This document shows positions 1 to 64,000 of a stretch of 64,000 bases of DNA, in pieces. Source of the DNA: Methylovirgula sp. 4M-Z18 (GTDB lineage: Bacteria; Pseudomonadota; Alphaproteobacteria; Rhizobiales; Beijerinckiaceae); the NCBI RefSeq assembly GCF_037890675.1, contig NZ_CP149574.1, forward strand, positions 2,046,001-2,110,000, read 5' to 3'. The notes under the pieces were generated by a model. It searched no databases, had not been told where the DNA came from, and saw only the letters and a list, made by a program, of their open reading frames with translations. The position numbers and the translations under genes were made by a program. The stretch's first letter is position 1; each line of letters begins with the position of its first letter.

Positions 1-5
1 AGACG

Positions 6-36
6 GGGGCGGCTCTCGGGCCGCCCCTTCTTTTTT
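6..36 (+). terminator. Rho-independent terminator of a gene left of the window
   Basis: A perfect 8-bp stem (GGGGCGGC at 6-13, GCCGCCCC at 20-27) with a 6-nt loop is followed by a T-rich tract ending in six T at 31-36. It should end a rightward transcript from a gene outside the window. Confidence 0.85.
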
Positions 37-138
37 AGCGGAACAAAGGCTTGCCATGGATGGGCAGAGTCTTCTAGAACGGCGTTAGCGCTTTGGCGCT
101 TAACCGGATTTGGCCTGACTGCGAGGCTAGATTCGCGT

Positions 139-214
139 GGGCGGTTAGCTCAGTTGGTAGAGCATCTCGTTTACACCGAGAGGGTCGGCGGTTCGAGCCC
201 GTCACCGCCCACCA
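139..214 (+). tRNA. tRNA-Val (anticodon TAC)
   Basis: A full cloverleaf is readable: acceptor GGGCGGT, D-arm GCTC/GAGC, anticodon stem TCTCG/CGAGA with loop TTTACAC (anticodon TAC), T-arm with GGTTCGAGCCC, and a 3' acceptor strand followed by A and an encoded CCA at 212-214. It decodes GUA and other GUN valine codons. Confidence 0.97.
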
Positions 215-231
215 GTCCGTGCTGAGGTAGT

Positions 232-918
232 GTGACGGCATCAAAGCTCGTGCTCTCATCGGTGGCAGCCTGCGCCATGTTGCTTTGCGCGAGCCTTTCG
301 GCACGTGCGGAGATGACCTTCAAGGTCGTGACCTTGGGGGATCCGGCCAAGTGCGGCGCCAAATGCCCGCAGGCCGTCGCCGCAACCGGTGACATCACCG
401 TTGGCACAGCCGAATCATTCGTCGCGTTCCTGCATGAGCAAAAATTCGGCAATCTGCGCAATGTGATTCTCCTGCATTCGCCCGGCGGCAATGTTTATGG
501 CGCCATGGAATTCGGCCTGGTGCTGCGCAAGCTCAAGATCGGGGTGATCGTCGCCAAGGCGGAAAGCGTTGATTCGGCGGACAGCGGGGAAACCTACATG
601 TTGCCCGGCCGCTGCATGTCGGCCTGCGTCTACGCCTTCATGGGTGGCGTCAAACGGCTGGTGCCCGATCCGAGCGCCGTCGGCATCCATCGTATGTCAC
701 GCCCGCAATACGGCAGGAATCCTGAGGGCAGGGGGGCGGTACCGCTGCGTAACTTTGCCTCTGACGACATGGTGAACGGATTGCGCGCCTATTCCGCGTC
801 GATGGGCGTAAGCCCGGATCTGATCACGACCGCCGAGCAATATGCCCCTGATTCCATTCATGTGTTGAGCCATGCGGAAATGATGAAATGGCATCTGGTT
901 ACGCCCAATTCTAAATGA
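232..918 (+). CDS. Secreted ClpP/crotonase-fold protein
   Basis: A 228-residue protein with a GTG start and a Sec signal peptide (hydrophobic core about residues 5-22, cleavage near SARA). The mature part looks like the periplasmic ClpP-like proteins (COG3904 type) common in Alphaproteobacteria. The segment HSPGGNV resembles the glycine-rich oxyanion loop, CMSACVYAF carries a candidate nucleophilic serine, and GIHRM a candidate histidine. Substrate is unknown, and family members often show no proven peptidase activity. It starts 17 nt after tRNA-Val and has no evident operon partner. Several cysteines in the exported part could form disulfides. The family assignment is fairly sure and the function is inference. 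Confidence 0.75.
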   Translation: MTASKLVLSSVAACAMLLCASLSARAEMTFKVVTLGDPAKCGAKCPQAVAATGDITVGTAESFVAFLHEQKFGNLRNVILLHSPGGNVYGAMEFGLVLRKLKIGVIVAKAESVDSADSGETYMLPGRCMSACVYAFMGGVKRLVPDPSAVGIHRMSRPQYGRNPEGRGAVPLRNFASDDMVNGLRAYSASMGVSPDLITTAEQYAPDSIHVLSHAEMMKWHLVTPNSK

Positions 919-939
919 AAAAGATGCGGATATTGGCGC

Positions 940-968
940 TTGACTTCATAGGCGAGCTGCCATATTCC
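940..968 (+). promoter_or_regulatory. Probable sigma-70 promoter of tRNA-Asp
   Basis: TTGACT at 940-945 and TATTCC at 963-968 are separated by 17 bp, about 43 bp before the tRNA-Asp gene. The fit to housekeeping promoters is good at -35 and weaker at -10. Confidence 0.5.
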
Positions 969-1011
969 CACACCACCGAAGGCGAGGCGCTGATGCGGCG
1001 CATCGTTCTGC

Positions 1012-1088
1012 GGGGGAGTAGCTCAGTTGGTTAGAGCGTCGGCCTGTCACGCCGAAGGTCGCGGGTTCGAGCCCCGTCTCTCTCGCCA
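1012..1088 (+). tRNA. tRNA-Asp (anticodon GTC)
   Basis: The cloverleaf reads GGGGGAG acceptor, GCTC/GAGC D-arm, TCGGC/GCCGA anticodon stem with loop CTGTCAC (anticodon GTC), T-arm GCGGG/CCCGT, acceptor CTCTCTC, discriminator G and encoded CCA. The discriminator G fits an aspartate tRNA. Two G-U pairs occur in the acceptor stem. Confidence 0.97.
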
Positions 1089-1170
1089 TTCACCCATCGG
1101 GTGAATGGGCCGAGCCGATCGTGGCTGCGAAGATGAGCGCGAAATCTGCAATTCATTCAATACATCTCAT

Positions 1171-1926
1171 TCAATACGTCGCGCGTCCCCCCGACAGATC
1201 GAACACCGCGCCGGTGGTGAAGGAATTTTCCTCGCTCGCCAGCCATGCCACCATGGCCGCCACTTCCTCGACTTTCAAAAATCTGCCGCGCGGGATGCGC
1301 GCGAGCATATAGTCGATGTGTTCCTGGCTGATCTGGTCGAAGATCCTGGTCTTGGCCGCGGCGGGCGTGACGCAGTTGACCGCGATGTTGTGCGTCGCCA
1401 ATTCCTTCCCGAGTGACTTAGTGAGCGCGATGACGCCGGCTTTGGCGGCCGAATAGGCGGCGGCGTTCGGATTGCCCTCCTTGCCGGCGATCGACGAGAC
1501 ACTGACGATGCGGCCATAGCCGCGCTCGATCATGCCCGGCACGACGGCCTTGCAGCAGTGAAACGGCCCGGTGAGGTCGACGTCGAGGATGCGCCGCCAA
1601 TCCTCGACCGGATAATCGACGACGGGCATCGTGGGGCCGGAAATGCCGGCATTGTTGACCAGAATATCGATCCCACCGAAATCGTCCTGGGTGACGCTCA
1701 GGGCCGTTTTCACCGATTTGAAGTCGGTTTGGTCCATCGTAACCGCCAAAACCTCGCCCAATTCCATGAGGCGCGAGGCGGTATGGCCCAAAAGCTCGGA
1801 ATCGCGGTCCCACAGCGCAACCTTGGCGCCTGATTCGAGCAGGCGTGCCGCAATCGCATAGCCGATGCCCTGCGCCGCGCCCGTCACTGCGGCAATCCGT
1901 CCCGCAAGGTCGATCTTATTGGTCAT
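1171..1926 (-). CDS. SDR family NAD(P)-dependent oxidoreductase
   Basis: A 251-residue classical short-chain dehydrogenase. The Rossmann cofactor motif GAAQGIG lies near residue 15, NNAG near residue 90, and the catalytic set Ser (VSVSSIAG) plus Tyr-x3-Lys (YSAAKAG) near 140-160. The start was set at ATG 1926 because GGGAGG lies just upstream and the protein begins normally there. Reading further upstream would run into the nuo promoter region. It resembles FabG-type 3-oxoacyl or sugar/polyol dehydrogenases, and the substrate cannot be told. It is divergent from the nuo operon with about 250 bp between them. Confidence 0.85.
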   Translation of the reverse strand: MTNKIDLAGRIAAVTGAAQGIGYAIAARLLESGAKVALWDRDSELLGHTASRLMELGEVLAVTMDQTDFKSVKTALSVTQDDFGGIDILVNNAGISGPTMPVVDYPVEDWRRILDVDLTGPFHCCKAVVPGMIERGYGRIVSVSSIAGKEGNPNAAAYSAAKAGVIALTKSLGKELATHNIAVNCVTPAAAKTRIFDQISQEHIDYMLARIPRGRFLKVEEVAAMVAWLASEENSFTTGAVFDLSGGRATY

Positions 1927-2034
1927 ATTGGCCTCCCTGGCTGCATAGCCGGCCTGAATACTAACCCCGCGCCGCGCGCTTCGTCGAGCGGATGTAGCGG
2001 GCTCAAAAAGGGGCTTTGGCGGCCAGGGCCAAGA

Positions 2035-2063
2035 CTGACGGAGCCTTTCTGTTGCCATATATT
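2035..2063 (+). promoter_or_regulatory. Candidate promoter of the nuo operon
   Basis: CTGACG (2035-2040) and TATATT (2058-2063) with a 17-bp spacer, about 115 bp upstream of the preferred nuoA start. It is the best sigma-70-like match in the gap between the divergent SDR gene and nuoA. Only sequence likeness supports it. Confidence 0.35.
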
Positions 2064-2184
2064 GCGTTGCGGCGACGTAGCATCTTGCGCCTGCTCGCCC
2101 AGTGGGATAGTGCCTTAGAGCATGTCTAAGGTTCTCCTCGCGGAGCACCTGACGACCGTCTCGATCCTGGAGCTTTTGGCCATC

Positions 2185-2550
2185 ATGCCAGGTCTTTTGA
2201 GTCAGTATCTTCCGCTTGTCGTGTTCATCGGCATTTCCGCGGTGATCGGCATCGCTCTGCTCGTTGCCCCCTTCCTGCTTGCTTTCAAAGCGCCCGATAC
2301 CGAGAAGCTGTCGGCATATGAGTGCGGTTTCAATGCTTTCGACGATGCCCGCATGAAATTCGACATCCGATTCTATCTGGTGTCGCTGCTGTTCATCATT
2401 TTCGATCTCGAGGTTGCATTCCTCTTCCCCTGGGCGGTCGCGTTCAAGGAAGTTGGCGTGGCCGGCTTTTGGTCGATGATGGTCTTCCTCACGGTGCTGA
2501 CCATCGGCTTCGTTTATGAGTGGCGCAAGGGAGCGCTCGAATGGGATTGA
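2185..2550 (+). CDS. nuoA: NADH-quinone oxidoreductase subunit A
   Basis: Membrane subunit of respiratory complex I, 121 residues, with three transmembrane helices and the family hallmarks YECGF and [18 protein letters not shown]. It helps form the quinone-side junction with NuoH and NuoJ. The start at 2185 gives the usual family length. An in-frame ATG at 2122 would add 21 residues (142 in total) and cannot be excluded, because neither start has a strong ribosome binding site. It is the first gene of the nuo operon and its end overlaps the nuoB start. Confidence 0.93.
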
Positions 2551-3125
2551 TCCTCGACACCCGCAATGCTGCAACGGCTCAAGGCGCGACCGGTCTGATC
2601 GACCCATCGACCGGCAAGCCGGTGGGAAGCACCGACAAGTATTTCGGCGAGATCAACAACGAACTCGCCGATAAGGGCTTTCTCGTCACGACGACCGACG
2701 ATCTGATCAACTGGGCGCGCCAGGGCTCGCTCATGTGGATGACCTTCGGTCTCGCATGCTGCGCCGTCGAAATGATGCAGCTCTCCATGCCCCGTTATGA
2801 CGTCGAGCGCTATGGTTTTGCGCCGCGCGCCTCCCCGCGCCAGTCGGACGTGATGATCGTGGCCGGCACGCTCACCAACAAAATGGCTCCGGCGCTGCGC
2901 AAAGTTTATGACCAGATGCCCGAGCCGCGCTATGTCATCTCCATGGGCTCCTGCGCGAACGGCGGCGGGTATTACCATTATTCCTATTCGGTGGTCCGTG
3001 GTTGCGACCGGATCGTGCCGGTAGACATCTATGTGCCCGGCTGCCCGCCGACGGCGGAAGCGCTGCTGTATGGCGTGCTGCTCCTGCAGCGCAAAATTCG
3101 CCGCACCGGGACGATCGAACGATAA
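2541..3125 (+). CDS. nuoB: NADH-quinone oxidoreductase subunit B
   Basis: A 194-residue [13 protein letters not shown] subunit that carries the terminal [4Fe-4S] cluster N2, which passes electrons to quinone. The ligand cysteines are visible in [17 protein letters not shown] and [11 protein letters not shown]. The ATG at 2541 overlaps the nuoA stop, with GGGAG just upstream. A GTG 21 nt earlier is less likely. It works with NuoC and NuoD, which follow. Confidence 0.96.
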
Positions 3126-3203
3126 TCCGCTTCCTAGCGGATCGAATTTGCTCTGCGCGCGATGATCAACCTTGCGCAGCGACGTTGAAATTGAGGCTTC
3201 CTG

Positions 3204-3812
3204 ATGGACGACACACTCAAAACCCTTGGTGATCAAATCGCCACAGCGCTGCCGGGCAGCGTGACCGGCGTGAAGCTCGCCTTTGGGGAGCTGACGCTGG
3301 AGGCGGAGGCCGCGAAGATTGTCGAGGTGCTCACCTATCTGCGTGACGACCCGAACTGCCAGTTCGTCAACTTCATCGACATCTGCGGCGTGGATTATCC
3401 GGCTCGCGCGAAACGCTTCGACGTGGTTTACCATCTGTTGAGCCCGCGGAAGAATCTGCGCATCCGCGTGAAAGTGCAGACGGATGAAACCACGCCCGTG
3501 CCGTCGGCGATTTCGGCTTTCCCGGCGGCGAACTGGTTCGAGCGCGAAGCTTATGACCTCGTCGGTGTTCTCTTCTCGGGGCATCCGGATCTGCGCCGCA
3601 TTCTGACAGATTACGGCTTCGAGGGGCATCCGCTGCGCAAGGACTTCCCGATGACCGGCTTTGTCGAAGTGCGTTACGACGACGAGCAGAAGCGCGTCGT
3701 CTACGAGCCCGTGAAATTGCCGCAAGAGTTCCGCCAATTCGATTTCCTCTCCCCGTGGGAGGGCAATCCGGAATATGTGATCCCGGGCGACGAGAAGGCG
3801 AAGGGGCAATAA
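3204..3812 (+). CDS. nuoC: NADH-quinone oxidoreductase subunit C
   Basis: A 202-residue [13 protein letters not shown] subunit (30-kDa family) with no cofactor. It binds NuoB and NuoD in the quinone module. The family signature is seen in [14 protein letters not shown] and [23 protein letters not shown]. NuoC and NuoD are separate genes here, as is usual in Alphaproteobacteria, and not fused as in enterics. It is separated from nuoB by 78 bp and from nuoD by one base. Confidence 0.96.
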
Positions 3813-3813
3813 A

Positions 3814-5004
3814 ATGACCGAACAGAACCTTCGCAATTTTTCCATCAATTTCGGGCCGCAACATCCGGCGGCGCACGGCGTGTTGCGCCTGGTGCTGGAA
3901 CTTGACGGCGAAGTGGTCGAGCGCGTCGATCCGCATATCGGTCTCCTGCATCGCGGCACCGAAAAGCTGATGGAAGCGCGCACCTATTTGCAGAACGTGC
4001 CGTATTTCGATCGTCTCGACTATGTCGCGCCGATGAACCAAGAGCATGCCTATTGCCTGGCGATCGAAAAGCTCGCGGGTCTGGAAGTGCCTTACCGTGG
4101 CCAACTCATTCGTGTGCTGTTCAACGAAATTGGCCGCATTCTTTCCCACCTTCTCAACGTCACCACGCAGGCCATGGACGTTGGCGCGCTTACCCCGCCG
4201 TTGTGGGGCTTCGAGGAGCGTGAAAAGCTGATGGTGTTCTATGAGCGGGCTTGCGGCGCGCGTATGCACGCGAATTATATCCGGCCGGGCGGCGTGCATC
4301 AGGACCTGCCGCAAAAGCTGATCGACGATATCGGCGCCTGGTGCGATCCGTTCCTGAAGGTCTTGGACGATCTGAGCGATCTGTTCATCGAGAACCGCAT
4401 CTTCAAGCAGCGCAACGTAGATATCGGCGTCGTCACCTTGGAAGATTGCTTCAAATGGGGCTTCACCGGAGTCATGGTGCGCGGCTCCGGCGCGGCCTGG
4501 GACCTGCGCAAGAGCCAGCCCTACGACTGCTACGAGGAGATGGAATTCGACATCCCCGTCGGCAAGAACTGCGATAATTACGACCGCCAGTGCATCCGTA
4601 TGGAAGAGATGCGCCAGTCTGTCCGCATTATGAAGCAGTGCGTTGAAAAGCTGTCTTCGTCCAAGGGACAAGGCGAGATTCTGGCGCCGAAGCACAAGAT
4701 GACGCCGCCGCGCCGCGCCGACATGAAGAAATCGATGGAATCGCTGATCCATCATTTCAAGCTCTACACCGAAGGCTTCAAAGTGCCGGAAGGCGAAGTC
4801 TATGCGGCGGTCGAAGCGCCCAAGGGCGAATTCGGCGTCTATCTCGTCTCGGACGGCAGCAACAAGCCCTACCGCGCCCACATCCGCGCCCCAGGCTTCG
4901 CCCATCTCCAGGCCATGGACTTCCTGTGCCGCAAGCACATGCTGGCCGACGTTTCGGCGATCCTCGGCTCCATCGATATCGTGTTCGGCGAGGTGGATCG
5001 GTGA
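3814..5004 (+). CDS. nuoD: NADH-quinone oxidoreductase subunit D
   Basis: A 396-residue 49-kDa-type subunit that forms the quinone pocket with NuoB. It is evolutionarily related to NiFe-hydrogenase large subunits but has lost the metal-binding cysteines. The N-terminal [13 protein letters not shown] motif carries the conserved quinone-binding histidine loop, and the C-terminus ends in IVFGEVDR as is usual. It starts one base after the nuoC stop, which suggests translational coupling. Confidence 0.97.
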
Positions 5005-5048
5005 TGCCCTCCGCCCGCGCCCGTTTGTATTGTTAAGGACCTAATCTC

Positions 5049-5732
5049 GTGAGCGTTCGCAGACTAGCTGACAAACAACCCGAAAGCTTTGCTTTCACGC
5101 CCGAGAACGAGGCGTGGGCGAAGACGCAGATCGCCAAATATCCGCAGGGCCGGCAGGCCTCCGCGGTGATTTCGCTGTTGTGGCGGGCGCAGGCGCAGAA
5201 CGAATATTGGCTGCCCAAAGCGGCCATCGAATATGTCGCTCGCCTTCTGGATATGCCCTATATCCGCGTGTTCGAAGTCGCGACGTTCTACACGATGTTC
5301 AACCTGTCGCCGGTGGGCAAATATTATGTCCAGCTCTGCGGCACGACGCCCTGCATGTTGCGCGGTGCCAACGACATCAAGAAGGTGTGCGAGCAGAAGA
5401 TCGGCCCGCAAAGCAAGGTCTCGAGCGACGGCAAGTTCTCGTGGCTGGAGGTCGAGTGCTTGGGCGCGTGCTGCAATGCGCCGATGGTGCAGATCAATGA
5501 CGACTATTACGAAGACCTGACGCCGGAAAACTTCACCAAGCTGCTCGACGATCTTGCCGCCGGCAATCCGGTGCACATCGGCTCGCAACAGGGCCGCGTC
5601 AGCTCGGAGTTTGCACCCGGCAAGAGCACGACGCTGAAGGATCCGTCGCTCTATGACGGTTCGGTGATCGGCACCTGGCGCAAGCGTTTTGAAGAAGTTC
5701 CGGCGGCACCGGCCGCCGCGCCGCAGAGTTAA
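5049..5732 (+). CDS. nuoE: NADH-quinone oxidoreductase subunit E
   Basis: A 227-residue thioredoxin-like 24-kDa subunit that carries the [2Fe-2S] cluster N1a. The four cysteines lie in [10 protein letters not shown] and [10 protein letters not shown]. It has a GTG start with AAGGA about 10 nt upstream. The C-terminal tail after about residue 190 is alanine- and proline-rich, as in other alphaproteobacterial NuoE. With NuoF and NuoG it forms the NADH dehydrogenase module. Confidence 0.96.
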
Positions 5733-5743
5733 GGATTTGGCCG

Positions 5744-7051
<1,308 letters not shown>

Positions 7052-7062
7052 TAGGTATCCAA

Positions 7063-7617
7063 ATGTCGGGCACAGGACGGATCGAAATAAAGAATGAACT
7101 GAGGGGCGTCAGCGGCTGGCTGATGTTCGCGGTTCTTTATTTATTTTTGACCGGGCTAGGCAATGTTTACCTAGCATTTGTATCTCTTAACAGTTCCGAT
7201 CCTAGCCCACTTGCATTGCCTTTTCCGTATATGGCCGCGAAGGCCATAGCTGCAATGGGTTTTGCAGTTTTTGGATGGTATTGTGCCATTAGACTTGCTT
7301 CTGAAAAGCCGAATGCGCCAAAAGTAACAATTGCGTACTATGGTATATTGCTTGGGGTAACCTCGTTCTTTGCGCTCGTATCTTATTCGACAATCAGAAG
7401 TCTTGCGGCTGAAGCAGGATTTGATTCTTTCGTCTACGAGACAAGAACTATTCCCATCATGTTTCAGCTTATCGGCGTAGGGGCTGAATGTATCATATGG
7501 ATGATGTATTTTTCAAAATCGAAGCGCGTGAAGAATACGTATTCCTTGAATAATGTAGAGGCACAATCAAGTAGGGCGGAGTTAGCAGCTGCTCCTTCTT
7601 TGACAGGTGATAAGTAA
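7063..7617 (+). CDS. DUF2569-like membrane protein inserted in the nuo operon
   Basis: A 184-residue protein with four predicted membrane segments (about residues 15-37, 52-76, 88-110 and 125-150). The N-terminal GVSGWLMF and the C-terminal YFSKSKRVKNTYS match the DUF2569 family, whose function is unknown. It sits between nuoF and nuoG with an 11-bp gap on the left, and its stop overlaps the nuoG start by one base (TAATG), so it must be co-transcribed with nuo. Its DNA is clearly poorer in G+C than the neighbouring nuo genes (many A/T third positions), which suggests recent acquisition. It is not a known complex I subunit. A role as an accessory or assembly factor is only a guess from position. 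Confidence 0.8.
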   Translation: MSGTGRIEIKNELRGVSGWLMFAVLYLFLTGLGNVYLAFVSLNSSDPSPLALPFPYMAAKAIAAMGFAVFGWYCAIRLASEKPNAPKVTIAYYGILLGVTSFFALVSYSTIRSLAAEAGFDSFVYETRTIPIMFQLIGVGAECIIWMMYFSKSKRVKNTYSLNNVEAQSSRAELAAAPSLTGDK

Positions 7618-9689
7618 TGAGCAAAATCATCATTGACGGTCAGGAGCTCGACGTTCCACCCGAATATACGCTGCTCCAGGCCTGCGAAGTGGCCGGCGCG
7701 GAAATTCCGCGTTTCTGCTTCCATGACCGGTTGTCGATCGCCGGCAATTGCCGCATGTGCCTGGTCGAAGTGAAGGGTGGCCCGCCGAAGCCGACCGCGT
7801 CTTGCGCCATGGCCGTGCGCGATCTGCGCCCCGGCCCGAACGGCGAACCGCCGGTCGTCGTGACCAATTCGCCGATGGTGAAGAAGGCGCGCGAAGGCGT
7901 GATGGAGTTCTTGCTCATCAACCATCCGCTCGATTGCCCGATCTGCGATCAGGGCGGCGAATGCGATCTGCAAGACCAGGCCATGGGTTTTGGCGTCGAC
8001 ACCTCGCGCTATCACGAGAACAAGCGCGCGGTCGAAAACAAATATATCGGTCCGCTGGTGAAGACCGAGATGACCCGCTGCATCCATTGCACGCGCTGTG
8101 TCCGCTTCACGGCGGAGGTCGCCGGCACGGGCGACATGGGCGCCATCGGCCGCGGCGAGGATATGGAGATCACCACCTATCTCGAACAGGCGATGACCTC
8201 GGAACTGCAGGGCAATGTCGCCGATCTGTGCCCCGTCGGCGCGCTGTTGCCGAAGCCGCAGAATTTCCGCGCCCGTCCGTGGGAATATGTCAACACCGAA
8301 TCCGTCGACGTGATGGACGCGCTCGGGTCGAGCATCGTCATCAATTCGCGCGGCCGCGAGGTGATGCGCATCGTTCCGCGGACCAATGACGACGTGAACG
8401 AGGAATGGATTTCCGACAAGACCCGCCATGCGGTGCCGGGCTTGAAGACGCAGCGTCTCGACCGCCCCTATGTGCGCAAAGACGGCCGCCTGCAGCCCGC
8501 AAGCTGGCAGGAGGCTTTTGCCGTCATTGCCGCCAAGGTGAAGGCGGCCGCCCCGGCCAGGATCGGCGCGATCGCCGGCGATCTGGCGAGCGTCGAGGAA
8601 ATGTATGCGCTCAAGGCGCTGATCACCTCGCTCGGGTCGGGCAATATCGATTGCCGCCAGGACGGCACCAAGCTCGATCCGGCGCATGGCCGTGCGTCCT
8701 ATCTTTTCAATGCCAGCGTGGTCGGCATCGAATCCGCCGATGCTCTGCTCATCGTCGGCTCGAACCCGCGCAAGGAATCGCCGGTGCTGAACGCCCGCAT
8801 CCGCAAGCGCTGGCTCAAGGGCAATTTCCCGATCGGGGTGATCGGCGAGAACGCCGACCTGACCTATCATTACCAATATCTCGGCGCTGGCACGGAGACG
8901 CTCAATCAAGTGGTCGCGGGCCAGGGCTTTGGCGAGATTCTCGCGAAGGCGCAAAAGCCGCTGATCGTGGTCGGGCAGGGCGCCTTGACCCGTGACGATG
9001 GCCTTGCGGTCCTCTCCGCGCTCGCCAAGCTGAATCCGGTGCGCGAGGGCTGGAACGGCCTCAGCGTGCTGCATACAGCGGCTGCGCGGGTCGGGGGGCT
9101 CGACATTGGCTTCGTGCCGCAGATGGAAGGCTTGAACGCCCAGGCGATGGCGCAAGCCGGTGCGCTCGACGTCCTGTTCAATCTCGGGGCGGACGAAATC
9201 GACATCGCGCCGGGCGCGTTCGTGATCTACCAGGGCACCCATGGCGACCGTGGGGCGCATCGCGCCGACGTCATCCTGCCCGGCGCCGCCTATACGGAGA
9301 AGTCGGGCATCTACGTGAACACGGAAGGGCGCGCCCAGATTGCCGACCGCGCGGGCTTCCCGCCCGGCGAGGCGCGCGAAGATTGGGCGATCTTGCGGGC
9401 GCTGTCCGACGCGCTCGGCAAGCGTCTGCCGTTCGACACGCTCGGAGCCTTGCGCAAGCTCGTCGTGCAGGAGCATCCGGTTCACGGCCATATCGGCGGG
9501 TTGACGCAGGCGGACAGCCACGACATCGGCAAACTCGCCGACCTCGGTGGGGCGCTGCTCAATCAGCCGTTTGCGTCGACGGTGCGCGATTTCTACCTCA
9601 CCAACCCGATCGCTCGGGCCTCGAGCGTGTTGGCTGAATGTTCGAAATTGGCGCAAGAGCGTGAACACCACCAGCAGGCAGCGGAATAG
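7617..9689 (+). CDS. nuoG: NADH-quinone oxidoreductase subunit G
   Basis: A 690-residue 75-kDa subunit that carries the iron-sulfur clusters linking NADH oxidation to NuoI. The N-terminal ferredoxin-like part has CRMCLVE, the cluster segment [13 protein letters not shown] and CIHCTRC, followed by a molybdopterin-oxidoreductase-like domain without cofactor. Its ATG overlaps the stop of the DUF2569 gene, whose 3' end supplies the GGTGA ribosome binding site. Translation of nuoG is therefore tied to that inserted gene. Confidence 0.96.
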
Positions 9690-9700
9690 GATTTCAGGAC

Positions 9701-10744
9701 ATGAACGGCTGGCTACTTCCTCTTCTGCTCATCCTCGGCAAAAGCCTTCTGCTGCTGGTGCCGCTGCTGATCATCGTGGCGTATATCATTTACGCCGACC
9801 GCAAGATCTGGGCGGCGGTGCAATTGCGGCGCGGCCCGAACGTGGTCGGCCCGTGGGGCTTGCTGCAAAGCTTCGCCGACATGCTCAAATTCGTGTTCAA
9901 GGAGCCGATCATTCCGGCGAGCTCGAACAAGGGCGTGTTTCTGCTCGCGCCGCTGGTCACCTGCACCTTGTCGCTCGCGGCCTGGGCGGTCATTCCCGTC
10001 GCCGACGGTTGGGCCATCGCCAATCTGAATGTCGGCATTCTCTACGTTTTCGCGATTTCGTCTTTGGGCGTCTATGGCATCATCATGGGCGGCTGGGCGT
10101 CGAACTCGAAATATCCGTTCCTGTCGGCGCTGCGTTCGGCCGCGCAAATGGTGTCCTACGAAGTGTCCATCGGCTTCGTGATCATTACCGTGCTGCTCTG
10201 TGCCGGCTCGCTCAATCTCAACGATATCGTACGCGCGCAGCAGGAACATGGGCTCGCCACCTTGCTCGGCGTGCCGTGGCTGACCTTCCTCAATTGGTAC
10301 TGGCTGCCGCTGTTCCCGATGTTCGTCGTCTTCTTCATTTCGGCCCTGGCGGAAACCAACCGTCCGCCGTTCGATCTGGCCGAAGCGGAATCCGAGCTTG
10401 TCGCCGGTTTCATGGTCGAATATTCGGCTTCGCCCTACATGCTCTTCATGCTCGGCGAATATGTGGCGATCATGAGCATGTGCGCTCTGACCACCATTCT
10501 GTTCATGGGCGGGTGGTCCTCGCCGCTCGGTTTTGCGCCTTTCACTTGGATCCCGGGAATTTTCTGGTTCCTCGCCAAGGTGCTCCTTGTGTTCTTCATG
10601 TTCGCCATGGTGAAGGCTTTCGTGCCGCGCTACCGCTATGACCAGCTGATGCGCCTGGGCTGGAAAGTCTTCTTACCTATTTCGCTTGCGTCCGTGGTGG
10701 TGGTTGCAGGCTTCCTGCAATTGACCGGCTGGGCCGGAGGTTAA
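9701..10744 (+). CDS. nuoH: NADH-quinone oxidoreductase subunit H
   Basis: A 347-residue membrane subunit with about eight helices. It forms the quinone chamber and connects the two arms. Family signatures are [19 protein letters not shown] near residue 30 and [20 protein letters not shown] near 220, which contain the conserved acidic residues of the quinone and proton path. It starts 11 nt after nuoG. Confidence 0.97.
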
Positions 10745-10748
10745 GATC

Positions 10749-11237
10749 ATGAAACTGATACAATCTGGCAAAGCGCTGTTCCTGAGTGAATTCGTCGCCG
10801 CCTTCGCGCTGTCCATGCGCTATTTCTTCAAACCCAAGGCCACGCTGAACTATCCGCACGAGAAAAACCCGCAGAGCCCGCGCTTCCGCGGCGAACATGC
10901 CCTGCGCCGCTATCCCAACGGCGAGGAGCGCTGCATTGCGTGCAAGCTCTGCGAGGCGATCTGCCCGGCCCAGGCCATCACCATCGAGGCGGGCCCGCGC
11001 CGCAACGACGGCACGCGCCGCACCACCCGTTACGATATCGACATGGTGAAGTGCATCTATTGCGGCTTCTGCCAGGAAGCCTGTCCGGTCGACGCGATCG
11101 TCGAGGGGCCGAATGGCGAATTCGCCGTCGAGACGCGCGAGGAGCTTTATTACGACAAACAGCGCCTGCTCGACAATGGCGCGCGATGGGAGCGCGAACT
11201 CGCTCGCAACATCGCGCTCGACGCGCCGTATCGCTGA
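10749..11237 (+). CDS. nuoI: NADH-quinone oxidoreductase subunit I
   Basis: A 162-residue subunit with two ferredoxin-type [4Fe-4S] sites (N6a and N6b), [16 protein letters not shown] and [16 protein letters not shown]. It relays electrons from NuoG to NuoB. The N-terminal amphipathic stretch packs on the membrane arm. It lies 4 nt after the nuoH stop. Confidence 0.97.
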
Positions 11238-11251
11238 GGAGACCTTAAAAG

Positions 11252-11854
11252 ATGAATATGCCTACGGTCTTCTTCTATCTTTTCTCGACGATCCTCATCG
11301 TCTCGGCCTTCATGGTGATCGCCTCGCGCAATCCCGTGCATTCGGTGCTGTTTCTCATTCTCGCCTTCGTGAACGCCTCGGGGCTCTTCATCCTGATGGG
11401 GGCGGAGTTCCTGGCGATGATCCTGATCGTCGTCTATGTCGGCGCGGTGGCGGTGCTGTTCCTGTTCGTCGTGATGATGCTCGACGTCGACTTTGCCGAA
11501 TTGCGGCAGGGCTTCCTGCAATATCTGCCGCTCGGCGCGGTGATCGGTATCGTTCTGGTGTCGGAACTGATCTATGTGGTCGTGGGCGGCTGGTCACATG
11601 CGGAAACGGTGGCCGTTGCGGCGTCGCCTGATGCGCTTACAAACACCAAGGCGCTCGGAGAGGTTCTCTACACCAAATATATGTTCTTCTTTCAGGCCGC
11701 CGGTCTGGTGCTCCTGACCGCCATGATCGGCGCGATCGTGCTGACCTTGCGGCACAAACCCGGCGTGAAGCGGCAAAATATCGCGGCGCAGAACGCGCGG
11801 ACCATCGAGACAGCCATCGAGGTGCGCAAAGTGCCCTCCAAAGCGGGGATCTGA
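11252..11854 (+). CDS. nuoJ: NADH-quinone oxidoreductase subunit J
   Basis: A 200-residue membrane subunit with five predicted helices. The conserved segment [19 protein letters not shown] near residue 50 contains the pi-bulge helix and its invariant tyrosine and glycine. It is part of the proton-pumping arm near the quinone site. The C-terminal hydrophilic tail (from about residue 165) is normal for the group. Confidence 0.96.
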
Positions 11855-11856
11855 GG

Positions 11857-12165
11857 ATGGAAATCGGCCTCACCAATTATCTGACGGTCGCAGCCGTCGT
11901 GTTCACGCTCGGCGTCGCGGGCATCATTCTCAACCGCAAGAACATCATCGTCATCCTGATGTCGGTGGAACTCATTCTGCTGTCGGTGAATATCAATCTC
12001 GTCGCCTTCTCGACCCATTCGAACGACATCACCGGACAAGTGTTCGCGCTGCTCATTCTGACTGTCGCGGCGGCGGAAGCGGCCATCGGCCTTGCCATTC
12101 TCGTCGTCTATTATCGTAACCGTGGCTCGATCGCGGTCGAAGACATCAACATGATGAAGGGCTGA
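11857..12165 (+). CDS. nuoK: NADH-quinone oxidoreductase subunit K
   Basis: A 102-residue, three-helix membrane subunit related to MrpC. The two conserved membrane glutamates of the proton path are visible in [13 protein letters not shown] and [13 protein letters not shown]. It starts 2 nt after the nuoJ stop. Confidence 0.96.
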
Positions 12166-12173
12166 GAGACCCC

Positions 12174-14213
12174 ATGACCATCTTTCACGCCATAGTCTTT
12201 TTCCCACTGATTGGCTTCCTGATCGCCGGCTTCGGCGTGCGCGTGCTGCCGCCGCGCGCGGCCGAAGTGATCACGACCGGCCTTTTGCTCGTGGCCGCCT
12301 TCCTCTCCTGGATCGCGTTCTACCAGGTCGCTTACGGCGACGGCGCGACGACGGTGCCGTTGTACACCTGGATCGCATCCGGCGACATGCAGGTGCAATG
12401 GGCCTTGCGCATCGACACGCTCACTGCCGTCATGCTGGTGGTGGTCAATACGGTGTCGAGCCTCGTGCATCTCTACTCCATCGGCTATATGCGCGAAGAC
12501 CCCTGCCGCCAGCGGTTCTTCGCCTATCTGTCGCTGTTCACCTTCGCCATGCTGACGCTGGTGACTGCCGACAATCTCGTGCAGATGTTCTTTGGCTGGG
12601 AAGGGGTGGGCCTTGCCTCGTACCTGCTTATCGGCTTCTGGTACGAGAAGCCCTCCGCCAATGCCGCAGCGATCAAGGCGTTCGTTGTCAACCGCGTCGG
12701 CGACTTCGGCTTTTCCCTCGGCATCTTCACGGTTTTCGCACTGACCCATTCGGTCAGCCTCAATGAGATCTTCCAGCAGGCGCCGGCTTTGGTGGGCAAG
12801 CCCATTCACGTGTTCGGCATGGATGTCGATGCGCTGACGATCGCCTGCCTGCTGCTGTTCATGGGCGCCTGCGGCAAGTCGGCGCAGTTCCTGCTGCACA
12901 CCTGGTTGCCGGACGCGATGGAGGGCCCGACGCCGGTTTCCGCGCTGATCCATGCCGCGACCATGGTGACGGCCGGCGTGTTCATGGTGGCCCGCCTGTC
13001 GCCGATCTTCGTGCTGTCGCCGACGGCGTTGACGGTGGTGACGGTGGTCGGCGCGACGACGGCGTTCTTTGCCGCGACGGTCGGCCTCGTCCAGAACGAC
13101 ATCAAGCGCGTCATCGCCTATTCGACCTGTTCGCAGCTTGGCTACATGTTCGTTGGTCTCGGCACCGGCGCCTTTGCCTTCGGCATTTTCCATCTCTTTA
13201 CCCACGCCTTCTTCAAGGCGCTGCTGTTCTTGGGCGCGGGCGCGGTCATCGATGCGATGCACCATGAGCAGGACATGCGGAAGATGGGTGGGCTTTATAA
13301 GCACATTCCCTTCACCTTCTGGATGATGACCGCCGGCACGCTGGCGCTCACCGGCTTCGGCATTCCATTCACCTCGATCGGCTTTGCCGGGTTCATCTCG
13401 AAGGACGCGATCATCGAAGGCGCCTATGCGTCGCACAATGCGGGCGCGGTCTATGCCTTTCTGCTGGTCGTGATCGCAGCGGGCTTCACGTCCTTCTATT
13501 CCTGGCGCCTCGTGTTCATGACCTTCTTTGGTCCGGAGACCTGGGCCGCACACGGACATGATGCGCATGACGCGCACGCCCATGCGGACGATCATGCCCA
13601 TGATGATGACGCACATGACGACCATGGTCACGGCCACGGCCCGCTGCAGCCGCATGAATCGCCGCTCGTGATGCTGATCCCGCTTGCCGTCTTGGCGCTG
13701 GGCGCGATCGCCGCCGGTATGGCCTACAAGGGCGTTTTCATCGGCGAGGCCGCCGAGGAGTTCTGGAAGGGCTCGCTCGTCGCCAACGTGAAGGAAGGCG
13801 TCATGCACGATGTCGAGGAGGTTCCCGCCTGGGTCCACCTCTCGCCCTTCATCATGATGGTCGGCGGCTTCCTCGTCGCCTACTACATGTACGTGATGGA
13901 CCGCACCGTGCCGAAGCGACTTGCCGAGCAGAATCCGGGCCTGTACCAGTTCCTGCTCAACAAATGGTACTTCGACGAGTTGTATGATCTTCTGTTCGTG
14001 CGGCCCGCTTTCTGGCTTGGCCGGCTGTTCTGGAAGGGCGGCGACGGCAAGATCATCGACGGCCTGGGGCCGGACGGCATTTCCGCCCGCGTGGTCGACG
14101 GCACCAATTGGATCGTTCGTCTCCAGACCGGCTACATCTATCACTACGCCTTCGCCATGCTGATCGGCATCGCGTCCTTCGTCACTTGGTATCTCTTCAG
14201 GAGCGGCCACTAA
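12174..14213 (+). CDS. nuoL: NADH-quinone oxidoreductase subunit L
   Basis: A 679-residue antiporter-like proton-pumping subunit at the distal end of the membrane arm. It carries [18 protein letters not shown] (the conserved glutamate) and [20 protein letters not shown] (the lysine/histidine channel region). The C-terminus includes the long lateral helix region that clamps NuoM and NuoN. Odd feature: a loop at about residues 460-490 is almost only His, Asp, Ala and Gly (repeats such as [16 protein letters not shown]). It overlaps the nuoM start by one base. Confidence 0.96.
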
Positions 14214-15730
14214 TGTTCGGGCTGGGCATTCTTTCCGGCGTCACCTTCCTGCCTTTGGTGGGTGCGCTGATCATTCTCGTCCTGCGCGGCTTCGGCGGCG
14301 AGGACGAGGCGATCAAGAACAACGTGCGCATGGTGGCGCTCGTCACGACGTTGCTGACCTTTGTGCTGTCGCTCGTCGCTTGGAGCGAGTTCAATCCGGG
14401 TACGGCCGATTTCCAGCTGCTCGAACAGCACGAATGGATCACCGATAAGATCACTTACAAAATGGGTGTGGACGGCCTGTCGATGCCGTTCGTGCTGCTC
14501 ACGACCTTCCTGATGCCGTTCTGCATTCTGGCGTCGTGGGACTCGATCCAGAACCGGGTCAGCGAATATATGATCGCCTTCCTGGTGCTCGAGACGCTGA
14601 TGACCGGCGTGTTCTGCGCGCTCGATCTGGTGCTGTTCTACCTGTTCTTCGAAGGCGGCCTCATTCCGATGTTCCTGATCATCGGCATCTGGGGCGGCAA
14701 GCGCCGCGTCTATGCGGCGTTCAAGTTCTTCCTTTACACGCTGCTCGGCTCGCTGCTGATGCTGCTCGGCATCATGGCTATGTACTGGACGGCGGGCACG
14801 ACGGACATCACCGTGCTGTTGCGCACCGAATTCTCGCCGCAGATGCAGATCTGGCTGTGGCTGGCGTTCTTTGCCTCGTTCGCGGTCAAGATGCCGATGT
14901 GGCCGGTGCATACCTGGTTGCCCGACGCCCACGTCGAGGCGCCCACCGCAGGCTCGGTCATTCTGGCCGGCATTCTCTTGAAGATGGGCGGGTACGGGTT
15001 CATCCGCTTCTCGCTGCCGATGTTCCCGTATGCGAGCCATTATTTCGCGCCCTTCGTGTTCGCGCTCTCGATCATCGCGATCGTCTATACCTCGCTGGTT
15101 GCGCTGGTGCAGGAGGACATGAAGAAGCTGATCGCCTATTCGTCTGTCGCGCATATGGGCTTCGTCACCATGGGCCTGTTCGCCATGAATCCGCAGGGCG
15201 TGCAGGGCGCGATGTTCCAGATGATCAGCCACGGTATCGTCTCCGGCGCGCTCTTCCTTTGCGTCGGCGTCGTGTACGACCGCATGCATACGCGCGAGAT
15301 CGCCGCTTACGGCGGCCTCGTGAATCGCATGCCGAAATATGCGGTGGCGATGATGGTCTTCACCATGGCCAATGTCGGCCTGCCCGGCACCTCCGGCTTC
15401 ATCGGCGAATTCCTGACTCTGGTCGGCTCCTATCAGGTCAACACGTGGGTCGCGCTGTTCGCGACGACCGGCGTGATCCTGTCGGCCGCCTATGCGCTCT
15501 ATCTCTACCGCCGCATCATCTTCGGGGTGCTCGACAAGCCGTCGCTGAAGGACATTCTCGATCTCAATCTGCGCGAAGCCGTTATCCTCGTGCCGTTGGT
15601 CGCGCTGACCGTCCTCTATGGTGTCTATCCGGCCCCGGTCATCGATGCCTCCGCGGCGTCGGTCCACGCGCTCATCGATCATTACAATGCCGCCTTTGAG
15701 GCGACCAAAACCGCGCTCTTGGCGCATTAA
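14213..15730 (+). CDS. nuoM: NADH-quinone oxidoreductase subunit M
   Basis: A 505-residue antiporter-like proton channel subunit with about 14 helices. Signatures are [18 protein letters not shown] (channel glutamate) and [19 protein letters not shown]. The ATG at 14213 shares its A with the nuoL TAA stop (TAATG), which marks translational coupling. A longer reading upstream lies inside nuoL and is not real. Confidence 0.96.
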
Positions 15731-15744
15731 AGGTCTAGGGTCCA

Positions 15745-17169
15745 ATGTCGTCTACTTTCGCTCACGTCTTGCCGGAAGTCATTTTAGCGGTTGGCGCTCT
15801 GCTGCTGACATTGCTCGGCGCATTCCGCGAAAAGCAATGGAGCGGACTCATCTTTGAGGGTGCGGTCGTGTTCCTGGGCGCGGCGCTGGTGCTGGAGCTG
15901 TTCCAGACCAGTGACACGTTCACGGCCTTTAACGGCTTGTTCGTCGATGACGAATTTGCCCGCTTCATGAAGGCGCTGTCGCTGATCGGCGCCATCGGCA
16001 CGCTGCTGCTGTCGCACGACTACATGCGGCGTGAGAAGATCGAGGGCTTCGAATATAGCGTTCTCATCACGCTCTCGACGCTCGGCATGATGATCATGAT
16101 TTCGGCAACCAATCTGATCTCGCTCTACCTCGGCCTGGAACTGATGAGCCTGTCGCTCTATGTCGTCGCGGCGTTCCATCGCGACGATCTGGCGGCGACC
16201 GAAGCCGGCCTCAAATATTTCGTGCTCGGTGCGCTCTCGTCCGGCATGCTGCTGTATGGCGCCTCGTTGATCTATGGTTTTGCCGGCAGCATCTTCTTCA
16301 TCAAGATCGCCGAGACGGCGGCGCATGACGTATCTCTCACGCTGATTTTCGGCATTGCCTTCCTGCTCGCCGGCCTCGCGTTCAAAATGTCCGCCGTGCC
16401 GTTCCATATGTGGACGCCGGACGTCTATCAGGGCGCGCCGACCCCCGTAACAGCCTTTTTCGCCTCGGCGCCCAAAATGGCTGCGGTCGCGATCACGGTG
16501 CGTACGGTGTTCAGCGCCTTCCCGCATGCCGTGGTGCAATGGCAGCAGATCATCATCTTTATCTCGATCGCGTCGATGCTTCTCGGCTCGTTCGCGGCAA
16601 TCGGCCAGAGCAATTTCAAACGGCTGATGGCCTATTCGTCGATCGGTCACATGGGCTTCGCCCTGGTCGGCCTCGCCGCGGGCACCAGCGAAGGCGCGAC
16701 GGGCATTACCGTCTATATGATGATGTATCTTCTGATGACCCTCGGGACCTTTGCCGCCATCATCGGCATGCGCGTCGACGGCAAGGCAGTCGAGAAGATT
16801 GCCGATCTCGCGGGTCTCGCCAAGAACGACAGCGGGATGGCGCTTTGTCTCACCATGCTGATGTTCTCGCTGATGGGCATGCCGCTGTTTGCCGGCTTTA
16901 TCGGTAAGTTCTACGTCTTCTCGGCGGTGGTGAAGGCTGGCCTTTATCCCATGGCCGTGATCGGCATGTTGGCGAGCGTCGTGGCGGCCTATTACTACCT
17001 GCGCGTCATCAAGATCATGTGGTTCGACGATGCGGCGCCCGCCTTTGACCGTAAGGCCCCAGCGGTGACGATCGTGATGTGGGTTGCCGCGCTGCTCAAT
17101 TTGCTGCTCGGCATCCTTCCCGGGCCGTTCTACGCCGCTGCCTCCGCCGCCGCCAAATCGCTGTTCTGA
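15745..17169 (+). CDS. nuoN: NADH-quinone oxidoreductase subunit N
   Basis: A 474-residue antiporter-like proton channel subunit with 14 predicted helices. It carries LYLGLELMSLSLYVVAAF (channel glutamate) and MSAVPFHMWTPDVYQGAPT. It is the last complex I gene, so all 14 subunits nuoA-N are present in the standard order apart from the DUF2569 insertion. birA follows after 2 nt. Confidence 0.97.
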   Translation: MSSTFAHVLPEVILAVGALLLTLLGAFREKQWSGLIFEGAVVFLGAALVLELFQTSDTFTAFNGLFVDDEFARFMKALSLIGAIGTLLLSHDYMRREKIEGFEYSVLITLSTLGMMIMISATNLISLYLGLELMSLSLYVVAAFHRDDLAATEAGLKYFVLGALSSGMLLYGASLIYGFAGSIFFIKIAETAAHDVSLTLIFGIAFLLAGLAFKMSAVPFHMWTPDVYQGAPTPVTAFFASAPKMAAVAITVRTVFSAFPHAVVQWQQIIIFISIASMLLGSFAAIGQSNFKRLMAYSSIGHMGFALVGLAAGTSEGATGITVYMMMYLLMTLGTFAAIIGMRVDGKAVEKIADLAGLAKNDSGMALCLTMLMFSLMGMPLFAGFIGKFYVFSAVVKAGLYPMAVIGMLASVVAAYYYLRVIKIMWFDDAAPAFDRKAPAVTIVMWVAALLNLLLGILPGPFYAAASAAAKSLF

Positions 17170-17171
17170 TC

Positions 17172-17927
17172 TTGCAACTTTCGGTACGTGCGGCGCAGGC
17201 CGGTTATCGGCTGGACCTGTTTGAGACCCTTGCCTCAACCAACGACGAGGCGATGCGCCGGGCGAAAGAGGGTGATCCGGGGAAACTCTGGATCATCGCG
17301 CGCCAGCAAAGCGGCGGCAGGGGGCGGCATGGCCGCCCTTGGTCGTCGCCGCCGGGCAATCTTTACGCCAGCCTGTTGCTGATCGATCCGGCCCCGACGG
17401 CACAGGCGCCCCAACTCGGCTTCGTAACCGGCATCGCTTTGGTGCGCGCCTTGCGGCGGGTGGCGCCCGTCGAGCCGCCGATCGCGCTCAAATGGCCTAA
17501 TGACGCGCTGTGGCAGGGCGCGAAACTCTCCGGGATGCTGCTCGAGGCATCGAGCCTGCCGGGCGGGCGACTGGCTTGCGTGATCGGCATGGGCATCAAT
17601 TGCGCCTCGCATCCCGACGGCCTGCCTTACGCGGCGGCCAATCTGTCTCAGATCATGCAAACTTGGGTGAATGCCGAGGATGTTTTTGCCGCGTTGTCGG
17701 AGGAAATCCCGGCGGCGCTCGATTTGTGGCAGCGCGGCGCGAATTTTGCCGCGGTTCGCAACGAATGGCTCAAATGCGCATCGGGCCTGGGTGGCCCCTT
17801 GCGCGTGAAGCTCGGCGAGCGCGAGATCACAGGAACGTTTCGCACCATCGACGAAACGGGATGTCTTTTGCTTGACACGAGTGCCGGACCGGCGATTGTC
17901 GAAGCAGGCGATGTCTTCCTGATTTAG
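17172..17927 (+). CDS. birA: Biotin--[acetyl-CoA-carboxylase] ligase
   Basis: A 251-residue enzyme that joins biotin to carrier proteins by way of biotinyl-AMP. The ligase motif GGRGRHGRPWSSPPGNLY lies near residue 45 and KWPNDALWQGAKLSGMLLE near 105. There is no N-terminal helix-turn-helix, so this is a class I (non-regulatory) BirA. The start is a TTG at 17172, 2 nt after the nuoN stop, and no ATG or GTG fits better. Its place behind nuoN is conserved in Rhizobiales. Confidence 0.88.
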   Translation: MQLSVRAAQAGYRLDLFETLASTNDEAMRRAKEGDPGKLWIIARQQSGGRGRHGRPWSSPPGNLYASLLLIDPAPTAQAPQLGFVTGIALVRALRRVAPVEPPIALKWPNDALWQGAKLSGMLLEASSLPGGRLACVIGMGINCASHPDGLPYAAANLSQIMQTWVNAEDVFAALSEEIPAALDLWQRGANFAAVRNEWLKCASGLGGPLRVKLGEREITGTFRTIDETGCLLLDTSAGPAIVEAGDVFLI

Positions 17928-18018
17928 GCCAGGTCGCATTTTGCGCGGGTGGCGCCAGCGGCGCTTTATTGGTTTAAAATTTTCTAACGACAGAATGATC
18001 TCTTTTCAGGACAGGTGA

Positions 18019-19689
18019 ATGAACGCTTCTCAGCAGGAACTCGTCTTCGTGGCCCTTGGCGGCCTCGGAGAGATTGGTATGAATTGCGCGCTCTACGGCT
18101 ACGGACCGAAATCCTCGCGCAAATATGTGATGGTCGATTTGGGGGTCGCTTTCGCCGGGCCCGAACTGCCCGGCATCGACCTGATCATGCCCGACCTGTC
18201 GTTCATCGAGCGGATCCGCAAGGACCTCGTTGGCCTTGTCATTACCCATGCGCATGAGGACCATATCGGCGCGGTGGCCGATCTCTGGCCGCGCCTCGGG
18301 TGTCCGGTCTATGCGACGAAATTCGCGAGCGGCCTGCTTGAATTGAAGCGCTTGATGGAGCCGGGCGCGCCGCAGATCCAGGTGAACGAAGTCGGCGTCG
18401 GCGCCCGCATCGACCTTGGGCCGTTCAACATCGAATTCATCAATATGGCCCATTCGATTCCCGAATCGACCGCGCTCGCCATCCGCACGCCGGCGGGTAC
18501 GGTCGTGCACACCGGCGACTGGAAGATCGATCCGACGCCCGTCGTTTGCCCACCGACCGACGAGGCGCGCCTGCGCCAGATTGGCGAGGAGGGCGTTCTG
18601 GCGCTCGTCTGCGATTCGACCAACATCCTGCGCGACGGCGAGAGCCCGTCGGAAGCAGATGTGGCGAAGACGCTGAAGGAACTGATCGCCAATGCGCCAA
18701 ACCGGGTGGCGGTCACAACCTTCGCCTCCAACGTGGCACGCATCCGCTCGGCGGCGGAGGCGGCGGAAGCGGCGGGGCGCAAAGTGGTCATCGTGGGCCG
18801 TGCCATGGCGCGGGCGATCGAGGTGGCGGCGGAATGCGGTTATCTTAAGGGCCTGCCGCCGTTCTTGTCGGCAGAAACCTATGACGACCTGCCGCGCAAC
18901 AAGGTCGTGGCACTGGTGACCGGCAGTCAGGGCGAGCCGCGCGCCGCCCTCGCGCGCATCGCGGATAATTCGCATCCGGACGTGAAGCTCGCCCCCGGCG
19001 ACCGGGTGATCTTTTCGTCGCGTACTATCCCCGGCAACGAAAAGGCCGTCGGCTCGATCATCAACGATCTGACCGTGCATGGCATGGAAATCATCACCGA
19101 CCGAAACGCGCTCGTCCATGTCTCCGGCCATCCGCGCCGGGCCGAAGTCGCGCGCATCTACGACTGGCTAAAGCCGCAAGTCGCGATTCCGGCGCATGGC
19201 GAGCCGCTGCATCTCTACGAACATGCGGCTTTCGCACGGGCGCAGGGCGTGCCGCATGTGGTGACCGCGCGCGACGGCGACATCGTTCTGATCGGCCCCG
19301 GCGAGCCGGGCGTCGTTGCCGAGGCCGCACACGGCCGCTCCTATAAGGATGGCAATGTGCTGGTGGGCGACGGCGGCACCGCGCTGGCGGAGCGCCGCCG
19401 CCTCGCTTTTGCCGGCATCGTCACGGTCGCCTTCGCGATTACCGCCAAGGGTGATCTGGCCGGCGACCCGGACGTGGTGCTGTCCGGCATTCCGGAAAAG
19501 GCGCGCGATGGCCGCGGCTTCGACGAAATCGTCGACGCAGCGATCTTCGAGACATTCGACCGCTTGCCGCGGCCCAAACGGCGCGATGCGGACGCCGCTT
19601 CGACCGCCGTGGAAAAGGCCGTGCGCAGCGCGATCAACAATGCTTGGGGCAAGAAGCCGCAAGTGCACGTGCTTGTGGTCGAAGTCTAA
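18019..19689 (+). CDS. rnj: Ribonuclease J
   Basis: A 556-residue metallo-beta-lactamase/beta-CASP ribonuclease with 5'-exonuclease and endonuclease activity in RNA maturation and decay. The zinc motif THAHEDHIGAV lies near residue 75, with further ligands in VHTGDWKID and SGHPRR. The C-terminal domain extends to the end of the protein. Alphaproteobacteria carry this enzyme beside RNase E. It follows birA after about 90 bp, and mce starts 12 nt downstream, so the two are probably co-transcribed. Confidence 0.93.
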   Translation: MNASQQELVFVALGGLGEIGMNCALYGYGPKSSRKYVMVDLGVAFAGPELPGIDLIMPDLSFIERIRKDLVGLVITHAHEDHIGAVADLWPRLGCPVYATKFASGLLELKRLMEPGAPQIQVNEVGVGARIDLGPFNIEFINMAHSIPESTALAIRTPAGTVVHTGDWKIDPTPVVCPPTDEARLRQIGEEGVLALVCDSTNILRDGESPSEADVAKTLKELIANAPNRVAVTTFASNVARIRSAAEAAEAAGRKVVIVGRAMARAIEVAAECGYLKGLPPFLSAETYDDLPRNKVVALVTGSQGEPRAALARIADNSHPDVKLAPGDRVIFSSRTIPGNEKAVGSIINDLTVHGMEIITDRNALVHVSGHPRRAEVARIYDWLKPQVAIPAHGEPLHLYEHAAFARAQGVPHVVTARDGDIVLIGPGEPGVVAEAAHGRSYKDGNVLVGDGGTALAERRRLAFAGIVTVAFAITAKGDLAGDPDVVLSGIPEKARDGRGFDEIVDAAIFETFDRLPRPKRRDADAASTAVEKAVRSAINNAWGKKPQVHVLVVEV

Positions 19690-19701
19690 GGGGAGGGGTT
19701 C

Positions 19702-20106
19702 ATGATCGGCCGGCTCAATCATGTGGCGATCGCGGTCAAGGATCTGGACGCCGCGGCCCGCAGCTATCGCGAGACGCTGGGCGCCAAGGTCTCGGCGCCG
19801 CAGGCCGAACCGGCGCATGGCGTGACTGTAGTGTTCATCGAGCTGCCGAACACCAAGATCGAATTGCTGGAGCCCCTGGGCGAGAATTCGCCGATCGCCA
19901 AGTTCCTGGAAAAGAACCCGGATGGCGGCATGCACCACGTCTGCTATGAGGTCCAAGACATTCTGGCCGCCCGCGACCAGTTGAAGGCCGCTGGCGCGCG
20001 GGTGCTGGGGGATGGAAATCCGAAAACCGGCGCCCACGGCAAGCCAGTCTTGTTCCTCCATCCGAAGGATTTCAACGGAACCTTGGTGGAACTCGAGCAA
20101 GTCTAG
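19702..20106 (+). CDS. mce: Methylmalonyl-CoA epimerase
   Basis: A 134-residue VOC-superfamily enzyme that interconverts (R)- and (S)-methylmalonyl-CoA in propionyl-CoA assimilation. It begins with the usual LNHVAIAVKDLDAA, has GGMHHVCYEV with the metal-binding histidine and ends with FNGTLVELEQ with a metal-binding glutamate. In a propane-oxidising organism this pathway would be directly useful for C3 carbon, but the link to the distant monooxygenase operon is inference. Confidence 0.93.
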   Translation: MIGRLNHVAIAVKDLDAAARSYRETLGAKVSAPQAEPAHGVTVVFIELPNTKIELLEPLGENSPIAKFLEKNPDGGMHHVCYEVQDILAARDQLKAAGARVLGDGNPKTGAHGKPVLFLHPKDFNGTLVELEQV

Positions 20107-20150
20107 GATTTGCGATTGCCTGGCTCGGCCCGGCGCGTGAAGGAGTTTGC

Positions 20151-20381
20151 ATGTCGCTGCCGTTCGGCATCGCCGTTTATCTCACCATCTGGTGGACCGT
20201 TCTGTTCGCGATTCTGCCCTGGGGCGTGCGTTCGCAACACGAAACCGACGAAATGGTGCAAGGAACCGACCCGGGAGCGCCGGTCGCGCCGCATCTGTGG
20301 ATCAAGGCGCTGGTGACCACCGGCATCTCGGCCCTCATCTGGGGCTGTTTTTATGTCTGGATCACCTATTTTCCGGAATAA
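20151..20381 (+). CDS. DUF1467 family small membrane protein
   Basis: A 76-residue protein with two membrane helices (about residues 6-26 and 48-70) joined by a hydrophilic loop containing GVRSQHETDEMVQGTDPGAP, the mark of the DUF1467 family. It follows mce, a conserved alphaproteobacterial arrangement. Function unknown. GAAGGAGTTTGC-like ribosome binding sequence precedes the ATG. Confidence 0.88.
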   Translation: MSLPFGIAVYLTIWWTVLFAILPWGVRSQHETDEMVQGTDPGAPVAPHLWIKALVTTGISALIWGCFYVWITYFPE

Positions 20382-20438
20382 GCCCTAGTTTCTATTGACC
20401 GAAGCGCCGTAGGGCGTTAGTTGCTCGGGCCGTCAAGG

Positions 20439-20514
20439 GAGCGCGTAGCTCAGCCGGTAGAGCATCTGACTTTTAATCAGAGGGTCATGGGTTCGAGTCC
20501 CATCGCGCTCACCA
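20439..20514 (+). tRNA. tRNA-Lys (anticodon TTT)
   Basis: Acceptor GAGCGCG/CGCGCTC, D-arm GCTC/GAGC, anticodon stem TCTGA/TCAGA with loop CTTTTAA (anticodon TTT), T-arm ATGGG/CCCAT, discriminator A and encoded CCA at 20512-20514. Confidence 0.97.
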
Positions 20515-20691
20515 ACAAAATCAACAAATTGTTGGTGCTTCCTTGAAATCACATTAAACGAAGAGCCCGTCGGGGCAACGAATCGGGCAACAATTGGTGA
20601 ATTTCGTTGCCCGCTGGCTTGCCACAGCACTTATCCACATTGATTCGTCTTTTTGAGCTTTTCCGCATCGTTGCGATGAAAGGGGACGACA

Positions 20692-20946
20692 ATGGTAAAG
20701 CAATTTGTGAATATTTTCGTCGCCGGGCTCTGTCTGGTCGCCAGCGTTACTTCCACTGAAGCGAAGCGCATAAAACATCGAGTGATTGTCCGACCGCCAA
20801 ATTACGCGATGATTTTTGGTAGTACGAGCAGCGGGTTTCTCATTGTGGGGCAGTATTCTACGCTAGAAAGCTGTCAGCGCGCCGCTGACGCAATAAGCAC
20901 AGGAGCGATATCCTACCTGCACATTTGTGTGCGGACCGGCGACTGA
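20692..20946 (+). CDS. Small secreted protein of unknown function
   Basis: An 84-residue protein with a signal peptide (hydrophobic residues about 7-20, cleavage near STEA). The mature part is about 60 residues, with two cysteines that could pair. The ribosome binding site AAAGGGGA lies just before the ATG. No family was recognised. It stands alone between tRNA-Lys and another small gene. Confidence 0.55.
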   Translation: MVKQFVNIFVAGLCLVASVTSTEAKRIKHRVIVRPPNYAMIFGSTSSGFLIVGQYSTLESCQRAADAISTGAISYLHICVRTGD

Positions 20947-21129
20947 TCTGGCGTTGACGGCCGTGTTTTCTAACGACGGGCGGTTTGGCGCATAGACGAT
21001 TGGCCGCATCCGTTGCCAGCATCGTATGCACCTCTTCGGAAGCAGGGCGCATACGATGCGGCCGATACGATTTCGATACGGCGGGCCGCGAAACCAGTTA
21101 TGATGCGGAGCGAATGGAAAGGACCGGCC

Positions 21130-21360
21130 ATGACCGATTTGACCAGTTGCAAGCCCGACGAGATCGTAACGTTCGGCGGTCAAGACCGGCAGCTCCGGGC
21201 CGTCGTTTATGAAGTGTCGCACGCTTCGGCCGAGCGGCTGCCGGGTGCGACCGCGTTTCGTGGCGCGGGATTGAAGCCGGCGACGCTTGATGCAGGCCAA
21301 CTCTTGAAATTGGCGGAGCGGAAAGACTTCCAGGATTTCATCCGGCAGATGGACGCCTGA
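21130..21360 (+). CDS. Small conserved-looking protein of unknown function
   Basis: A 76-residue soluble protein that starts at the ATG at 21130, with GGAAAGGA about 9 nt upstream. Earlier in-frame starts would read through an intergenic region. The C-terminal half (LLKLAERKDFQDFIRQMDA) looks helical. No domain was recognised. Good coding character and a strong ribosome binding site support it. Confidence 0.55.
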   Translation: MTDLTSCKPDEIVTFGGQDRQLRAVVYEVSHASAERLPGATAFRGAGLKPATLDAGQLLKLAERKDFQDFIRQMDA

Positions 21361-21679
21361 GTGCATCGCAATCGTGGTAGCGACGTGCGAAACCGGCCGG
21401 CGCGGCCGACCCCGGCACAGGAACGAACGCGGCCTTTCTGACGGCTCAATCCTTCGAATTGAATGACCTTTCTGCCCGCACGCTTGAACTGGAAAGGCGC
21501 GTTCACCACGTCCGTTGAACGCAATCGAGGCAAGCGCCTATTTCGCGTCGATCACCCAGCGCTCGCGCTATCGATGGCCACTGCTTCCGCCCTCGGCAAA
21601 GTTCGCTTGATCGTGCTACGTGGAGCGGGCGCGGCCTCGGCCTGACCCAGCTGCGCATGGCCGAACGGAGCCAAGGAAT
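21361..21679 (+). other. Intergenic region, no supported gene
   Basis: 319 bases between a small unknown gene and the M24 peptidase. A 60-codon open frame at 21463-21645 has no ribosome binding site and no recognisable product. No RNA gene or clear terminator was seen. Confidence 0.5.
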
Positions 21680-22921
21680 ATGGGCAATCGTCACCTCGAC
21701 AGGCAGCGCGCAGCGAAACTGATGCGGGAACTGGATGTTGCCGGGCTCGTTCTGGTGCAACCCGAGAGCATTCTCTATGCCACGGGCGCTTTTGCCGGCG
21801 TTGCGACCTTGTGGCGCCGGGCAGGAGCCGCCGCCGTCCTCGTCCCCGCCGATCCCGAGGCGCCGCTCGCCGCCGTGGTGGGGGATCTGCAGGCGGCGAG
21901 CTTTCGCGTTGCGTCGGGCATCGCCGACACCCGCAGCCACCCGATCTGGGTTGAGACCACCCACGCAGCGGCGGGCGAAGAGTCGGTGTCGGAACGGATT
22001 GCGGCACATGATCGGCAACGGCCGCAGGGGTTTCAACGACCGGCCACGTTCGATTCCGCGCGCATGCTGGCGGAGCTGCGCGACATCCTGATCGAGCGCG
22101 GCCTCGACAAGGCGCCGCTGGGGCTGGAACTCGGCTTCGTCGCGGTCGCCGACATGCAGGCGTTTCAGGACGCGCTGCCGCACGTGCGCTGGCGCGACGC
22201 CTCGCCGCTGGTCGCGCGCCTGCGCATGGTCAAGCAGCCGGCCGAAATCGAGGCGCTGCGGGCGGCTGCGAAGCTCACGACGGCGGGCCTGCAGCACGCG
22301 CTCGGGGCTTTGCGCGAAGGGATCGATGCGCAGACCATCGGCGGGCTGTGGCGCGGCGAGGTCGAGGCGGAAGCCAGGCGCCTCGCGCTCACGCAATCCG
22401 TCTCGCACTGGGCCTATATCGCCGTCGGCGCCGACGGATTCGCGCCCGGCGGCCCCGCCCAGCGCGGCGACGTGGTGAAAATCGATGTGGGCGCGGTGGT
22501 CGGCGGCTACAGCGCCGATGTCGCGCGCACAGCGGTGATCGGCAAAGCCTCGCCGGCGCAGCGGCAGATCCATGGCGCGCTTCTGGGGGCGCTCGACGCG
22601 GCCCTTGCCTCGCTCGCGCCGGGGCGGCCGCTCAAAGACGCCCACGCCGCCGCGACCAAGGCCATGCACGATGCGGGTTTCCCGAGTTTCAGCCGCGGCC
22701 ATTTCGGGCACAGTCTCGGCGCGAGCGTTTTCAGCGAGGAATGGCCGTTCATCGCCGCCGATTGCGACGTGCCGCTCGAACCCAATATGGTGATCGCGGT
22801 CGAGGCGCCGTATTACGTGCGCGGCATCGGTGGGTTCATCATCGAGGATCAGTTCCTGGTGCGCGAAAACGGTCTCGAACTGATGTCGCCGCTCGCGCGG
22901 GATCTGCTGGAAATCGGATAG
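21680..22921 (+). CDS. M24 family Xaa-Pro peptidase-like hydrolase
   Basis: A 413-residue pita-bread-fold protein with an N-terminal creatinase-like domain (about residues 1-165) and a C-terminal M24 catalytic domain. All five metal ligands can be seen: KIDVG and SADVAR (Asp, Asp), GHFGHSLG (His), AVEAPYY (Glu) and IIEDQFLV (Glu). The start at ATG 21680 has AAGGA 6 nt upstream. It could be a prolidase/aminopeptidase P or a creatinase-type C-N hydrolase, and sequence alone does not decide. Confidence 0.85.
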   Translation: MGNRHLDRQRAAKLMRELDVAGLVLVQPESILYATGAFAGVATLWRRAGAAAVLVPADPEAPLAAVVGDLQAASFRVASGIADTRSHPIWVETTHAAAGEESVSERIAAHDRQRPQGFQRPATFDSARMLAELRDILIERGLDKAPLGLELGFVAVADMQAFQDALPHVRWRDASPLVARLRMVKQPAEIEALRAAAKLTTAGLQHALGALREGIDAQTIGGLWRGEVEAEARRLALTQSVSHWAYIAVGADGFAPGGPAQRGDVVKIDVGAVVGGYSADVARTAVIGKASPAQRQIHGALLGALDAALASLAPGRPLKDAHAAATKAMHDAGFPSFSRGHFGHSLGASVFSEEWPFIAADCDVPLEPNMVIAVEAPYYVRGIGGFIIEDQFLVRENGLELMSPLARDLLEIG

Positions 22922-22952
22922 ATCGCCGCATTTGCATCACCAAGGGATTGCC

Positions 22953-23834
22953 ATGTTCTCTCGTCGCAATGTGTTGCCCGTCTGTTGCGGCGCGGCCGCG
23001 TCGCTCCTGGCCGTTCGGCCCATGCAGGCCGCGGATGCGCTGCAGAACGGCAGCTTCAAGCAGGACGTGATCGCCCTGTTGGCGCGCCGACATCCCGAAT
23101 GGACGGTTCTTCCGGGTGACGATCTGACGACGCTCCGCATCGCCAGCAAAGACATTTCCCTGACCAACCTTTACCTTCATGTCCAGGCGATGTCCGCCGC
23201 TGATCGCGAGCGCGAAATCATTGCCTTTTTCGAACACGGGATGCGCACTGACGCGGCGAAAGACGCGTCATTATTTACTGCGGCGGAGGAATATCTGCGG
23301 CTGCAGATCATGCCGGACGACTATAGGAAAACCGCTTCGGATTTGATTTGCCGCCCGTTCTTTGCCGGGCTGAGCATCGCCTATGCGCTGGACGACAATG
23401 AGCGCTATCAATTGCTCCGCCAATCCGACGTGAGTGCCTGGGCGGTGGGACAACAGGACATCGAAGCCCGGGCAACCGCCAATCTCGAGACGCTCTCGGC
23501 CTCAGTGACGCTAAAGCCGACACCGGGCGCCGAGGCCGGCGCGTTCATCATCGTCGACACGTCCGATGGCTATGACGCAGTGCGCTTGCTCCTGCCACGC
23601 TTCATGGCGCGGCTGCGTGCGGCGCTCGACGTCCCTTCCGTCTTTGCGGGGATTCCCAATCGCGATTTCCTCGTCGCCTGGACGCCTGATTTTTCCGCCC
23701 GGCGTGGCTTCGCGGCAAAAATCGCCGACGATGTGCGGAGGCGGCCGCACCCGCTCACTGAAGCCTTGTTCGTTTCGGCCGATGCAGGCGTTCGTCTGGC
23801 GAATGCCGCGGAAATGTTGGACCACGCCCGTTAA
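22953..23834 (+). CDS. Exported DUF1444 (YtpQ-like) protein
   Basis: A 293-residue protein. The N-terminus has a twin-arginine motif (SRRNVL) followed by a hydrophobic stretch and PMQAADA, a likely Tat signal peptide. The body matches DUF1444 proteins, with DTSDGYDAVRLLLPRF, AGIPNRDFLVAW and HPLTEALFV. The function of the family is unknown. The ATG at 22953 has AAGGGA upstream, and a TTG 21 nt earlier is less likely. It sits 31 bp after the M24 peptidase on the same strand and may be co-transcribed with it. Confidence 0.75.
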   Translation: MFSRRNVLPVCCGAAASLLAVRPMQAADALQNGSFKQDVIALLARRHPEWTVLPGDDLTTLRIASKDISLTNLYLHVQAMSAADREREIIAFFEHGMRTDAAKDASLFTAAEEYLRLQIMPDDYRKTASDLICRPFFAGLSIAYALDDNERYQLLRQSDVSAWAVGQQDIEARATANLETLSASVTLKPTPGAEAGAFIIVDTSDGYDAVRLLLPRFMARLRAALDVPSVFAGIPNRDFLVAWTPDFSARRGFAAKIADDVRRRPHPLTEALFVSADAGVRLANAAEMLDHAR

Positions 23835-23929
23835 GCGCCTTGCTCAGATATTCGTTGCGATGAACAGAACGAACGGCGCGATCAAGAATTCGCTGAGTTC
23901 AGGCAACGTCTAGCGAAGCAATAAGGAAA

Positions 23930-23954
23930 CTTGCGGCGCGAGACGCGCCGCAAG
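23930..23954 (-). terminator. Terminator of the ABC transporter operon
   Basis: A perfect 11-bp stem (CTTGCGGCGCG at 23930-23940, its complement at 23944-23954) with a 3-nt loop lies 12 bases beyond the permease stop. Read on the minus strand it is followed by TTTCCTTATT. Confidence 0.75.
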
Positions 23955-23966
23955 CGTTTGCTTGTC

Positions 23967-24965
23967 TCACACCGGCTTCACGCCTTGACGGACGATGACG
24001 GCCGCCACGACGACGATGCCCATGATGATATCTTGGAAGAAGGCGCTGATCCCGAGGAAGGTGAAGCCGGAAAGCATCATGCCGAGGATGATCGTGCCGA
24101 AGACCGTGCCGGTCATGCGGCCCGAGCCACCGGTGAGCGCGGTGCCGCCGATCACGGTCGCGGCAATGGCTTGGAGTTCATACGTCACGCCGGCGCCGGC
24201 CTGTCCGGTTTCCGCGCGGGCAATGGTCACGATGCCGGCAAGGCCCGACAACAAGCCCGCGATCGCATAGACCGTCACCAGATGGCGCCCGACATTGATG
24301 CCGGAGACTTTGGCGGCCTGGCGGTTTGCGCCGATGGCATAGGTGAACTTGCCGTAGCGCGTGTAGCGCAGCGCCACATGGAAGATCGCGGCGGTGACGA
24401 GGAAGATGAAGACCGGCATTAACCCGCTGCCGATGAAATTGAAGCTTGGGGTGAAGAAGCTCACGGGCTGGCCATTGGTGTACCAGCGTGCGAGGCCGCG
24501 GGCACTGATATACATGCCCAGCGTGGCGATGAAGGGTGGGATGCCCGTATAAGCTATGAGGCCGCCATTGACGATACCCGCAATCAGCCCGACCGCGAGC
24601 CCGACCAGAACCGGCACGATAAAGGGCAAATCGGTCAGCGACGGGTAGACGGCGCGCGAGATGTATTCGGACGATTGCGCAAAGCTCGCCGCGATCATCG
24701 CCGTCGCGCCGACCACCGAGCCCGACGAGAGATCGATGCCGCCGGTGATGATGATCTGCGTCATGCCGACCGCAATGATACCGATCACCGATTCCTGCAG
24801 GATCATGATCTTGAGGCGGTCGATATTGAAGAGGAAGCTGTCGCCGTTTCTGATCCAGCCGAGCGCTTCGAAAACGGCTGCCATACAAACGAGGACCAGG
24901 ATGATATTCAGTTCCGGCGGTATGCGCCTGGTCCGGGCAGAGGCGGTTATATTTGCTACTGACAT
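23967..24965 (-). CDS. Sugar ABC transporter permease (RbsC type)
   Basis: A 332-residue inner-membrane permease of the carbohydrate uptake CUT2 group, with about 8-10 helices and the conserved segment IIITGGIDLSSGSVVGATAM near residue 75. It pairs as a homodimer with the ATPase encoded just upstream. ATG at 24965 has GGAG 8 nt before it. Likely cargo is a pentose or a cyclitol such as inositol, as judged from the binding protein. Confidence 0.88.
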   Translation of the reverse strand: MSVANITASARTRRIPPELNIILVLVCMAAVFEALGWIRNGDSFLFNIDRLKIMILQESVIGIIAVGMTQIIITGGIDLSSGSVVGATAMIAASFAQSSEYISRAVYPSLTDLPFIVPVLVGLAVGLIAGIVNGGLIAYTGIPPFIATLGMYISARGLARWYTNGQPVSFFTPSFNFIGSGLMPVFIFLVTAAIFHVALRYTRYGKFTYAIGANRQAAKVSGINVGRHLVTVYAIAGLLSGLAGIVTIARAETGQAGAGVTYELQAIAATVIGGTALTGGSGRMTGTVFGTIILGMMLSGFTFLGISAFFQDIIMGIVVVAAVIVRQGVKPV

Positions 24966-25010
24966 CGATAGATCTCCAGACGTTTCCGAAAAGGCGTTTC
25001 TTCGCTCTTG

Positions 25011-26552
25011 TTAGTGCGACGCGAGTTCCATGATCTTCACTTGATTGGCTTCGGCGCGGTCGAGAATGCCGGTGACGCGGCCCTCGTGCATGACAAGGAT
25101 ACGGTCACTCATCCCTAAGACCTCCGGCATTTCCGAGGAGATCATGATGACGGCGACCCCTTGCCCGGCAAGCTGCGAAATCAGCTTGTGAATTTCAGCC
25201 TTGGCGCCGACATCGATGCCGCGCGTCGGCTCGTCGAGAATGAGAATTTTCGGATGCGTCAGCAGCCAGCGGCCGATCAGGACCTTCTGCTGGTTGCCGC
25301 CGGAAAGATTCTCGATCCGCTCCTGCAAATGCGGTGTTTTCACGCGTAGCTTGGCGCTCATGTCACTGCATTGGCTCGTCACCGCGCGTTGCTCGACAAA
25401 ACCACCGGGCTTCACATGGCGTTGGCTGAGAAGGGCCATTTCCATATTTTCGAGAATGTCGAGAATGAGGAAACAGCCCGTTTCCTTGCGGTCCTCGGTC
25501 AAGAACGCCATGCCGTTCTTCATCGCCTTGCCGGCGGAATCGATGCGGATTTCCGCGCCATTGATCTTGATCGAACCGGAGCTTGCCGGCGTCACGCCGA
25601 ACAAAGTCTCGGCAACGTTGCTGCGGCCCGAGCCGACAAGGCCGGCAAAGCCCAGGATCTCGCCCTTGCGCAGATCGAACGACACGTCGTGAAAAACGCC
25701 GTTCAAGGTCAGATTGTTCACTGAGAGAACGACATCTCCGATCGGCACGGTTTCCTTGGGAAACATCTGGGTGATTTCGCGGCCCACCATCATTTTGATG
25801 ATCTGATCGCGGGTGATGTTCGCGGCGAGTTGCGTGCCGATATACTTGCCGTCGCGGAAGATCGAGACTTCGTCGGCGATTTCGGCAAGCTCGTTCATCT
25901 TATGGGTGATGTAGACGATGCCTTTGCCCTTGGCGCGCAGATCGCGAATGATGGTGAAGAGATGCGCCACTTCCTTGTCGGTCAGCGAGGAGGTCGGCTC
26001 GTCCATGATGAGCACGTCCGACTCGTAAGAAACCGCTTTGGCGATTTCGATCATCTGCCGGTTGGCTGTGCTCAAGTTCTGAATTTCCGTTTCAGGATGG
26101 ATGTCGATATCCAGATCCTTGAGCAGCGTCGCGGTGCGGCGGTTCATCTCGGCGTGATCGACGAAGCCGAGGCCGTTTTTCGGCTCGCGGCGAATCCAGA
26201 TATTTTCTGCCACCGTCATGAACGGCATCAGGTTGAGCTCCTGATGGATCATAGCAATGCCGTTCTCGAGCGCATCGAGCGGCGAGTTCAATCTTATCGG
26301 CAGGCCGCGCAGGCGGAACTCGCCCTGGTCAGGCGTATAGACGCCGGCGATGATTTTCATCAGCGTCGACTTGCCCGCACCGTTCTCGCCCATCAGGGCA
26401 TGCACAGTGCCGCGCCGCAATCTAAACTCGACATTGTCAAGCGCGATGACGCCGGGGAAAGCTTTACGCACGCCTTCCACTTCCAGAAGATATTCGGATC
26501 CAGGAACAGCGCCGCTTTCACGGACGAGTTGCATGGTCGATGGACTCAGCAT
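25011..26552 (-). CDS. Sugar ABC transporter ATP-binding protein (RbsA/MglA type)
   Basis: A 513-residue double ATPase of the CUT2 group. The first nucleotide-binding domain has Walker [10 protein letters not shown], signature LSTANRQ and Walker B VLIMDEPT. The second has a degenerate Walker A (GLVGSGRSN), signature LSGGNQQ and ILILDEPT. Such asymmetry is normal for RbsA and MglA. It lies between the binding protein (73 bp upstream) and the permease (45 bp downstream), with GGAGG ahead of its ATG. Confidence 0.9.
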
Positions 26553-26625
26553 GGCGCCAAACCTCCAACGGAAAGCAAAGTCACAAAAGAAAGGGCGGGC
26601 GCGCGAACGCCCGCCTCAGATGCGA

Positions 26626-27540
26626 TCAGTTCTTGGTCATGTATTTGTCGAGATTGTCGGGCGTGACCAGCTCGAAGGGGATCCAGACCATGCTGTCGAC
26701 TTTGTCGCCTTTCGAGAGTTTCAGCGCCGTATCGACGGCGCCCTTGCCCTGACCGGCGGCGTTCTGGAACACAGTCACTTTCAGATCACCAGCCTTCATC
26801 GCGGCGAGCGCGTCTTGCGTCGCATCGACACCGCCGACCACCACATTCTTGATACCGGCCGCTTTCAAGGCCTGAATGGCGCCGATCGCCATTTCGTCAT
26901 TGTTCGAGACGACCGCATCGGGCTTGAGGCCGGCGCTGATCCAGTTGCTCATCAGGTCGTTGCCCTGAATACGGTCCCAGTTCGCGGTCTGCTTTTGCAG
27001 GACCTCGATGCCCTTGCATTCGGGCTTGGCGATCACGTCGAGAACGTCCTGGGTGCGTTGGCGCGCAGCTTGATTCGACAATTCGCCCATCATGATGACG
27101 ATCTTGCCTTTGCCACCGAGCAGTTTGCAGACTTGCGTGGCTTCCAGTGTGCCGGAATCGCGCTCATCCGACCCCACGAAGGAGACTTTCGGGGGAAGGG
27201 TTTTGTCGGCCGGCATGCGGTTGACATAGACGAGCGGAATGCCGGCTTGCTTAGCGATTTCGGTCATTTTCGGCGTTGCGTCAGTGTCGACCGGATTGAC
27301 GATGATCGCATCGACCTTGGCCGCCGCGAAGTTCTGAATCTGGCTGAGCTGTTTGCCGACGTCGTTCTGCGCGTCCTCGATCTGCAGATCGGCCTTGCCC
27401 TTGGCGTAGTCGGTCATCGCGTTGCGCAGGACGGTCAGGAAATTATCGTCGAATTTTGCCATCGAGACGCCGATTTTCTCGGCATGGGCGGCTGTCGAAA
27501 GAATCGTGGCAGCAGCCAGAGCAATCAAGATGCGCTTCAT
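26626..27540 (-). CDS. Sugar ABC transporter substrate-binding protein
   Basis: A 304-residue periplasmic binding protein of the ribose/galactose class (Peripla_BP_4). A signal peptide covers residues 1-20 (cleavage after AHA). The mature start EKIGVSMAKFDDNF and later DAIIVNPVDTDATP resemble inositol/rhizopine-type binding proteins of rhizobia more than E. coli RbsB, so inositol or a related polyol is my favoured ligand. It is the first gene of the importer operon, with GGAGGAGA before the ATG. Confidence 0.87.
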   Translation of the reverse strand: MKRILIALAAATILSTAAHAEKIGVSMAKFDDNFLTVLRNAMTDYAKGKADLQIEDAQNDVGKQLSQIQNFAAAKVDAIIVNPVDTDATPKMTEIAKQAGIPLVYVNRMPADKTLPPKVSFVGSDERDSGTLEATQVCKLLGGKGKIVIMMGELSNQAARQRTQDVLDVIAKPECKGIEVLQKQTANWDRIQGNDLMSNWISAGLKPDAVVSNNDEMAIGAIQALKAAGIKNVVVGGVDATQDALAAMKAGDLKVTVFQNAAGQGKGAVDTALKLSKGDKVDSMVWIPFELVTPDNLDKYMTKN

Positions 27541-27940
27541 ATTCGTCTCCTCCTCAGGCGCCCGGGTGCGCCGCTGTTTCCTCCGGATCCCCCACTAGGG
27601 GTTATTCTTTCGGGGCGGCGGCTTTGCCTGCTTCACCCCCACATAGACCGGATTGGTCTGTGTAATATATGTTCCAATATGAGATCTATCAGAACAATTA
27701 TTCCAAATCAACGGATTTTCGCGCTTCCGATCAAAAATGTTCGAGGCAGATCGACGCGCGAGGAACGCCGCCGCCCAAACGGGGGCGTAGCGTTGATTTT
27801 CTGCGGACCAACGCTGCGACATCAAATTATGAACGCGAGCAGGCGAAGCGCGTGAGCCGTTGCGAGAACGGCTTTAAAGGCTCGTGCGACACGGGGTTAC
27901 AGGGCCGTTCAGACCGGGCGGACCGAGCGCTGGAAAGGTG
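27541..27940. other. Intergenic region upstream of the ABC importer
   Basis: 400 bases between the importer operon and a convergently placed oxidase-like gene. It should hold the importer promoter. A dyad TGTTC (27670-27674) / GAACA (27692-27696) could be an operator but is weak. No gene is supported. Confidence 0.4.
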
Positions 27941-28612
27941 TCAGGGGTTGAGCCACAGACAGGCTGTACGGGTGCCTGTCGCATCGTAAGTAAATTTTGC
28001 CCTGCAATTATCTTGACGCCTGAGCTGAAACCAGTCCAGCGCGGCGGCCCGGAAGGTCACCACGCCGAAATGTTCCTTTCCACCCGTTTCACCTGCGGAT
28101 TCTGATGGCGCTGTTGCCTCGATGGCTTCAAAGGCACGCTCGTCCCCAGGCGGTCCGCCGGCATAGGTGCCGCGCGTCCACGTGGGCAATTTCTGCCAGG
28201 CCAAGGTGGCGATATCACTTCCTGGCCCGTGGAGTTCGATCACTCCCTGAAGCCGTAACTGCACGCGCCTCTGCGCGCAGTAGCCCAGGACCGTGACATG
28301 GGGGTTTGCGGCGAGTTCCAGCCATTTCGGGCTGCGCGTGTCGGTGTGAAATTCAAGAACCCGCATTGATCTGTCAGCATGCCGCAATACCACCATGCGC
28401 GCTTGAGGTCTGGCCTCGGAATCTACCGAGCACAGGTTCAAGTATCGGAAACCTGACTGCGGGCTGGCTGCGGCCGTTTCAAGCTCCGTCCATGCCGAGG
28501 CATCGATGTCCGCGAGATCAGGTGTCCGGGACTCGCCGTTTTCTGCTGGCAAGCTTTGTCCTCTCGCGAGTTCAGGATGTCGATTGATCAGCTTTTTCCC
28601 GTTCGATATCAT
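27941..28612 (-). CDS. Pyridoxamine 5'-phosphate oxidase family protein
   Basis: A 223-residue FMN-binding split-barrel protein. The central part has GFRYLNLCSVD, ARMVVLRHAD and LEFHTDTRSPKWLEL, typical of the PNPOx-like flavin-binding fold, followed by a C-terminal dimerisation segment with DWFQLR and RAKFTYD. The ATG at 28612 was chosen. A TTG at 28648 would add 12 residues, and neither has a clear ribosome binding site. The substrate is unknown. It need not act in vitamin B6 synthesis. Confidence 0.75.
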   Translation of the reverse strand: MISNGKKLINRHPELARGQSLPAENGESRTPDLADIDASAWTELETAAASPQSGFRYLNLCSVDSEARPQARMVVLRHADRSMRVLEFHTDTRSPKWLELAANPHVTVLGYCAQRRVQLRLQGVIELHGPGSDIATLAWQKLPTWTRGTYAGGPPGDERAFEAIEATAPSESAGETGGKEHFGVVTFRAAALDWFQLRRQDNCRAKFTYDATGTRTACLWLNP

Positions 28613-28670
28613 CGGAGCCGCGCGAGGACGAAGCAGTTCTGCTCCCAAATTCCAGTAGATAAACTATCGA

Positions 28671-28844
28671 ATGAAAGACGCTCTCGGAAGACTTGTGTCA
28701 CTTAGTGGTCTCAAGGCCTTCGAGGCGGCCATTCTGGACAGGGCGCGCAGGCGGTCCAACTTCTATTTCGTCAACCCGCGCCTGCGCAAATCCGAGGCTC
28801 TCGACAAACAGCAAGGCGGGATGTTGTTCCAGGCGCAGGGTTGA
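28671..28844 (+). pseudogene. Short chimeric gene fragment
   Basis: A 57-codon open frame. Its first part (SLSGLKAFEAA) reads like the first helix of a LysR regulator. Its second part (RLRKSEALDKQQGGMLFQ) recalls the QQG segment of FRG-domain proteins. The two together look like a joined scrap and not a normal gene. It starts 58 bp from the divergent oxidase gene. Low confidence as either a gene or a remnant. Confidence 0.3.
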
Positions 28845-28921
28845 GCGATATCCTAGAACGCCGGTCGGCTGCCTGAACGGGATTGCGCGCGGGTCTTTGG
28901 AGGTTGAAACCGGAAGCGCCC

Positions 28922-28984
28922 CTATCCGCGCAATTTCCGCGCCATCTCGACGGCAAAATACTTCCGCACGCCGTCGGCGCCCAA
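28922..28984 (-). pseudogene. Duplicated 3' end of hemB
   Basis: On the minus strand this reads GADGVRKYFAVEMARKLRG followed by a stop, against [19 protein letters not shown] at the end of the intact hemB 1.6 kb away. About 80% of the bases match over roughly 60 bp, in the same orientation. No other part of hemB is present. Together with the true hemB 3' end it forms a direct repeat around the SDR/CGNR gene pair. Confidence 0.8.
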
Positions 28985-28991
28985 CCGTGAT

Positions 28992-29690
28992 CTACAGCAA
29001 GCCGCCTCCATCGACATCGATCACCGAGCCGGTCACAAAACCATTGGTCATCGCAAAGAGATAGGCTGCTGCCAGTTCCTCGGGTCGCGCGACGCGTTTG
29101 ACGGGCAATGCAGCGGAAACGCGTTCGATGGTCGACGAGCGTGTTTCCGATCCCGCCTCGCCCCAAAGCGAGGTGTCGACGACGCCAGGACTGACCACGT
29201 TGACGCGGCGCGGGGCAAGTTCCTTCGCCAGATGGCGACCGGCGGCATCTACGGCGGCATTGACCGCGCCTTTTGTGACGCTGCCCGTTCCATATTTGCG
29301 GGACACCTGGCCGGATGTAAACGTGATCGATGCCCGCTCGGAGAGATGCGGCAAAGCTAGGCGAGCGGCGTGAATTGCGCCGAACAGCTTGATGTCGAAG
29401 GTGCTTTGCAAAGCACTTTCATCGAGCGAGGGGAGAGCGGGTGTGCTTACGCGCGCCGCCGCCGTATGCACGAGATGGTCGATCACACCGATGCTGGCAA
29501 GCGCTTTGCCCAGTGCCAGCAGATCGGACACATCCGCGACGATCGGGACGACACCGCCCGGTGCCGCTCCAGATCGGCTGATCGCAATAGCGCGGGCGCC
29601 TTCGGTTTGCGCCAGTGTCGCCACCGCCGCGCCGATACCATTGCTACCGCCGATCACGACGACGGTCTGGTTTGAAAGGGCATTACCCAT
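28992..29690 (-). CDS. SDR family oxidoreductase lacking the usual catalytic Tyr
   Basis: A 232-residue short-chain dehydrogenase-type protein. The cofactor loop is IGGSNGIGAAV at about residues 13-23. The catalytic region reads FTSGQVSRKYGTGSVTKGAVNA: a lysine is present, but the residue four before it is Gly and not Tyr, so the standard Tyr-x3-Lys pair is missing. The C-terminal VSPGVVDTSLWG and IDVDGGGLL are normal. It is divergent from a CGNR regulator with a strong palindrome between them, so it is very likely that regulator's target. Reaction unknown. Confidence 0.8.
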   Translation of the reverse strand: MGNALSNQTVVVIGGSNGIGAAVATLAQTEGARAIAISRSGAAPGGVVPIVADVSDLLALGKALASIGVIDHLVHTAAARVSTPALPSLDESALQSTFDIKLFGAIHAARLALPHLSERASITFTSGQVSRKYGTGSVTKGAVNAAVDAAGRHLAKELAPRRVNVVSPGVVDTSLWGEAGSETRSSTIERVSAALPVKRVARPEELAAAYLFAMTNGFVTGSVIDVDGGGLL

Positions 29691-29763
29691 CGGATGTTCT
29701 CCTTAAGTGTTGAATTCTGGGCCGAGCGACGAGGCTCGTTGCCGATCTGGCACGGCGCAAATT

Positions 29764-29784
29764 GTAACCTATTTGGTAGGTTAC
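29764..29784. promoter_or_regulatory. Palindromic operator between SDR and CGNR genes
   Basis: A perfect inverted repeat, GTAACCTA (29764-29771) and TAGGTTAC (29777-29784), with a 5-bp centre, in the 136-bp divergent gap. A half-site GTTACATGA recurs near 29821, just before the CGNR start. It fits an autoregulated operator bound by the adjacent regulator. Confidence 0.65.
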
Positions 29785-29826
29785 ATGATCCTTGCCCGAC
29801 GAAGTGAAACCTGTCAATAGAGTTAC

Positions 29827-30414
29827 ATGAAGGCTTACGACCCAATGCGCGATCTTCCAGAGGATCGGAACGGTTTCCGTTTCCGGGGGGGCAGCACGGT
29901 TCTCGATCTCGCCGCGACGCTACAGGCGCGCCAAACGGCTGCGCCGCGCGATCTCCTGGCTCATCCGGAGGATTTGGATCGTTGGCTGGTTTCGGCAGGT
30001 CTCGCCGCATCCTTGCCCGGCGCGACGGAAAATGATTTGGCCGCCGCTCGCATATTGCGCGAGGCGATCTTCGCGCTGGCCTGCAGCCTCCAGAATCCGC
30101 TTCTTGACGCAGCCGCCTGTCAAATTCTCAATCAGATCGCCGCTGAGCCGGCTGCGGCGCCGGCGTTGACCGCAGACGGACGGGTGGAACTGCGAGGATT
30201 GGTTGCCGGTCTATTGGCCTCGTTGGCGAGGGACGCGGTGCGCCTCTTTGGCGGCCGCGACTCTTCGCGCATCCGGCAATGTCAGTCAGCGAGTTGTTCG
30301 ATTTTCTTTGTCGACACCTCGCGGTCGGGAGACCGCCGCTGGTGTTCCATGTCCGGCTGCGGCAACAAAGCGAAGGTAGCAGAGTTCCGCAGAAGAAAGC
30401 GACAATCGGAGTGA
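29827..30414 (+). CDS. CGNR zinc-finger transcriptional regulator
   Basis: A 195-residue protein with an N-terminal ABATE-type (putative stress/ligand-sensing) domain to about residue 140, and a C-terminal CGNR zinc finger. Four cysteines are seen in RQCQSASC and WCSMSGCGNKAKV, followed by a basic tail EFRRRKRQ that should bind DNA. It is divergent from the SDR gene and convergent with hemB. The regulatory role follows from the family; the ligand is unknown. Confidence 0.8.
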   Translation: MKAYDPMRDLPEDRNGFRFRGGSTVLDLAATLQARQTAAPRDLLAHPEDLDRWLVSAGLAASLPGATENDLAAARILREAIFALACSLQNPLLDAAACQILNQIAAEPAAAPALTADGRVELRGLVAGLLASLARDAVRLFGGRDSSRIRQCQSASCSIFFVDTSRSGDRRWCSMSGCGNKAKVAEFRRRKRQSE

Positions 30415-30554
30415 GGCCGATTTAGGTCCTGCGGCGACCGCCGGACATGCCTGATAAGCCTTTCCGACGGAATCCTTTCCAAGATGCCGTCGAGGAGAAT
30501 TGGTGGACCCCATTTGAGTCCGTTCAACGTTGCCAGAACGGTCAAAAATAGCCC

Positions 30555-31559
<1,005 letters not shown>

Positions 31560-31601
31560 TCAGTTGCGGCGTGCTTAGCACGAGACGCTTGTCCAGAAAA
31601 A

Positions 31602-32114
31602 TCACCGCGATTTCGCAACGGCGCGCACGGCCTGTCGCGTCGGCCAGAGCGAATAGGTGAAGAGGACGATCCCGGCAAAACTCATCGTCCAGTAATCGGT
31701 CGGCGCCGGCCCCCACCAATGGATGTGCCAGGGCACCAGATGCGGCGCGAATTTCGCAACGCCGTAGGCGGGGTTCAGGATGAACCAAAGATAGTCTTCG
31801 CCGATCCAGAAAAACATGATGCAGGCGATCACGCGCGCTTCCAGCCGCCAGCTCCATTGCCATGCAAAGACAAGGGGGTAGTGCAGGAACAAGGCAACGC
31901 ATGGAAAAATCCAGGCGTGATAGCCGGTCATGGGGCGGCCGCCCCAGAAAACATCGAGCAGCCAGTGATGTTCGATGCGCCAAGTCGGCAGATCGGCCGC
32001 CCAGCCATTGGGCCCTTCGATCTGAATTTCCACATTGGCAAAGAAGAAAGAGAGCAGGAGAACGTAAGCGATGAGGCCGAAAGCGGCCAATCTGTCCCGC
32101 GTCAAATCCGTCAT
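31602..32114 (-). CDS. Integral membrane protein of unknown function
   Basis: A 170-residue protein rich in Trp and aromatic residues, with about four membrane helices (residues 12-30, 65-85, 92-115 and 138-155). Histidines cluster in EHHWLLDVFWGG and LVPWHIHWWGP. The ATG at 32114 lies 1 base after the upstream glycosyltransferase stop, so the two genes form a unit and this protein may serve the same glycolipid process. No family was recognised. Confidence 0.65.
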   Translation of the reverse strand: MTDLTRDRLAAFGLIAYVLLLSFFFANVEIQIEGPNGWAADLPTWRIEHHWLLDVFWGGRPMTGYHAWIFPCVALFLHYPLVFAWQWSWRLEARVIACIMFFWIGEDYLWFILNPAYGVAKFAPHLVPWHIHWWGPAPTDYWTMSFAGIVLFTYSLWPTRQAVRAVAKSR

Positions 32115-32115
32115 A

Positions 32116-33252
32116 TTATTTGCCTGCCAGATGCTGAAAAACCAATTTGAGCGCGTCATGCGCCGCCTGCGGCCGCCCCAACTCCTTTGCGCGCTCGCGC
32201 ATATTCATGAGCATTTGCGGCCGCCGCCGCAAGTATTGCACGCGATATTCCAGCGCCAGATCGTCGACGGCTTTCAAAGCCGCGCCATGTTCCAGCAAAT
32301 AATCGGCGTTGCGCTCCTCCTGGCCGGGAATCGGCGCGGTCACCAGCATCGGCACCCCCATCGCAAGACATTCCGACGTGGTGAGACCGCCCGGCTTGCT
32401 GACCACGAGATCGGCGCAGGCCATCAGCTTTGCGACCTCGTCAGTGAAGCCGAGCGGGAAAAGGTTGGGTTCGGCACGCCGGGCGGCGAGCTGTTTGAGT
32501 TCCGCGAGCGCTTGGGCGTTCTTGCCCGTCAGCACCACCAGCTGAAGATCGGGGTCGGTTTCCAGCAGGCGCTTGGCGAGCGGCGCGACGCCGAGGCCGG
32601 CGCCGCCGCCCATCAGAAGATAGGTTCTGCGCTCCGGCGCGAGGCCGAATTGGCGCGCGCATTCTGCCCGCACGTGCGGCTGCGTGAACGCCGGCATGAC
32701 CGGAATGCCGGTGACATGAATCCGCTCGGGCGGGATATGCTGCGCCCGCATACGGAACGCCACCTCGTCATTGCCCGCAAAGAAGCCGGCCATTTCCGAC
32801 ACGACCCACATGCGGTGAAGGTCGAAATCCGTCACTTGCACGAAGACCGGCACGGAAAAGCGCGACCTGGCAATCTCCCTCATCAGCAATTCGGCCGGCA
32901 GGAAATGGGTGCAGATCACCGAATCCGGCGCGTAGTCGTCGATGGCGATGCGCAATTTGCGGGTGCTCAAGCGCTCGATCGCCCGGCGCATCCTTTGCGA
33001 TGGGCCGTCGGGCGCCGCTTCGTCGCTGACCTGGTAGAGCATGCCCCACAGGGTCGGATGTTTCGTCACGATCTGCAGATAAAGGTCCGCATAGACCTTG
33101 CGAAAGGCCGTGTTGACATAGGCCATGACATCGAGATGCAGGACGTCGGCATGCGGATAGTGCAGCGCGGCTGTCGCTTTGAGGGCCTCGGCTGCGCGCA
33201 TGTGGCCGGCGCCGGCCGACACGCTGAGCAGCAAAATTTTCTGGGCGGCCAA
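32116..33252 (-). CDS. MGDG-synthase-like glycosyltransferase (GT28 type)
   Basis: A 378-residue GT-B enzyme. The N-terminal acceptor domain has the MGDG-synthase signature SVSAGAGHMRAAEAL and later FLPAELLMREIAR. The C-terminal nucleotide-sugar domain has LLMGGGAGLG and VSKPGGLTTSECLAMGVPM. It probably transfers a sugar from a UDP donor to diacylglycerol at the inner membrane, making phosphorus-free glycolipids as seen in rhizobia under phosphate limitation. TTG start at 33252 with AAGGGGATT upstream. The sugar transferred is not known. Confidence 0.82.
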   Translation of the reverse strand: MAAQKILLLSVSAGAGHMRAAEALKATAALHYPHADVLHLDVMAYVNTAFRKVYADLYLQIVTKHPTLWGMLYQVSDEAAPDGPSQRMRRAIERLSTRKLRIAIDDYAPDSVICTHFLPAELLMREIARSRFSVPVFVQVTDFDLHRMWVVSEMAGFFAGNDEVAFRMRAQHIPPERIHVTGIPVMPAFTQPHVRAECARQFGLAPERRTYLLMGGGAGLGVAPLAKRLLETDPDLQLVVLTGKNAQALAELKQLAARRAEPNLFPLGFTDEVAKLMACADLVVSKPGGLTTSECLAMGVPMLVTAPIPGQEERNADYLLEHGAALKAVDDLALEYRVQYLRRRPQMLMNMRERAKELGRPQAAHDALKLVFQHLAGK

Positions 33253-33330
33253 TGCCTAATCCCCTTGTGAGTCGCGCGTGAAAATCGCGCGCGTTCAATA
33301 CGAAGCTTTGATGACGAATCCGTAACAACA

Positions 33331-33355
33331 AAATGGCCGGTAAAACCGGCCATTT
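33331..33355 (-). terminator. Terminator of the glpDKF transcript
   Basis: An 11-bp perfect stem (AAATGGCCGGT at 33331-33341, complement at 33345-33355) with a 3-nt loop, 27 bases past the glpF stop. On the minus strand it runs into TTTTGTTGTT. Confidence 0.8.
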
Positions 33356-33381
33356 CATGATCCACGTCGTTACAAATAGGC

Positions 33382-34101
33382 CTACATCATGCCGGTCGCT
33401 TTGGCGACGAAGAGGCCGATCACGCCGCCGATGACCGGAGCCACCACCGGAATCCAGGAATAACCCCAGTCGGACCCGCCTTTGCCGGCAATCGGCAGCA
33501 CGGCATGGGCGATGCGCGGACCGAGGTCGCGGGCCGGATTGATGGCGTAACCGGTCGGGCCGCCGAGCGACAGGCCGATGCCCCAAACCAGCAGGGCGAC
33601 GATGAAGGGGCCGAGATAGCCCGGCATCGCAACGGCTTTCGAACCGATCGCCGCCACTACGAAGAGCAGGGCAAAGGTGCCGATGATCTCGCAGATGATA
33701 TTGGCGCCCGTGTTGCGGATGGCCGGACCCGTGCAGAAAACGGCGAGTTTCAGGCCTTGATCTGGGGTTTCCTCCCAATGCGGCAGATACGCCAACCACA
33801 CGAGAACGCCGCCGAGGAAGGCGCCGACGAATTCACCTGCGATGCGTGGCACAACCTCGCTCCAGTCGCCACCGATGACGGCGAAAGCGATCGTCACGGC
33901 CGGATTGAGATGGCCCGCGCCGCCAGCGGCGACCGACACCAGAACACCGCAGAGCACGGCGAAGGCCCAGCCCGCCGTGATCACGATCCAGCCCGAATTT
34001 TGCCCCTTCGATTTGTTCAGCAGAACCTGCGCCACCACGCCGTCGCCGAACAGGATCAGCGTCATCGTTCCCAGAAGTTCCGATAAAAATCCAACACCCA
34101 T
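33382..34101 (-). CDS. glpF: Glycerol uptake facilitator (aquaglyceroporin)
   Basis: A 239-residue MIP-family channel with six helices and two NPA half-helices, HLNPAVT and GYAINPARD. The aspartate after the second NPA motif (NPARDLGPR) is the glycerol-channel hallmark and rules out a strict water channel. AAGGGG lies before the ATG. It lies 63 bp behind glpK, which traps the glycerol that enters. Confidence 0.93.
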   Translation of the reverse strand: MGVGFLSELLGTMTLILFGDGVVAQVLLNKSKGQNSGWIVITAGWAFAVLCGVLVSVAAGGAGHLNPAVTIAFAVIGGDWSEVVPRIAGEFVGAFLGGVLVWLAYLPHWEETPDQGLKLAVFCTGPAIRNTGANIICEIIGTFALLFVVAAIGSKAVAMPGYLGPFIVALLVWGIGLSLGGPTGYAINPARDLGPRIAHAVLPIAGKGGSDWGYSWIPVVAPVIGGVIGLFVAKATGMM

Positions 34102-34164
34102 GGTCGTATTCCCCTTGTGCGGCGAGCGCCCCGAAGAGTGCGCCCGCCTTGTTGATGATGTGTC

Positions 34165-35661
<1,497 letters not shown>

Positions 35662-35699
35662 AGTTTCCTCCAGATGAAGCTTTTTTTCCGTTCAGTTTT

Positions 35700-37238
35700 T
35701 CAACGCGTCTGCAACGCCTCCTGTGCTGCAAGATAATTGCCGATGTCCGCTGCTACCGTTGAGGGCAGGTGAAGGCCAAGTTTGGAGCGGCGCCAGAGAA
35801 TGTCCTCGGCGGTGACCGCCCATTCTTCGCGAACAAGATAATCGATCTCCGCGGACGTCAGTCCGCCGCCAAAATCCTGGCCGAGATCCTGATAGTTCTG
35901 CGCCTTGTCGAGAAAGCGCCAAACCCTTGTGCCGTAGGCTCTTGCGAAACGTCGCGCGAGCTCTGCCGAAACAAAGGGCTTCCGCGCGCGCAGGTCCTTG
36001 ATGAATTGCTCGATGTCGCCGCCGGGAAGATCGCCGCCGGGGAGCGGCACCGTGCCAGTCCACGACTTGCCCTTCGCGCCCAGGGTTTTCTCGACATGTT
36101 CGAGAATGGATTCCGACAACCGCCGGTAGGTGGTGATCTTGCCGCCGAAAATATTCGCGAGCGGCGCACCGTTGATCCGCTCTTCCTTGATCACATAGTC
36201 GCGTGTCGCCGCCTGCGCTGCGCTGGCGTGATCGTCATAGAGCGGGCGCACGCCCGAATAGGTCCACACCACATCATTCGGCGTGATTTCTTTCGCGAAA
36301 TACTCGCTCGCCGCTTTGCACAGATAGGCGGTCTCTTCCGGCGTAATGGCGATCTTTGCCGGATCGTCCTTGTAATCCTGATCAGTCGTGCCGATCAGCG
36401 TAAAATCATCTTCATAAGGAATGGCGAAGATGATGCGCCCGTCCGGATTCTGGAAAATGTAGCACCGGTCGTGATCGTACATCTTGCGGACGATGATATG
36501 GCTGCCCTGCACCAGACGAACGTGGTTCGGTTCCTTGTGCGCGACGACATCGGCGAGCACATGATCGACCCATGGTCCCGCCGCGTTGACCATCATGCGG
36601 GCGCGCACGACATTCTCCTGGCCGGTGCGCTGATCGCGCAAGGTGATGTGCCAGATGCCGTCCTCGGAACGGGCGGAGACAACCTTGCAGCGGGTGCGGA
36701 TGGTCGCACCGCGATCGGCCGCGTCGCGCGCATTCATAGCGACGAAGCGCGCGTCGTTCACCCAGCAATCGGAATATTCAAATCCTTTGTCGAAGATCGG
36801 CTTCAACGGCTTGCCGGTGACATCGGTCCGCAAGTTCAATGTGCGGGTCGGCGGCAGCTTTTTGCGCCCGCCGATATAATCGTAGAGAAACAATCCGAGC
36901 CGCAGCATCCAGGCCGGCCGCAGGCCCTTGAAATAGGGCAGAACGAAGCGCAGCGGGCGCACGAGATGCGGGGCGATTCCCCACACGATCTCGCGCTCGG
37001 TCAAAGCTTCGCGCACGAGGCGGAATTCATAATATTCGAGATAGCGGAGACCGCCGTGAATGAGTTTGGTGGCCTTGGATGACGTGCCGCTGGCCAGGTC
37101 GTTCATTTCTGCGAGATGCACCGAATAACCGCGGCCGACCGCATCGCGGGCGATGCCGCAACCGTTCACGCCGCCGCCAATCACGAAGAGATCGAAAAGC
37201 TGATCCGCTGCTGCAGTAGGGGAAGAGTCTTGCGTCAT
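35700..37238 (-). CDS. glpD: Aerobic glycerol-3-phosphate dehydrogenase
   Basis: A 512-residue FAD enzyme on the inner membrane that oxidises glycerol 3-phosphate to dihydroxyacetone phosphate and passes electrons to quinone. The FAD loop DLFVIGGGVNGCGIARDA lies near residue 15, followed by LASGTSSKATKLIHGGLRYL. First gene of glpDKF. Its upstream region holds GlpR-like operator motifs. Confidence 0.95.
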   Translation of the reverse strand: MTQDSSPTAAADQLFDLFVIGGGVNGCGIARDAVGRGYSVHLAEMNDLASGTSSKATKLIHGGLRYLEYYEFRLVREALTEREIVWGIAPHLVRPLRFVLPYFKGLRPAWMLRLGLFLYDYIGGRKKLPPTRTLNLRTDVTGKPLKPIFDKGFEYSDCWVNDARFVAMNARDAADRGATIRTRCKVVSARSEDGIWHITLRDQRTGQENVVRARMMVNAAGPWVDHVLADVVAHKEPNHVRLVQGSHIIVRKMYDHDRCYIFQNPDGRIIFAIPYEDDFTLIGTTDQDYKDDPAKIAITPEETAYLCKAASEYFAKEITPNDVVWTYSGVRPLYDDHASAAQAATRDYVIKEERINGAPLANIFGGKITTYRRLSESILEHVEKTLGAKGKSWTGTVPLPGGDLPGGDIEQFIKDLRARKPFVSAELARRFARAYGTRVWRFLDKAQNYQDLGQDFGGGLTSAEIDYLVREEWAVTAEDILWRRSKLGLHLPSTVAADIGNYLAAQEALQTR

Positions 37239-37753
37239 CTCACATCACTGGTTGATGGGATGGCATGCCCGACGGATTGCCGCTATGGCATCCGCACCGG
37301 CTCTCTACCCTCCCGCAAGCGACCAACCGTTTCATGTCCCGGCGGCCAGTTGTGACAACTTTTATAAAATTTTTGATTTTCGCAAGAGAAAGAAAATGCT
37401 TTCGTATAAACGAAAACGAAAAAACGCATAATATATCACATAGACATAAGCCGATTGGAGGTTGCGCCGAAATTGGCGCCATGCAGCATATTTTCGCGTT
37501 TTTGCTCTGTTGCATCGCAAAATATCGCGTATTCGTGCCTTTTGAAGCGTTTCATAAGCAAATTCACAAAAGTGACACGCATTCGCATCAATTGCGCCAA
37601 GAAACCCGAGATCGCCATGTATTTTCGAAATTCGAAATAACGAAAATCAATATTTTTGAGTTTTCAGATAGGAAGCATAGCTGCCATGCATTATTTGCAT
37701 ACGCTCGGAAGACCGAGAGTCAGCGTGCAGGCGGCTTATCCCCCCTGGTCGCG
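37239..37753. promoter_or_regulatory. glpD-glpR intergenic region with GlpR-like operators
   Basis: 515 AT-rich bases without a supported gene. Two clusters of TTTCG/CGAAA half-sites stand out: TTTCGTATAAACGAAA at 37400-37415 continuing as ACGAAAAAACG to 37426, and an imperfect palindrome with ends ATTTTCG (37621-37627) and CGAAAAT (37641-37647) and a central TTCGAA. DeoR-family GlpR proteins bind TTCG-type repeats, so these are likely operators controlling glpD and perhaps feedback on glpR read-through. Confidence 0.6.
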
Positions 37754-38554
37754 TCACCTCCGGACAATGTGCAGTTCGGTCCCGTTGTCGGCGAGCAGTT
37801 GTGCGATGGCGGGCGGCGGTTGCCGGTCGGTGAAAACGGCGCTCACGTCCTTGATCGACGCAAGCCGCACCAAGGGCCGGCGCAGGAACTTGGTGTGGTC
37901 AGTCACCAGAAACGTCTTGCGCGCATAGCGCATGATGGACTGCGCGGCGCGGATTTCGGCATAGTCGAAATCGAGCAAAGTGCCATCCGCGTCGATACCG
38001 CTGATGCCGATGATGCCGATATCGACGCGAAATTGCTCGATCATGTCGAGCGAAAGCTGTCCGAGCACGCCGCCGTCGCGATTGCGGACCGAGCCGCCGG
38101 TGATGATGATCTCGAAATCCGTGTGGCGTGACAGCAGCATGGCCACATTGAGGTTGTTGGTGATGACCCGCAAGTCCTCATGCCGGATGAGCGCGGCGGC
38201 CACCGCCTCGGTCGTGGTGCCGATATTGATGAAAATCGAGGCGTGATCGGGAACATGCCGCGCGACCATCGCAGCAATCTGCTCCTTCTCCTCCGGATTC
38301 ATGATTTGCCGCGCCGTATAATCGATGTTGGCGACGCTCGAGGGGAGGGCGCCGCCGCCACGGTAGCGGGCGAGCCGCCCCTCGTGACTCAAATCGTTCA
38401 GGTCGCGGCGAATGGTCTGGACCGTGACGTCGAAATGCTGAGCCAGGGCTTCGACACTGACGAAGCCGTTTTGGCGCACCAGGTTGATAATTTCGTCGCG
38501 GCGCTCTTCGACCGCCATTTTGTCAAGTTGGGGCGAGGAGCCGATTGCGGACAT
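37754..38554 (-). CDS. glpR: DeoR family glycerol regulator
   Basis: A 266-residue repressor with a DeoR-type N-terminal helix-turn-helix (FVSVEALAQHFDVTVQTIRRDLNDL, about residues 31-55) and a C-terminal sugar-phosphate sensing domain (GGGALPSS, INIGTTTEAVAAAL, GIGISGIDADGTL). The effector is expected to be glycerol 3-phosphate. It lies ahead of glpD on the same strand and behind dhaM, so it may control both the glp and dha genes. That second link is inference. Confidence 0.9.
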   Translation of the reverse strand: MSAIGSSPQLDKMAVEERRDEIINLVRQNGFVSVEALAQHFDVTVQTIRRDLNDLSHEGRLARYRGGGALPSSVANIDYTARQIMNPEEKEQIAAMVARHVPDHASIFINIGTTTEAVAAALIRHEDLRVITNNLNVAMLLSRHTDFEIIITGGSVRNRDGGVLGQLSLDMIEQFRVDIGIIGISGIDADGTLLDFDYAEIRAAQSIMRYARKTFLVTDHTKFLRRPLVRLASIKDVSAVFTDRQPPPAIAQLLADNGTELHIVRR

Positions 38555-38787
38555 GGAAACGAGCCTAGATGAAGCCTACTGGATTTTATAATCAGCCTTT
38601 CATCGTAAAACAAATGGACGATGCACGATTGCTGTGATAGAACAAATCGGAAACATTTGAGAGGTGTCACGGATTCGTCGGGAAGCACTTGCCGCGATTA
38701 AGTCTGCATTGGTTCGGCAAGCGAGGCAGCGATCGAGGTTTAGAAATTTTTTGAAAACAAACTAATAGAGAGAAAACATATTATATA

Positions 38788-41138
38788 TCAATTCGTTGCT
38801 TCCAAGCTCCACCGCTCCAGCGCCTGCGCGAGGGGGGCAAGCCGGGCCGCGCCCATGGAGAGAACGCGAATGCCGCATTCGACAAGCTTCGGCGCAACGG
38901 CGATTTCCCCCGCTGCTTCGCCGCAGACCGAGACGGAAATGCCCCTTTGCGCGGCGCCCTGCACGGTGGCGCGGATCAAGGCCAACACGGCCGGGTGATC
39001 GGCGTGGCTGAAGCGTTCGAGTTTCGCATGACCACGCTCGGCCGCAAGCGTGTATTGCGTCAGGTCATTGGTGCCGATCGAAAAAAAATCGCAAACCTGC
39101 GCCAATTCCGCTGCAGTCAGCGCCGCGCCCGGAACTTCGATCATTGTACCAATTGATACAGGCCAAAGATGCGGGACGTTCGTCTGTGCCAGCCGGTCGT
39201 GCACGGCGGCGACATGGGCGCGGGCCGCCACGACTTCGTCTGCATTCGTCACCATCGGCAGCATGATGCACACGTCATGGCCAATGCCGGCACGCAGGAT
39301 CGCCTCGATTTGTTGCTCGAAGATCTCCGGAAATGCCAAGGACAAGCGTAAGCCGCGCAGCCCGAGATAAGGATTGGTCTCAGGCTGGGCCGGAATGAAG
39401 GGGACCGGCTTGTCGGCGCCGGCATCGAGCGTGCGCACCACGACCGGGCAGCCTTCGAAGACATCGAAGATCGGCTGCAGGCGGCCGATCTGCTCGTCGA
39501 CGGAGGGCGCATCAGCCCGATCGAGAAACATGATTTCCGTGCGCAGCAGGCCAACACCACCGGCGCCCGCCGCCCGTGCCGCCTTGGCATCGGCGATGCC
39601 GGCGACATTGGCGTAAAGCTGCACCTTCGTGCCGTCCGGCAAGGCAATCGGCTTGACGGACGGCTGAACGGCGCGCTGGCGCAGGGCCGCTTCCAAGCGC
39701 GTATGGACGTCCGCTTGCTTACTCGCATCTGGGTCCGGCCAAATGTCGCCCGTCCCACCGTCGAAAGCGATCGTGTCCGGCGCTTGCGCATCGAGAAACT
39801 TTCCTGCCCCGGCAATCGCGGGGATGCCCGCGCTGCGCAGGAGAATGGCGGCGTGAGAGGTGGGTCCGCCGCGCCGGTCGACGACGCCGAGACAGAAGGC
39901 CGGATCGAGCTGAATCGCGACCGATGGGGGCAGGTCGTCGGCAAGCAGGACATAAGCGTGATCGGTCGGTGGCTGCCAGGGCCGCGCGCCGACGATGGCC
40001 TCGAGAAGCGCGCGGCCAAGATCAGCAATATCGGTGGCGCGCGCGGCCTGAACCGGATCGGGCAGCGCTTGATAGAGGGCGATCGTCTCCTGGGTCACGG
40101 CCAGCGCCGCCTGTGCGGCTCCCGCATGGACGCCGGCCAAGGATTCAACAATCCGTCTGCCGAAGGATGGATCATCCAGCAGTCCGGCCTGGACGCCCGC
40201 AATATCATTCGAAAGGCCAGCGCCATGAGCCGCGAGCTTGGCCCGAACCGTTGCGAAGGCCGCCTCCAATTTCGCGCGCTCTTCACCAGCGCCACCGACT
40301 AGAGCGTGCGACACGTCGGGCAACCCGCTCTCGGCCTCCACGACCGGCCCAAGGGCAAGTCCGGGCGAAACCGGAACGGCGCGCGTTGCGTCTGTGACGA
40401 CGGGAGTAGCGGCGGGTCCTTCCGCCCCGGTAAAGGTTTCGATGAGGCGAGCAAGCGCATCGACACCCGCCCGCGCATCGGGGCCCTTCGCGCTGACTAG
40501 CAGGCGATCGTTTTGCCGGGCGCCGAGGCTGGAAAGGGCAACGAGACTCTTGGCGTTGGCCGGGCCGCGGCCATTCTCGACCGCAATCGTGATGGTCGAC
40601 ACATAGTCGTTGGCGGTGCGAGCCAGCGCCGCGGCGGGACGCGCGTGCAGGCCGTGCGGGTCGGGAATCGTCGCGGTGGCCGTGACTTCGTCCCCTTGTG
40701 CTTGCGGCCCTGTGGCGGCAGGGGGCGCCTGCATGTCGAAGTGGCCGAGTTTTGGCGCCAATGCACCCAGCGCCTCCTGCACCACGGCCTCAAGTGCGAG
40801 GCCGCTGGCGGCTGCAACAGCTGCGGTCACCGCGCCTTCGACGAACGGCGCCGGCACCAGCCGCACCCGCTCGCGTAGATCCGGCTCGGCCAGATCGAGC
40901 GCCATTTCGGCGGAGAGGATGGCGCTGCCCAAATCCATCAGCACAAGCGTGCCGTCGGGCCGGTCGACCGCCATCAACGCGTCGAGAATCCGGGTCGCGT
41001 CGGTGCCAAGCTCCTCGCCATCATCGCCTGTGCCGGCGGCAAGGGCGATAGTCGCCTTGTCGCCGGTCATTTGCTGCGCCAGGTCGCGCGCGGCCTCGGC
41101 GAGCTTCTTGCTGTGCGACACCAGCACAACCGCCACGC

Positions 41139-41142
<4 letters not shown>
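38788..41142 (-). CDS. dhaM: PTS multiphosphoryl transfer protein DhaM (EIIA-HPr-EI)
   Basis: A 784-residue three-domain phosphocarrier. Residues 1-130 are the DhaM/EIIA domain with the phospho-accepting His10 in VSHS. Residues about 155-240 are an HPr domain with His166 in GLHARPA. Residues from about 255 are enzyme I, with His430 in GGPTSHAAIL and the PEP-binding GLRGLRLSL and EVPGAALTA segments. It takes phosphate from PEP and passes it down its own relay to DhaL-ADP, so it does not need the general PTS proteins. It overlaps dhaL by 4 bp (ATGA). Confidence 0.93.
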
Positions 41143-41765
<623 letters not shown>

Positions 41766-41775
41766 GCGTCGATCC

Positions 41776-42777
41776 TCATACGCCCCAGCGCAGCGACGGT
41801 GCATGCACCGGCGCGTCCCAATGGCGGACCATATCGTCGTCCAGCTTCAGCAGCGTGATCGACGTGCCGGCCATTTCCAAACTGGTGATGTAGGAGCCAA
41901 CGAGATTGCGCACCACTTTCAACCCGTGTTTGGCCGCGATCTCCTGCGCTTTGCGATAGACGATATAGAGCTCGATTGCCGGCGTGCCGCCCATGCCGTT
42001 GACGAACAGCAACACATTGTCGCCGCTGCTGAAGGGAAGATCGCTCAGAATCGGCTCCATCAGCATTTCAGCGATTTTATCGGCGGACTCGAGCTTCACC
42101 CGGTGGCGGCCCGGCTCGCCGTGAATGCCGATGCCGATTTCCATTTCGTCTTCGGCCAAAGTGAACGAGGGTTTGCCGGCATGCGGCACCGTGCAGGCGC
42201 TCAGCGCCATGCCCATGGAGCGGCCATTGGCATTGACCTTGCGGCACAGGTCGGCGACTTGCGCGAGCGAGGCGCCGGCCTCCGCCGCGCCGCCACAAAT
42301 CTTCTCGGCAAGAACCGTGGTGCCGACGCCGCGCCGCCCCGCCGTCCAGGTCGAATCCTTCACCGCCACGTCGTCGTCGATGATGACGCTTTCGACCTCG
42401 ATCCCATCGGCTTTCGCAAGATCGGCCGCCATTTCGAAATTCAGGACGTCGCCGGTGTAATTTTTCACGATATGCACCGCGCCGCCGCCGTGATTGATCG
42501 CTTTGGTGGCCTCATACATTTGATCGGGAGTCGGCGACGTGAATACCGCGCCGGGGCAGGCCGCATCCAGCATGCCAAGCCCAACGAAACCGCCGTGCAT
42601 GGGCTCATGCCCCGAGCCGCCGCCGGAAATGAGCGCGACCTTGCCGGATTTCACCGCAGCCTTGCGCGTGATGAAATTGGGGTTGCGATGCACGGTGATC
42701 AAATCGGCATGGGCCGCAGCCATGCCATCCAACGCTTCGTCGACAACTTGATTGGGATCGTTGATCAACTTCTTCAT
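41776..42777 (-). CDS. dhaK: Dihydroxyacetone kinase subunit K
   Basis: A 333-residue substrate subunit that binds dihydroxyacetone as a covalent hemiaminal to a histidine, here in the GIGIHGEPG segment near residue 220. The [15 protein letters not shown] loop near residue 50 is the other substrate-contacting part. It leads the dhaKLM operon, with GAGGGGAGGAAAT before the ATG. The product dihydroxyacetone phosphate is also the product of GlpD next door. Confidence 0.95.
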
Positions 42778-43141
42778 GGATTTCCTCCCCTCGATCAGTC
42801 AGGGTTTCGCCTGCTCGTTATGAAGTCAGGTTTGCGGCCGCCGCCGTCAGCGTATGTGCAAGCGGTTGTCCCGCCCCTTCTTGCGTCCGTGCAAAGAGCC
42901 TAGCACAGAGCGGCTCGGTGAAAAGGACTTATTCGGCGAACGCTCTGCGATTGGTATAGAACTGGCCTGCAAATGCGGCATGCAGATCAAAAGTTTTCAG
43001 CGCTGCCAAAGCTGCTTTGCAGACTGGTGACCGGTGACGGCGGCGAACATTTTCCGCAAGCGCGGAAGAGCACGGCAGACTTCCCGTTTAGGATTCATCA
43101 ACCAAAATCACCGACGAAAACCGTCCCCGATTTGTTCTTCC
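42778..43141. other. Divergent gap upstream of dhaK and the SOS promoter
   Basis: 364 bases that should hold the dhaK promoter on the minus strand. No RNA gene or second operator was identified. Open frames here have neither ribosome binding sites nor recognisable products. Confidence 0.4.
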
Positions 43142-43170
43142 TTGAGAAAAGAACACAAATAGAACATATT
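43142..43170 (+). promoter_or_regulatory. LexA-controlled promoter (SOS box between -35 and -10)
   Basis: TTGAGA (43142-43147) and CATATT (43165-43170) are 17 bp apart. Between them lies GAAC-ACAAATA-GAAC (43151-43165), an exact match to the alphaproteobacterial LexA box GAAC-N7-GAAC (the complement of GTTC-N7-GTTC). Bound LexA would cover the promoter spacer. The first gene downstream is a 32-residue micro-protein, then dnaE. Confidence 0.72.
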
Positions 43171-43198
43171 GAGATCGTACCAAATACAGGAGGACGTG

Positions 43199-43297
43199 AT
43201 GCTGTTTTCACTGCTGGAAGATCTCACGGAAGTCTGCGCTTTGGGCGCTTTCGTCACGATGGTGGGCTGCGCGGCCAAGGTCCTCGGGGCGATGTGA
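43199..43297 (+). CDS. 32-residue hydrophobic micro-protein under SOS control
   Basis: Starts MLFSLLEDLTEVCALG and ends AAKVLGAM. Residues about 14-30 are hydrophobic enough for one membrane helix or membrane surface contact, preceded by a short acidic stretch. A textbook AGGAGGA (43188-43194) lies 5-6 nt before the ATG, and the LexA-type promoter lies about 30 bp further upstream. Size, hydrophobicity and SOS control recall Caulobacter SidA, a 29-residue SOS-induced division inhibitor, but I see no claim of sequence homology. The stop lies 26-92 bp before the possible dnaE starts, so both may share a transcript. Confidence 0.6.
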   Translation: MLFSLLEDLTEVCALGAFVTMVGCAAKVLGAM

Positions 43298-43322
43298 ATC
43301 CTGGGGCTTATCCTGGTCTAGC

Positions 43323-46300
43323 GTGAACTCGCTCTCGACGCGCGCCGCGCCGGGGGCCACAAAGGAGCCCTATAAAGGAACGCACGCTTTGAGTCGGATT
43401 TTGCAAGACGTCGGTTTCGTGCATTTGCACGTTCATTCCTCCTTCTCGCTGCGCGAGGGAGCGTTGACCATCGCCAAGCTGGCGAAATTCGCCAAAGCCG
43501 ATGCGATGCCGGCCTTGGCGATTACCGACACCAACAATCTGTTCGGCGGCCTGGAATTTTCCGAGAAGATCTCGAAGGAAGGCATTCAGCCGATCGTGGG
43601 GATTCAGCTCACGCTGGAATTCGGCGATGCGGAGGCGCTCGGCTCACGCCTCCTGCGCGGCGATGCAGGGCGCGGATCGGTGGTGCTGCTGGCGGCGACC
43701 GCTGCCGGCTATGCCAATCTCATGCGCATCGGGTCGCGCGCCTGGCTCGACCCGTCCGCCGGCGACACGCCGCATGTGCGGCTCGACCGGCTCGACGACA
43801 TTTCGGGCTTGATCGCCTTGAGCGGCGGGCCGGGCGGGCCGCTGGATCGGGCGCTTTCCGCCGAGCGGCCGGAAGTGGCGCTCGCCCGGCTGCAAAAGCT
43901 GCAGGAGATTTTCGGCGACCGACTTTACGTCGAATTGCAGCGGCACGGGCTTGAGAACGAGAAGCTGAACGAAGGCCAGCTCCTCGATTTTGCCTATGGC
44001 AACGGCCTGCCGCTGGTGGCGACCAACGAGAGCTTCTTCGCCGCGGCGTCCGACTACGAAGCGCATGACGCGCTGATCTGCATTGCCGAGGGCACGGTAG
44101 TGGGCGATCCAAACCGGCGGCAATTGTCGCCGGAGCATCGGCTCAAGAGCCGCGCCGAGATGGTCCAGCTTTTCGCCGACCTCCCGGAAGCGACCGCCAA
44201 TACGATTGAAATCGCCATGCGCTGCGCCTACCGGCCGCGCACCGGCAAGCCCATTCTGCCGCGCTTCACCAGCGAGGACGGAACGCCGGTCGATGAAGTC
44301 GGCGAGTTGTGCGCCCAAGCGGAAAAGGGTCTCAAGAAGCGCCTTGCCGCGTCGCCGCCCGCGCCCGGTTTTTCGGTCGAGGATTACGAAAAGCGTCTGG
44401 CCTTCGAACTCGACGTCATCATACGCATGAAGTTTCCGGGTTATTTCCTTATCGTCTCGGACTTCATCAAATGGGCGAAGGCGCATGACATCCCGGTCGG
44501 TCCGGGCCGCGGTTCGGGCGCCGGCTCGCTCGTCGCCTATGCGCTGACGATCACCGATCTCGATCCGATGCGCTTCGGCTTGCTGTTCGAGCGTTTCTTG
44601 AATCCCGAACGTATCTCGATGCCGGACTTCGACATCGATTTTTGCCAATATCGGCGCGACGAGGTGATCGCCTATGTCCGCGAGCGCTATGGTCGCGATC
44701 GCGTCGCCCAGATCATCACCTTCGGCTCGTTCCTGGCGCGCGGCGTCATGCGCAACGTCGGCCGCGTGCTCGAGATGCCGCTGGGCCAAGTCGACCGACT
44801 CGCCAAGCTCGTGCCGCAGAATCCGGCGAATCCGATCAGTCTGGCCGATGCGATCAAGTCGGAAGTCAAATTGCGCGAGGCGGCGGACGAGGAGCCGCGT
44901 GTCGCCAAGATGCTGGCGATTGCCGGCACGCTCGAAGGGCTTTACTCCAACGCCTCGACCCATGCCGCGGGCATTGTGATTGGCGACCGGCCGCTCGATG
45001 AGATCGTGCCGCTGTATCAGGATCCGAAATCGGACATGCCGGCGACCCAGTTCAATATGAAATGGGTGGAGCCGGCAGGCCTGGTGAAGTTCGACTTCCT
45101 CGGCCTCAAGACGCTCACGACTCTCGCAACCACCGTGCAACTCTTGAAGAAGCGGGGCATCGATATCGATCTGACGGCGCTGCCGCTCGACGACCAGAAA
45201 ACCTTCGACATGTTGGGGCGCGGCGAAACGATCGGTGTGTTCCAGGTGGAATCGGCGGGCATGCGCAAGGCCCTTGTCGAAATGCGGGCCGACCGGCTGG
45301 AAGACCTCATCGCGCTCGTCGCGCTCTACCGGCCAGGCCCGATGGCTAATATTCCGGTCTATTGCGCGGTTAAGCACGGCGATCAGGCGCCGGATTACAT
45401 TCACCCGAAAATCGAACCGGTGCTGAAGGAGACGTTCGGCGTCATCATCTATCAGGAACAGGTGATGCAGATCGCGCAGATCCTGTCCGGCTATTCGCTC
45501 GGCGAAGCGGACATGCTGCGCCGCGCGATGGGTAAGAAGATCAAGGCGGAAATGGACGCCCAGCGCGCCCGTTTCGTCGACGGCGCGATGAAGGGTGGCT
45601 TGGAAAAGGCCAAGGCGGACGAGATTTTCGACCTCCTGGCGAAATTCGCCGACTATGGCTTCAACAAAAGCCACGCGGCCGCCTATGCGCTGATTGCCTA
45701 TCAAACCGCATGGTTCAAGGCCAATTACCCGGTCGAGTTCCTGGCCGCGTCGATGACGCTCGATAAATCCAACACCGACAAATTGTCGGAATTCCGCAAC
45801 GAGGCGCGCCGGCTCGGCATCAAGGTCGAGCCGCCGTCCGTCAACAAATCGGGCGTGGATTTCGAGGTGCATCAAGGCGCCGACGGCGCCTTGAACATTC
45901 GCTATGCGCTGTCAGCTGTCAAAGGGGCCGGCGAAGGGCAGGTGGGGTCGCTGGTGAGTGCGCGTGGCGCGCAGCCGTTCGACTCGCTGGGCGATTTCGC
46001 CCGCCGCATCAACCCGCGCGAGGTGAACAAGAAGGTTCTGGAGAGCCTTGCGGCGGCGGGCGCCTTCGACGACCTGGAATCGGACCGTGCTCGGGCCTTC
46101 GCGGCGGTCGAACCGATTCTGTCCTTGGCCAATCTCACCCAGGAGGAAGCGCAAGCCGGCCAGTCGGCGCTGTTCGGGGAGGTGGAGGCGGAGGCGCCGT
46201 TGCTTGTGCCGCATGTCAGCCCATGGCCAGCGGCGGACAAATTGGCGCGCGAATTGGACGCGATCGGTTTCTTCCTCTCGGGCCATCCACTGGACGATTA

Positions 46301-46862
46301 TGCCTCGGTCCTGACGCGCCTGCGCGTGACGCGTTGGGCGAATTTTGCCCGGGACGTCAAGGCGCGCGGGGCAGGGGTAGCGCAACTCGCCGCCACCGTG
46401 CTCGACCGGCAGGAGCGGCGCACCAAATCAGGCTCGAAAATGGGAATCGTCAATCTGTCCGATCAGACCGGACAATATGAGGCGATCCTGTTTCAGGAAG
46501 GGCTCAACCAATATCGCGACCTTCTTGAAAAAGGCCGGGCGCTTTTGATCACGGTCGAGGCGCGGGTCGAAGGCGAGGACGTGCGGGCGCGCATCACGGC
46601 CGCCGAACCGCTCGACCAGGCGGCAAGCCGCGTCCAAAAAGGCTTGCGCATCTTCGTCCGCGACAGCGGCCCGATCGCTTCGATCCATGAGCGTTTGAAA
46701 GCCCGCGAAGGCCGCGCCGAAGGGGAGGTGTCGCTGGTTCTGATGCTGGAGAAGGAAAAGAACGAGGTCGAAGTGAAGCTGCCGGGCAAATATGTCGTCT
46801 CGCCGCAGGTCGCCGGAGCGCTCAAGGCCGTGCCGGGAATTGTCGCGGTCGAGCACCTATAG
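43323..46862 (+). CDS. dnaE: DNA polymerase III subunit alpha
   Basis: A replicative C-family polymerase of up to 1179 residues. The PHP domain starts HLHVHSSFSLREGA. The catalytic aspartates are in PDFDIDFCQYRR at about residues 434-440. GSGAGSLVAYAL and FNKSHAAAYALIAYQTAWFK are normal DnaE1 segments, and an OB-fold and tail follow. The length and motifs fit DnaE1, not the error-prone DnaE2/ImuC. The start is uncertain: GTG at 43323, or TTG at 43389, which has AAAGGAA at a good distance and gives about 1157 residues. The only promoter-like element just upstream is the LexA-type one. Confidence 0.95.
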   Translation: MNSLSTRAAPGATKEPYKGTHALSRILQDVGFVHLHVHSSFSLREGALTIAKLAKFAKADAMPALAITDTNNLFGGLEFSEKISKEGIQPIVGIQLTLEFGDAEALGSRLLRGDAGRGSVVLLAATAAGYANLMRIGSRAWLDPSAGDTPHVRLDRLDDISGLIALSGGPGGPLDRALSAERPEVALARLQKLQEIFGDRLYVELQRHGLENEKLNEGQLLDFAYGNGLPLVATNESFFAAASDYEAHDALICIAEGTVVGDPNRRQLSPEHRLKSRAEMVQLFADLPEATANTIEIAMRCAYRPRTGKPILPRFTSEDGTPVDEVGELCAQAEKGLKKRLAASPPAPGFSVEDYEKRLAFELDVIIRMKFPGYFLIVSDFIKWAKAHDIPVGPGRGSGAGSLVAYALTITDLDPMRFGLLFERFLNPERISMPDFDIDFCQYRRDEVIAYVRERYGRDRVAQIITFGSFLARGVMRNVGRVLEMPLGQVDRLAKLVPQNPANPISLADAIKSEVKLREAADEEPRVAKMLAIAGTLEGLYSNASTHAAGIVIGDRPLDEIVPLYQDPKSDMPATQFNMKWVEPAGLVKFDFLGLKTLTTLATTVQLLKKRGIDIDLTALPLDDQKTFDMLGRGETIGVFQVESAGMRKALVEMRADRLEDLIALVALYRPGPMANIPVYCAVKHGDQAPDYIHPKIEPVLKETFGVIIYQEQVMQIAQILSGYSLGEADMLRRAMGKKIKAEMDAQRARFVDGAMKGGLEKAKADEIFDLLAKFADYGFNKSHAAAYALIAYQTAWFKANYPVEFLAASMTLDKSNTDKLSEFRNEARRLGIKVEPPSVNKSGVDFEVHQGADGALNIRYALSAVKGAGEGQVGSLVSARGAQPFDSLGDFARRINPREVNKKVLESLAAAGAFDDLESDRARAFAAVEPILSLANLTQEEAQAGQSALFGEVEAEAPLLVPHVSPWPAADKLARELDAIGFFLSGHPLDDYASVLTRLRVTRWANFARDVKARGAGVAQLAATVLDRQERRTKSGSKMGIVNLSDQTGQYEAILFQEGLNQYRDLLEKGRALLITVEARVEGEDVRARITAAEPLDQAASRVQKGLRIFVRDSGPIASIHERLKAREGRAEGEVSLVLMLEKEKNEVEVKLPGKYVVSPQVAGALKAVPGIVAVEHL

Positions 46863-46920
46863 GGTACGGTGAGGCTCACAAAGTACGTTAAAAATATGAT
46901 GCAATATTCTGATATAAAAT

Positions 46921-47325
46921 TTATTTTATGCCTTGAAAGGCAGGACCGTCAAGGTTCTGCCGATCATAGCGCTCCTGCGCAGCAAGCACCTCCGCAATGT
47001 GGTTGGTCGTCCAGGCTGCTATATTCGCAGCAACGCAAGATAGCGTTTGCCCGAGCGGAGTAATCGCGTATTCGACCGTGACCGGAACGGTGGGGAAAGC
47101 TTGCCGGGTGATCAGACCGTCCCGCTCCAATTTTTTGAGGGTCTGGCTGAGCATCTTTTGAGAAATACCTTCAACCTCTCGCTTCAATTCATTGAATCGA
47201 ATTGGCTTCATGGCGAGCGTGCAAAGCGTCAGCATCGTCCATTTGTCAGCGATGTGGTCGAAGATGATGCGGCTTGGACATGCGGCGGAAAAGGGGTTGG
47301 GGTCCCGCGGCCAATCGTCGTTCAT
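46921..47325 (-). CDS. HxlR family transcriptional regulator
   Basis: A 134-residue winged-helix protein with the family order DHIADKWTMLTLCTL, FNELKREVEGISQKMLSQTLKKLERDGL and VEYAITPLGQ. An N-terminal cysteine (SAACPSR) could act as a redox switch, as in other HxlR proteins. It is divergent from a flavodoxin-like quinone reductase gene, a common pairing in which the regulator represses it. Confidence 0.87.
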   Translation of the reverse strand: MNDDWPRDPNPFSAACPSRIIFDHIADKWTMLTLCTLAMKPIRFNELKREVEGISQKMLSQTLKKLERDGLITRQAFPTVPVTVEYAITPLGQTLSCVAANIAAWTTNHIAEVLAAQERYDRQNLDGPAFQGIK

Positions 47326-47453
47326 ACGGGTTTCATCCTGGTGACTTAGAGACCGTGTGGTGCCCTCTTTACAGCTTGGTCGTCCTGCGGCACTAGTATG
47401 TATTGTATAGCAGGTTTCATTTGGAAACTAGCGCAAACACTGAAGAGGATCGC

Positions 47454-48029
47454 ATGACATCCGTGAGCATCGTTTACCACAGCGGTTATGGCCACACCGC
47501 AAAAGCTGCTGCCGCCGTCGAGGCCGGAGCGGCCTCTGTCGATGGGGTCAAGGTCCAGTTGATCGTCATCGATGCTGAAGGCAATCTGCCCGAGGGCGGC
47601 TGGGAAACGCTCGCGACCTCGAATGCGATCGTTTTGGGGTCCCCGACCTACATGGCCGGGCCGTCGTGGCAGTTCAAGAAGTTTGCCGACGCCTCGTCCA
47701 AGGTTTGGTTCGGGCAGGGCTGGAAAAACAAGATCTTCGCAGGCTTCACCAATTCCGCCTCCATGAGCGGCGATAAGCTCGGCACGATCGATTATCTCTT
47801 CCATCTCGCCCAGCAGCATGCTGGCATCTGGGTAGGCACTGGCATGATGCCGGCGAGCACGAAAGCAGCGACCGAGGCGGACGTGAACCACCTCGGCAGC
47901 TTCTCCGGCCTCATGACCCGCTCGCCGGCCGACGCTTCGGCGGAAGAGGCCCCCGGCGCCGGCCATATCGAAACCGCCAAGCTGTTTGGCGCGCGCGTCG
48001 CCGAGATCACGGCACGGTTCGCAAAGTAA
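47454..48029 (+). CDS. Flavodoxin-fold NAD(P)H:quinone oxidoreductase-like protein
   Basis: A 191-residue flavodoxin-fold protein related to WrbA. The FMN phosphate loop YHSGYGHTAKAA lies near residue 10, GSPTYMAGPSWQFKKFAD near 65, and GFTNSASMSGDKLG near 100. It probably reduces quinones by two electrons to limit oxidative stress. ATG at 47454 with GAAGAGGATC upstream. The divergent HxlR gene should control it. Confidence 0.82.
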   Translation: MTSVSIVYHSGYGHTAKAAAAVEAGAASVDGVKVQLIVIDAEGNLPEGGWETLATSNAIVLGSPTYMAGPSWQFKKFADASSKVWFGQGWKNKIFAGFTNSASMSGDKLGTIDYLFHLAQQHAGIWVGTGMMPASTKAATEADVNHLGSFSGLMTRSPADASAEEAPGAGHIETAKLFGARVAEITARFAK

Positions 48030-48106
48030 AACAGGGGCGCGACCGTCCCGGTCGCAAACGGCGCGGAGCCATGTTCCGCGCGTGGAAGAGCAAAGCCTCC
48101 TTCCTT

Positions 48107-48135
48107 GTGCGGGCGAGCCGCCCGCACTCCTTTTT
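48107..48135 (+). terminator. Terminator of the flavodoxin-like gene
   Basis: An 8-bp perfect stem (GTGCGGGC at 48107-48114, GCCCGCAC at 48120-48127) with a 5-nt loop, then TCCTTTTT. Confidence 0.85.
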
Positions 48136-48149
48136 AAAACAAAAAAGCC

Positions 48150-48177
48150 TTGCATCGCGCGCCGATCGCGCTATAAG
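48150..48177 (+). promoter_or_regulatory. Promoter of the rpsF-rplI operon
   Basis: TTGCAT (48150-48155) and TATAAG (48172-48177) with a 16-bp spacer. The leader to rpsF is about 160 nt, long enough for autogenous control by S6:S18. It contains a small hairpin, GGGGA (48235-48239) / TCCCC (48243-48247). The leader control is inference from other bacteria. Confidence 0.5.
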
Positions 48178-48340
48178 CACCGCTTCGTTGCCCTGGCCGG
48201 GGGCTGAACGGAGGGTTCGCGCATGCCGCGAGTAGGGGATTGTCCCCGACCTCCCGTGTCTCCGCCTTTGTTCTTTGTCGCCTTTTCCGAAGGCTCGAAG
48301 GGCTCCGCGTCAGGCAACGTCAATTGAGAAAGGCAAGTCA

Positions 48341-48796
48341 ATGGCGCTCTATGAGCACGTGTTTCTTGCTCGTCAGGATGTGACTTCCCAGCAGGTGGAA
48401 GCGCTGACCGAGCAGTTCAAGAATGTGATTACCTCCAAAGGCGGCAAGATCGACAAGGTCGAGTATTGGGGCGTGAAGTCGCTCGCTTTCCGCATCAAGA
48501 AGAACCGCAAGGCGCATTTTTCGCTCTTCAACATCGACGCATCGGCAGCCGCCGTCGCCGAAATGGAGCGTCAGATGGGCCTCAACGAAGACGTCCTGCG
48601 CTTCATGACCATCCGTGTCGAGGCGCTGGAAGAGGGCCCGTCGGCCATGATGCGCAAGCGTGACGATGCCGACCGCGACGACCGCGGCGACCGTCCCGAG
48701 CGCTCTGACCGCCGTCCCGGCGGTTTCGGCCGCCCTGATCGCTCCGACCGCGCGCCGCGCCGTCCCCGTGAAGACTTTGCTGAGGAGCAGAACTAA
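48341..48796 (+). CDS. rpsF: 30S ribosomal protein S6
   Basis: A 151-residue ribosomal protein that pairs with S18 in the platform of the small subunit. The core (residues 1-100) is normal: [13 protein letters not shown] at the start, then [12 protein letters not shown]. The C-terminal tail from about residue 108 is long, of mixed charge and repetitive ([15 protein letters not shown]), as in many Alphaproteobacteria. The ATG at 48341 follows GAGAAAGG. The stop overlaps rpsR by one base. Confidence 0.96.
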
Positions 48797-49044
48797 TGAC
48801 CGGTACCGCTGCCGGCGGCGCACGCCGCCCCTTCTTCCGCCGTCGTAAGAGCTGCCCCTTCACCGGCACCAATGCTCCAAAGATCGATTACAAGGACACG
48901 CGTCTGCTCTCGCGCTACATTTCCGAGCGCGGCAAGATCGTGCCGTCCCGCATCACAGCGGTCAGCGCCAAGAAGCAGCGCGAATTGGCCCAGGCCATCA
49001 AGCGCGCCCGCTTCCTCGGACTGCTGCCCTATATGATTCGCTAA
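48796..49044 (+). CDS. rpsR: 30S ribosomal protein S18
   Basis: An 82-residue protein that starts with an RRPFFRRRK segment and ends [11 protein letters not shown], the standard S18 signature, with [19 protein letters not shown] in the middle. The ATG shares its A with the rpsF TAA stop. Confidence 0.96.
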
Positions 49045-49181
49045 GAAGCGAACTTAAGTCACCGAAGGACGGACGGCGTTCGCGCTTGGTCCGTCCTGAG
49101 TTGGGCCGGAGATCTTAAAACAAGGCGGTTTGCCTTGCGGATGATCCGGCTCTAACCGCCCAAGGAGCGGGACAGCGACTG

Positions 49182-50147
49182 ATGTTTAACCGACTTGCCC
49201 CTGCTGTTGCGGCCGGCCTTGCCGCCGCCGTTCTTTTCGCCCTCGCGGCGAAGGGGCTGACGGCTGCCATCCCGCTTTCGCTGCTCACCCCGCTGCCCTT
49301 GTTCATTGCCGTGCTCGGTTGGGGTTTCGAAGCTGCGCTTATCGCCATCGCCATCGCAACGGTCGCGCTCACGGCCCTGTTCGGCGCAGAGATCTCGCTG
49401 CCGTTTTTCCTCGTCTTCGGGCCGGCGACGCTGGGCCTTGGGTTTGTCGCGCTTGCCCGTGTCCAAAAGGACGGGGCGGGGTTTAATTTTCTGCCCTTGA
49501 GTATGATCGCGCTGACGATCCCCCTCGCGTCGAGTATCGCGGTCAGCGTCTTCGTCTTGGTATGGGCGTATCTTGCCGGCAGCTATCACGCCATGTTCGC
49601 CGACATGTCGGCACTCCTCGCGCCGGCCGTCACCGAATTTCAGGATATGGCGGCTCGCGCCCATGTGGATCTGCCGCCGGAATTGTCGGGCGACACATTG
49701 GCTCGGCTGATGGCCTTGTCGTTTCCGGGCGCACTCGCGATTGCGGCGACCGTGCTCGTGGCCGTCAATTTCTGGCTGGCTGCCCGGGCCGCGCAGATTT
49801 CGGGCTTGCTTGCACGGCCCTGGCCCGATTTGCCGAGCCAGTTTCGGGCGAGCCGCATTCAGCTCGGATTGACGCTTCTCGCCTTCGCCGCGCTCTGCCT
49901 GTTCCGCAGCGTCGCCGTGCTTTATGCCGGCGTACTGTTTTTCGCACTCATCATAAGCCTGAGCCTGTGCGGCCTTGCCGTCATGCACGATTGGCTGCGC
50001 GGAGGCGGGCCGTTCCGGTTTTTCCTCATCGCGGTCGTCTACCTTCTCATCGTCTGGCTATTCGGCCTGCCGATTTACCTCTTCGCACTGATCGGCTTTG
50101 CCGATGCGATTTATCCGCTGCGCAAGACGAAACTTGCGCAAACCTAA
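49182..50147 (+). CDS. DUF2232 membrane protein
   Basis: A 321-residue polytopic membrane protein with about eight helices. Placement between rpsR and rplI is the usual alphaproteobacterial site of DUF2232 genes. The family function is not established, though YybS-like relatives suggest transport or envelope roles. GGAGCGGGA precedes the ATG. It lies 32 bp before rplI and is probably co-transcribed with the ribosomal genes. Confidence 0.82.
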
Positions 50148-50179
50148 AAATCTTTAAGGTCAAAACAGGAGTAAGTGTC

Positions 50180-50749
50180 ATGGAAGTTATTTTGTTGGAG
50201 CGCGTCGCCAAGCTCGGCCAGATGGGCGAGACGGTGCGTGTGAAGGAAGGCTTTGCCCGCAATTTCCTGCTGCCGCGCGGCAAGGCTCTGCGCGCGACGG
50301 AAGCGAACAAGAAGCGCTTCGAAGGCCAGCGCGCGCAGCTAGAGGCCCGCAACCTCGAGGCAAAGAGCGAAGCGGCCAAGGTAGCCGAGCAGCTCGACGG
50401 CAAGAGCTTCACCATCATCCGCCAGGCCGGCGAAACCGGCCAGCTCTACGGTTCGGTGTCGACCCGTGACATCGCCGAGGCGATTTCGGCCGGCGGCGTG
50501 AGCGTTTCGCGCAACCAGATCGCGCTGACGACGCCGATCAAGGCGATCGGCCTGCACGACGTGCCAGTGCATCTGCATGCGGAAGTCGAATCGCATGTGT
50601 CCATCAACGTCGCCCGCTCGCCGGAAGAGGCCGAGCGCCAGGCCAAGGGCGAAGAGCTGACCGTCAAGGAAGAGAATTCGCTCGACGATCTCGGCCTCGA
50701 AATCGGCCAGGCCCTGGCAGACGCCGGTGGCAGCCTCGGCGACCGCTAA
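50180..50749 (+). CDS. rplI: 50S ribosomal protein L9
   Basis: A 189-residue ribosomal protein. The N-terminal domain [17 protein letters not shown] with [16 protein letters not shown] binds 23S rRNA. A long connecting helix and the C-terminal domain ([13 protein letters not shown]) follow. A C-terminal acidic extension beyond residue 150 is typical in this class. The ATG at 50180 has ACAGGAG upstream. Confidence 0.96.
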
Positions 50750-50773
50750 TCTCGGCGCGAGGTCCCAAAACGC

Positions 50774-50807
50774 AACGGCTCTGCCCCAAAAGGGCAGGGC
50801 CGTTTTT
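50774..50807 (+). terminator. Terminator of the rpsF-rplI operon
   Basis: A 13-bp stem with one T-G pair (AACGGCTCTGCCC at 50774-50786, complement at 50792-50804), a 5-nt loop and a T-run. Confidence 0.9.
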
Positions 50808-50864
50808 CCTTCACCGATCCGTCATTTTGCCGTTGAAGAAGATACATTTTTTCCAATTCGACAC

Positions 50865-50893
50865 TGGACAAGCCGGGCGCCGCTTTCTATAAG
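50865..50893 (+). promoter_or_regulatory. Promoter of tRNA-Phe
   Basis: TGGACA (50865-50870) and TATAAG (50888-50893) with a 17-bp spacer, about 47 bp before the tRNA. Confidence 0.55.
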
Positions 50894-50939
50894 CGCGTCA
50901 CTTTCATCGAAACGCGATTTGGCGTTGCCGGTGAGACAA

Positions 50940-51015
50940 GCCCGAGTAGCTCAGTTGGTAGAGCAAGCGACTGAAAATCGCTGTGTCGGTGGTTCGATTC
51001 CGCCCTCGGGCACCA
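50940..51015 (+). tRNA. tRNA-Phe (anticodon GAA)
   Basis: Acceptor GCCCGAG/CTCGGGC, D-arm GCTC/GAGC, anticodon stem AGCGA/TCGCT with loop CTGAAAA (anticodon GAA), T-arm with GGTTCGATTCC, discriminator A and encoded CCA at 51013-51015. An integrase gene follows 170 bp downstream, so its 3' end is a likely integration site. Confidence 0.97.
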
Positions 51016-51182
51016 TTTGCCCGTCCCATGGCGTCCATACCCCCTAGAAAAGTTCATGAATTTCAGGCATTTTGCTTGAAATGAGCCAGCTTGACGTCCG
51101 CTCACGTCCACCGGCATCCAGTCGATTTGGGGGTAGTGCAAGGGGGGCTCAGAAAAGACCCCTTGCTGCGAGACCCCCGTCG

Positions 51183-52392
51183 ATGGCCCTCGGCGACATT
51201 AATGTCAGAAATGCGAAGCCGGGCGAACGGCTGATCAAAATGTATGACGGCGAGGGACTGTTGCTGTTGATCAAGCCGACCGGCGCCAAGCTATGGCGCT
51301 TGAAGTACCGCTTCCATGGGCAGGAGAAAGCGCTAGCCCTCGGCAAATACCCCCAAGGTCGGGTTAAAAGAGGCACGCGTGAGACGCGACGAAGCCAGGG
51401 CCTTGTTAGGGGCCGGCAAAGATCCGGGTCGGTTGCGCCGACTGGAAAAACTGACAGGGGCAACACCAAACGGCGCCACGTTCAAAGCCGTCGCCGACGA
51501 TTATCAGTACAAGCTCGCCCGCGAGGGTAGGGCGCCGACAACCCTCGACAAGCTCGCTTGGCTGCTATCCTTCGTTCCGGCCGATGTTGGCAATCAGCCC
51601 ATCCGCGAGCTGACAGCCGCCGATATTCTTGCGGTCCTTAAAAAGGTCGAGGCCCGCGGCAATCTCGAAACCGCCCGCCGTTTAAGATCTACGATAGGCG
51701 CGGTTTTCCGCTATGGAGTCGCCACGGCACGCGCGGAAAACGATCCCACTGCGGCGCTCAAGGGCGCCTTGATCGCACCCAAGGTCAAGAATCGCGCTGC
51801 CATCACCTATCCTGTCGAACTCGGAAGATTCCTTCGCTCGGTCGAAACTTATAACGGGCAACCCGAAGTAATCTCAGCGCTGAAATTATTACCGCTGGTC
51901 TTCTCGCGGCCGGGCGAGCCCCGCATGGCGGAATGGTCCGAGTTTGATTTTGAACGGGCGATCTGGACGGTTCCTGCCGCCCGGACCAAAATGCGGCACG
52001 AGCATCAGGTGCCGCTTTCGCGGCAAGCCACCGCGATATTGAACGGACTTAAGCCCCTAACCGGTCATGGACGACTGGTCTTTCCCAGTCTTCGGTCGAA
52101 AGAGCGGCCGATCAGCGACAACACGATGAACGCTTCGATGCGCCGCATGGGGTATTCAAAGGATGAAGTGACCGCGCACGGCTTCCGCGCCACCTTTTCC
52201 ACCATGGCCAATGAAAGCCGTAGATTCTCTGTCGACGCGATCGAGCGCGCTCTGGCTCACGTCGACGACAATCAGGTGCGGCGGGCCTATAATCGCGCTG
52301 AATTTTGGACCGAGCGGGTCGAAATGGCGCAGTGGTGGGCCGATCATTTGGATTCGCTTAAAGCGGGGAGCACAACGCCGGGCAAATCGTAA
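51183..52392 (+). pseudogene. P4-type tyrosine integrase, frameshifted
   Basis: The N-terminal DUF4102-like part (ALGDINVRNAKPGERLIK, YDGEGLLLLIKPTGAKLWR) is in one frame to about 51350. The rest continues in another frame from LKEARVRRDEARALL to the end at 52392. The join falls at a run of five C (51350-51354), so a single base gain or loss would explain it. Restored, the product would be about 403 residues, normal for the family. Catalytic residues are present: Arg in RPGEPRMAEW, HEHQVPLS, HGFRATF and the His/Tyr in LAHVDDNQVRRAYNR. It could be a true inactivation or a sequencing error. Confidence 0.85.
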
Positions 52393-52653
52393 AATGCTGA
52401 GCGTTGTCACAGCTTACCCAATGTGTAAGATCTTCCACAAATCCCTCTCGTCGCCCTTGGTCGCGTAACTCAAAAAGGGGCGTACAGGTGAGGCGGCCAT
52501 GATGGGCAAGACGCGATCTACAGAGGCGTTGGCGGCGCTTCTATTCGGCGCACCGATGTAAGACGCCTTTTCGCCATTCCCCTAAAATGAGAAATGGCTT
52601 GAAGGGGGCCCAGCCGTTTCTCGGACTTCATCAGGACCGGGACCAGTGGATCC

Positions 52654-52702
52654 GTGGCTCATAACCTGAAGGCAGCAGGTTCAAATCCCGCCCCCGCAAC
52701 CA
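52654..52702 (+). pseudogene. 3' remnant of an initiator tRNA-Met gene
   Basis: The segment matches the 3' half of tRNA-fMet: anticodon arm around CTCATAA (anticodon CAT), T-arm GCAGGTTCAAAT and an end CCCCCGCAACCA. The 5' half is absent, and the T-stem has an A-C mismatch where functional genes pair. It is therefore a scar or attachment-site copy, not a working tRNA. The 260 bases between the integrase and this remnant hold nothing else I can support. Confidence 0.75.
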
Positions 52703-52708
52703 AATCTC

Positions 52709-52744
52709 AAGCCCTTGAAACTTAAAAAATTTCAAGGGCTTTTT
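52709..52744 (+). terminator. Terminator behind the tRNA-fMet remnant
   Basis: A 12-bp perfect stem (AAGCCCTTGAAA at 52709-52720, complement at 52730-52741) with a 9-nt loop and a following T-run. It probably came along with the tRNA copy. Confidence 0.75.
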
Positions 52745-52977
52745 GATTCTCAGAACATCCCATTCGAAAACCTCCCGTGGAAGCATCCTGGAAGTGCCAG
52801 GACGAAAGCTCCAGCGCAAAATCGGCGGAAACTATTTCCGCAATGTGTGCCAAAGCTGCAACGGCTCAAGGCTGCACAGGGACCTGCGAGGCATCGACCT
52901 GCGGGCCAATGGGGAGCTCACCCTTGAGGCCGTGCTGGGCCACTTGCGATAAACTTATCTGTGGCCACAAGCCCGCA

Positions 52978-53325
52978 TGTTTTGGCGTCGGTTTAGCGGT
53001 CCGCCTCGCCTTCAGCTGGCGGGCGCACCTGCATCTCGGCTGGCTCTGGTCGGGAACGGCCACGGCCACGGCCGAAAACCATGTCGTCGACACCGGACCA
53101 CATGGCCTCGTTCGACACCCGATCGGTACGGGATTGCTTGTCGGCATCCTTGCCACAATGGTAGCAAAAGGCACCGTCCGGGGTATTGCCGGCGCCATCT
53201 TTCTCACCATCGGCATCGTCATGAAACCCAGGCTGGAAAGGCGCTTCCTGCGCGGCGGACTCGTAACGGCCTATGACGACTGCGCCAGCCGCGTTCCTAT
53301 GCTGGTACCGTTCGCGCCAGCCTAA
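52978..53325 (+). pseudogene. Truncated isoprenylcysteine-methyltransferase-like gene
   Basis: The C-terminal half of an ICMT/PEMT-like membrane methyltransferase: GLAVRLAFSWRAHLHLG, DTGPHGLVRHPIGTGLL, then LERRFLRGG and RVPMLVPFAPA. The first membrane helices and a credible start are missing. The usual DTGPYxxVRHPxYTG box has His and Gly in place of its two tyrosines. The reading frame is open further upstream, but that part has no family likeness. It is probably a decayed gene. Confidence 0.6.
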
Positions 53326-53338
53326 CACGCAACCCGCC

Positions 53339-53923
53339 CTATTTGACCTCGTTTGGCGGTCGGGGATGACCGAGCATTGACGCCCGGTGATCATCGGTAA
53401 GGGAATAAACGAAGTTGTCACATGCGAAGCGCAGCCCCGCCCAGGAAGGGTCGCCCAGGGCGATATGCTCGCCGCCTCCAGGGAAATCGCTTTCGCCGGC
53501 AAAATGCGACTGTACGACATGCCTCGCGCCCATCGACTGGAAGACTGGCCGCAGCGCATAGTCCAGCGCCAGAACATGCGCCAGGCTTCCGCCGGTTGCC
53601 AGTGGTAATACCACCTTTCCCGCAAGAGCAAATTGCGGCAATGCATCCAGGCCAGCTTTCAAAAGTCCAGAAAACGATGCTTTGTAGATCGGCGTCGCGA
53701 TGATCAGGCCGTGGGCCGCGACGACCTTATCACGGAATGCCGCCAGCGACGGCGCCCGGACGTCGGCGGCTAGCAGGGCGCCGGGGTCGAGATCGCGCAA
53801 AGCCACGTGTTCGGTGTCGATATCCCGTGCCCGCAGATCTCCAAGAACCGCTTCAACAAGCCGCACAGTCTTGGATATCTCGGACGGACTTGCGGATATA
53901 GCCAGAACTTTTCGCTCGCTCAT
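53339..53923 (-). CDS. NADPH-dependent FMN reductase (SsuE/MsuE type)
   Basis: A 194-residue flavodoxin-like reductase. LAISASPSEISKTVRLVE holds the FMN phosphate site near residue 8, and GLIIATPIYKASFSGLLKAGLDAL near 75 is the SsuE signature. It would supply FMNH2 to the flavin-dependent monooxygenase encoded just upstream on the same strand (86 bp apart). ATG at 53923 chosen, since it begins the family-like sequence. Confidence 0.85.
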   Translation of the reverse strand: MSERKVLAISASPSEISKTVRLVEAVLGDLRARDIDTEHVALRDLDPGALLAADVRAPSLAAFRDKVVAAHGLIIATPIYKASFSGLLKAGLDALPQFALAGKVVLPLATGGSLAHVLALDYALRPVFQSMGARHVVQSHFAGESDFPGGGEHIALGDPSWAGLRFACDNFVYSLTDDHRASMLGHPRPPNEVK

Positions 53924-54009
53924 GACATGAACCCTTTGCCACCTTGTGCCCACAGAGCCAAACGCTGCCGGGTAGCATTCCTCTTCGAATTCAAACGGGA
54001 GACGAGCGC

Positions 54010-55368
54010 TCAGGCACTCGCCTCGGCGGTTTCGCGTGCCGTCGCGAATGAATTTCGCGGACGCGCCAATCCCAGCCGGTCGCGCAAAGTTCCGGGTTCA
54101 TACTCGGTCCTGAACAGTCCGCGCCTTTGCAGTTCCGGCACGACCGTCTGCATGAAATTCATCCAGTCGTCGGGCAGAAGCGGGAACATCAGATTGTATC
54201 CATCGGCGGCACCGGAGATGAACCAGGCTTCGAGCTGATCGGCGACTTGCGAAGGTGTCCCGGCCACAAGCGGAACCGAGCCCGTATTGGCAATCTTGCG
54301 TGCGAGCTGTCGTATGGAGAGACCTTTGTTTGCGTCATCCTTCACGAGCGCAAGCCAGGTCCGCCACCCGTTGAACGTGCCGACATCGGGCAGCTCCGGG
54401 ATCGGTCCGTCGGGCGGATAGACAGAAAGATCCACACCCGCCCAACTCGAGAGCAGATCGATGGCGACGGCATCGAGCATCAGCGTCTCCAGATATTCCT
54501 GCTTCTCCTGCGCCTCGGAGGCCGAGCCTGCGACGATCGGCAAGATCCCCGGGATCAGCTTCAAGCTGTCCGACGTGCGGCCGAACTTGGCCATCCGGTC
54601 GTTCATGTCGGCACGGTAGGCAAGGCCCTGCGCCTCGTTGCGAAGGATGGCGAAATGCACCTCGGCATGCGCCGCAGCCAGGTTCTTGCCCGCATCCGAC
54701 GAGCCCGCCTGAACGATCACCGGATATCCTTGTGGCGGTCGCGGAATATTGAGCGGTCCCCTGACCTTGAAGTGCTTTTCATGGTGGTTGAGGTAGTGGA
54801 TATATTCGTCATTGGCGAACAGCCCTGATGTCTTGTCGATGATCAGGGCATCGTCTTCCCAACTGTCCCACAGAGCCTTCGTGACACGGAGGAATTCCGC
54901 CGCCCGCTCGTAGCGCAGCGCATGGTCGATGTTGGAATCGCGCCCGAAATTGACGGCCTCCTCCTCGAGGGCCGTCGTCACCACGTTCCAACCGACACGG
55001 CCATTGCTGATATGGTCAATCGAGGCGAACATGCGGGCCGTGTTGAATGGCTCGGTGTAGGAACTCGAGGCCGTCACCATGAAGCCGATGTTCTTGGTGA
55101 TGGCCGAAAGCGCGGAGACCAGAGACAGCGGTTCGAGCCGGGGGTTGGCGTAATGCGCCAATCCGCTACCGAACGTGTTCCAAACGCCCAGATGGTCGGC
55201 GATGAAAATCGTGTCGAGCTTGGCGCGTTCCGCCGCTTCCGCCAGACGACGATAGTAATCGAGCCCGAAAATCTCATGGCGCGGCGCGCGCGGGTGTCGC
55301 CAGGAAAGACGGTGGTCGCCTTGTGGGTTGTAGAAGAAGGCGGCCAAAATCATGCTTCGACGCGACAT
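54010..55368 (-). CDS. NtaA/SnaA/DszA-type FMN-dependent monooxygenase
   Basis: A 452-residue bacterial luciferase-fold enzyme that uses FMNH2 from a partner reductase to oxidise organosulfur or nitrogen compounds. The N-terminus is ILAAFFYNPQGDHRLSWRHP. RVGWNVVTTALEEEAVNFG near residue 135 and PVIVQAGSSDAGKNLAA near 215 are family signatures. The neighbouring reductase supports a two-component system for sulfur scavenging or xenobiotic attack. The exact substrate (a sulfonate, a sulfone or a chelator) cannot be told. Confidence 0.87.
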   Translation of the reverse strand: MSRRSMILAAFFYNPQGDHRLSWRHPRAPRHEIFGLDYYRRLAEAAERAKLDTIFIADHLGVWNTFGSGLAHYANPRLEPLSLVSALSAITKNIGFMVTASSSYTEPFNTARMFASIDHISNGRVGWNVVTTALEEEAVNFGRDSNIDHALRYERAAEFLRVTKALWDSWEDDALIIDKTSGLFANDEYIHYLNHHEKHFKVRGPLNIPRPPQGYPVIVQAGSSDAGKNLAAAHAEVHFAILRNEAQGLAYRADMNDRMAKFGRTSDSLKLIPGILPIVAGSASEAQEKQEYLETLMLDAVAIDLLSSWAGVDLSVYPPDGPIPELPDVGTFNGWRTWLALVKDDANKGLSIRQLARKIANTGSVPLVAGTPSQVADQLEAWFISGAADGYNLMFPLLPDDWMNFMQTVVPELQRRGLFRTEYEPGTLRDRLGLARPRNSFATARETAEASA

Positions 55369-55495
55369 GCAAAATACGTCCTTGTGTGATCGGCTATTTG
55401 GTCGGCAGCGCCAGCCTTGAAGGACCATCCACCGCCTACTGAACACCACCTTAGGCAAGATCAGCCCTTCCCAAAAAAGATTATTTTTGCGAGAA

Positions 55496-55514
55496 AGATA
55501 AGCTCAGCTTATCT
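55496..55514. promoter_or_regulatory. Inverted repeat between monooxygenase and LysR genes
   Basis: A perfect dyad AGATAAGC (55496-55503) TCA GCTTATCT (55507-55514), ending 11 bp before the LysR start codon in the 157-bp divergent gap. It fits a LysR autoregulatory site, but its place so near the start could also mean an mRNA hairpin hiding the ribosome binding site. Confidence 0.5.
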
Positions 55515-55525
55515 ATGGTGGTCAG

Positions 55526-56461
55526 ATGGCAAGTGCCCCATCCCTACGCGGCCTGCAGGCGTTCGAAGCCGCCGCACGGTCGGGAAGTTTTGTCGCCGCG
55601 TCTGAAGAGCTTGCGGTTTCGGCTGCTGCGATTAGCCAACTCATTCGCGCGCTCGAGGATCAGGTGGGACGTAAGCTGTTTCACCGGATCAATCGACGCG
55701 CCGTGCTGACTGAGGCCGGAGTGGAAATTTTCCCGCGGCTTGCCGGTGCATTCAATGAACTGAGGAATGTCTCCCGCGAACTGAGTGGCGGCGAGCAGCG
55801 GTCCACGCTGGTCGTGTCCGTGGCGCCATCCGTGGCGATGGGGTGGCTCTCCTCGCGCTTGTCGGGGTTCATCGATAGCCATGGTCCGGTCGATATCTCT
55901 CTTCGGGGAGAAGATGATCCGGTTCCGTTCGATCGTGACCTCATTGACATACGCCTGTCCTACGGGGGCTCCCACTATTTGGAGCACGTGACGGAGGAAC
56001 TCGTCACAGATGCCGTCTATCCGGTGTGTTCGCCAGACTTCCTGACCAGGTATGGTCCCATCGCGTCTCCAGCACACTTGCATTCCGTCCCCCTAATCCA
56101 TACCGACTGGGGACCTTCGAGCGCTTCCTTTCCATCTTGGCGCAACTGGTTCGAGGCCGCGAATTTAACGCCAGGTCGTCATATCCAGCACGGTATGACA
56201 GCAAATTCCTCGATGGCTGCACTTGATCTCGCTCGAGCCGGGCTGGGCGTAGTGCTCGCGCAGGGAATTTTCTGCGCGCGTCAGGTCGAGGACGGCGAGC
56301 TTGTCGTGGCCGTCAATCATGTACTTGAACTAGGTAATCCGTATTGCATCACGATACCGCGCCGGAGCACGCAGCGTTCCGTAGTGGCGGCGTTCAAGAC
56401 GTGGTTCGCGGCGGAATGCATTCGTAGCGTCAAATCGCCAGCAACAGCGTCGTTTCGGTAG
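55526..56461 (+). CDS. LysR family transcriptional regulator (GcvA-like)
   Basis: A 311-residue regulator. The N-terminal helix-turn-helix reads LRGLQAFEAAARSGSFVAASEELAVSAAAISQLIRALE at residues 6-43 (shown in two motifs: LQAFEAAARSGSF and AISQLIRALE). The effector domain follows from about residue 90, with VAPSVAMGWLSSRL typical of the GcvA/AmpR group. It is divergent from the NtaA-type monooxygenase and probably controls that pair. Confidence 0.87.
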   Translation: MASAPSLRGLQAFEAAARSGSFVAASEELAVSAAAISQLIRALEDQVGRKLFHRINRRAVLTEAGVEIFPRLAGAFNELRNVSRELSGGEQRSTLVVSVAPSVAMGWLSSRLSGFIDSHGPVDISLRGEDDPVPFDRDLIDIRLSYGGSHYLEHVTEELVTDAVYPVCSPDFLTRYGPIASPAHLHSVPLIHTDWGPSSASFPSWRNWFEAANLTPGRHIQHGMTANSSMAALDLARAGLGVVLAQGIFCARQVEDGELVVAVNHVLELGNPYCITIPRRSTQRSVVAAFKTWFAAECIRSVKSPATASFR

Positions 56462-56798
56462 CGATTTTCACTCCCGTTCCGCTGCTATTTCGTCAATTTC
56501 CCTTTCCCTTGGAGCCGCTTGGTCTCACTTTCCAAGCTTGCGCATCCGATCCGTGTCCAATCCTCTAACGATGTAAAGCGGGTTCAGAGGGTGAGAGGGC
56601 CCTAACGTAGAATAGAGTACATATAGGCGGGGCTGCTTCACCTACTCAGTCAACTTTGGCCGCCGATGCCGGTTCCGCTGATCTCGGCGGTCAGAGTGGT
56701 GGTGGCTGCGACGGCGACCATGGCATAGCGCCGGTGGCATAAATTGGCCCTGCGCCACAGGATCGCCTGGTCGCTCGAGGAAGCGGCGGTCTCTTTGG
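56462..56798. other. Intergenic region between LysR and the unknown cassette
   Basis: 337 bases between the LysR gene (rightward) and the last gene of the leftward cassette, so two transcripts converge here. No clear terminator was seen. On the minus strand a short run, MVAVAATTTLTAEISG to a stop near 56650, has no ribosome binding site and no recognisable family. Confidence 0.4.
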
Positions 56799-56972
56799 TT
56801 AGTTGGTCTTCAAGTGACCGGCACGGTTCTCGGCGATCCACCGGGCGGCGAGCAGCAGCGCGCCCATGCTGAAATCCTTGCCATGCTTGGCCACCATTTC
56901 TTCCGACAGCTTGGCAAGCCGTTCGAAAAATTCGTCCTTGCTCGTGTCCTCGGGGGTCGGTTTGGTCTGCAT
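56799..56972 (-). CDS. Small acidic/helical protein, last gene of unknown cassette
   Basis: 57 residues (MQTKPTPEDTSKDEFFERL at the start, then a helix KLSEEMVAKHGKDFSMGAL). The start is the ATG at 56972, because AAGGAGGAG sits 3-8 nt before it. An ATG 18 nt upstream contains that binding site within its own reading and is less likely. No family recognised. It follows the beta-propeller gene by 29 bp on the same strand. Confidence 0.6.
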   Translation of the reverse strand: MQTKPTPEDTSKDEFFERLAKLSEEMVAKHGKDFSMGALLLAARWIAENRAGHLKTN

Positions 56973-57001
56973 GTTCTCCTCCTTGTTCATGCTGCCTAGT
57001 G

Positions 57002-58132
57002 CTATTGTTTAAAGATCTGGGCGGGAAAGGTGACGATTGCCGCGGTGCCGTCGATGGAACCCATTGCCAGATGTCTTCCATCGCCCGACCAGGCAAGCGC
57101 GGTGATCGCATTGCCCAAGGTTCTGACGACCAGTTCGTCCCGCGCACCGATCTGGGCGATGGTGATACGGCCATCGGCATAACCGGCCGCGACGAGTTTC
57201 TTCTCGGGATGTGCTGCCACCGTCTCGACCGGAACCAGTCCAGTGCGGCCTGTCAACAGAGCCCCCGAGGTTTCGTCTTCAACTGGCGGGGCGGTCATCG
57301 ACCAGCCGGCGATCCGGAAGGCGCCCGATGCAAACAGCGCATTCTCCGGCAAGCTCCAGCATACCGATCGCACCGGCGATGGAAATCCAGCGACGATGCC
57401 GGTGCGGCCATCGGCCATGCTGACCAAGGCAAAGCCTCCTGTTTCGAGCCCGCAGGCCAGCCAGGTCCCGTCGCCACTCCAGCGGATCGATATCGGGCGC
57501 GCCGCAAAGGAGACCTCGCGCGTGCGGCCGGCATCGCCGTCGGTGGCCCAAATCGACAGTCCATTTTCCCCGCTGCAGGCGATACGCGTCCCGTCAGGTG
57601 AGAAGGCAATCGCGGCCGTGGACGAAGCAGCGCCGCGGCGCAGTCGAATTGCATCACCTTGGCCGCGCGTCAGGAAGACTTCGTGTCCGTCGCTGAAGGC
57701 TGTCGTGGCCGTTCGCGGGTGGTGGTCGATGGCGACGATCGCTCCATCGATCTTGACCAGCGTCTCCGTAATGTCGCCGCTCGCTGTCAGATGCATGGCT
57801 TCGCCTGCCGCCGTCCCGACAAGGAAGCCGGAGCGAAGGTAGGTGGTGAGCGGGACGCTGCCCTTGCCCAACGCCGCGGTGGCGATCAATGGTGCCGATG
57901 GCTTTTCCCTCGGGCGGATCGTCGTCCGGCCGAGATCTCCGCTTATCCTGATCCGCGACTCCGGCGGCTCTTGGTCTGCGACTGCGGCTATGGCGACCGT
58001 GCCATCCATGCTCGTGAATGCGACGGTCGAGCCATCGGCGCTGAAGTGCAGATCGGCAGTCGCCGATGGGCGACGCCAGCTTCGTGCCAACAGGTCGAAC
58101 AAGGTCAGGTTCTGGATCGCGTGCTGGTTCAT
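57002..58132 (-). CDS. WD40-like beta-propeller protein
   Basis: 376 residues without a signal peptide, so likely cytoplasmic. About seven repeats end in WD40-like blades: LHFSADGSTVAFTSMDGTV, IAFSPDGTRIACSGENGLS, IRWSGDGTWLACGLETGGF, VAAHPEKKLVAAGYADGRI and LAWSGDGRHLAMGSIDGTA. Such propellers are protein-protein scaffolds. AAGGGAAT precedes the ATG. It lies 2 bp after the coiled-coil gene and is the largest product of a four-gene operon divergent from the propane-monooxygenase operon. No enzyme motif is seen and the role is unknown. Confidence 0.75.
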   Translation of the reverse strand: MNQHAIQNLTLFDLLARSWRRPSATADLHFSADGSTVAFTSMDGTVAIAAVADQEPPESRIRISGDLGRTTIRPREKPSAPLIATAALGKGSVPLTTYLRSGFLVGTAAGEAMHLTASGDITETLVKIDGAIVAIDHHPRTATTAFSDGHEVFLTRGQGDAIRLRRGAASSTAAIAFSPDGTRIACSGENGLSIWATDGDAGRTREVSFAARPISIRWSGDGTWLACGLETGGFALVSMADGRTGIVAGFPSPVRSVCWSLPENALFASGAFRIAGWSMTAPPVEDETSGALLTGRTGLVPVETVAAHPEKKLVAAGYADGRITIAQIGARDELVVRTLGNAITALAWSGDGRHLAMGSIDGTAAIVTFPAQIFKQ

Positions 58133-58134
58133 GG

Positions 58135-58452
58135 CTATTCCCTTGGTCCGTTTCCACCCGCAAGGCTGCGGTCGACATCCTCGATGTCACCTTCGGCGGC
58201 GGCGATGCGTTCCTCGCACGCGACGCTTGCCTCTCTGATTGCCGTGGCGCTCTCTTCAGCTTCATGCAAATCCCGCACCAATTGCGCGCTGGCGCCGTTC
58301 CTGCCGATTTCGAGTTCCAGGCGCAGCACTTCCATCTCGATGCCTGCGAGTTTCTGGTTGAGCCGCAGCGCCTCGGCGGTGAGCGCGGAGATGGTGGCGA
58401 CAAGATCGAGCCGGCGCGCAAGCAACGCATCACGCTCAGCGGTTTGGCCCAT
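58135..58452 (-). CDS. Small coiled-coil protein of unknown function
   Basis: 105 residues, nearly all charged helix (LLARRLDLVATISALTAEAL, then LEIGRNGASAQLVRDLHEAE), with heptad-like leucine spacing from about residue 8 to 85. No family recognised. The AGGAGGATC ribosome binding site lies inside the end of the upstream gene, with which it overlaps by 17 bp, so the two are tightly coupled. Confidence 0.65.
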   Translation of the reverse strand: MGQTAERDALLARRLDLVATISALTAEALRLNQKLAGIEMEVLRLELEIGRNGASAQLVRDLHEAEESATAIREASVACEERIAAAEGDIEDVDRSLAGGNGPRE

Positions 58453-58942
58453 CGGATCCTCCTGTCATTTTTTTCTCCCGGGGTATCGGTCCGGGCGGTT
58501 TTTCGAAAGCCGACAGCAATTCGGGCAATGTTCCGGTCTGTGATCGGAACTGTTTTTCGACCGTTTCGATGTGGCTCTTGAGCTGATCCCAGATGTCGAC
58601 CCGCATCATCGCCGTCGTGTCGCCGATGAGGCGTTCGATCTCGACGACGCGGAACTGGCGCGACAGCGAAACGCCGGAAAACACGAAGTCGCGCAGCAGG
58701 ATTGCGTGGTTCTCAATGAACAGATGGATCATCGGATGCGTTTCCGTGGTGACGCCACCGGCGGCAAGCTCGGCTCGGATGAAGTCTTGGAAGTGGCTCT
58801 GCAGGCGGAACTGGCTTTCGCCCATGAAGCGCATGATAAAGACCAGGTCGCGGGGCATCAGCCTGACAAGATCGCCAGCGATGCCATCGGGCAAGCTAGA
58901 CATCGCCGGCGGTGAACCGCAGCTATCCTTGTCGTTCGGCAT
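58436..58942 (-). CDS. Helical protein of unknown function, first gene of cassette
   Basis: 168 residues, predicted mostly helical, no signal peptide or membrane segment. Notable segments: PRDLVFIMRFMGESQFRLQ and THPMIHLFIENHAILLRDF. Histidines and acidic residues are spread over the helices, but no metal motif is clear. GGAGAGAGGTC precedes the ATG. Not recognised. It heads the leftward cassette and faces the sigma-54 promoter region of the monooxygenase operon across 561 bp. Confidence 0.65.
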   Translation of the reverse strand: MPNDKDSCGSPPAMSSLPDGIAGDLVRLMPRDLVFIMRFMGESQFRLQSHFQDFIRAELAAGGVTTETHPMIHLFIENHAILLRDFVFSGVSLSRQFRVVEIERLIGDTTAMMRVDIWDQLKSHIETVEKQFRSQTGTLPELLSAFEKPPGPIPREKKMTGGSDGPNR

Positions 58943-59085
58943 GACCTCTCTCCAGCGTTAGGTCCGTATGGGCTGTCTCTTTCAAATAATAGAGGGAGGC
59001 GGAGGATTGAATAGACGATATGTATTTTTCGACAATGCCGCAATTTCTAAATAATAATGTTGCAGATGCGAATAGAATGCAAATA

Positions 59086-59122
59086 TTACAGGCGTAAATT
59101 ACAAGTGTAAAAGAACGTTACA
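59086..59122. promoter_or_regulatory. Repeated TTACA/TGTAA motifs, probable activator sites
   Basis: Two dyads and a half-site: TTAC-AGGC-GTAA (59086-59097), TTACA-AG-TGTAA (59099-59110) and TTACA (59118-59122). They lie about 75-125 bp upstream of a sigma-54 promoter, the usual place for enhancer-binding-protein sites. They could also act on the divergent cassette. Confidence 0.55.
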
Positions 59123-59197
59123 ATTGACGACCTCTGCATGCGCCGAAAGGCGGCCAAATTTGTTTTGAACGGCCGGTGGCGCTCGCTATTTCCAGGC

Positions 59198-59213
59198 TGG
59201 CACGGCGCTTGCT
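59198..59213 (+). promoter_or_regulatory. Sigma-54 promoter of the monooxygenase operon
   Basis: TGGCAC-GGCGC-TTGCT matches the -24/-12 consensus TGGCAC-N5-TTGCW at every fixed base (GG at 59199-59200, GC at 59211-59212). The start of transcription should be near 59224, giving a leader of about 280 nt before the hydroxylase gene. Known sMMO operons use sigma-54, so the same kind of control is reasonable here. The activator is not in the window. Confidence 0.85.
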
Positions 59214-59503
59214 TTATTCATTTTCATAAGAAGCCCACCGCGCTTTGACACGGTGCCAAAAGAACGAAGGAACGGAGGAGGCAGGTCAGGCTCGCGTCGA
59301 GACGACCATCGCAAATGCGGTTGATGCAGCGAGCCGTGCCAGACACCTCGGAGACCTTTGCCGCGTTCCACTTGGACAGTCCGACCATGAGTCGCGCCTG
59401 ACTGCGCAACCCTTTGTCGTGCCGTTCGCACTCCCAATGGCGGTGCTGTTTGCCGTCTCACGCCCGGATCAACGGATCCGCGGCTCAAACCTGGTGGAGG
59501 CTT

Positions 59504-61177
59504 ATGACGATGTCGTCTTTGACGCTCAACAAGATTACCTCGCAACGCGGCATTTCCGTGGGCGAGGCGACGAAGAAGATTTCCGACCTCGGTTGGAACC
59601 CATCCTATGTCCAGGAAGCGATGACGTTTCCGACCGACTACAAGATCGCGAAAGCGCCGCGCGATCCGATGAAGCAAGTGCTGCGCTCCTATTTCCCCAT
59701 GCAAGAGGAGAAGGACAATCGCGTCTACGGCGCCCTCGATGCCGCACTTCGTGGCGACATGTTCCGCAATGTCGAGCCGCGCTGGGTCGAATGGATGAAG
59801 CTCTTCCTCGCCATCATTCCCTTCCCGGAAATTTCCGCTGCCCGCTCGATGGCGATGGTGGCGCGGCTGGCGCCCGGTGAGGACCTCAGAACCGGCTTCA
59901 CCATGCAGATGGTCGACGAGTTCCGCCACTCCACCATCCAGATGAATCTGAAGAAGTGGTACATGGAGAACTACATAGACCCGGCGGGCTTCGACATCAC
60001 CGAAGAAGCCTTCGGTAAATGCTATGCGACCACGATCGGCCGCCAATTCGGCGAAGGCTTCATCACCGGAGACACGATGACAGCCGCCTGCATGTACCTG
60101 ACCGTCGTGGCCGAGACGGCCTTCACCAACACGCTCTTCGTCGCCATGCCGTCCGAGGCCGCCCGCAACGGCGACTACGCCCTGCCGACCGTTTTCCTGT
60201 CGGTTCAGTCGGACGAGAGCCGGCACATCGGCAATGGTCACTCGCTGTTGATGGCCGCGTTGAAGGAGCCTGAGAACCATCTGCTCCTCGAGCGCGACAT
60301 GCGCTATGCCTTCTGGCAGAACCACGCCATCGTCGACGCTGCGATCGGCACCTTCATCGAATACGGCACCACCAATCGCGACAAGTCCAAGGAATCCTAT
60401 GCGGAGATGTGGCACCGCTGGATCTACGAAGACTACTATCGCACCTACATGCTGCCGCTCGAGAAATACGGCATCAAGATCCATCATGACGATGTGCAGG
60501 CAGCCTGGGAGCGCATCACCAAGAAGAACTACGTCCACAAGGTCGGTCAGTTCTTTGCGGTTGGCTGGCCGGTCAACTTCTGGCGCATCGAAGCTCAGAC
60601 CGACAAGGACTTCGAGTGGTTCGAGCATAAATATCCGGGCTGGTACGCCGAGTTCGGCGACTTCTGGAAATGGTACGCCAAGCTCAGCCGCAAGGGCGAG
60701 AAGGTGCTGCTGTTCAACAGCGACGTCGGCTATGTCTATCCGCACCGCTGCTGGTCGTGCCTGGTCCCTTGTCTTATCCGCGAGGACATGGTTGTCGATG
60801 AGATCGACGGGCAGTTGCACACCTTCGCCCACGAGCTCGACCGCTGGACCGCCGTTGAAGCGTTCGCCGACGAATATCAGGGCCGTCCGACACCTGCGAT
60901 GGGCCGCTTCAGCGGCAAGCGCGAGTGGGAGACGCTCTATGACGGCTGGGATCTTGCCGATGCGATCAAGGACCTCAACTTCGTCCGCTCCGACGGCAAG
61001 ACGCTGATTCCGCAGCCGCATCTGCGCTTCGAAGCCGATCAGCAGTGGACGCTCGACGACGTGCGCGGAAACATCCTCGGGTCACCGCTCAAGGCGCTGC
61101 GCAGCATGTCGCCGGCCGACCGGGAGAAGCACCTCGCCGAGTACCGGGCTGGCTTCACCATTACGCCCTTTAACTAA
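59504..61177 (+). CDS. prmA: Propane monooxygenase hydroxylase large (alpha) subunit
   Basis: A 557-residue soluble di-iron monooxygenase catalytic subunit that inserts oxygen into propane or similar small substrates. Six iron ligands are seen at Glu109, Glu139, His142 (DEFRH), Glu204, Glu238 and His241 (DESRH). Their spacing of 30, 3, 62, 34 and 3 equals that of MmoX of methane monooxygenase. Gln146 stands where MmoX has Cys151, and Thr208 matches MmoX Thr213. Gene order alpha-reductase-beta-coupling and the following amidohydrolase fit group 5 enzymes (PrMO/Mim), not sMMO. GGTGGAGG precedes the start. ATG 59510 is a close alternative. Confidence 0.9.
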   Translation: MTMSSLTLNKITSQRGISVGEATKKISDLGWNPSYVQEAMTFPTDYKIAKAPRDPMKQVLRSYFPMQEEKDNRVYGALDAALRGDMFRNVEPRWVEWMKLFLAIIPFPEISAARSMAMVARLAPGEDLRTGFTMQMVDEFRHSTIQMNLKKWYMENYIDPAGFDITEEAFGKCYATTIGRQFGEGFITGDTMTAACMYLTVVAETAFTNTLFVAMPSEAARNGDYALPTVFLSVQSDESRHIGNGHSLLMAALKEPENHLLLERDMRYAFWQNHAIVDAAIGTFIEYGTTNRDKSKESYAEMWHRWIYEDYYRTYMLPLEKYGIKIHHDDVQAAWERITKKNYVHKVGQFFAVGWPVNFWRIEAQTDKDFEWFEHKYPGWYAEFGDFWKWYAKLSRKGEKVLLFNSDVGYVYPHRCWSCLVPCLIREDMVVDEIDGQLHTFAHELDRWTAVEAFADEYQGRPTPAMGRFSGKREWETLYDGWDLADAIKDLNFVRSDGKTLIPQPHLRFEADQQWTLDDVRGNILGSPLKALRSMSPADREKHLAEYRAGFTITPFN

Positions 61178-61184
61178 CCAACCG

Positions 61185-61211
61185 CGCGGGGGCCGGCTTC
61201 CGACCCCCGCG
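61185..61211 (+). promoter_or_regulatory. Intercistronic hairpin between prmA and prmB
   Basis: CGCGGGGG (61185-61192) pairs with CCCCCGCG (61204-61211), 7 bases after the prmA stop. No T-run follows, so it is more likely an mRNA-stabilising or processing hairpin than a terminator. It could make hydroxylase alpha more abundant than the reductase. Confidence 0.5.
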
Positions 61212-61274
61212 ACTTCCAGAAGAACGCCATTTCCCGTCCGGAGGACGGGTCGGAGAGGAATTGGGAGGTTATCG

Positions 61275-62333
61275 ATGACTGGTGCTCACACGGTACGCCT
61301 GGAGCCGGTCGGCGTCGAGTTCGAGGTCGAAAACGGCGAAACGGTCCTGAACGCGGCGTTCCGCCAGGGCATTGCGCTGCCGCATGGCTGCAAGGAAGGG
61401 CAATGCTCGGCTTGCAAATGCGTGCTGCTCGAAGGCGAGGTCGACATGCTGAAATACTCGACCTTCGCGCTTAACGATATGGAAAAGGAGAGCGGCCACA
61501 TCCTGTTGTGCCGGTCCATCGCCTATTCCGACATGCAGGTCGAGCTTCTCAATTACGACGAGGAGGTTCTGGCGAAAGCCATCGCGGTGAAGGCATTCAA
61601 TGGCCGAATCTCGAAGTTCGAGCATCTGACCCACGACATCCGCGGCATCGAGATCGACCTCGGCTCGCCGATAAAATTCTGGGCTGGGCAATATGTCGAC
61701 ATCACGGTCACCACGCAAAAAGGGGAGACGATTACGCGCTCGTTCTCCATGGCAAATACGCCGGACCAAACCCAAAAACTCTCCTTCATCATCAAGAAAT
61801 ATCCCGAAGGAAAGTTTTCCGGAGAGCTCGATTCCGGAGGAATCCGCGTCGGAGCCGATGTCACCGTCGCCGGGCCCTATGGAACCTGCTTCCGGCGGGA
61901 AGAACGGCAAGGCCCCCTGATCCTTGTGGGCGCCGGTTCCGGCATGTCCCCGGTATGGTCGATCCTCAATGATCACCTGAAGAGCGGCGAGAAGCGGGAC
62001 GTCTACTTCTTCTATGGCGCGCGGACACCCAGCGATCTGTTCTATCTCGACAGGATCGCCGAACTCGCCGGTCGCCATCCGGAGTTGAACTTCATCCCCG
62101 TTCTCTCGCACGTCAATGGCGAGGCGTGGGACGGCGAGCGCGGCTTCGTTCATCAGAGTGTCGATGCCAAGCTCAAGCAGCTCGCGGTCGATGGGCAGGG
62201 CGACGTCTACGCGTGCGGTCCGCCGCCAATGATCGATGCGCTGCAGCCGGTTCTGTTCATGAACGGGTTCGAGACCGAGCGCATCTTCTTCGACAGGTTC
62301 ACCACGTCGTCCAGCGCCACCCCGGCTCATTGA
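61275..62333 (+). CDS. prmB: Propane monooxygenase reductase
   Basis: A 352-residue electron-transfer flavoprotein. The N-terminal plant-type [2Fe-2S] domain has Cys39, Cys44, Cys47 and Cys79 (CKEGQCSAC, HILLC). The FAD domain has RSFSMANTP near residue 155, and the NAD domain has LVGAGSGMSPVWS near 215 and VYACGPPPMIDA near 315. It takes electrons from NADH to the di-iron hydroxylase. A GGGAGG ribosome binding site precedes the ATG. Confidence 0.92.
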   Translation: MTGAHTVRLEPVGVEFEVENGETVLNAAFRQGIALPHGCKEGQCSACKCVLLEGEVDMLKYSTFALNDMEKESGHILLCRSIAYSDMQVELLNYDEEVLAKAIAVKAFNGRISKFEHLTHDIRGIEIDLGSPIKFWAGQYVDITVTTQKGETITRSFSMANTPDQTQKLSFIIKKYPEGKFSGELDSGGIRVGADVTVAGPYGTCFRREERQGPLILVGAGSGMSPVWSILNDHLKSGEKRDVYFFYGARTPSDLFYLDRIAELAGRHPELNFIPVLSHVNGEAWDGERGFVHQSVDAKLKQLAVDGQGDVYACGPPPMIDALQPVLFMNGFETERIFFDRFTTSSSATPAH

Positions 62334-62385
62334 GGCAGGCCGGAGCCAGCGACATCAAAGCAACTGCAACAAGGGAGTGAAGACA

Positions 62386-63444
62386 ATGGTAGCAACGTCG
62401 AGTTCAGTCGGATCGGGAGCCGCGGGAGCCGCGATCTTTGCCGATTCCGACAGCAGGAAATACCGCTATTTCCAGCCGAAAGGCCAGCGCGCCACCCACT
62501 ACGAGGATGTCACGGTCGACGTGCAGCCCGACCCCGAACGCTACCTGATCCAGGACTGGATCATTTCCTTCTCGAACGGTAAAGGCGCCTACGTCAAGGA
62601 CAACACGGCTGCCAAGAGCTCCAACTGGCATGCCTTCCGGGCCCCTGACCAGGAATGGGAGCGGACGCATTACCAGCGCCAGTCGAAGATCGAGACGATG
62701 GTGCAGAGCGTTATCACCAATGCCCGCCGTGCTGGCGCGCCGAAGACTTTTGACAAGGTCTGGTCCAAGCTTCTCCAGGCGCATCTGGGCGCGTGGAAGC
62801 ATGCCGAGTTTGGCCTGGGCACCTCGCTCATGCAGGCGCAGCGCTACGGCTACACGCAGATGATCAACAATGCGACGCTGACCAACTCTTCCTACAAGCT
62901 CCGGCTCGCCCAGGACATCACGCTGTATCTCGCCGAAATCGGCATGGACATCGCCGGATGGGACGACGAACTTGGCAAGAAACACTGGCTCGAGGATGGC
63001 GTGTGGCAGGGCACCCGCGAGGCGGTCGAGACCATCATGGGCACGACTGATTATCTCGAGCAGTATTTTGCCATCAACATCGTGTTCGAGCCGCTCGTTG
63101 GCGAATTGTTTCGCTCGGGCTTCCTCATGCAGGCAGCGGCGGCCAACCATGACTTCATCACACCGCCGGTGATCTCGGCGGCTGAGGCCGACTACGAGCG
63201 CAATCTCGCCAACACCATCGACCTGATGTACCTGCTCGCCAACGACGAGAAGCACGGCGCTGCAAACAGGAAGCTCTTCCAGGGCTGGGTGAACAAGCAT
63301 GGGACGCTGGCCGACAAGGCAGCTGCCGGCCTTCAGCCAATTTGGTCGATGCCGCATTCCAAGCCGATTTCCTTCACCGATGTTCGCGCGCAATCCGAGG
63401 AGCGGATCGGCCAGATCCTCGGCGAACTCGGCCTCAAGCGCTGA
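62386..63444 (+). CDS. prmC: Propane monooxygenase hydroxylase small (beta) subunit
   Basis: A 352-residue helical subunit that pairs with PrmA to build the hydroxylase dimer and holds no iron. It starts after a variable Ser/Gly/Ala-rich stretch with YRYFQPKGQRATHYEDVTVD, and contains FEPLVGELFRSGFLMQAA near residue 235 and LLANDEKHGAANRKLFQGW near 280. The ATG at 62386 has AAGGGAG 9 nt upstream. A GTG at 62377 overlaps that site and is unlikely. Confidence 0.9.
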   Translation: MVATSSSVGSGAAGAAIFADSDSRKYRYFQPKGQRATHYEDVTVDVQPDPERYLIQDWIISFSNGKGAYVKDNTAAKSSNWHAFRAPDQEWERTHYQRQSKIETMVQSVITNARRAGAPKTFDKVWSKLLQAHLGAWKHAEFGLGTSLMQAQRYGYTQMINNATLTNSSYKLRLAQDITLYLAEIGMDIAGWDDELGKKHWLEDGVWQGTREAVETIMGTTDYLEQYFAINIVFEPLVGELFRSGFLMQAAAANHDFITPPVISAAEADYERNLANTIDLMYLLANDEKHGAANRKLFQGWVNKHGTLADKAAAGLQPIWSMPHSKPISFTDVRAQSEERIGQILGELGLKR

Positions 63445-63461
63445 ACTAAGGAGAAGACATC

Positions 63462-63830
63462 ATGTCAGTAGCAGCACGCGACGCCTCGCAGTCCAATATC
63501 TTCAAGTCGATGAAGGACATCACTTTCGAGCAGACGATTTCGCACCAATGCGGCGTCACCATGAACGACTCGGTCGAGGCCCGCGCCATCGCCGAATTCA
63601 TGGGCAAGAAGCCGGGGGTCATCGTTACCTACCAGCCGGCCATGATCCGCATCGATGGCAATGGCAAGCTGATCTTCAAGATGGACGAGATCAGCGAATA
63701 TCTCGGCCGCGAGATGACCGCGGAAATATTCGAGGTCAACACCTCCACCCATTACGGCCGCATGGTGCGCATCGACGACAACACCGTGATCCTGTTCGGG
63801 AACATGGACGAGGTCTTCGAATACATCTGA
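63462..63830 (+). CDS. prmD: Propane monooxygenase coupling/effector protein
   Basis: A 122-residue MmoB/DmpM-family effector without cofactor. It binds the hydroxylase and tunes substrate access and electron transfer. The central CGVTMNDSVEARAIAEFM and VTYQPAMIRIDGNGKLIF are family signatures. It lies 17 bp after prmC, with AAGGAGAAG before the ATG. Confidence 0.92.
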   Translation: MSVAARDASQSNIFKSMKDITFEQTISHQCGVTMNDSVEARAIAEFMGKKPGVIVTYQPAMIRIDGNGKLIFKMDEISEYLGREMTAEIFEVNTSTHYGRMVRIDDNTVILFGNMDEVFEYI

Positions 63831-63906
63831 GCAAGCTTAAGGATTCGGCGTGCGGTCGAGGCGCCGCGCGCCGCCCCCATCAACACTGCGATTGCGGAGG
63901 CAAAAA

Positions 63907-64000
63907 ATGTTCATCACACCAGAAGGCAAGGAAATTTTTGTGGTCGACGGCCACACTCATTTCTGGGACGGAAGCCCAGAGAATCAGAAAAACATTCACG
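63907..64000 (+). CDS. Amidohydrolase family protein, cut by the window end
   Basis: Only the first 31 codons are present (MFITPEGKEIFVVDGHTHFW and on). DGHTHFWD is the N-terminal metal-binding HxH of amidohydrolase-2-type enzymes. In group 5 monooxygenase operons (mycobacterial mimABCD) an amidohydrolase follows the coupling gene in the same way, often then a GroEL-like chaperonin. GGAGGC precedes the ATG. Confidence 0.8.
   Translation, partial: MFITPEGKEIFVVDGHTHFWDGSPENQKNIH

Follow-up and report, generated by a model that had tools for sequence, protein, structure and literature searches.

What does the SOS control element directly in front of the replicative polymerase gene dnaE1 of Methylovirgula sp. 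4M-Z18 regulate, a small membrane peptide, the polymerase itself, or nothing at all? The window, i.e., the whole stretch of DNA analyzed, comprises 64,000 nucleotides (NZ_CP149574.1, positions 2,046,001 to 2,110,000 of the forward strand), and the unit in question lies at 43142 to 43297 on the plus strand. An earlier note had described here an exact LexA box within a promoter of 17-bp spacing, a perfect AGGAGGA, and a 32-codon frame ending in a hydrophobic stretch, and direct reading confirmed each of these elements. The promoter-like element TTGAGA-17-CATATT (43142 to 43170; -35 at 43142 to 43147 and -10 at 43165 to 43170) matches 9 of 12 consensus bases, and the promoter scan returned one promoter-like site between 42900 and 43500, against 0.3 expected. 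The spacer is filled by the LexA box GAACACAAATAGAAC (43151 to 43165), an exact GAAC-N7-GAAC, which is followed on the same strand by the Shine-Dalgarno sequence AGGAGGA (43188 to 43194) and by the micro-ORF (43199 to 43297). The latter starts at ATG 43199, its stop ends at 43297, and its 32 codons encode the peptide MLFSLLEDLTEVCALGAFVTMVGCAAKVLGAM, with one hydrophobic segment at residues 12 to 30, for which Pfam and NCBIfam scans gave no match. Moreover, the lexA gene of the same genome carries a box of the same type, GAACATAAAAAGAAC, about 120 bp before its open frame. What is known in detail about the SOS division checkpoint of Alphaproteobacteria comes from the Caulobacter peptide SidA, and one trait of SidA, a LexA box in the promoter, was also found for the window unit, as judged from sequence.

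The box alone proves nothing, since exact GAAC-N7-GAAC occurs in the window at chance level (2 found versus 1.84 expected), and this count is what speaks for a random small frame that happens to follow a chance box. The other exact copy (20078 to 20092) has a GC-richer spacer, lies inside an ordinary coding frame (19702 to 20106), and is most likely due to chance. We therefore turned to comparison within a family sample of 149 genomes of the window's family, in 144 of which dnaE1 was found and its upstream region read (at least 900 bases in 138; six were shorter, owing to contig ends or to the cut made). An exact forward box was present in 83 of these 144 regions and an exact reverse box in 11, whereas 20 base-shuffled sets of the same 144 regions gave a mean of 1.55 and a maximum of 3.

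The peptide follows the same pattern. Used alone as the starting query against 60 related genomes (E up to 1), it matched in 9, the window's own included, and in seven of the eight relatives the match immediately preceded dnaE1 and had an exact GAAC-N7-GAAC ahead of it. The weakest match (L009) fell within another gene and had its own box by chance; it was rejected as a homologue. The window peptide and the seven dnaE1-adjacent relatives with an exact box made up alignment A1 (8 rows), the profile of which matched in 101 of the 149 family genomes at E up to 0.5 and, in 79 of the 144, at most 1.5 kb before dnaE1, one of these on the opposite strand (G122). An iterated model, seeded from A1, trained on matches from the same 144 regions, and applied to all small frames with a homologue threshold of E < 0.01, identified, in 89 of 144 genomes, a homologue within ~1 kb ahead of dnaE1; the 89 include all 79 dnaE1-adjacent genomes of the starting model, with 10 added. 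An exact box precedes the start by 15 to 115 bp in 79 of the 89, and among the ten homologues lacking it, two are cut by the contig end and the rest carry degenerate GAAC repeats. The box-to-start distance has a median of 48 bp, and a second group of distances falls at 27 to 30 bp. In one genus, three genomes (G001, G067, and G130) have an exact box followed by a hydrophobic frame too diverged for the iterated model to pick up. By the profile and upstream-region searches, 38 of the 144 family genomes have no such unit, and in the nearest named relative, a Rhodoblastus metagenome-assembled genome (MAG), no frame was recognized before dnaE1.

The substitution pattern of the frame is that of a translated gene. 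Across 72 same-genus, equal-length pairs from 19 genera, taken with no identity filter, differences at codon positions 1, 2, and 3 numbered 512, 278, and 998, respectively, so that the third position is the most variable. The median dN/dS was 0.15 in the 66 of 72 pairs with a usable dS (the three highest values being 0.98, 1.17, and 1.44), the pairs sharing ancestry and hence not being independent. As judged from these substitutions, the frame is under purifying selection. Chance as an explanation is refuted by the comparison, through the forward boxes, the homologous peptides, and this dN/dS, and retains next to no probability. Sequence comparison thus confirms the micro-ORF as a genuine, selected gene with a LexA box and a hydrophobic segment. 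The earlier note had tied its proposal to the conservation of box and frame before dnaE and to synonymous change within the frame, and both are what we found.

The gene downstream, dnaE1 (43389 to 46862, plus strand), is assigned to the replicative DNA polymerase III alpha subunit by NCBIfam model NF004226 (1,434.8 bits), and its product falls below the cutoff of the error-prone model NF004225. Among named genomes, the window DnaE1 is closest to that of the Rhodoblastus MAG (72% identity), with Methylobacterium, Methylorubrum, and Bosea at 63%; GTDB places these genera in the Beijerinckiaceae. The mechanical ORF start is GTG 43323, but the true start is probably TTG 43389, 22 codons downstream, with AAAGGA ahead of it (43374 to 43379) and relatives starting at the corresponding place. 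The end of the micro-ORF is then separated from the likely TTG by 91 bp on the same strand, and a site scan found no terminator-like site between the two, so that read-through from the micro-ORF promoter into dnaE1 is possible. This arrangement fits the proposal that the box is kept for the damage induction of dnaE1, the micro-ORF being a leader or by-product of the dnaE1 transcript. Two genomes of one genus (G096, locus L274; G148, locus L315) argue in the same direction, as they carry an exact box about 185 bp before dnaE1 and no recognizable peptide, and dnaE1 may itself be an SOS gene in both.

Copies of the peptide that have left the locus tell otherwise. In 14 family genomes, no copy lies at dnaE1 and the A1 profile matches elsewhere (E up to 0.0025). 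Thirteen of these 14 places, from several genera, were read (L090 to L094, L097 to L101, L103, L029, and L030; G114 was left out), and an exact box stands 27 to 78 bp before the likely start in 8 of the 13, the other 5 having degenerate repeats only, four of them in one genus. An exact forward box before dnaE1 was found in none of the 14 genomes, the region in G147 amounting to 316 bases of contig only. Moreover, in G122 the whole unit of box and peptide lies on the other strand relative to dnaE1, and it is the amino acid sequence of the peptide that selection appears to preserve. Since box and peptide move together, the conserved target of the box is more likely the peptide than dnaE1, and for the same reason the polymerase ranks last as the main SOS target. 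We consider it very improbable that the micro-ORF is a mere accompaniment of dnaE1 induction. Damage inducibility of dnaE1 is possible, and it is seemingly not what selection retains. Of the interpretation given in the earlier note, the real, selected, LexA-boxed micro-ORF and the comparison with SidA therefore hold, whereas the idea that the polymerase gene is partly damage inducible draws weak support from the two box-only genomes and from the lack of a terminator-like site, and is weakened by the moving box and by the strand of the unit in G122.

If the peptide is the target, what is it? The comparison with Caulobacteraceae is most informative here. A frame of 29 to 31 amino acids (aa) lies before dnaE1 in all 10 genomes of Caulobacter, Phenylobacterium, and Brevundimonas with dnaE1 found, preceded by an exact box 36 to 64 bp before the start in 8 of the 10. 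The NCBIfam scan took in five of these frames, and three exceeded the 35-bit cutoff of the curated SidA model NF033228: those of Caulobacter BIN43 (74.0 bits), a Phenylobacterium (65.6 bits), and Caulobacter Tobar (60.7 bits), the best match having an E value of 6.4e-21. The frame of Brevundimonas variabilis reached 31.8 bits, under the cutoff, and that of Brevundimonas Root1279 gave no NF033228 match. In Caulobacter and Phenylobacterium, dnaE1 is therefore immediately preceded by the gene for SidA (29 aa), and the micro-ORF of the window occupies the slot that SidA holds there. Thus, the window gene is most likely the positional counterpart of SidA, and the suggestion that it may be an undescribed counterpart of that peptide proves essentially right. 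Neither SidA counterparts outside Caulobacter nor the place of SidA before dnaE appeared in the titles or abstract openings of the literature searched. The arrangement was seen in Caulobacter species other than C. crescentus. For C. crescentus itself, sidA is given as CCNA_02004 (PMC10769358) and dnaE as CC1926 (PMC1839093), two numbering schemes that only suggest that the genes are neighbors. A Caulobacter vibrioides MAG yielded no dnaE1 at E up to 1e-200 and no copy of the peptide.

Sequence similarity to SidA is more distant. The window peptide has no match to NF033228, and none of the 149 family genomes has one above the cutoff, 72 of the 149 matching only weakly (E up to 1); among 7 control genomes, Caulobacter vibrioides included, 1 was over the cutoff. 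The model of the window family found the Root1279 copy (E of 9.2e-6), itself without an NF033228 match, and, at E up to 0.5, missed the remaining nine in the Caulobacteraceae set of 10. For these reasons, we speak of a SidA-type peptide and do not assign it to the curated SidA equivalog. Profile-profile comparison with hhalign nevertheless aligned the family and the Caulobacteraceae peptides over most of their length, with a probability of 82 to 83% and a score of 22.0, to be read with the convergence of which short hydrophobic peptides are capable, and versus a maximum of 15.5 in 200 column-shuffled control sets. A combined model built from five Caulobacteraceae and three other-family peptides was set aside, since any match of such a model to the SidA group would be circular.

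The two peptides resemble each other in more than position. SidA of Caulobacter crescentus (CCNA_02004; NF033228) and the window peptide share the locus before dnaE1 (as seen in Caulobacter and Phenylobacterium) and the GAAC repeats upstream; they are of similar size (29 versus 32 aa), each with one C-terminal hydrophobic segment, and their Kyte-Doolittle values over 19 residues are 1.92 and 1.87, respectively. They differ in the N-terminal half, which is acidic in the window peptide (EDLTEV) where SidA has ARESL, and in the core, SFVWM in SidA versus AFVTM in the window peptide.

These differences leave room for a membrane microprotein that is under LexA control but does not inhibit division, either because it acts on another SOS membrane target or because the role of SidA is specific to Caulobacter. 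The distance from SidA, with an acidic EDxxE against ARES and no match to the SidA model, would fit such a protein, as would the failure of the family model on nine of the 10 Caulobacteraceae peptides and the occurrence, in other families, of peptides that occupy this place and diverge even further. However, locus, control, size, and hydrophobic pattern are as in SidA, the profile match exceeds that of the shuffled controls, and nothing in the peptide sequence suggests another function. A role outside division thus appears unlikely to us, and we favor with good confidence a divergent SidA-type, LexA-controlled division inhibitor, a predicted single-span inner membrane peptide that would be the counterpart of SidA at the same locus. 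The observations behind this reading are the sequence elements, their conservation, the selection on the coding frame, the joint movement of box and peptide, the shared locus, and the profile similarity with the SidA group.

We propose the following course of events for such an inhibitor. In the undamaged cell, LexA would sit on the box and cover the -35/-10 region. Upon damage, RecA on single-stranded DNA would trigger LexA cleavage, the promoter would open, and the peptide would be made. It would then insert into the inner membrane and hold the late divisome complex FtsW/FtsI/FtsN inactive, with FtsW as the presumed target, and cells would elongate with division on hold until the damage is repaired. 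The window genome has a gene of the FtsW family, which matches its model below the cutoff. SidA is reported to bind FtsW and FtsN and to block division when overproduced (PMC4211646), deletion of lexA alone is described as yielding filaments in a sidA-dependent manner (PMC12700426), and a low-confidence model places SidA on TM7 of FtsW (PMC13396833).

Other known inhibitors offer looser parallels. The damage-induced inhibitors YneA, SosA, ChiZ, and DivS belong to other phyla and are larger proteins than the window peptide. As presented in PMC13396833, these Gram-positive proteins are work-alikes that inhibit division from the membrane, and YneA binds FtsW. DidA of Caulobacter crescentus is likewise small, spans the membrane once, and inhibits the late divisome complex on which SidA acts (PMC4211646), but it is set apart by its description there as a 71-aa, SOS-independent protein that is not controlled by LexA.

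How far does this type of unit extend beyond the family? When the 8-row profile was run class-wide, nothing convincing turned up outside the window's family: of the 20 among 289 genomes with a match at E up to 0.1, two are family members, and the other 18 have E values of at least 0.0088 and lie mostly inside longer frames. The peptides diverge too fast for a profile search, and regions upstream of dnaE1 were therefore read instead. Within a named-genome sample (30 genomes reached via PleD, dnaE1 found in 28), no peptide was found in 11 of the 28, namely, Rhodoblastus, Methylobacterium W2, two Hyphomicrobium, Azospirillum, Emcibacter, Hyphomonas, Henriciella, Rubritepida, Chelativorans, and Tianweitania. 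A peptide recognized by eye or by model is also present in Parvibaculaceae, Marinicaulis, Bosea, Methylorubrum, Methylobacterium oryzihabitans, and Devosia, with Pleomorphomonas doubtful. A class-wide sample of 70 dnaE1 regions from 54 families (the 30 best-scoring loci and 40 chosen to add families) gave an exact forward box in 11 regions (6 of the 54 families), with a short hydrophobic frame after each, and a reverse box in 8 of the 70.

As a separate observation, in other alphaproteobacterial families a LexA box upstream of dnaE1 is followed by hydrophobic micro-ORFs of very different sequence, which often have a Trp in their hydrophobic stretch (L064, L065, L081, L062, L063, L071, L077, L339, L352, L373, L073, and L215). 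These divergent micro-ORFs are beyond the reach of the window family's model.

The unit is widespread in related bacteria, where standard gene models overlook it, and it is ordinary in kind and useful in its extent. It provides a way to find checkpoint peptides where sequence search fails, by looking between a GAAC-N7-GAAC box and dnaE1, and it opens the checkpoint to testing in relatives of Methylobacterium, Rhodoblastus, and Bosea, a group in which the literature searched, as far as it was accessible, names no SOS division inhibitor. It also raises the question of why a division brake stays beside the replicative polymerase gene. A tentative hypothesis, which we would not yet back over its alternatives, could be an ancient, fast-evolving family of SOS membrane microproteins, encoded ancestrally between a LexA box and dnaE1 across much of the Alphaproteobacteria, of which SidA would be the Caulobacter branch. 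If so, a single promoter opened by damage could both brake division and, by read-through, raise transcription of the replicative polymerase gene, while each peptide would be refitted to its own FtsW complex.

Two minor observations were made along the way. Genome G000 has no strong MipZ, its best match to PF09140 having an E value of 3.6e-11, which would be unusual for an alphaproteobacterium if confirmed. In the window, a tRNA-Phe gene (50940 to 51015) is followed by a frame (51379 to 52392) that looks, by eye, like a tyrosine integrase, and the segment from 50940 to 52392 possibly marks an element integrated at tRNA-Phe.
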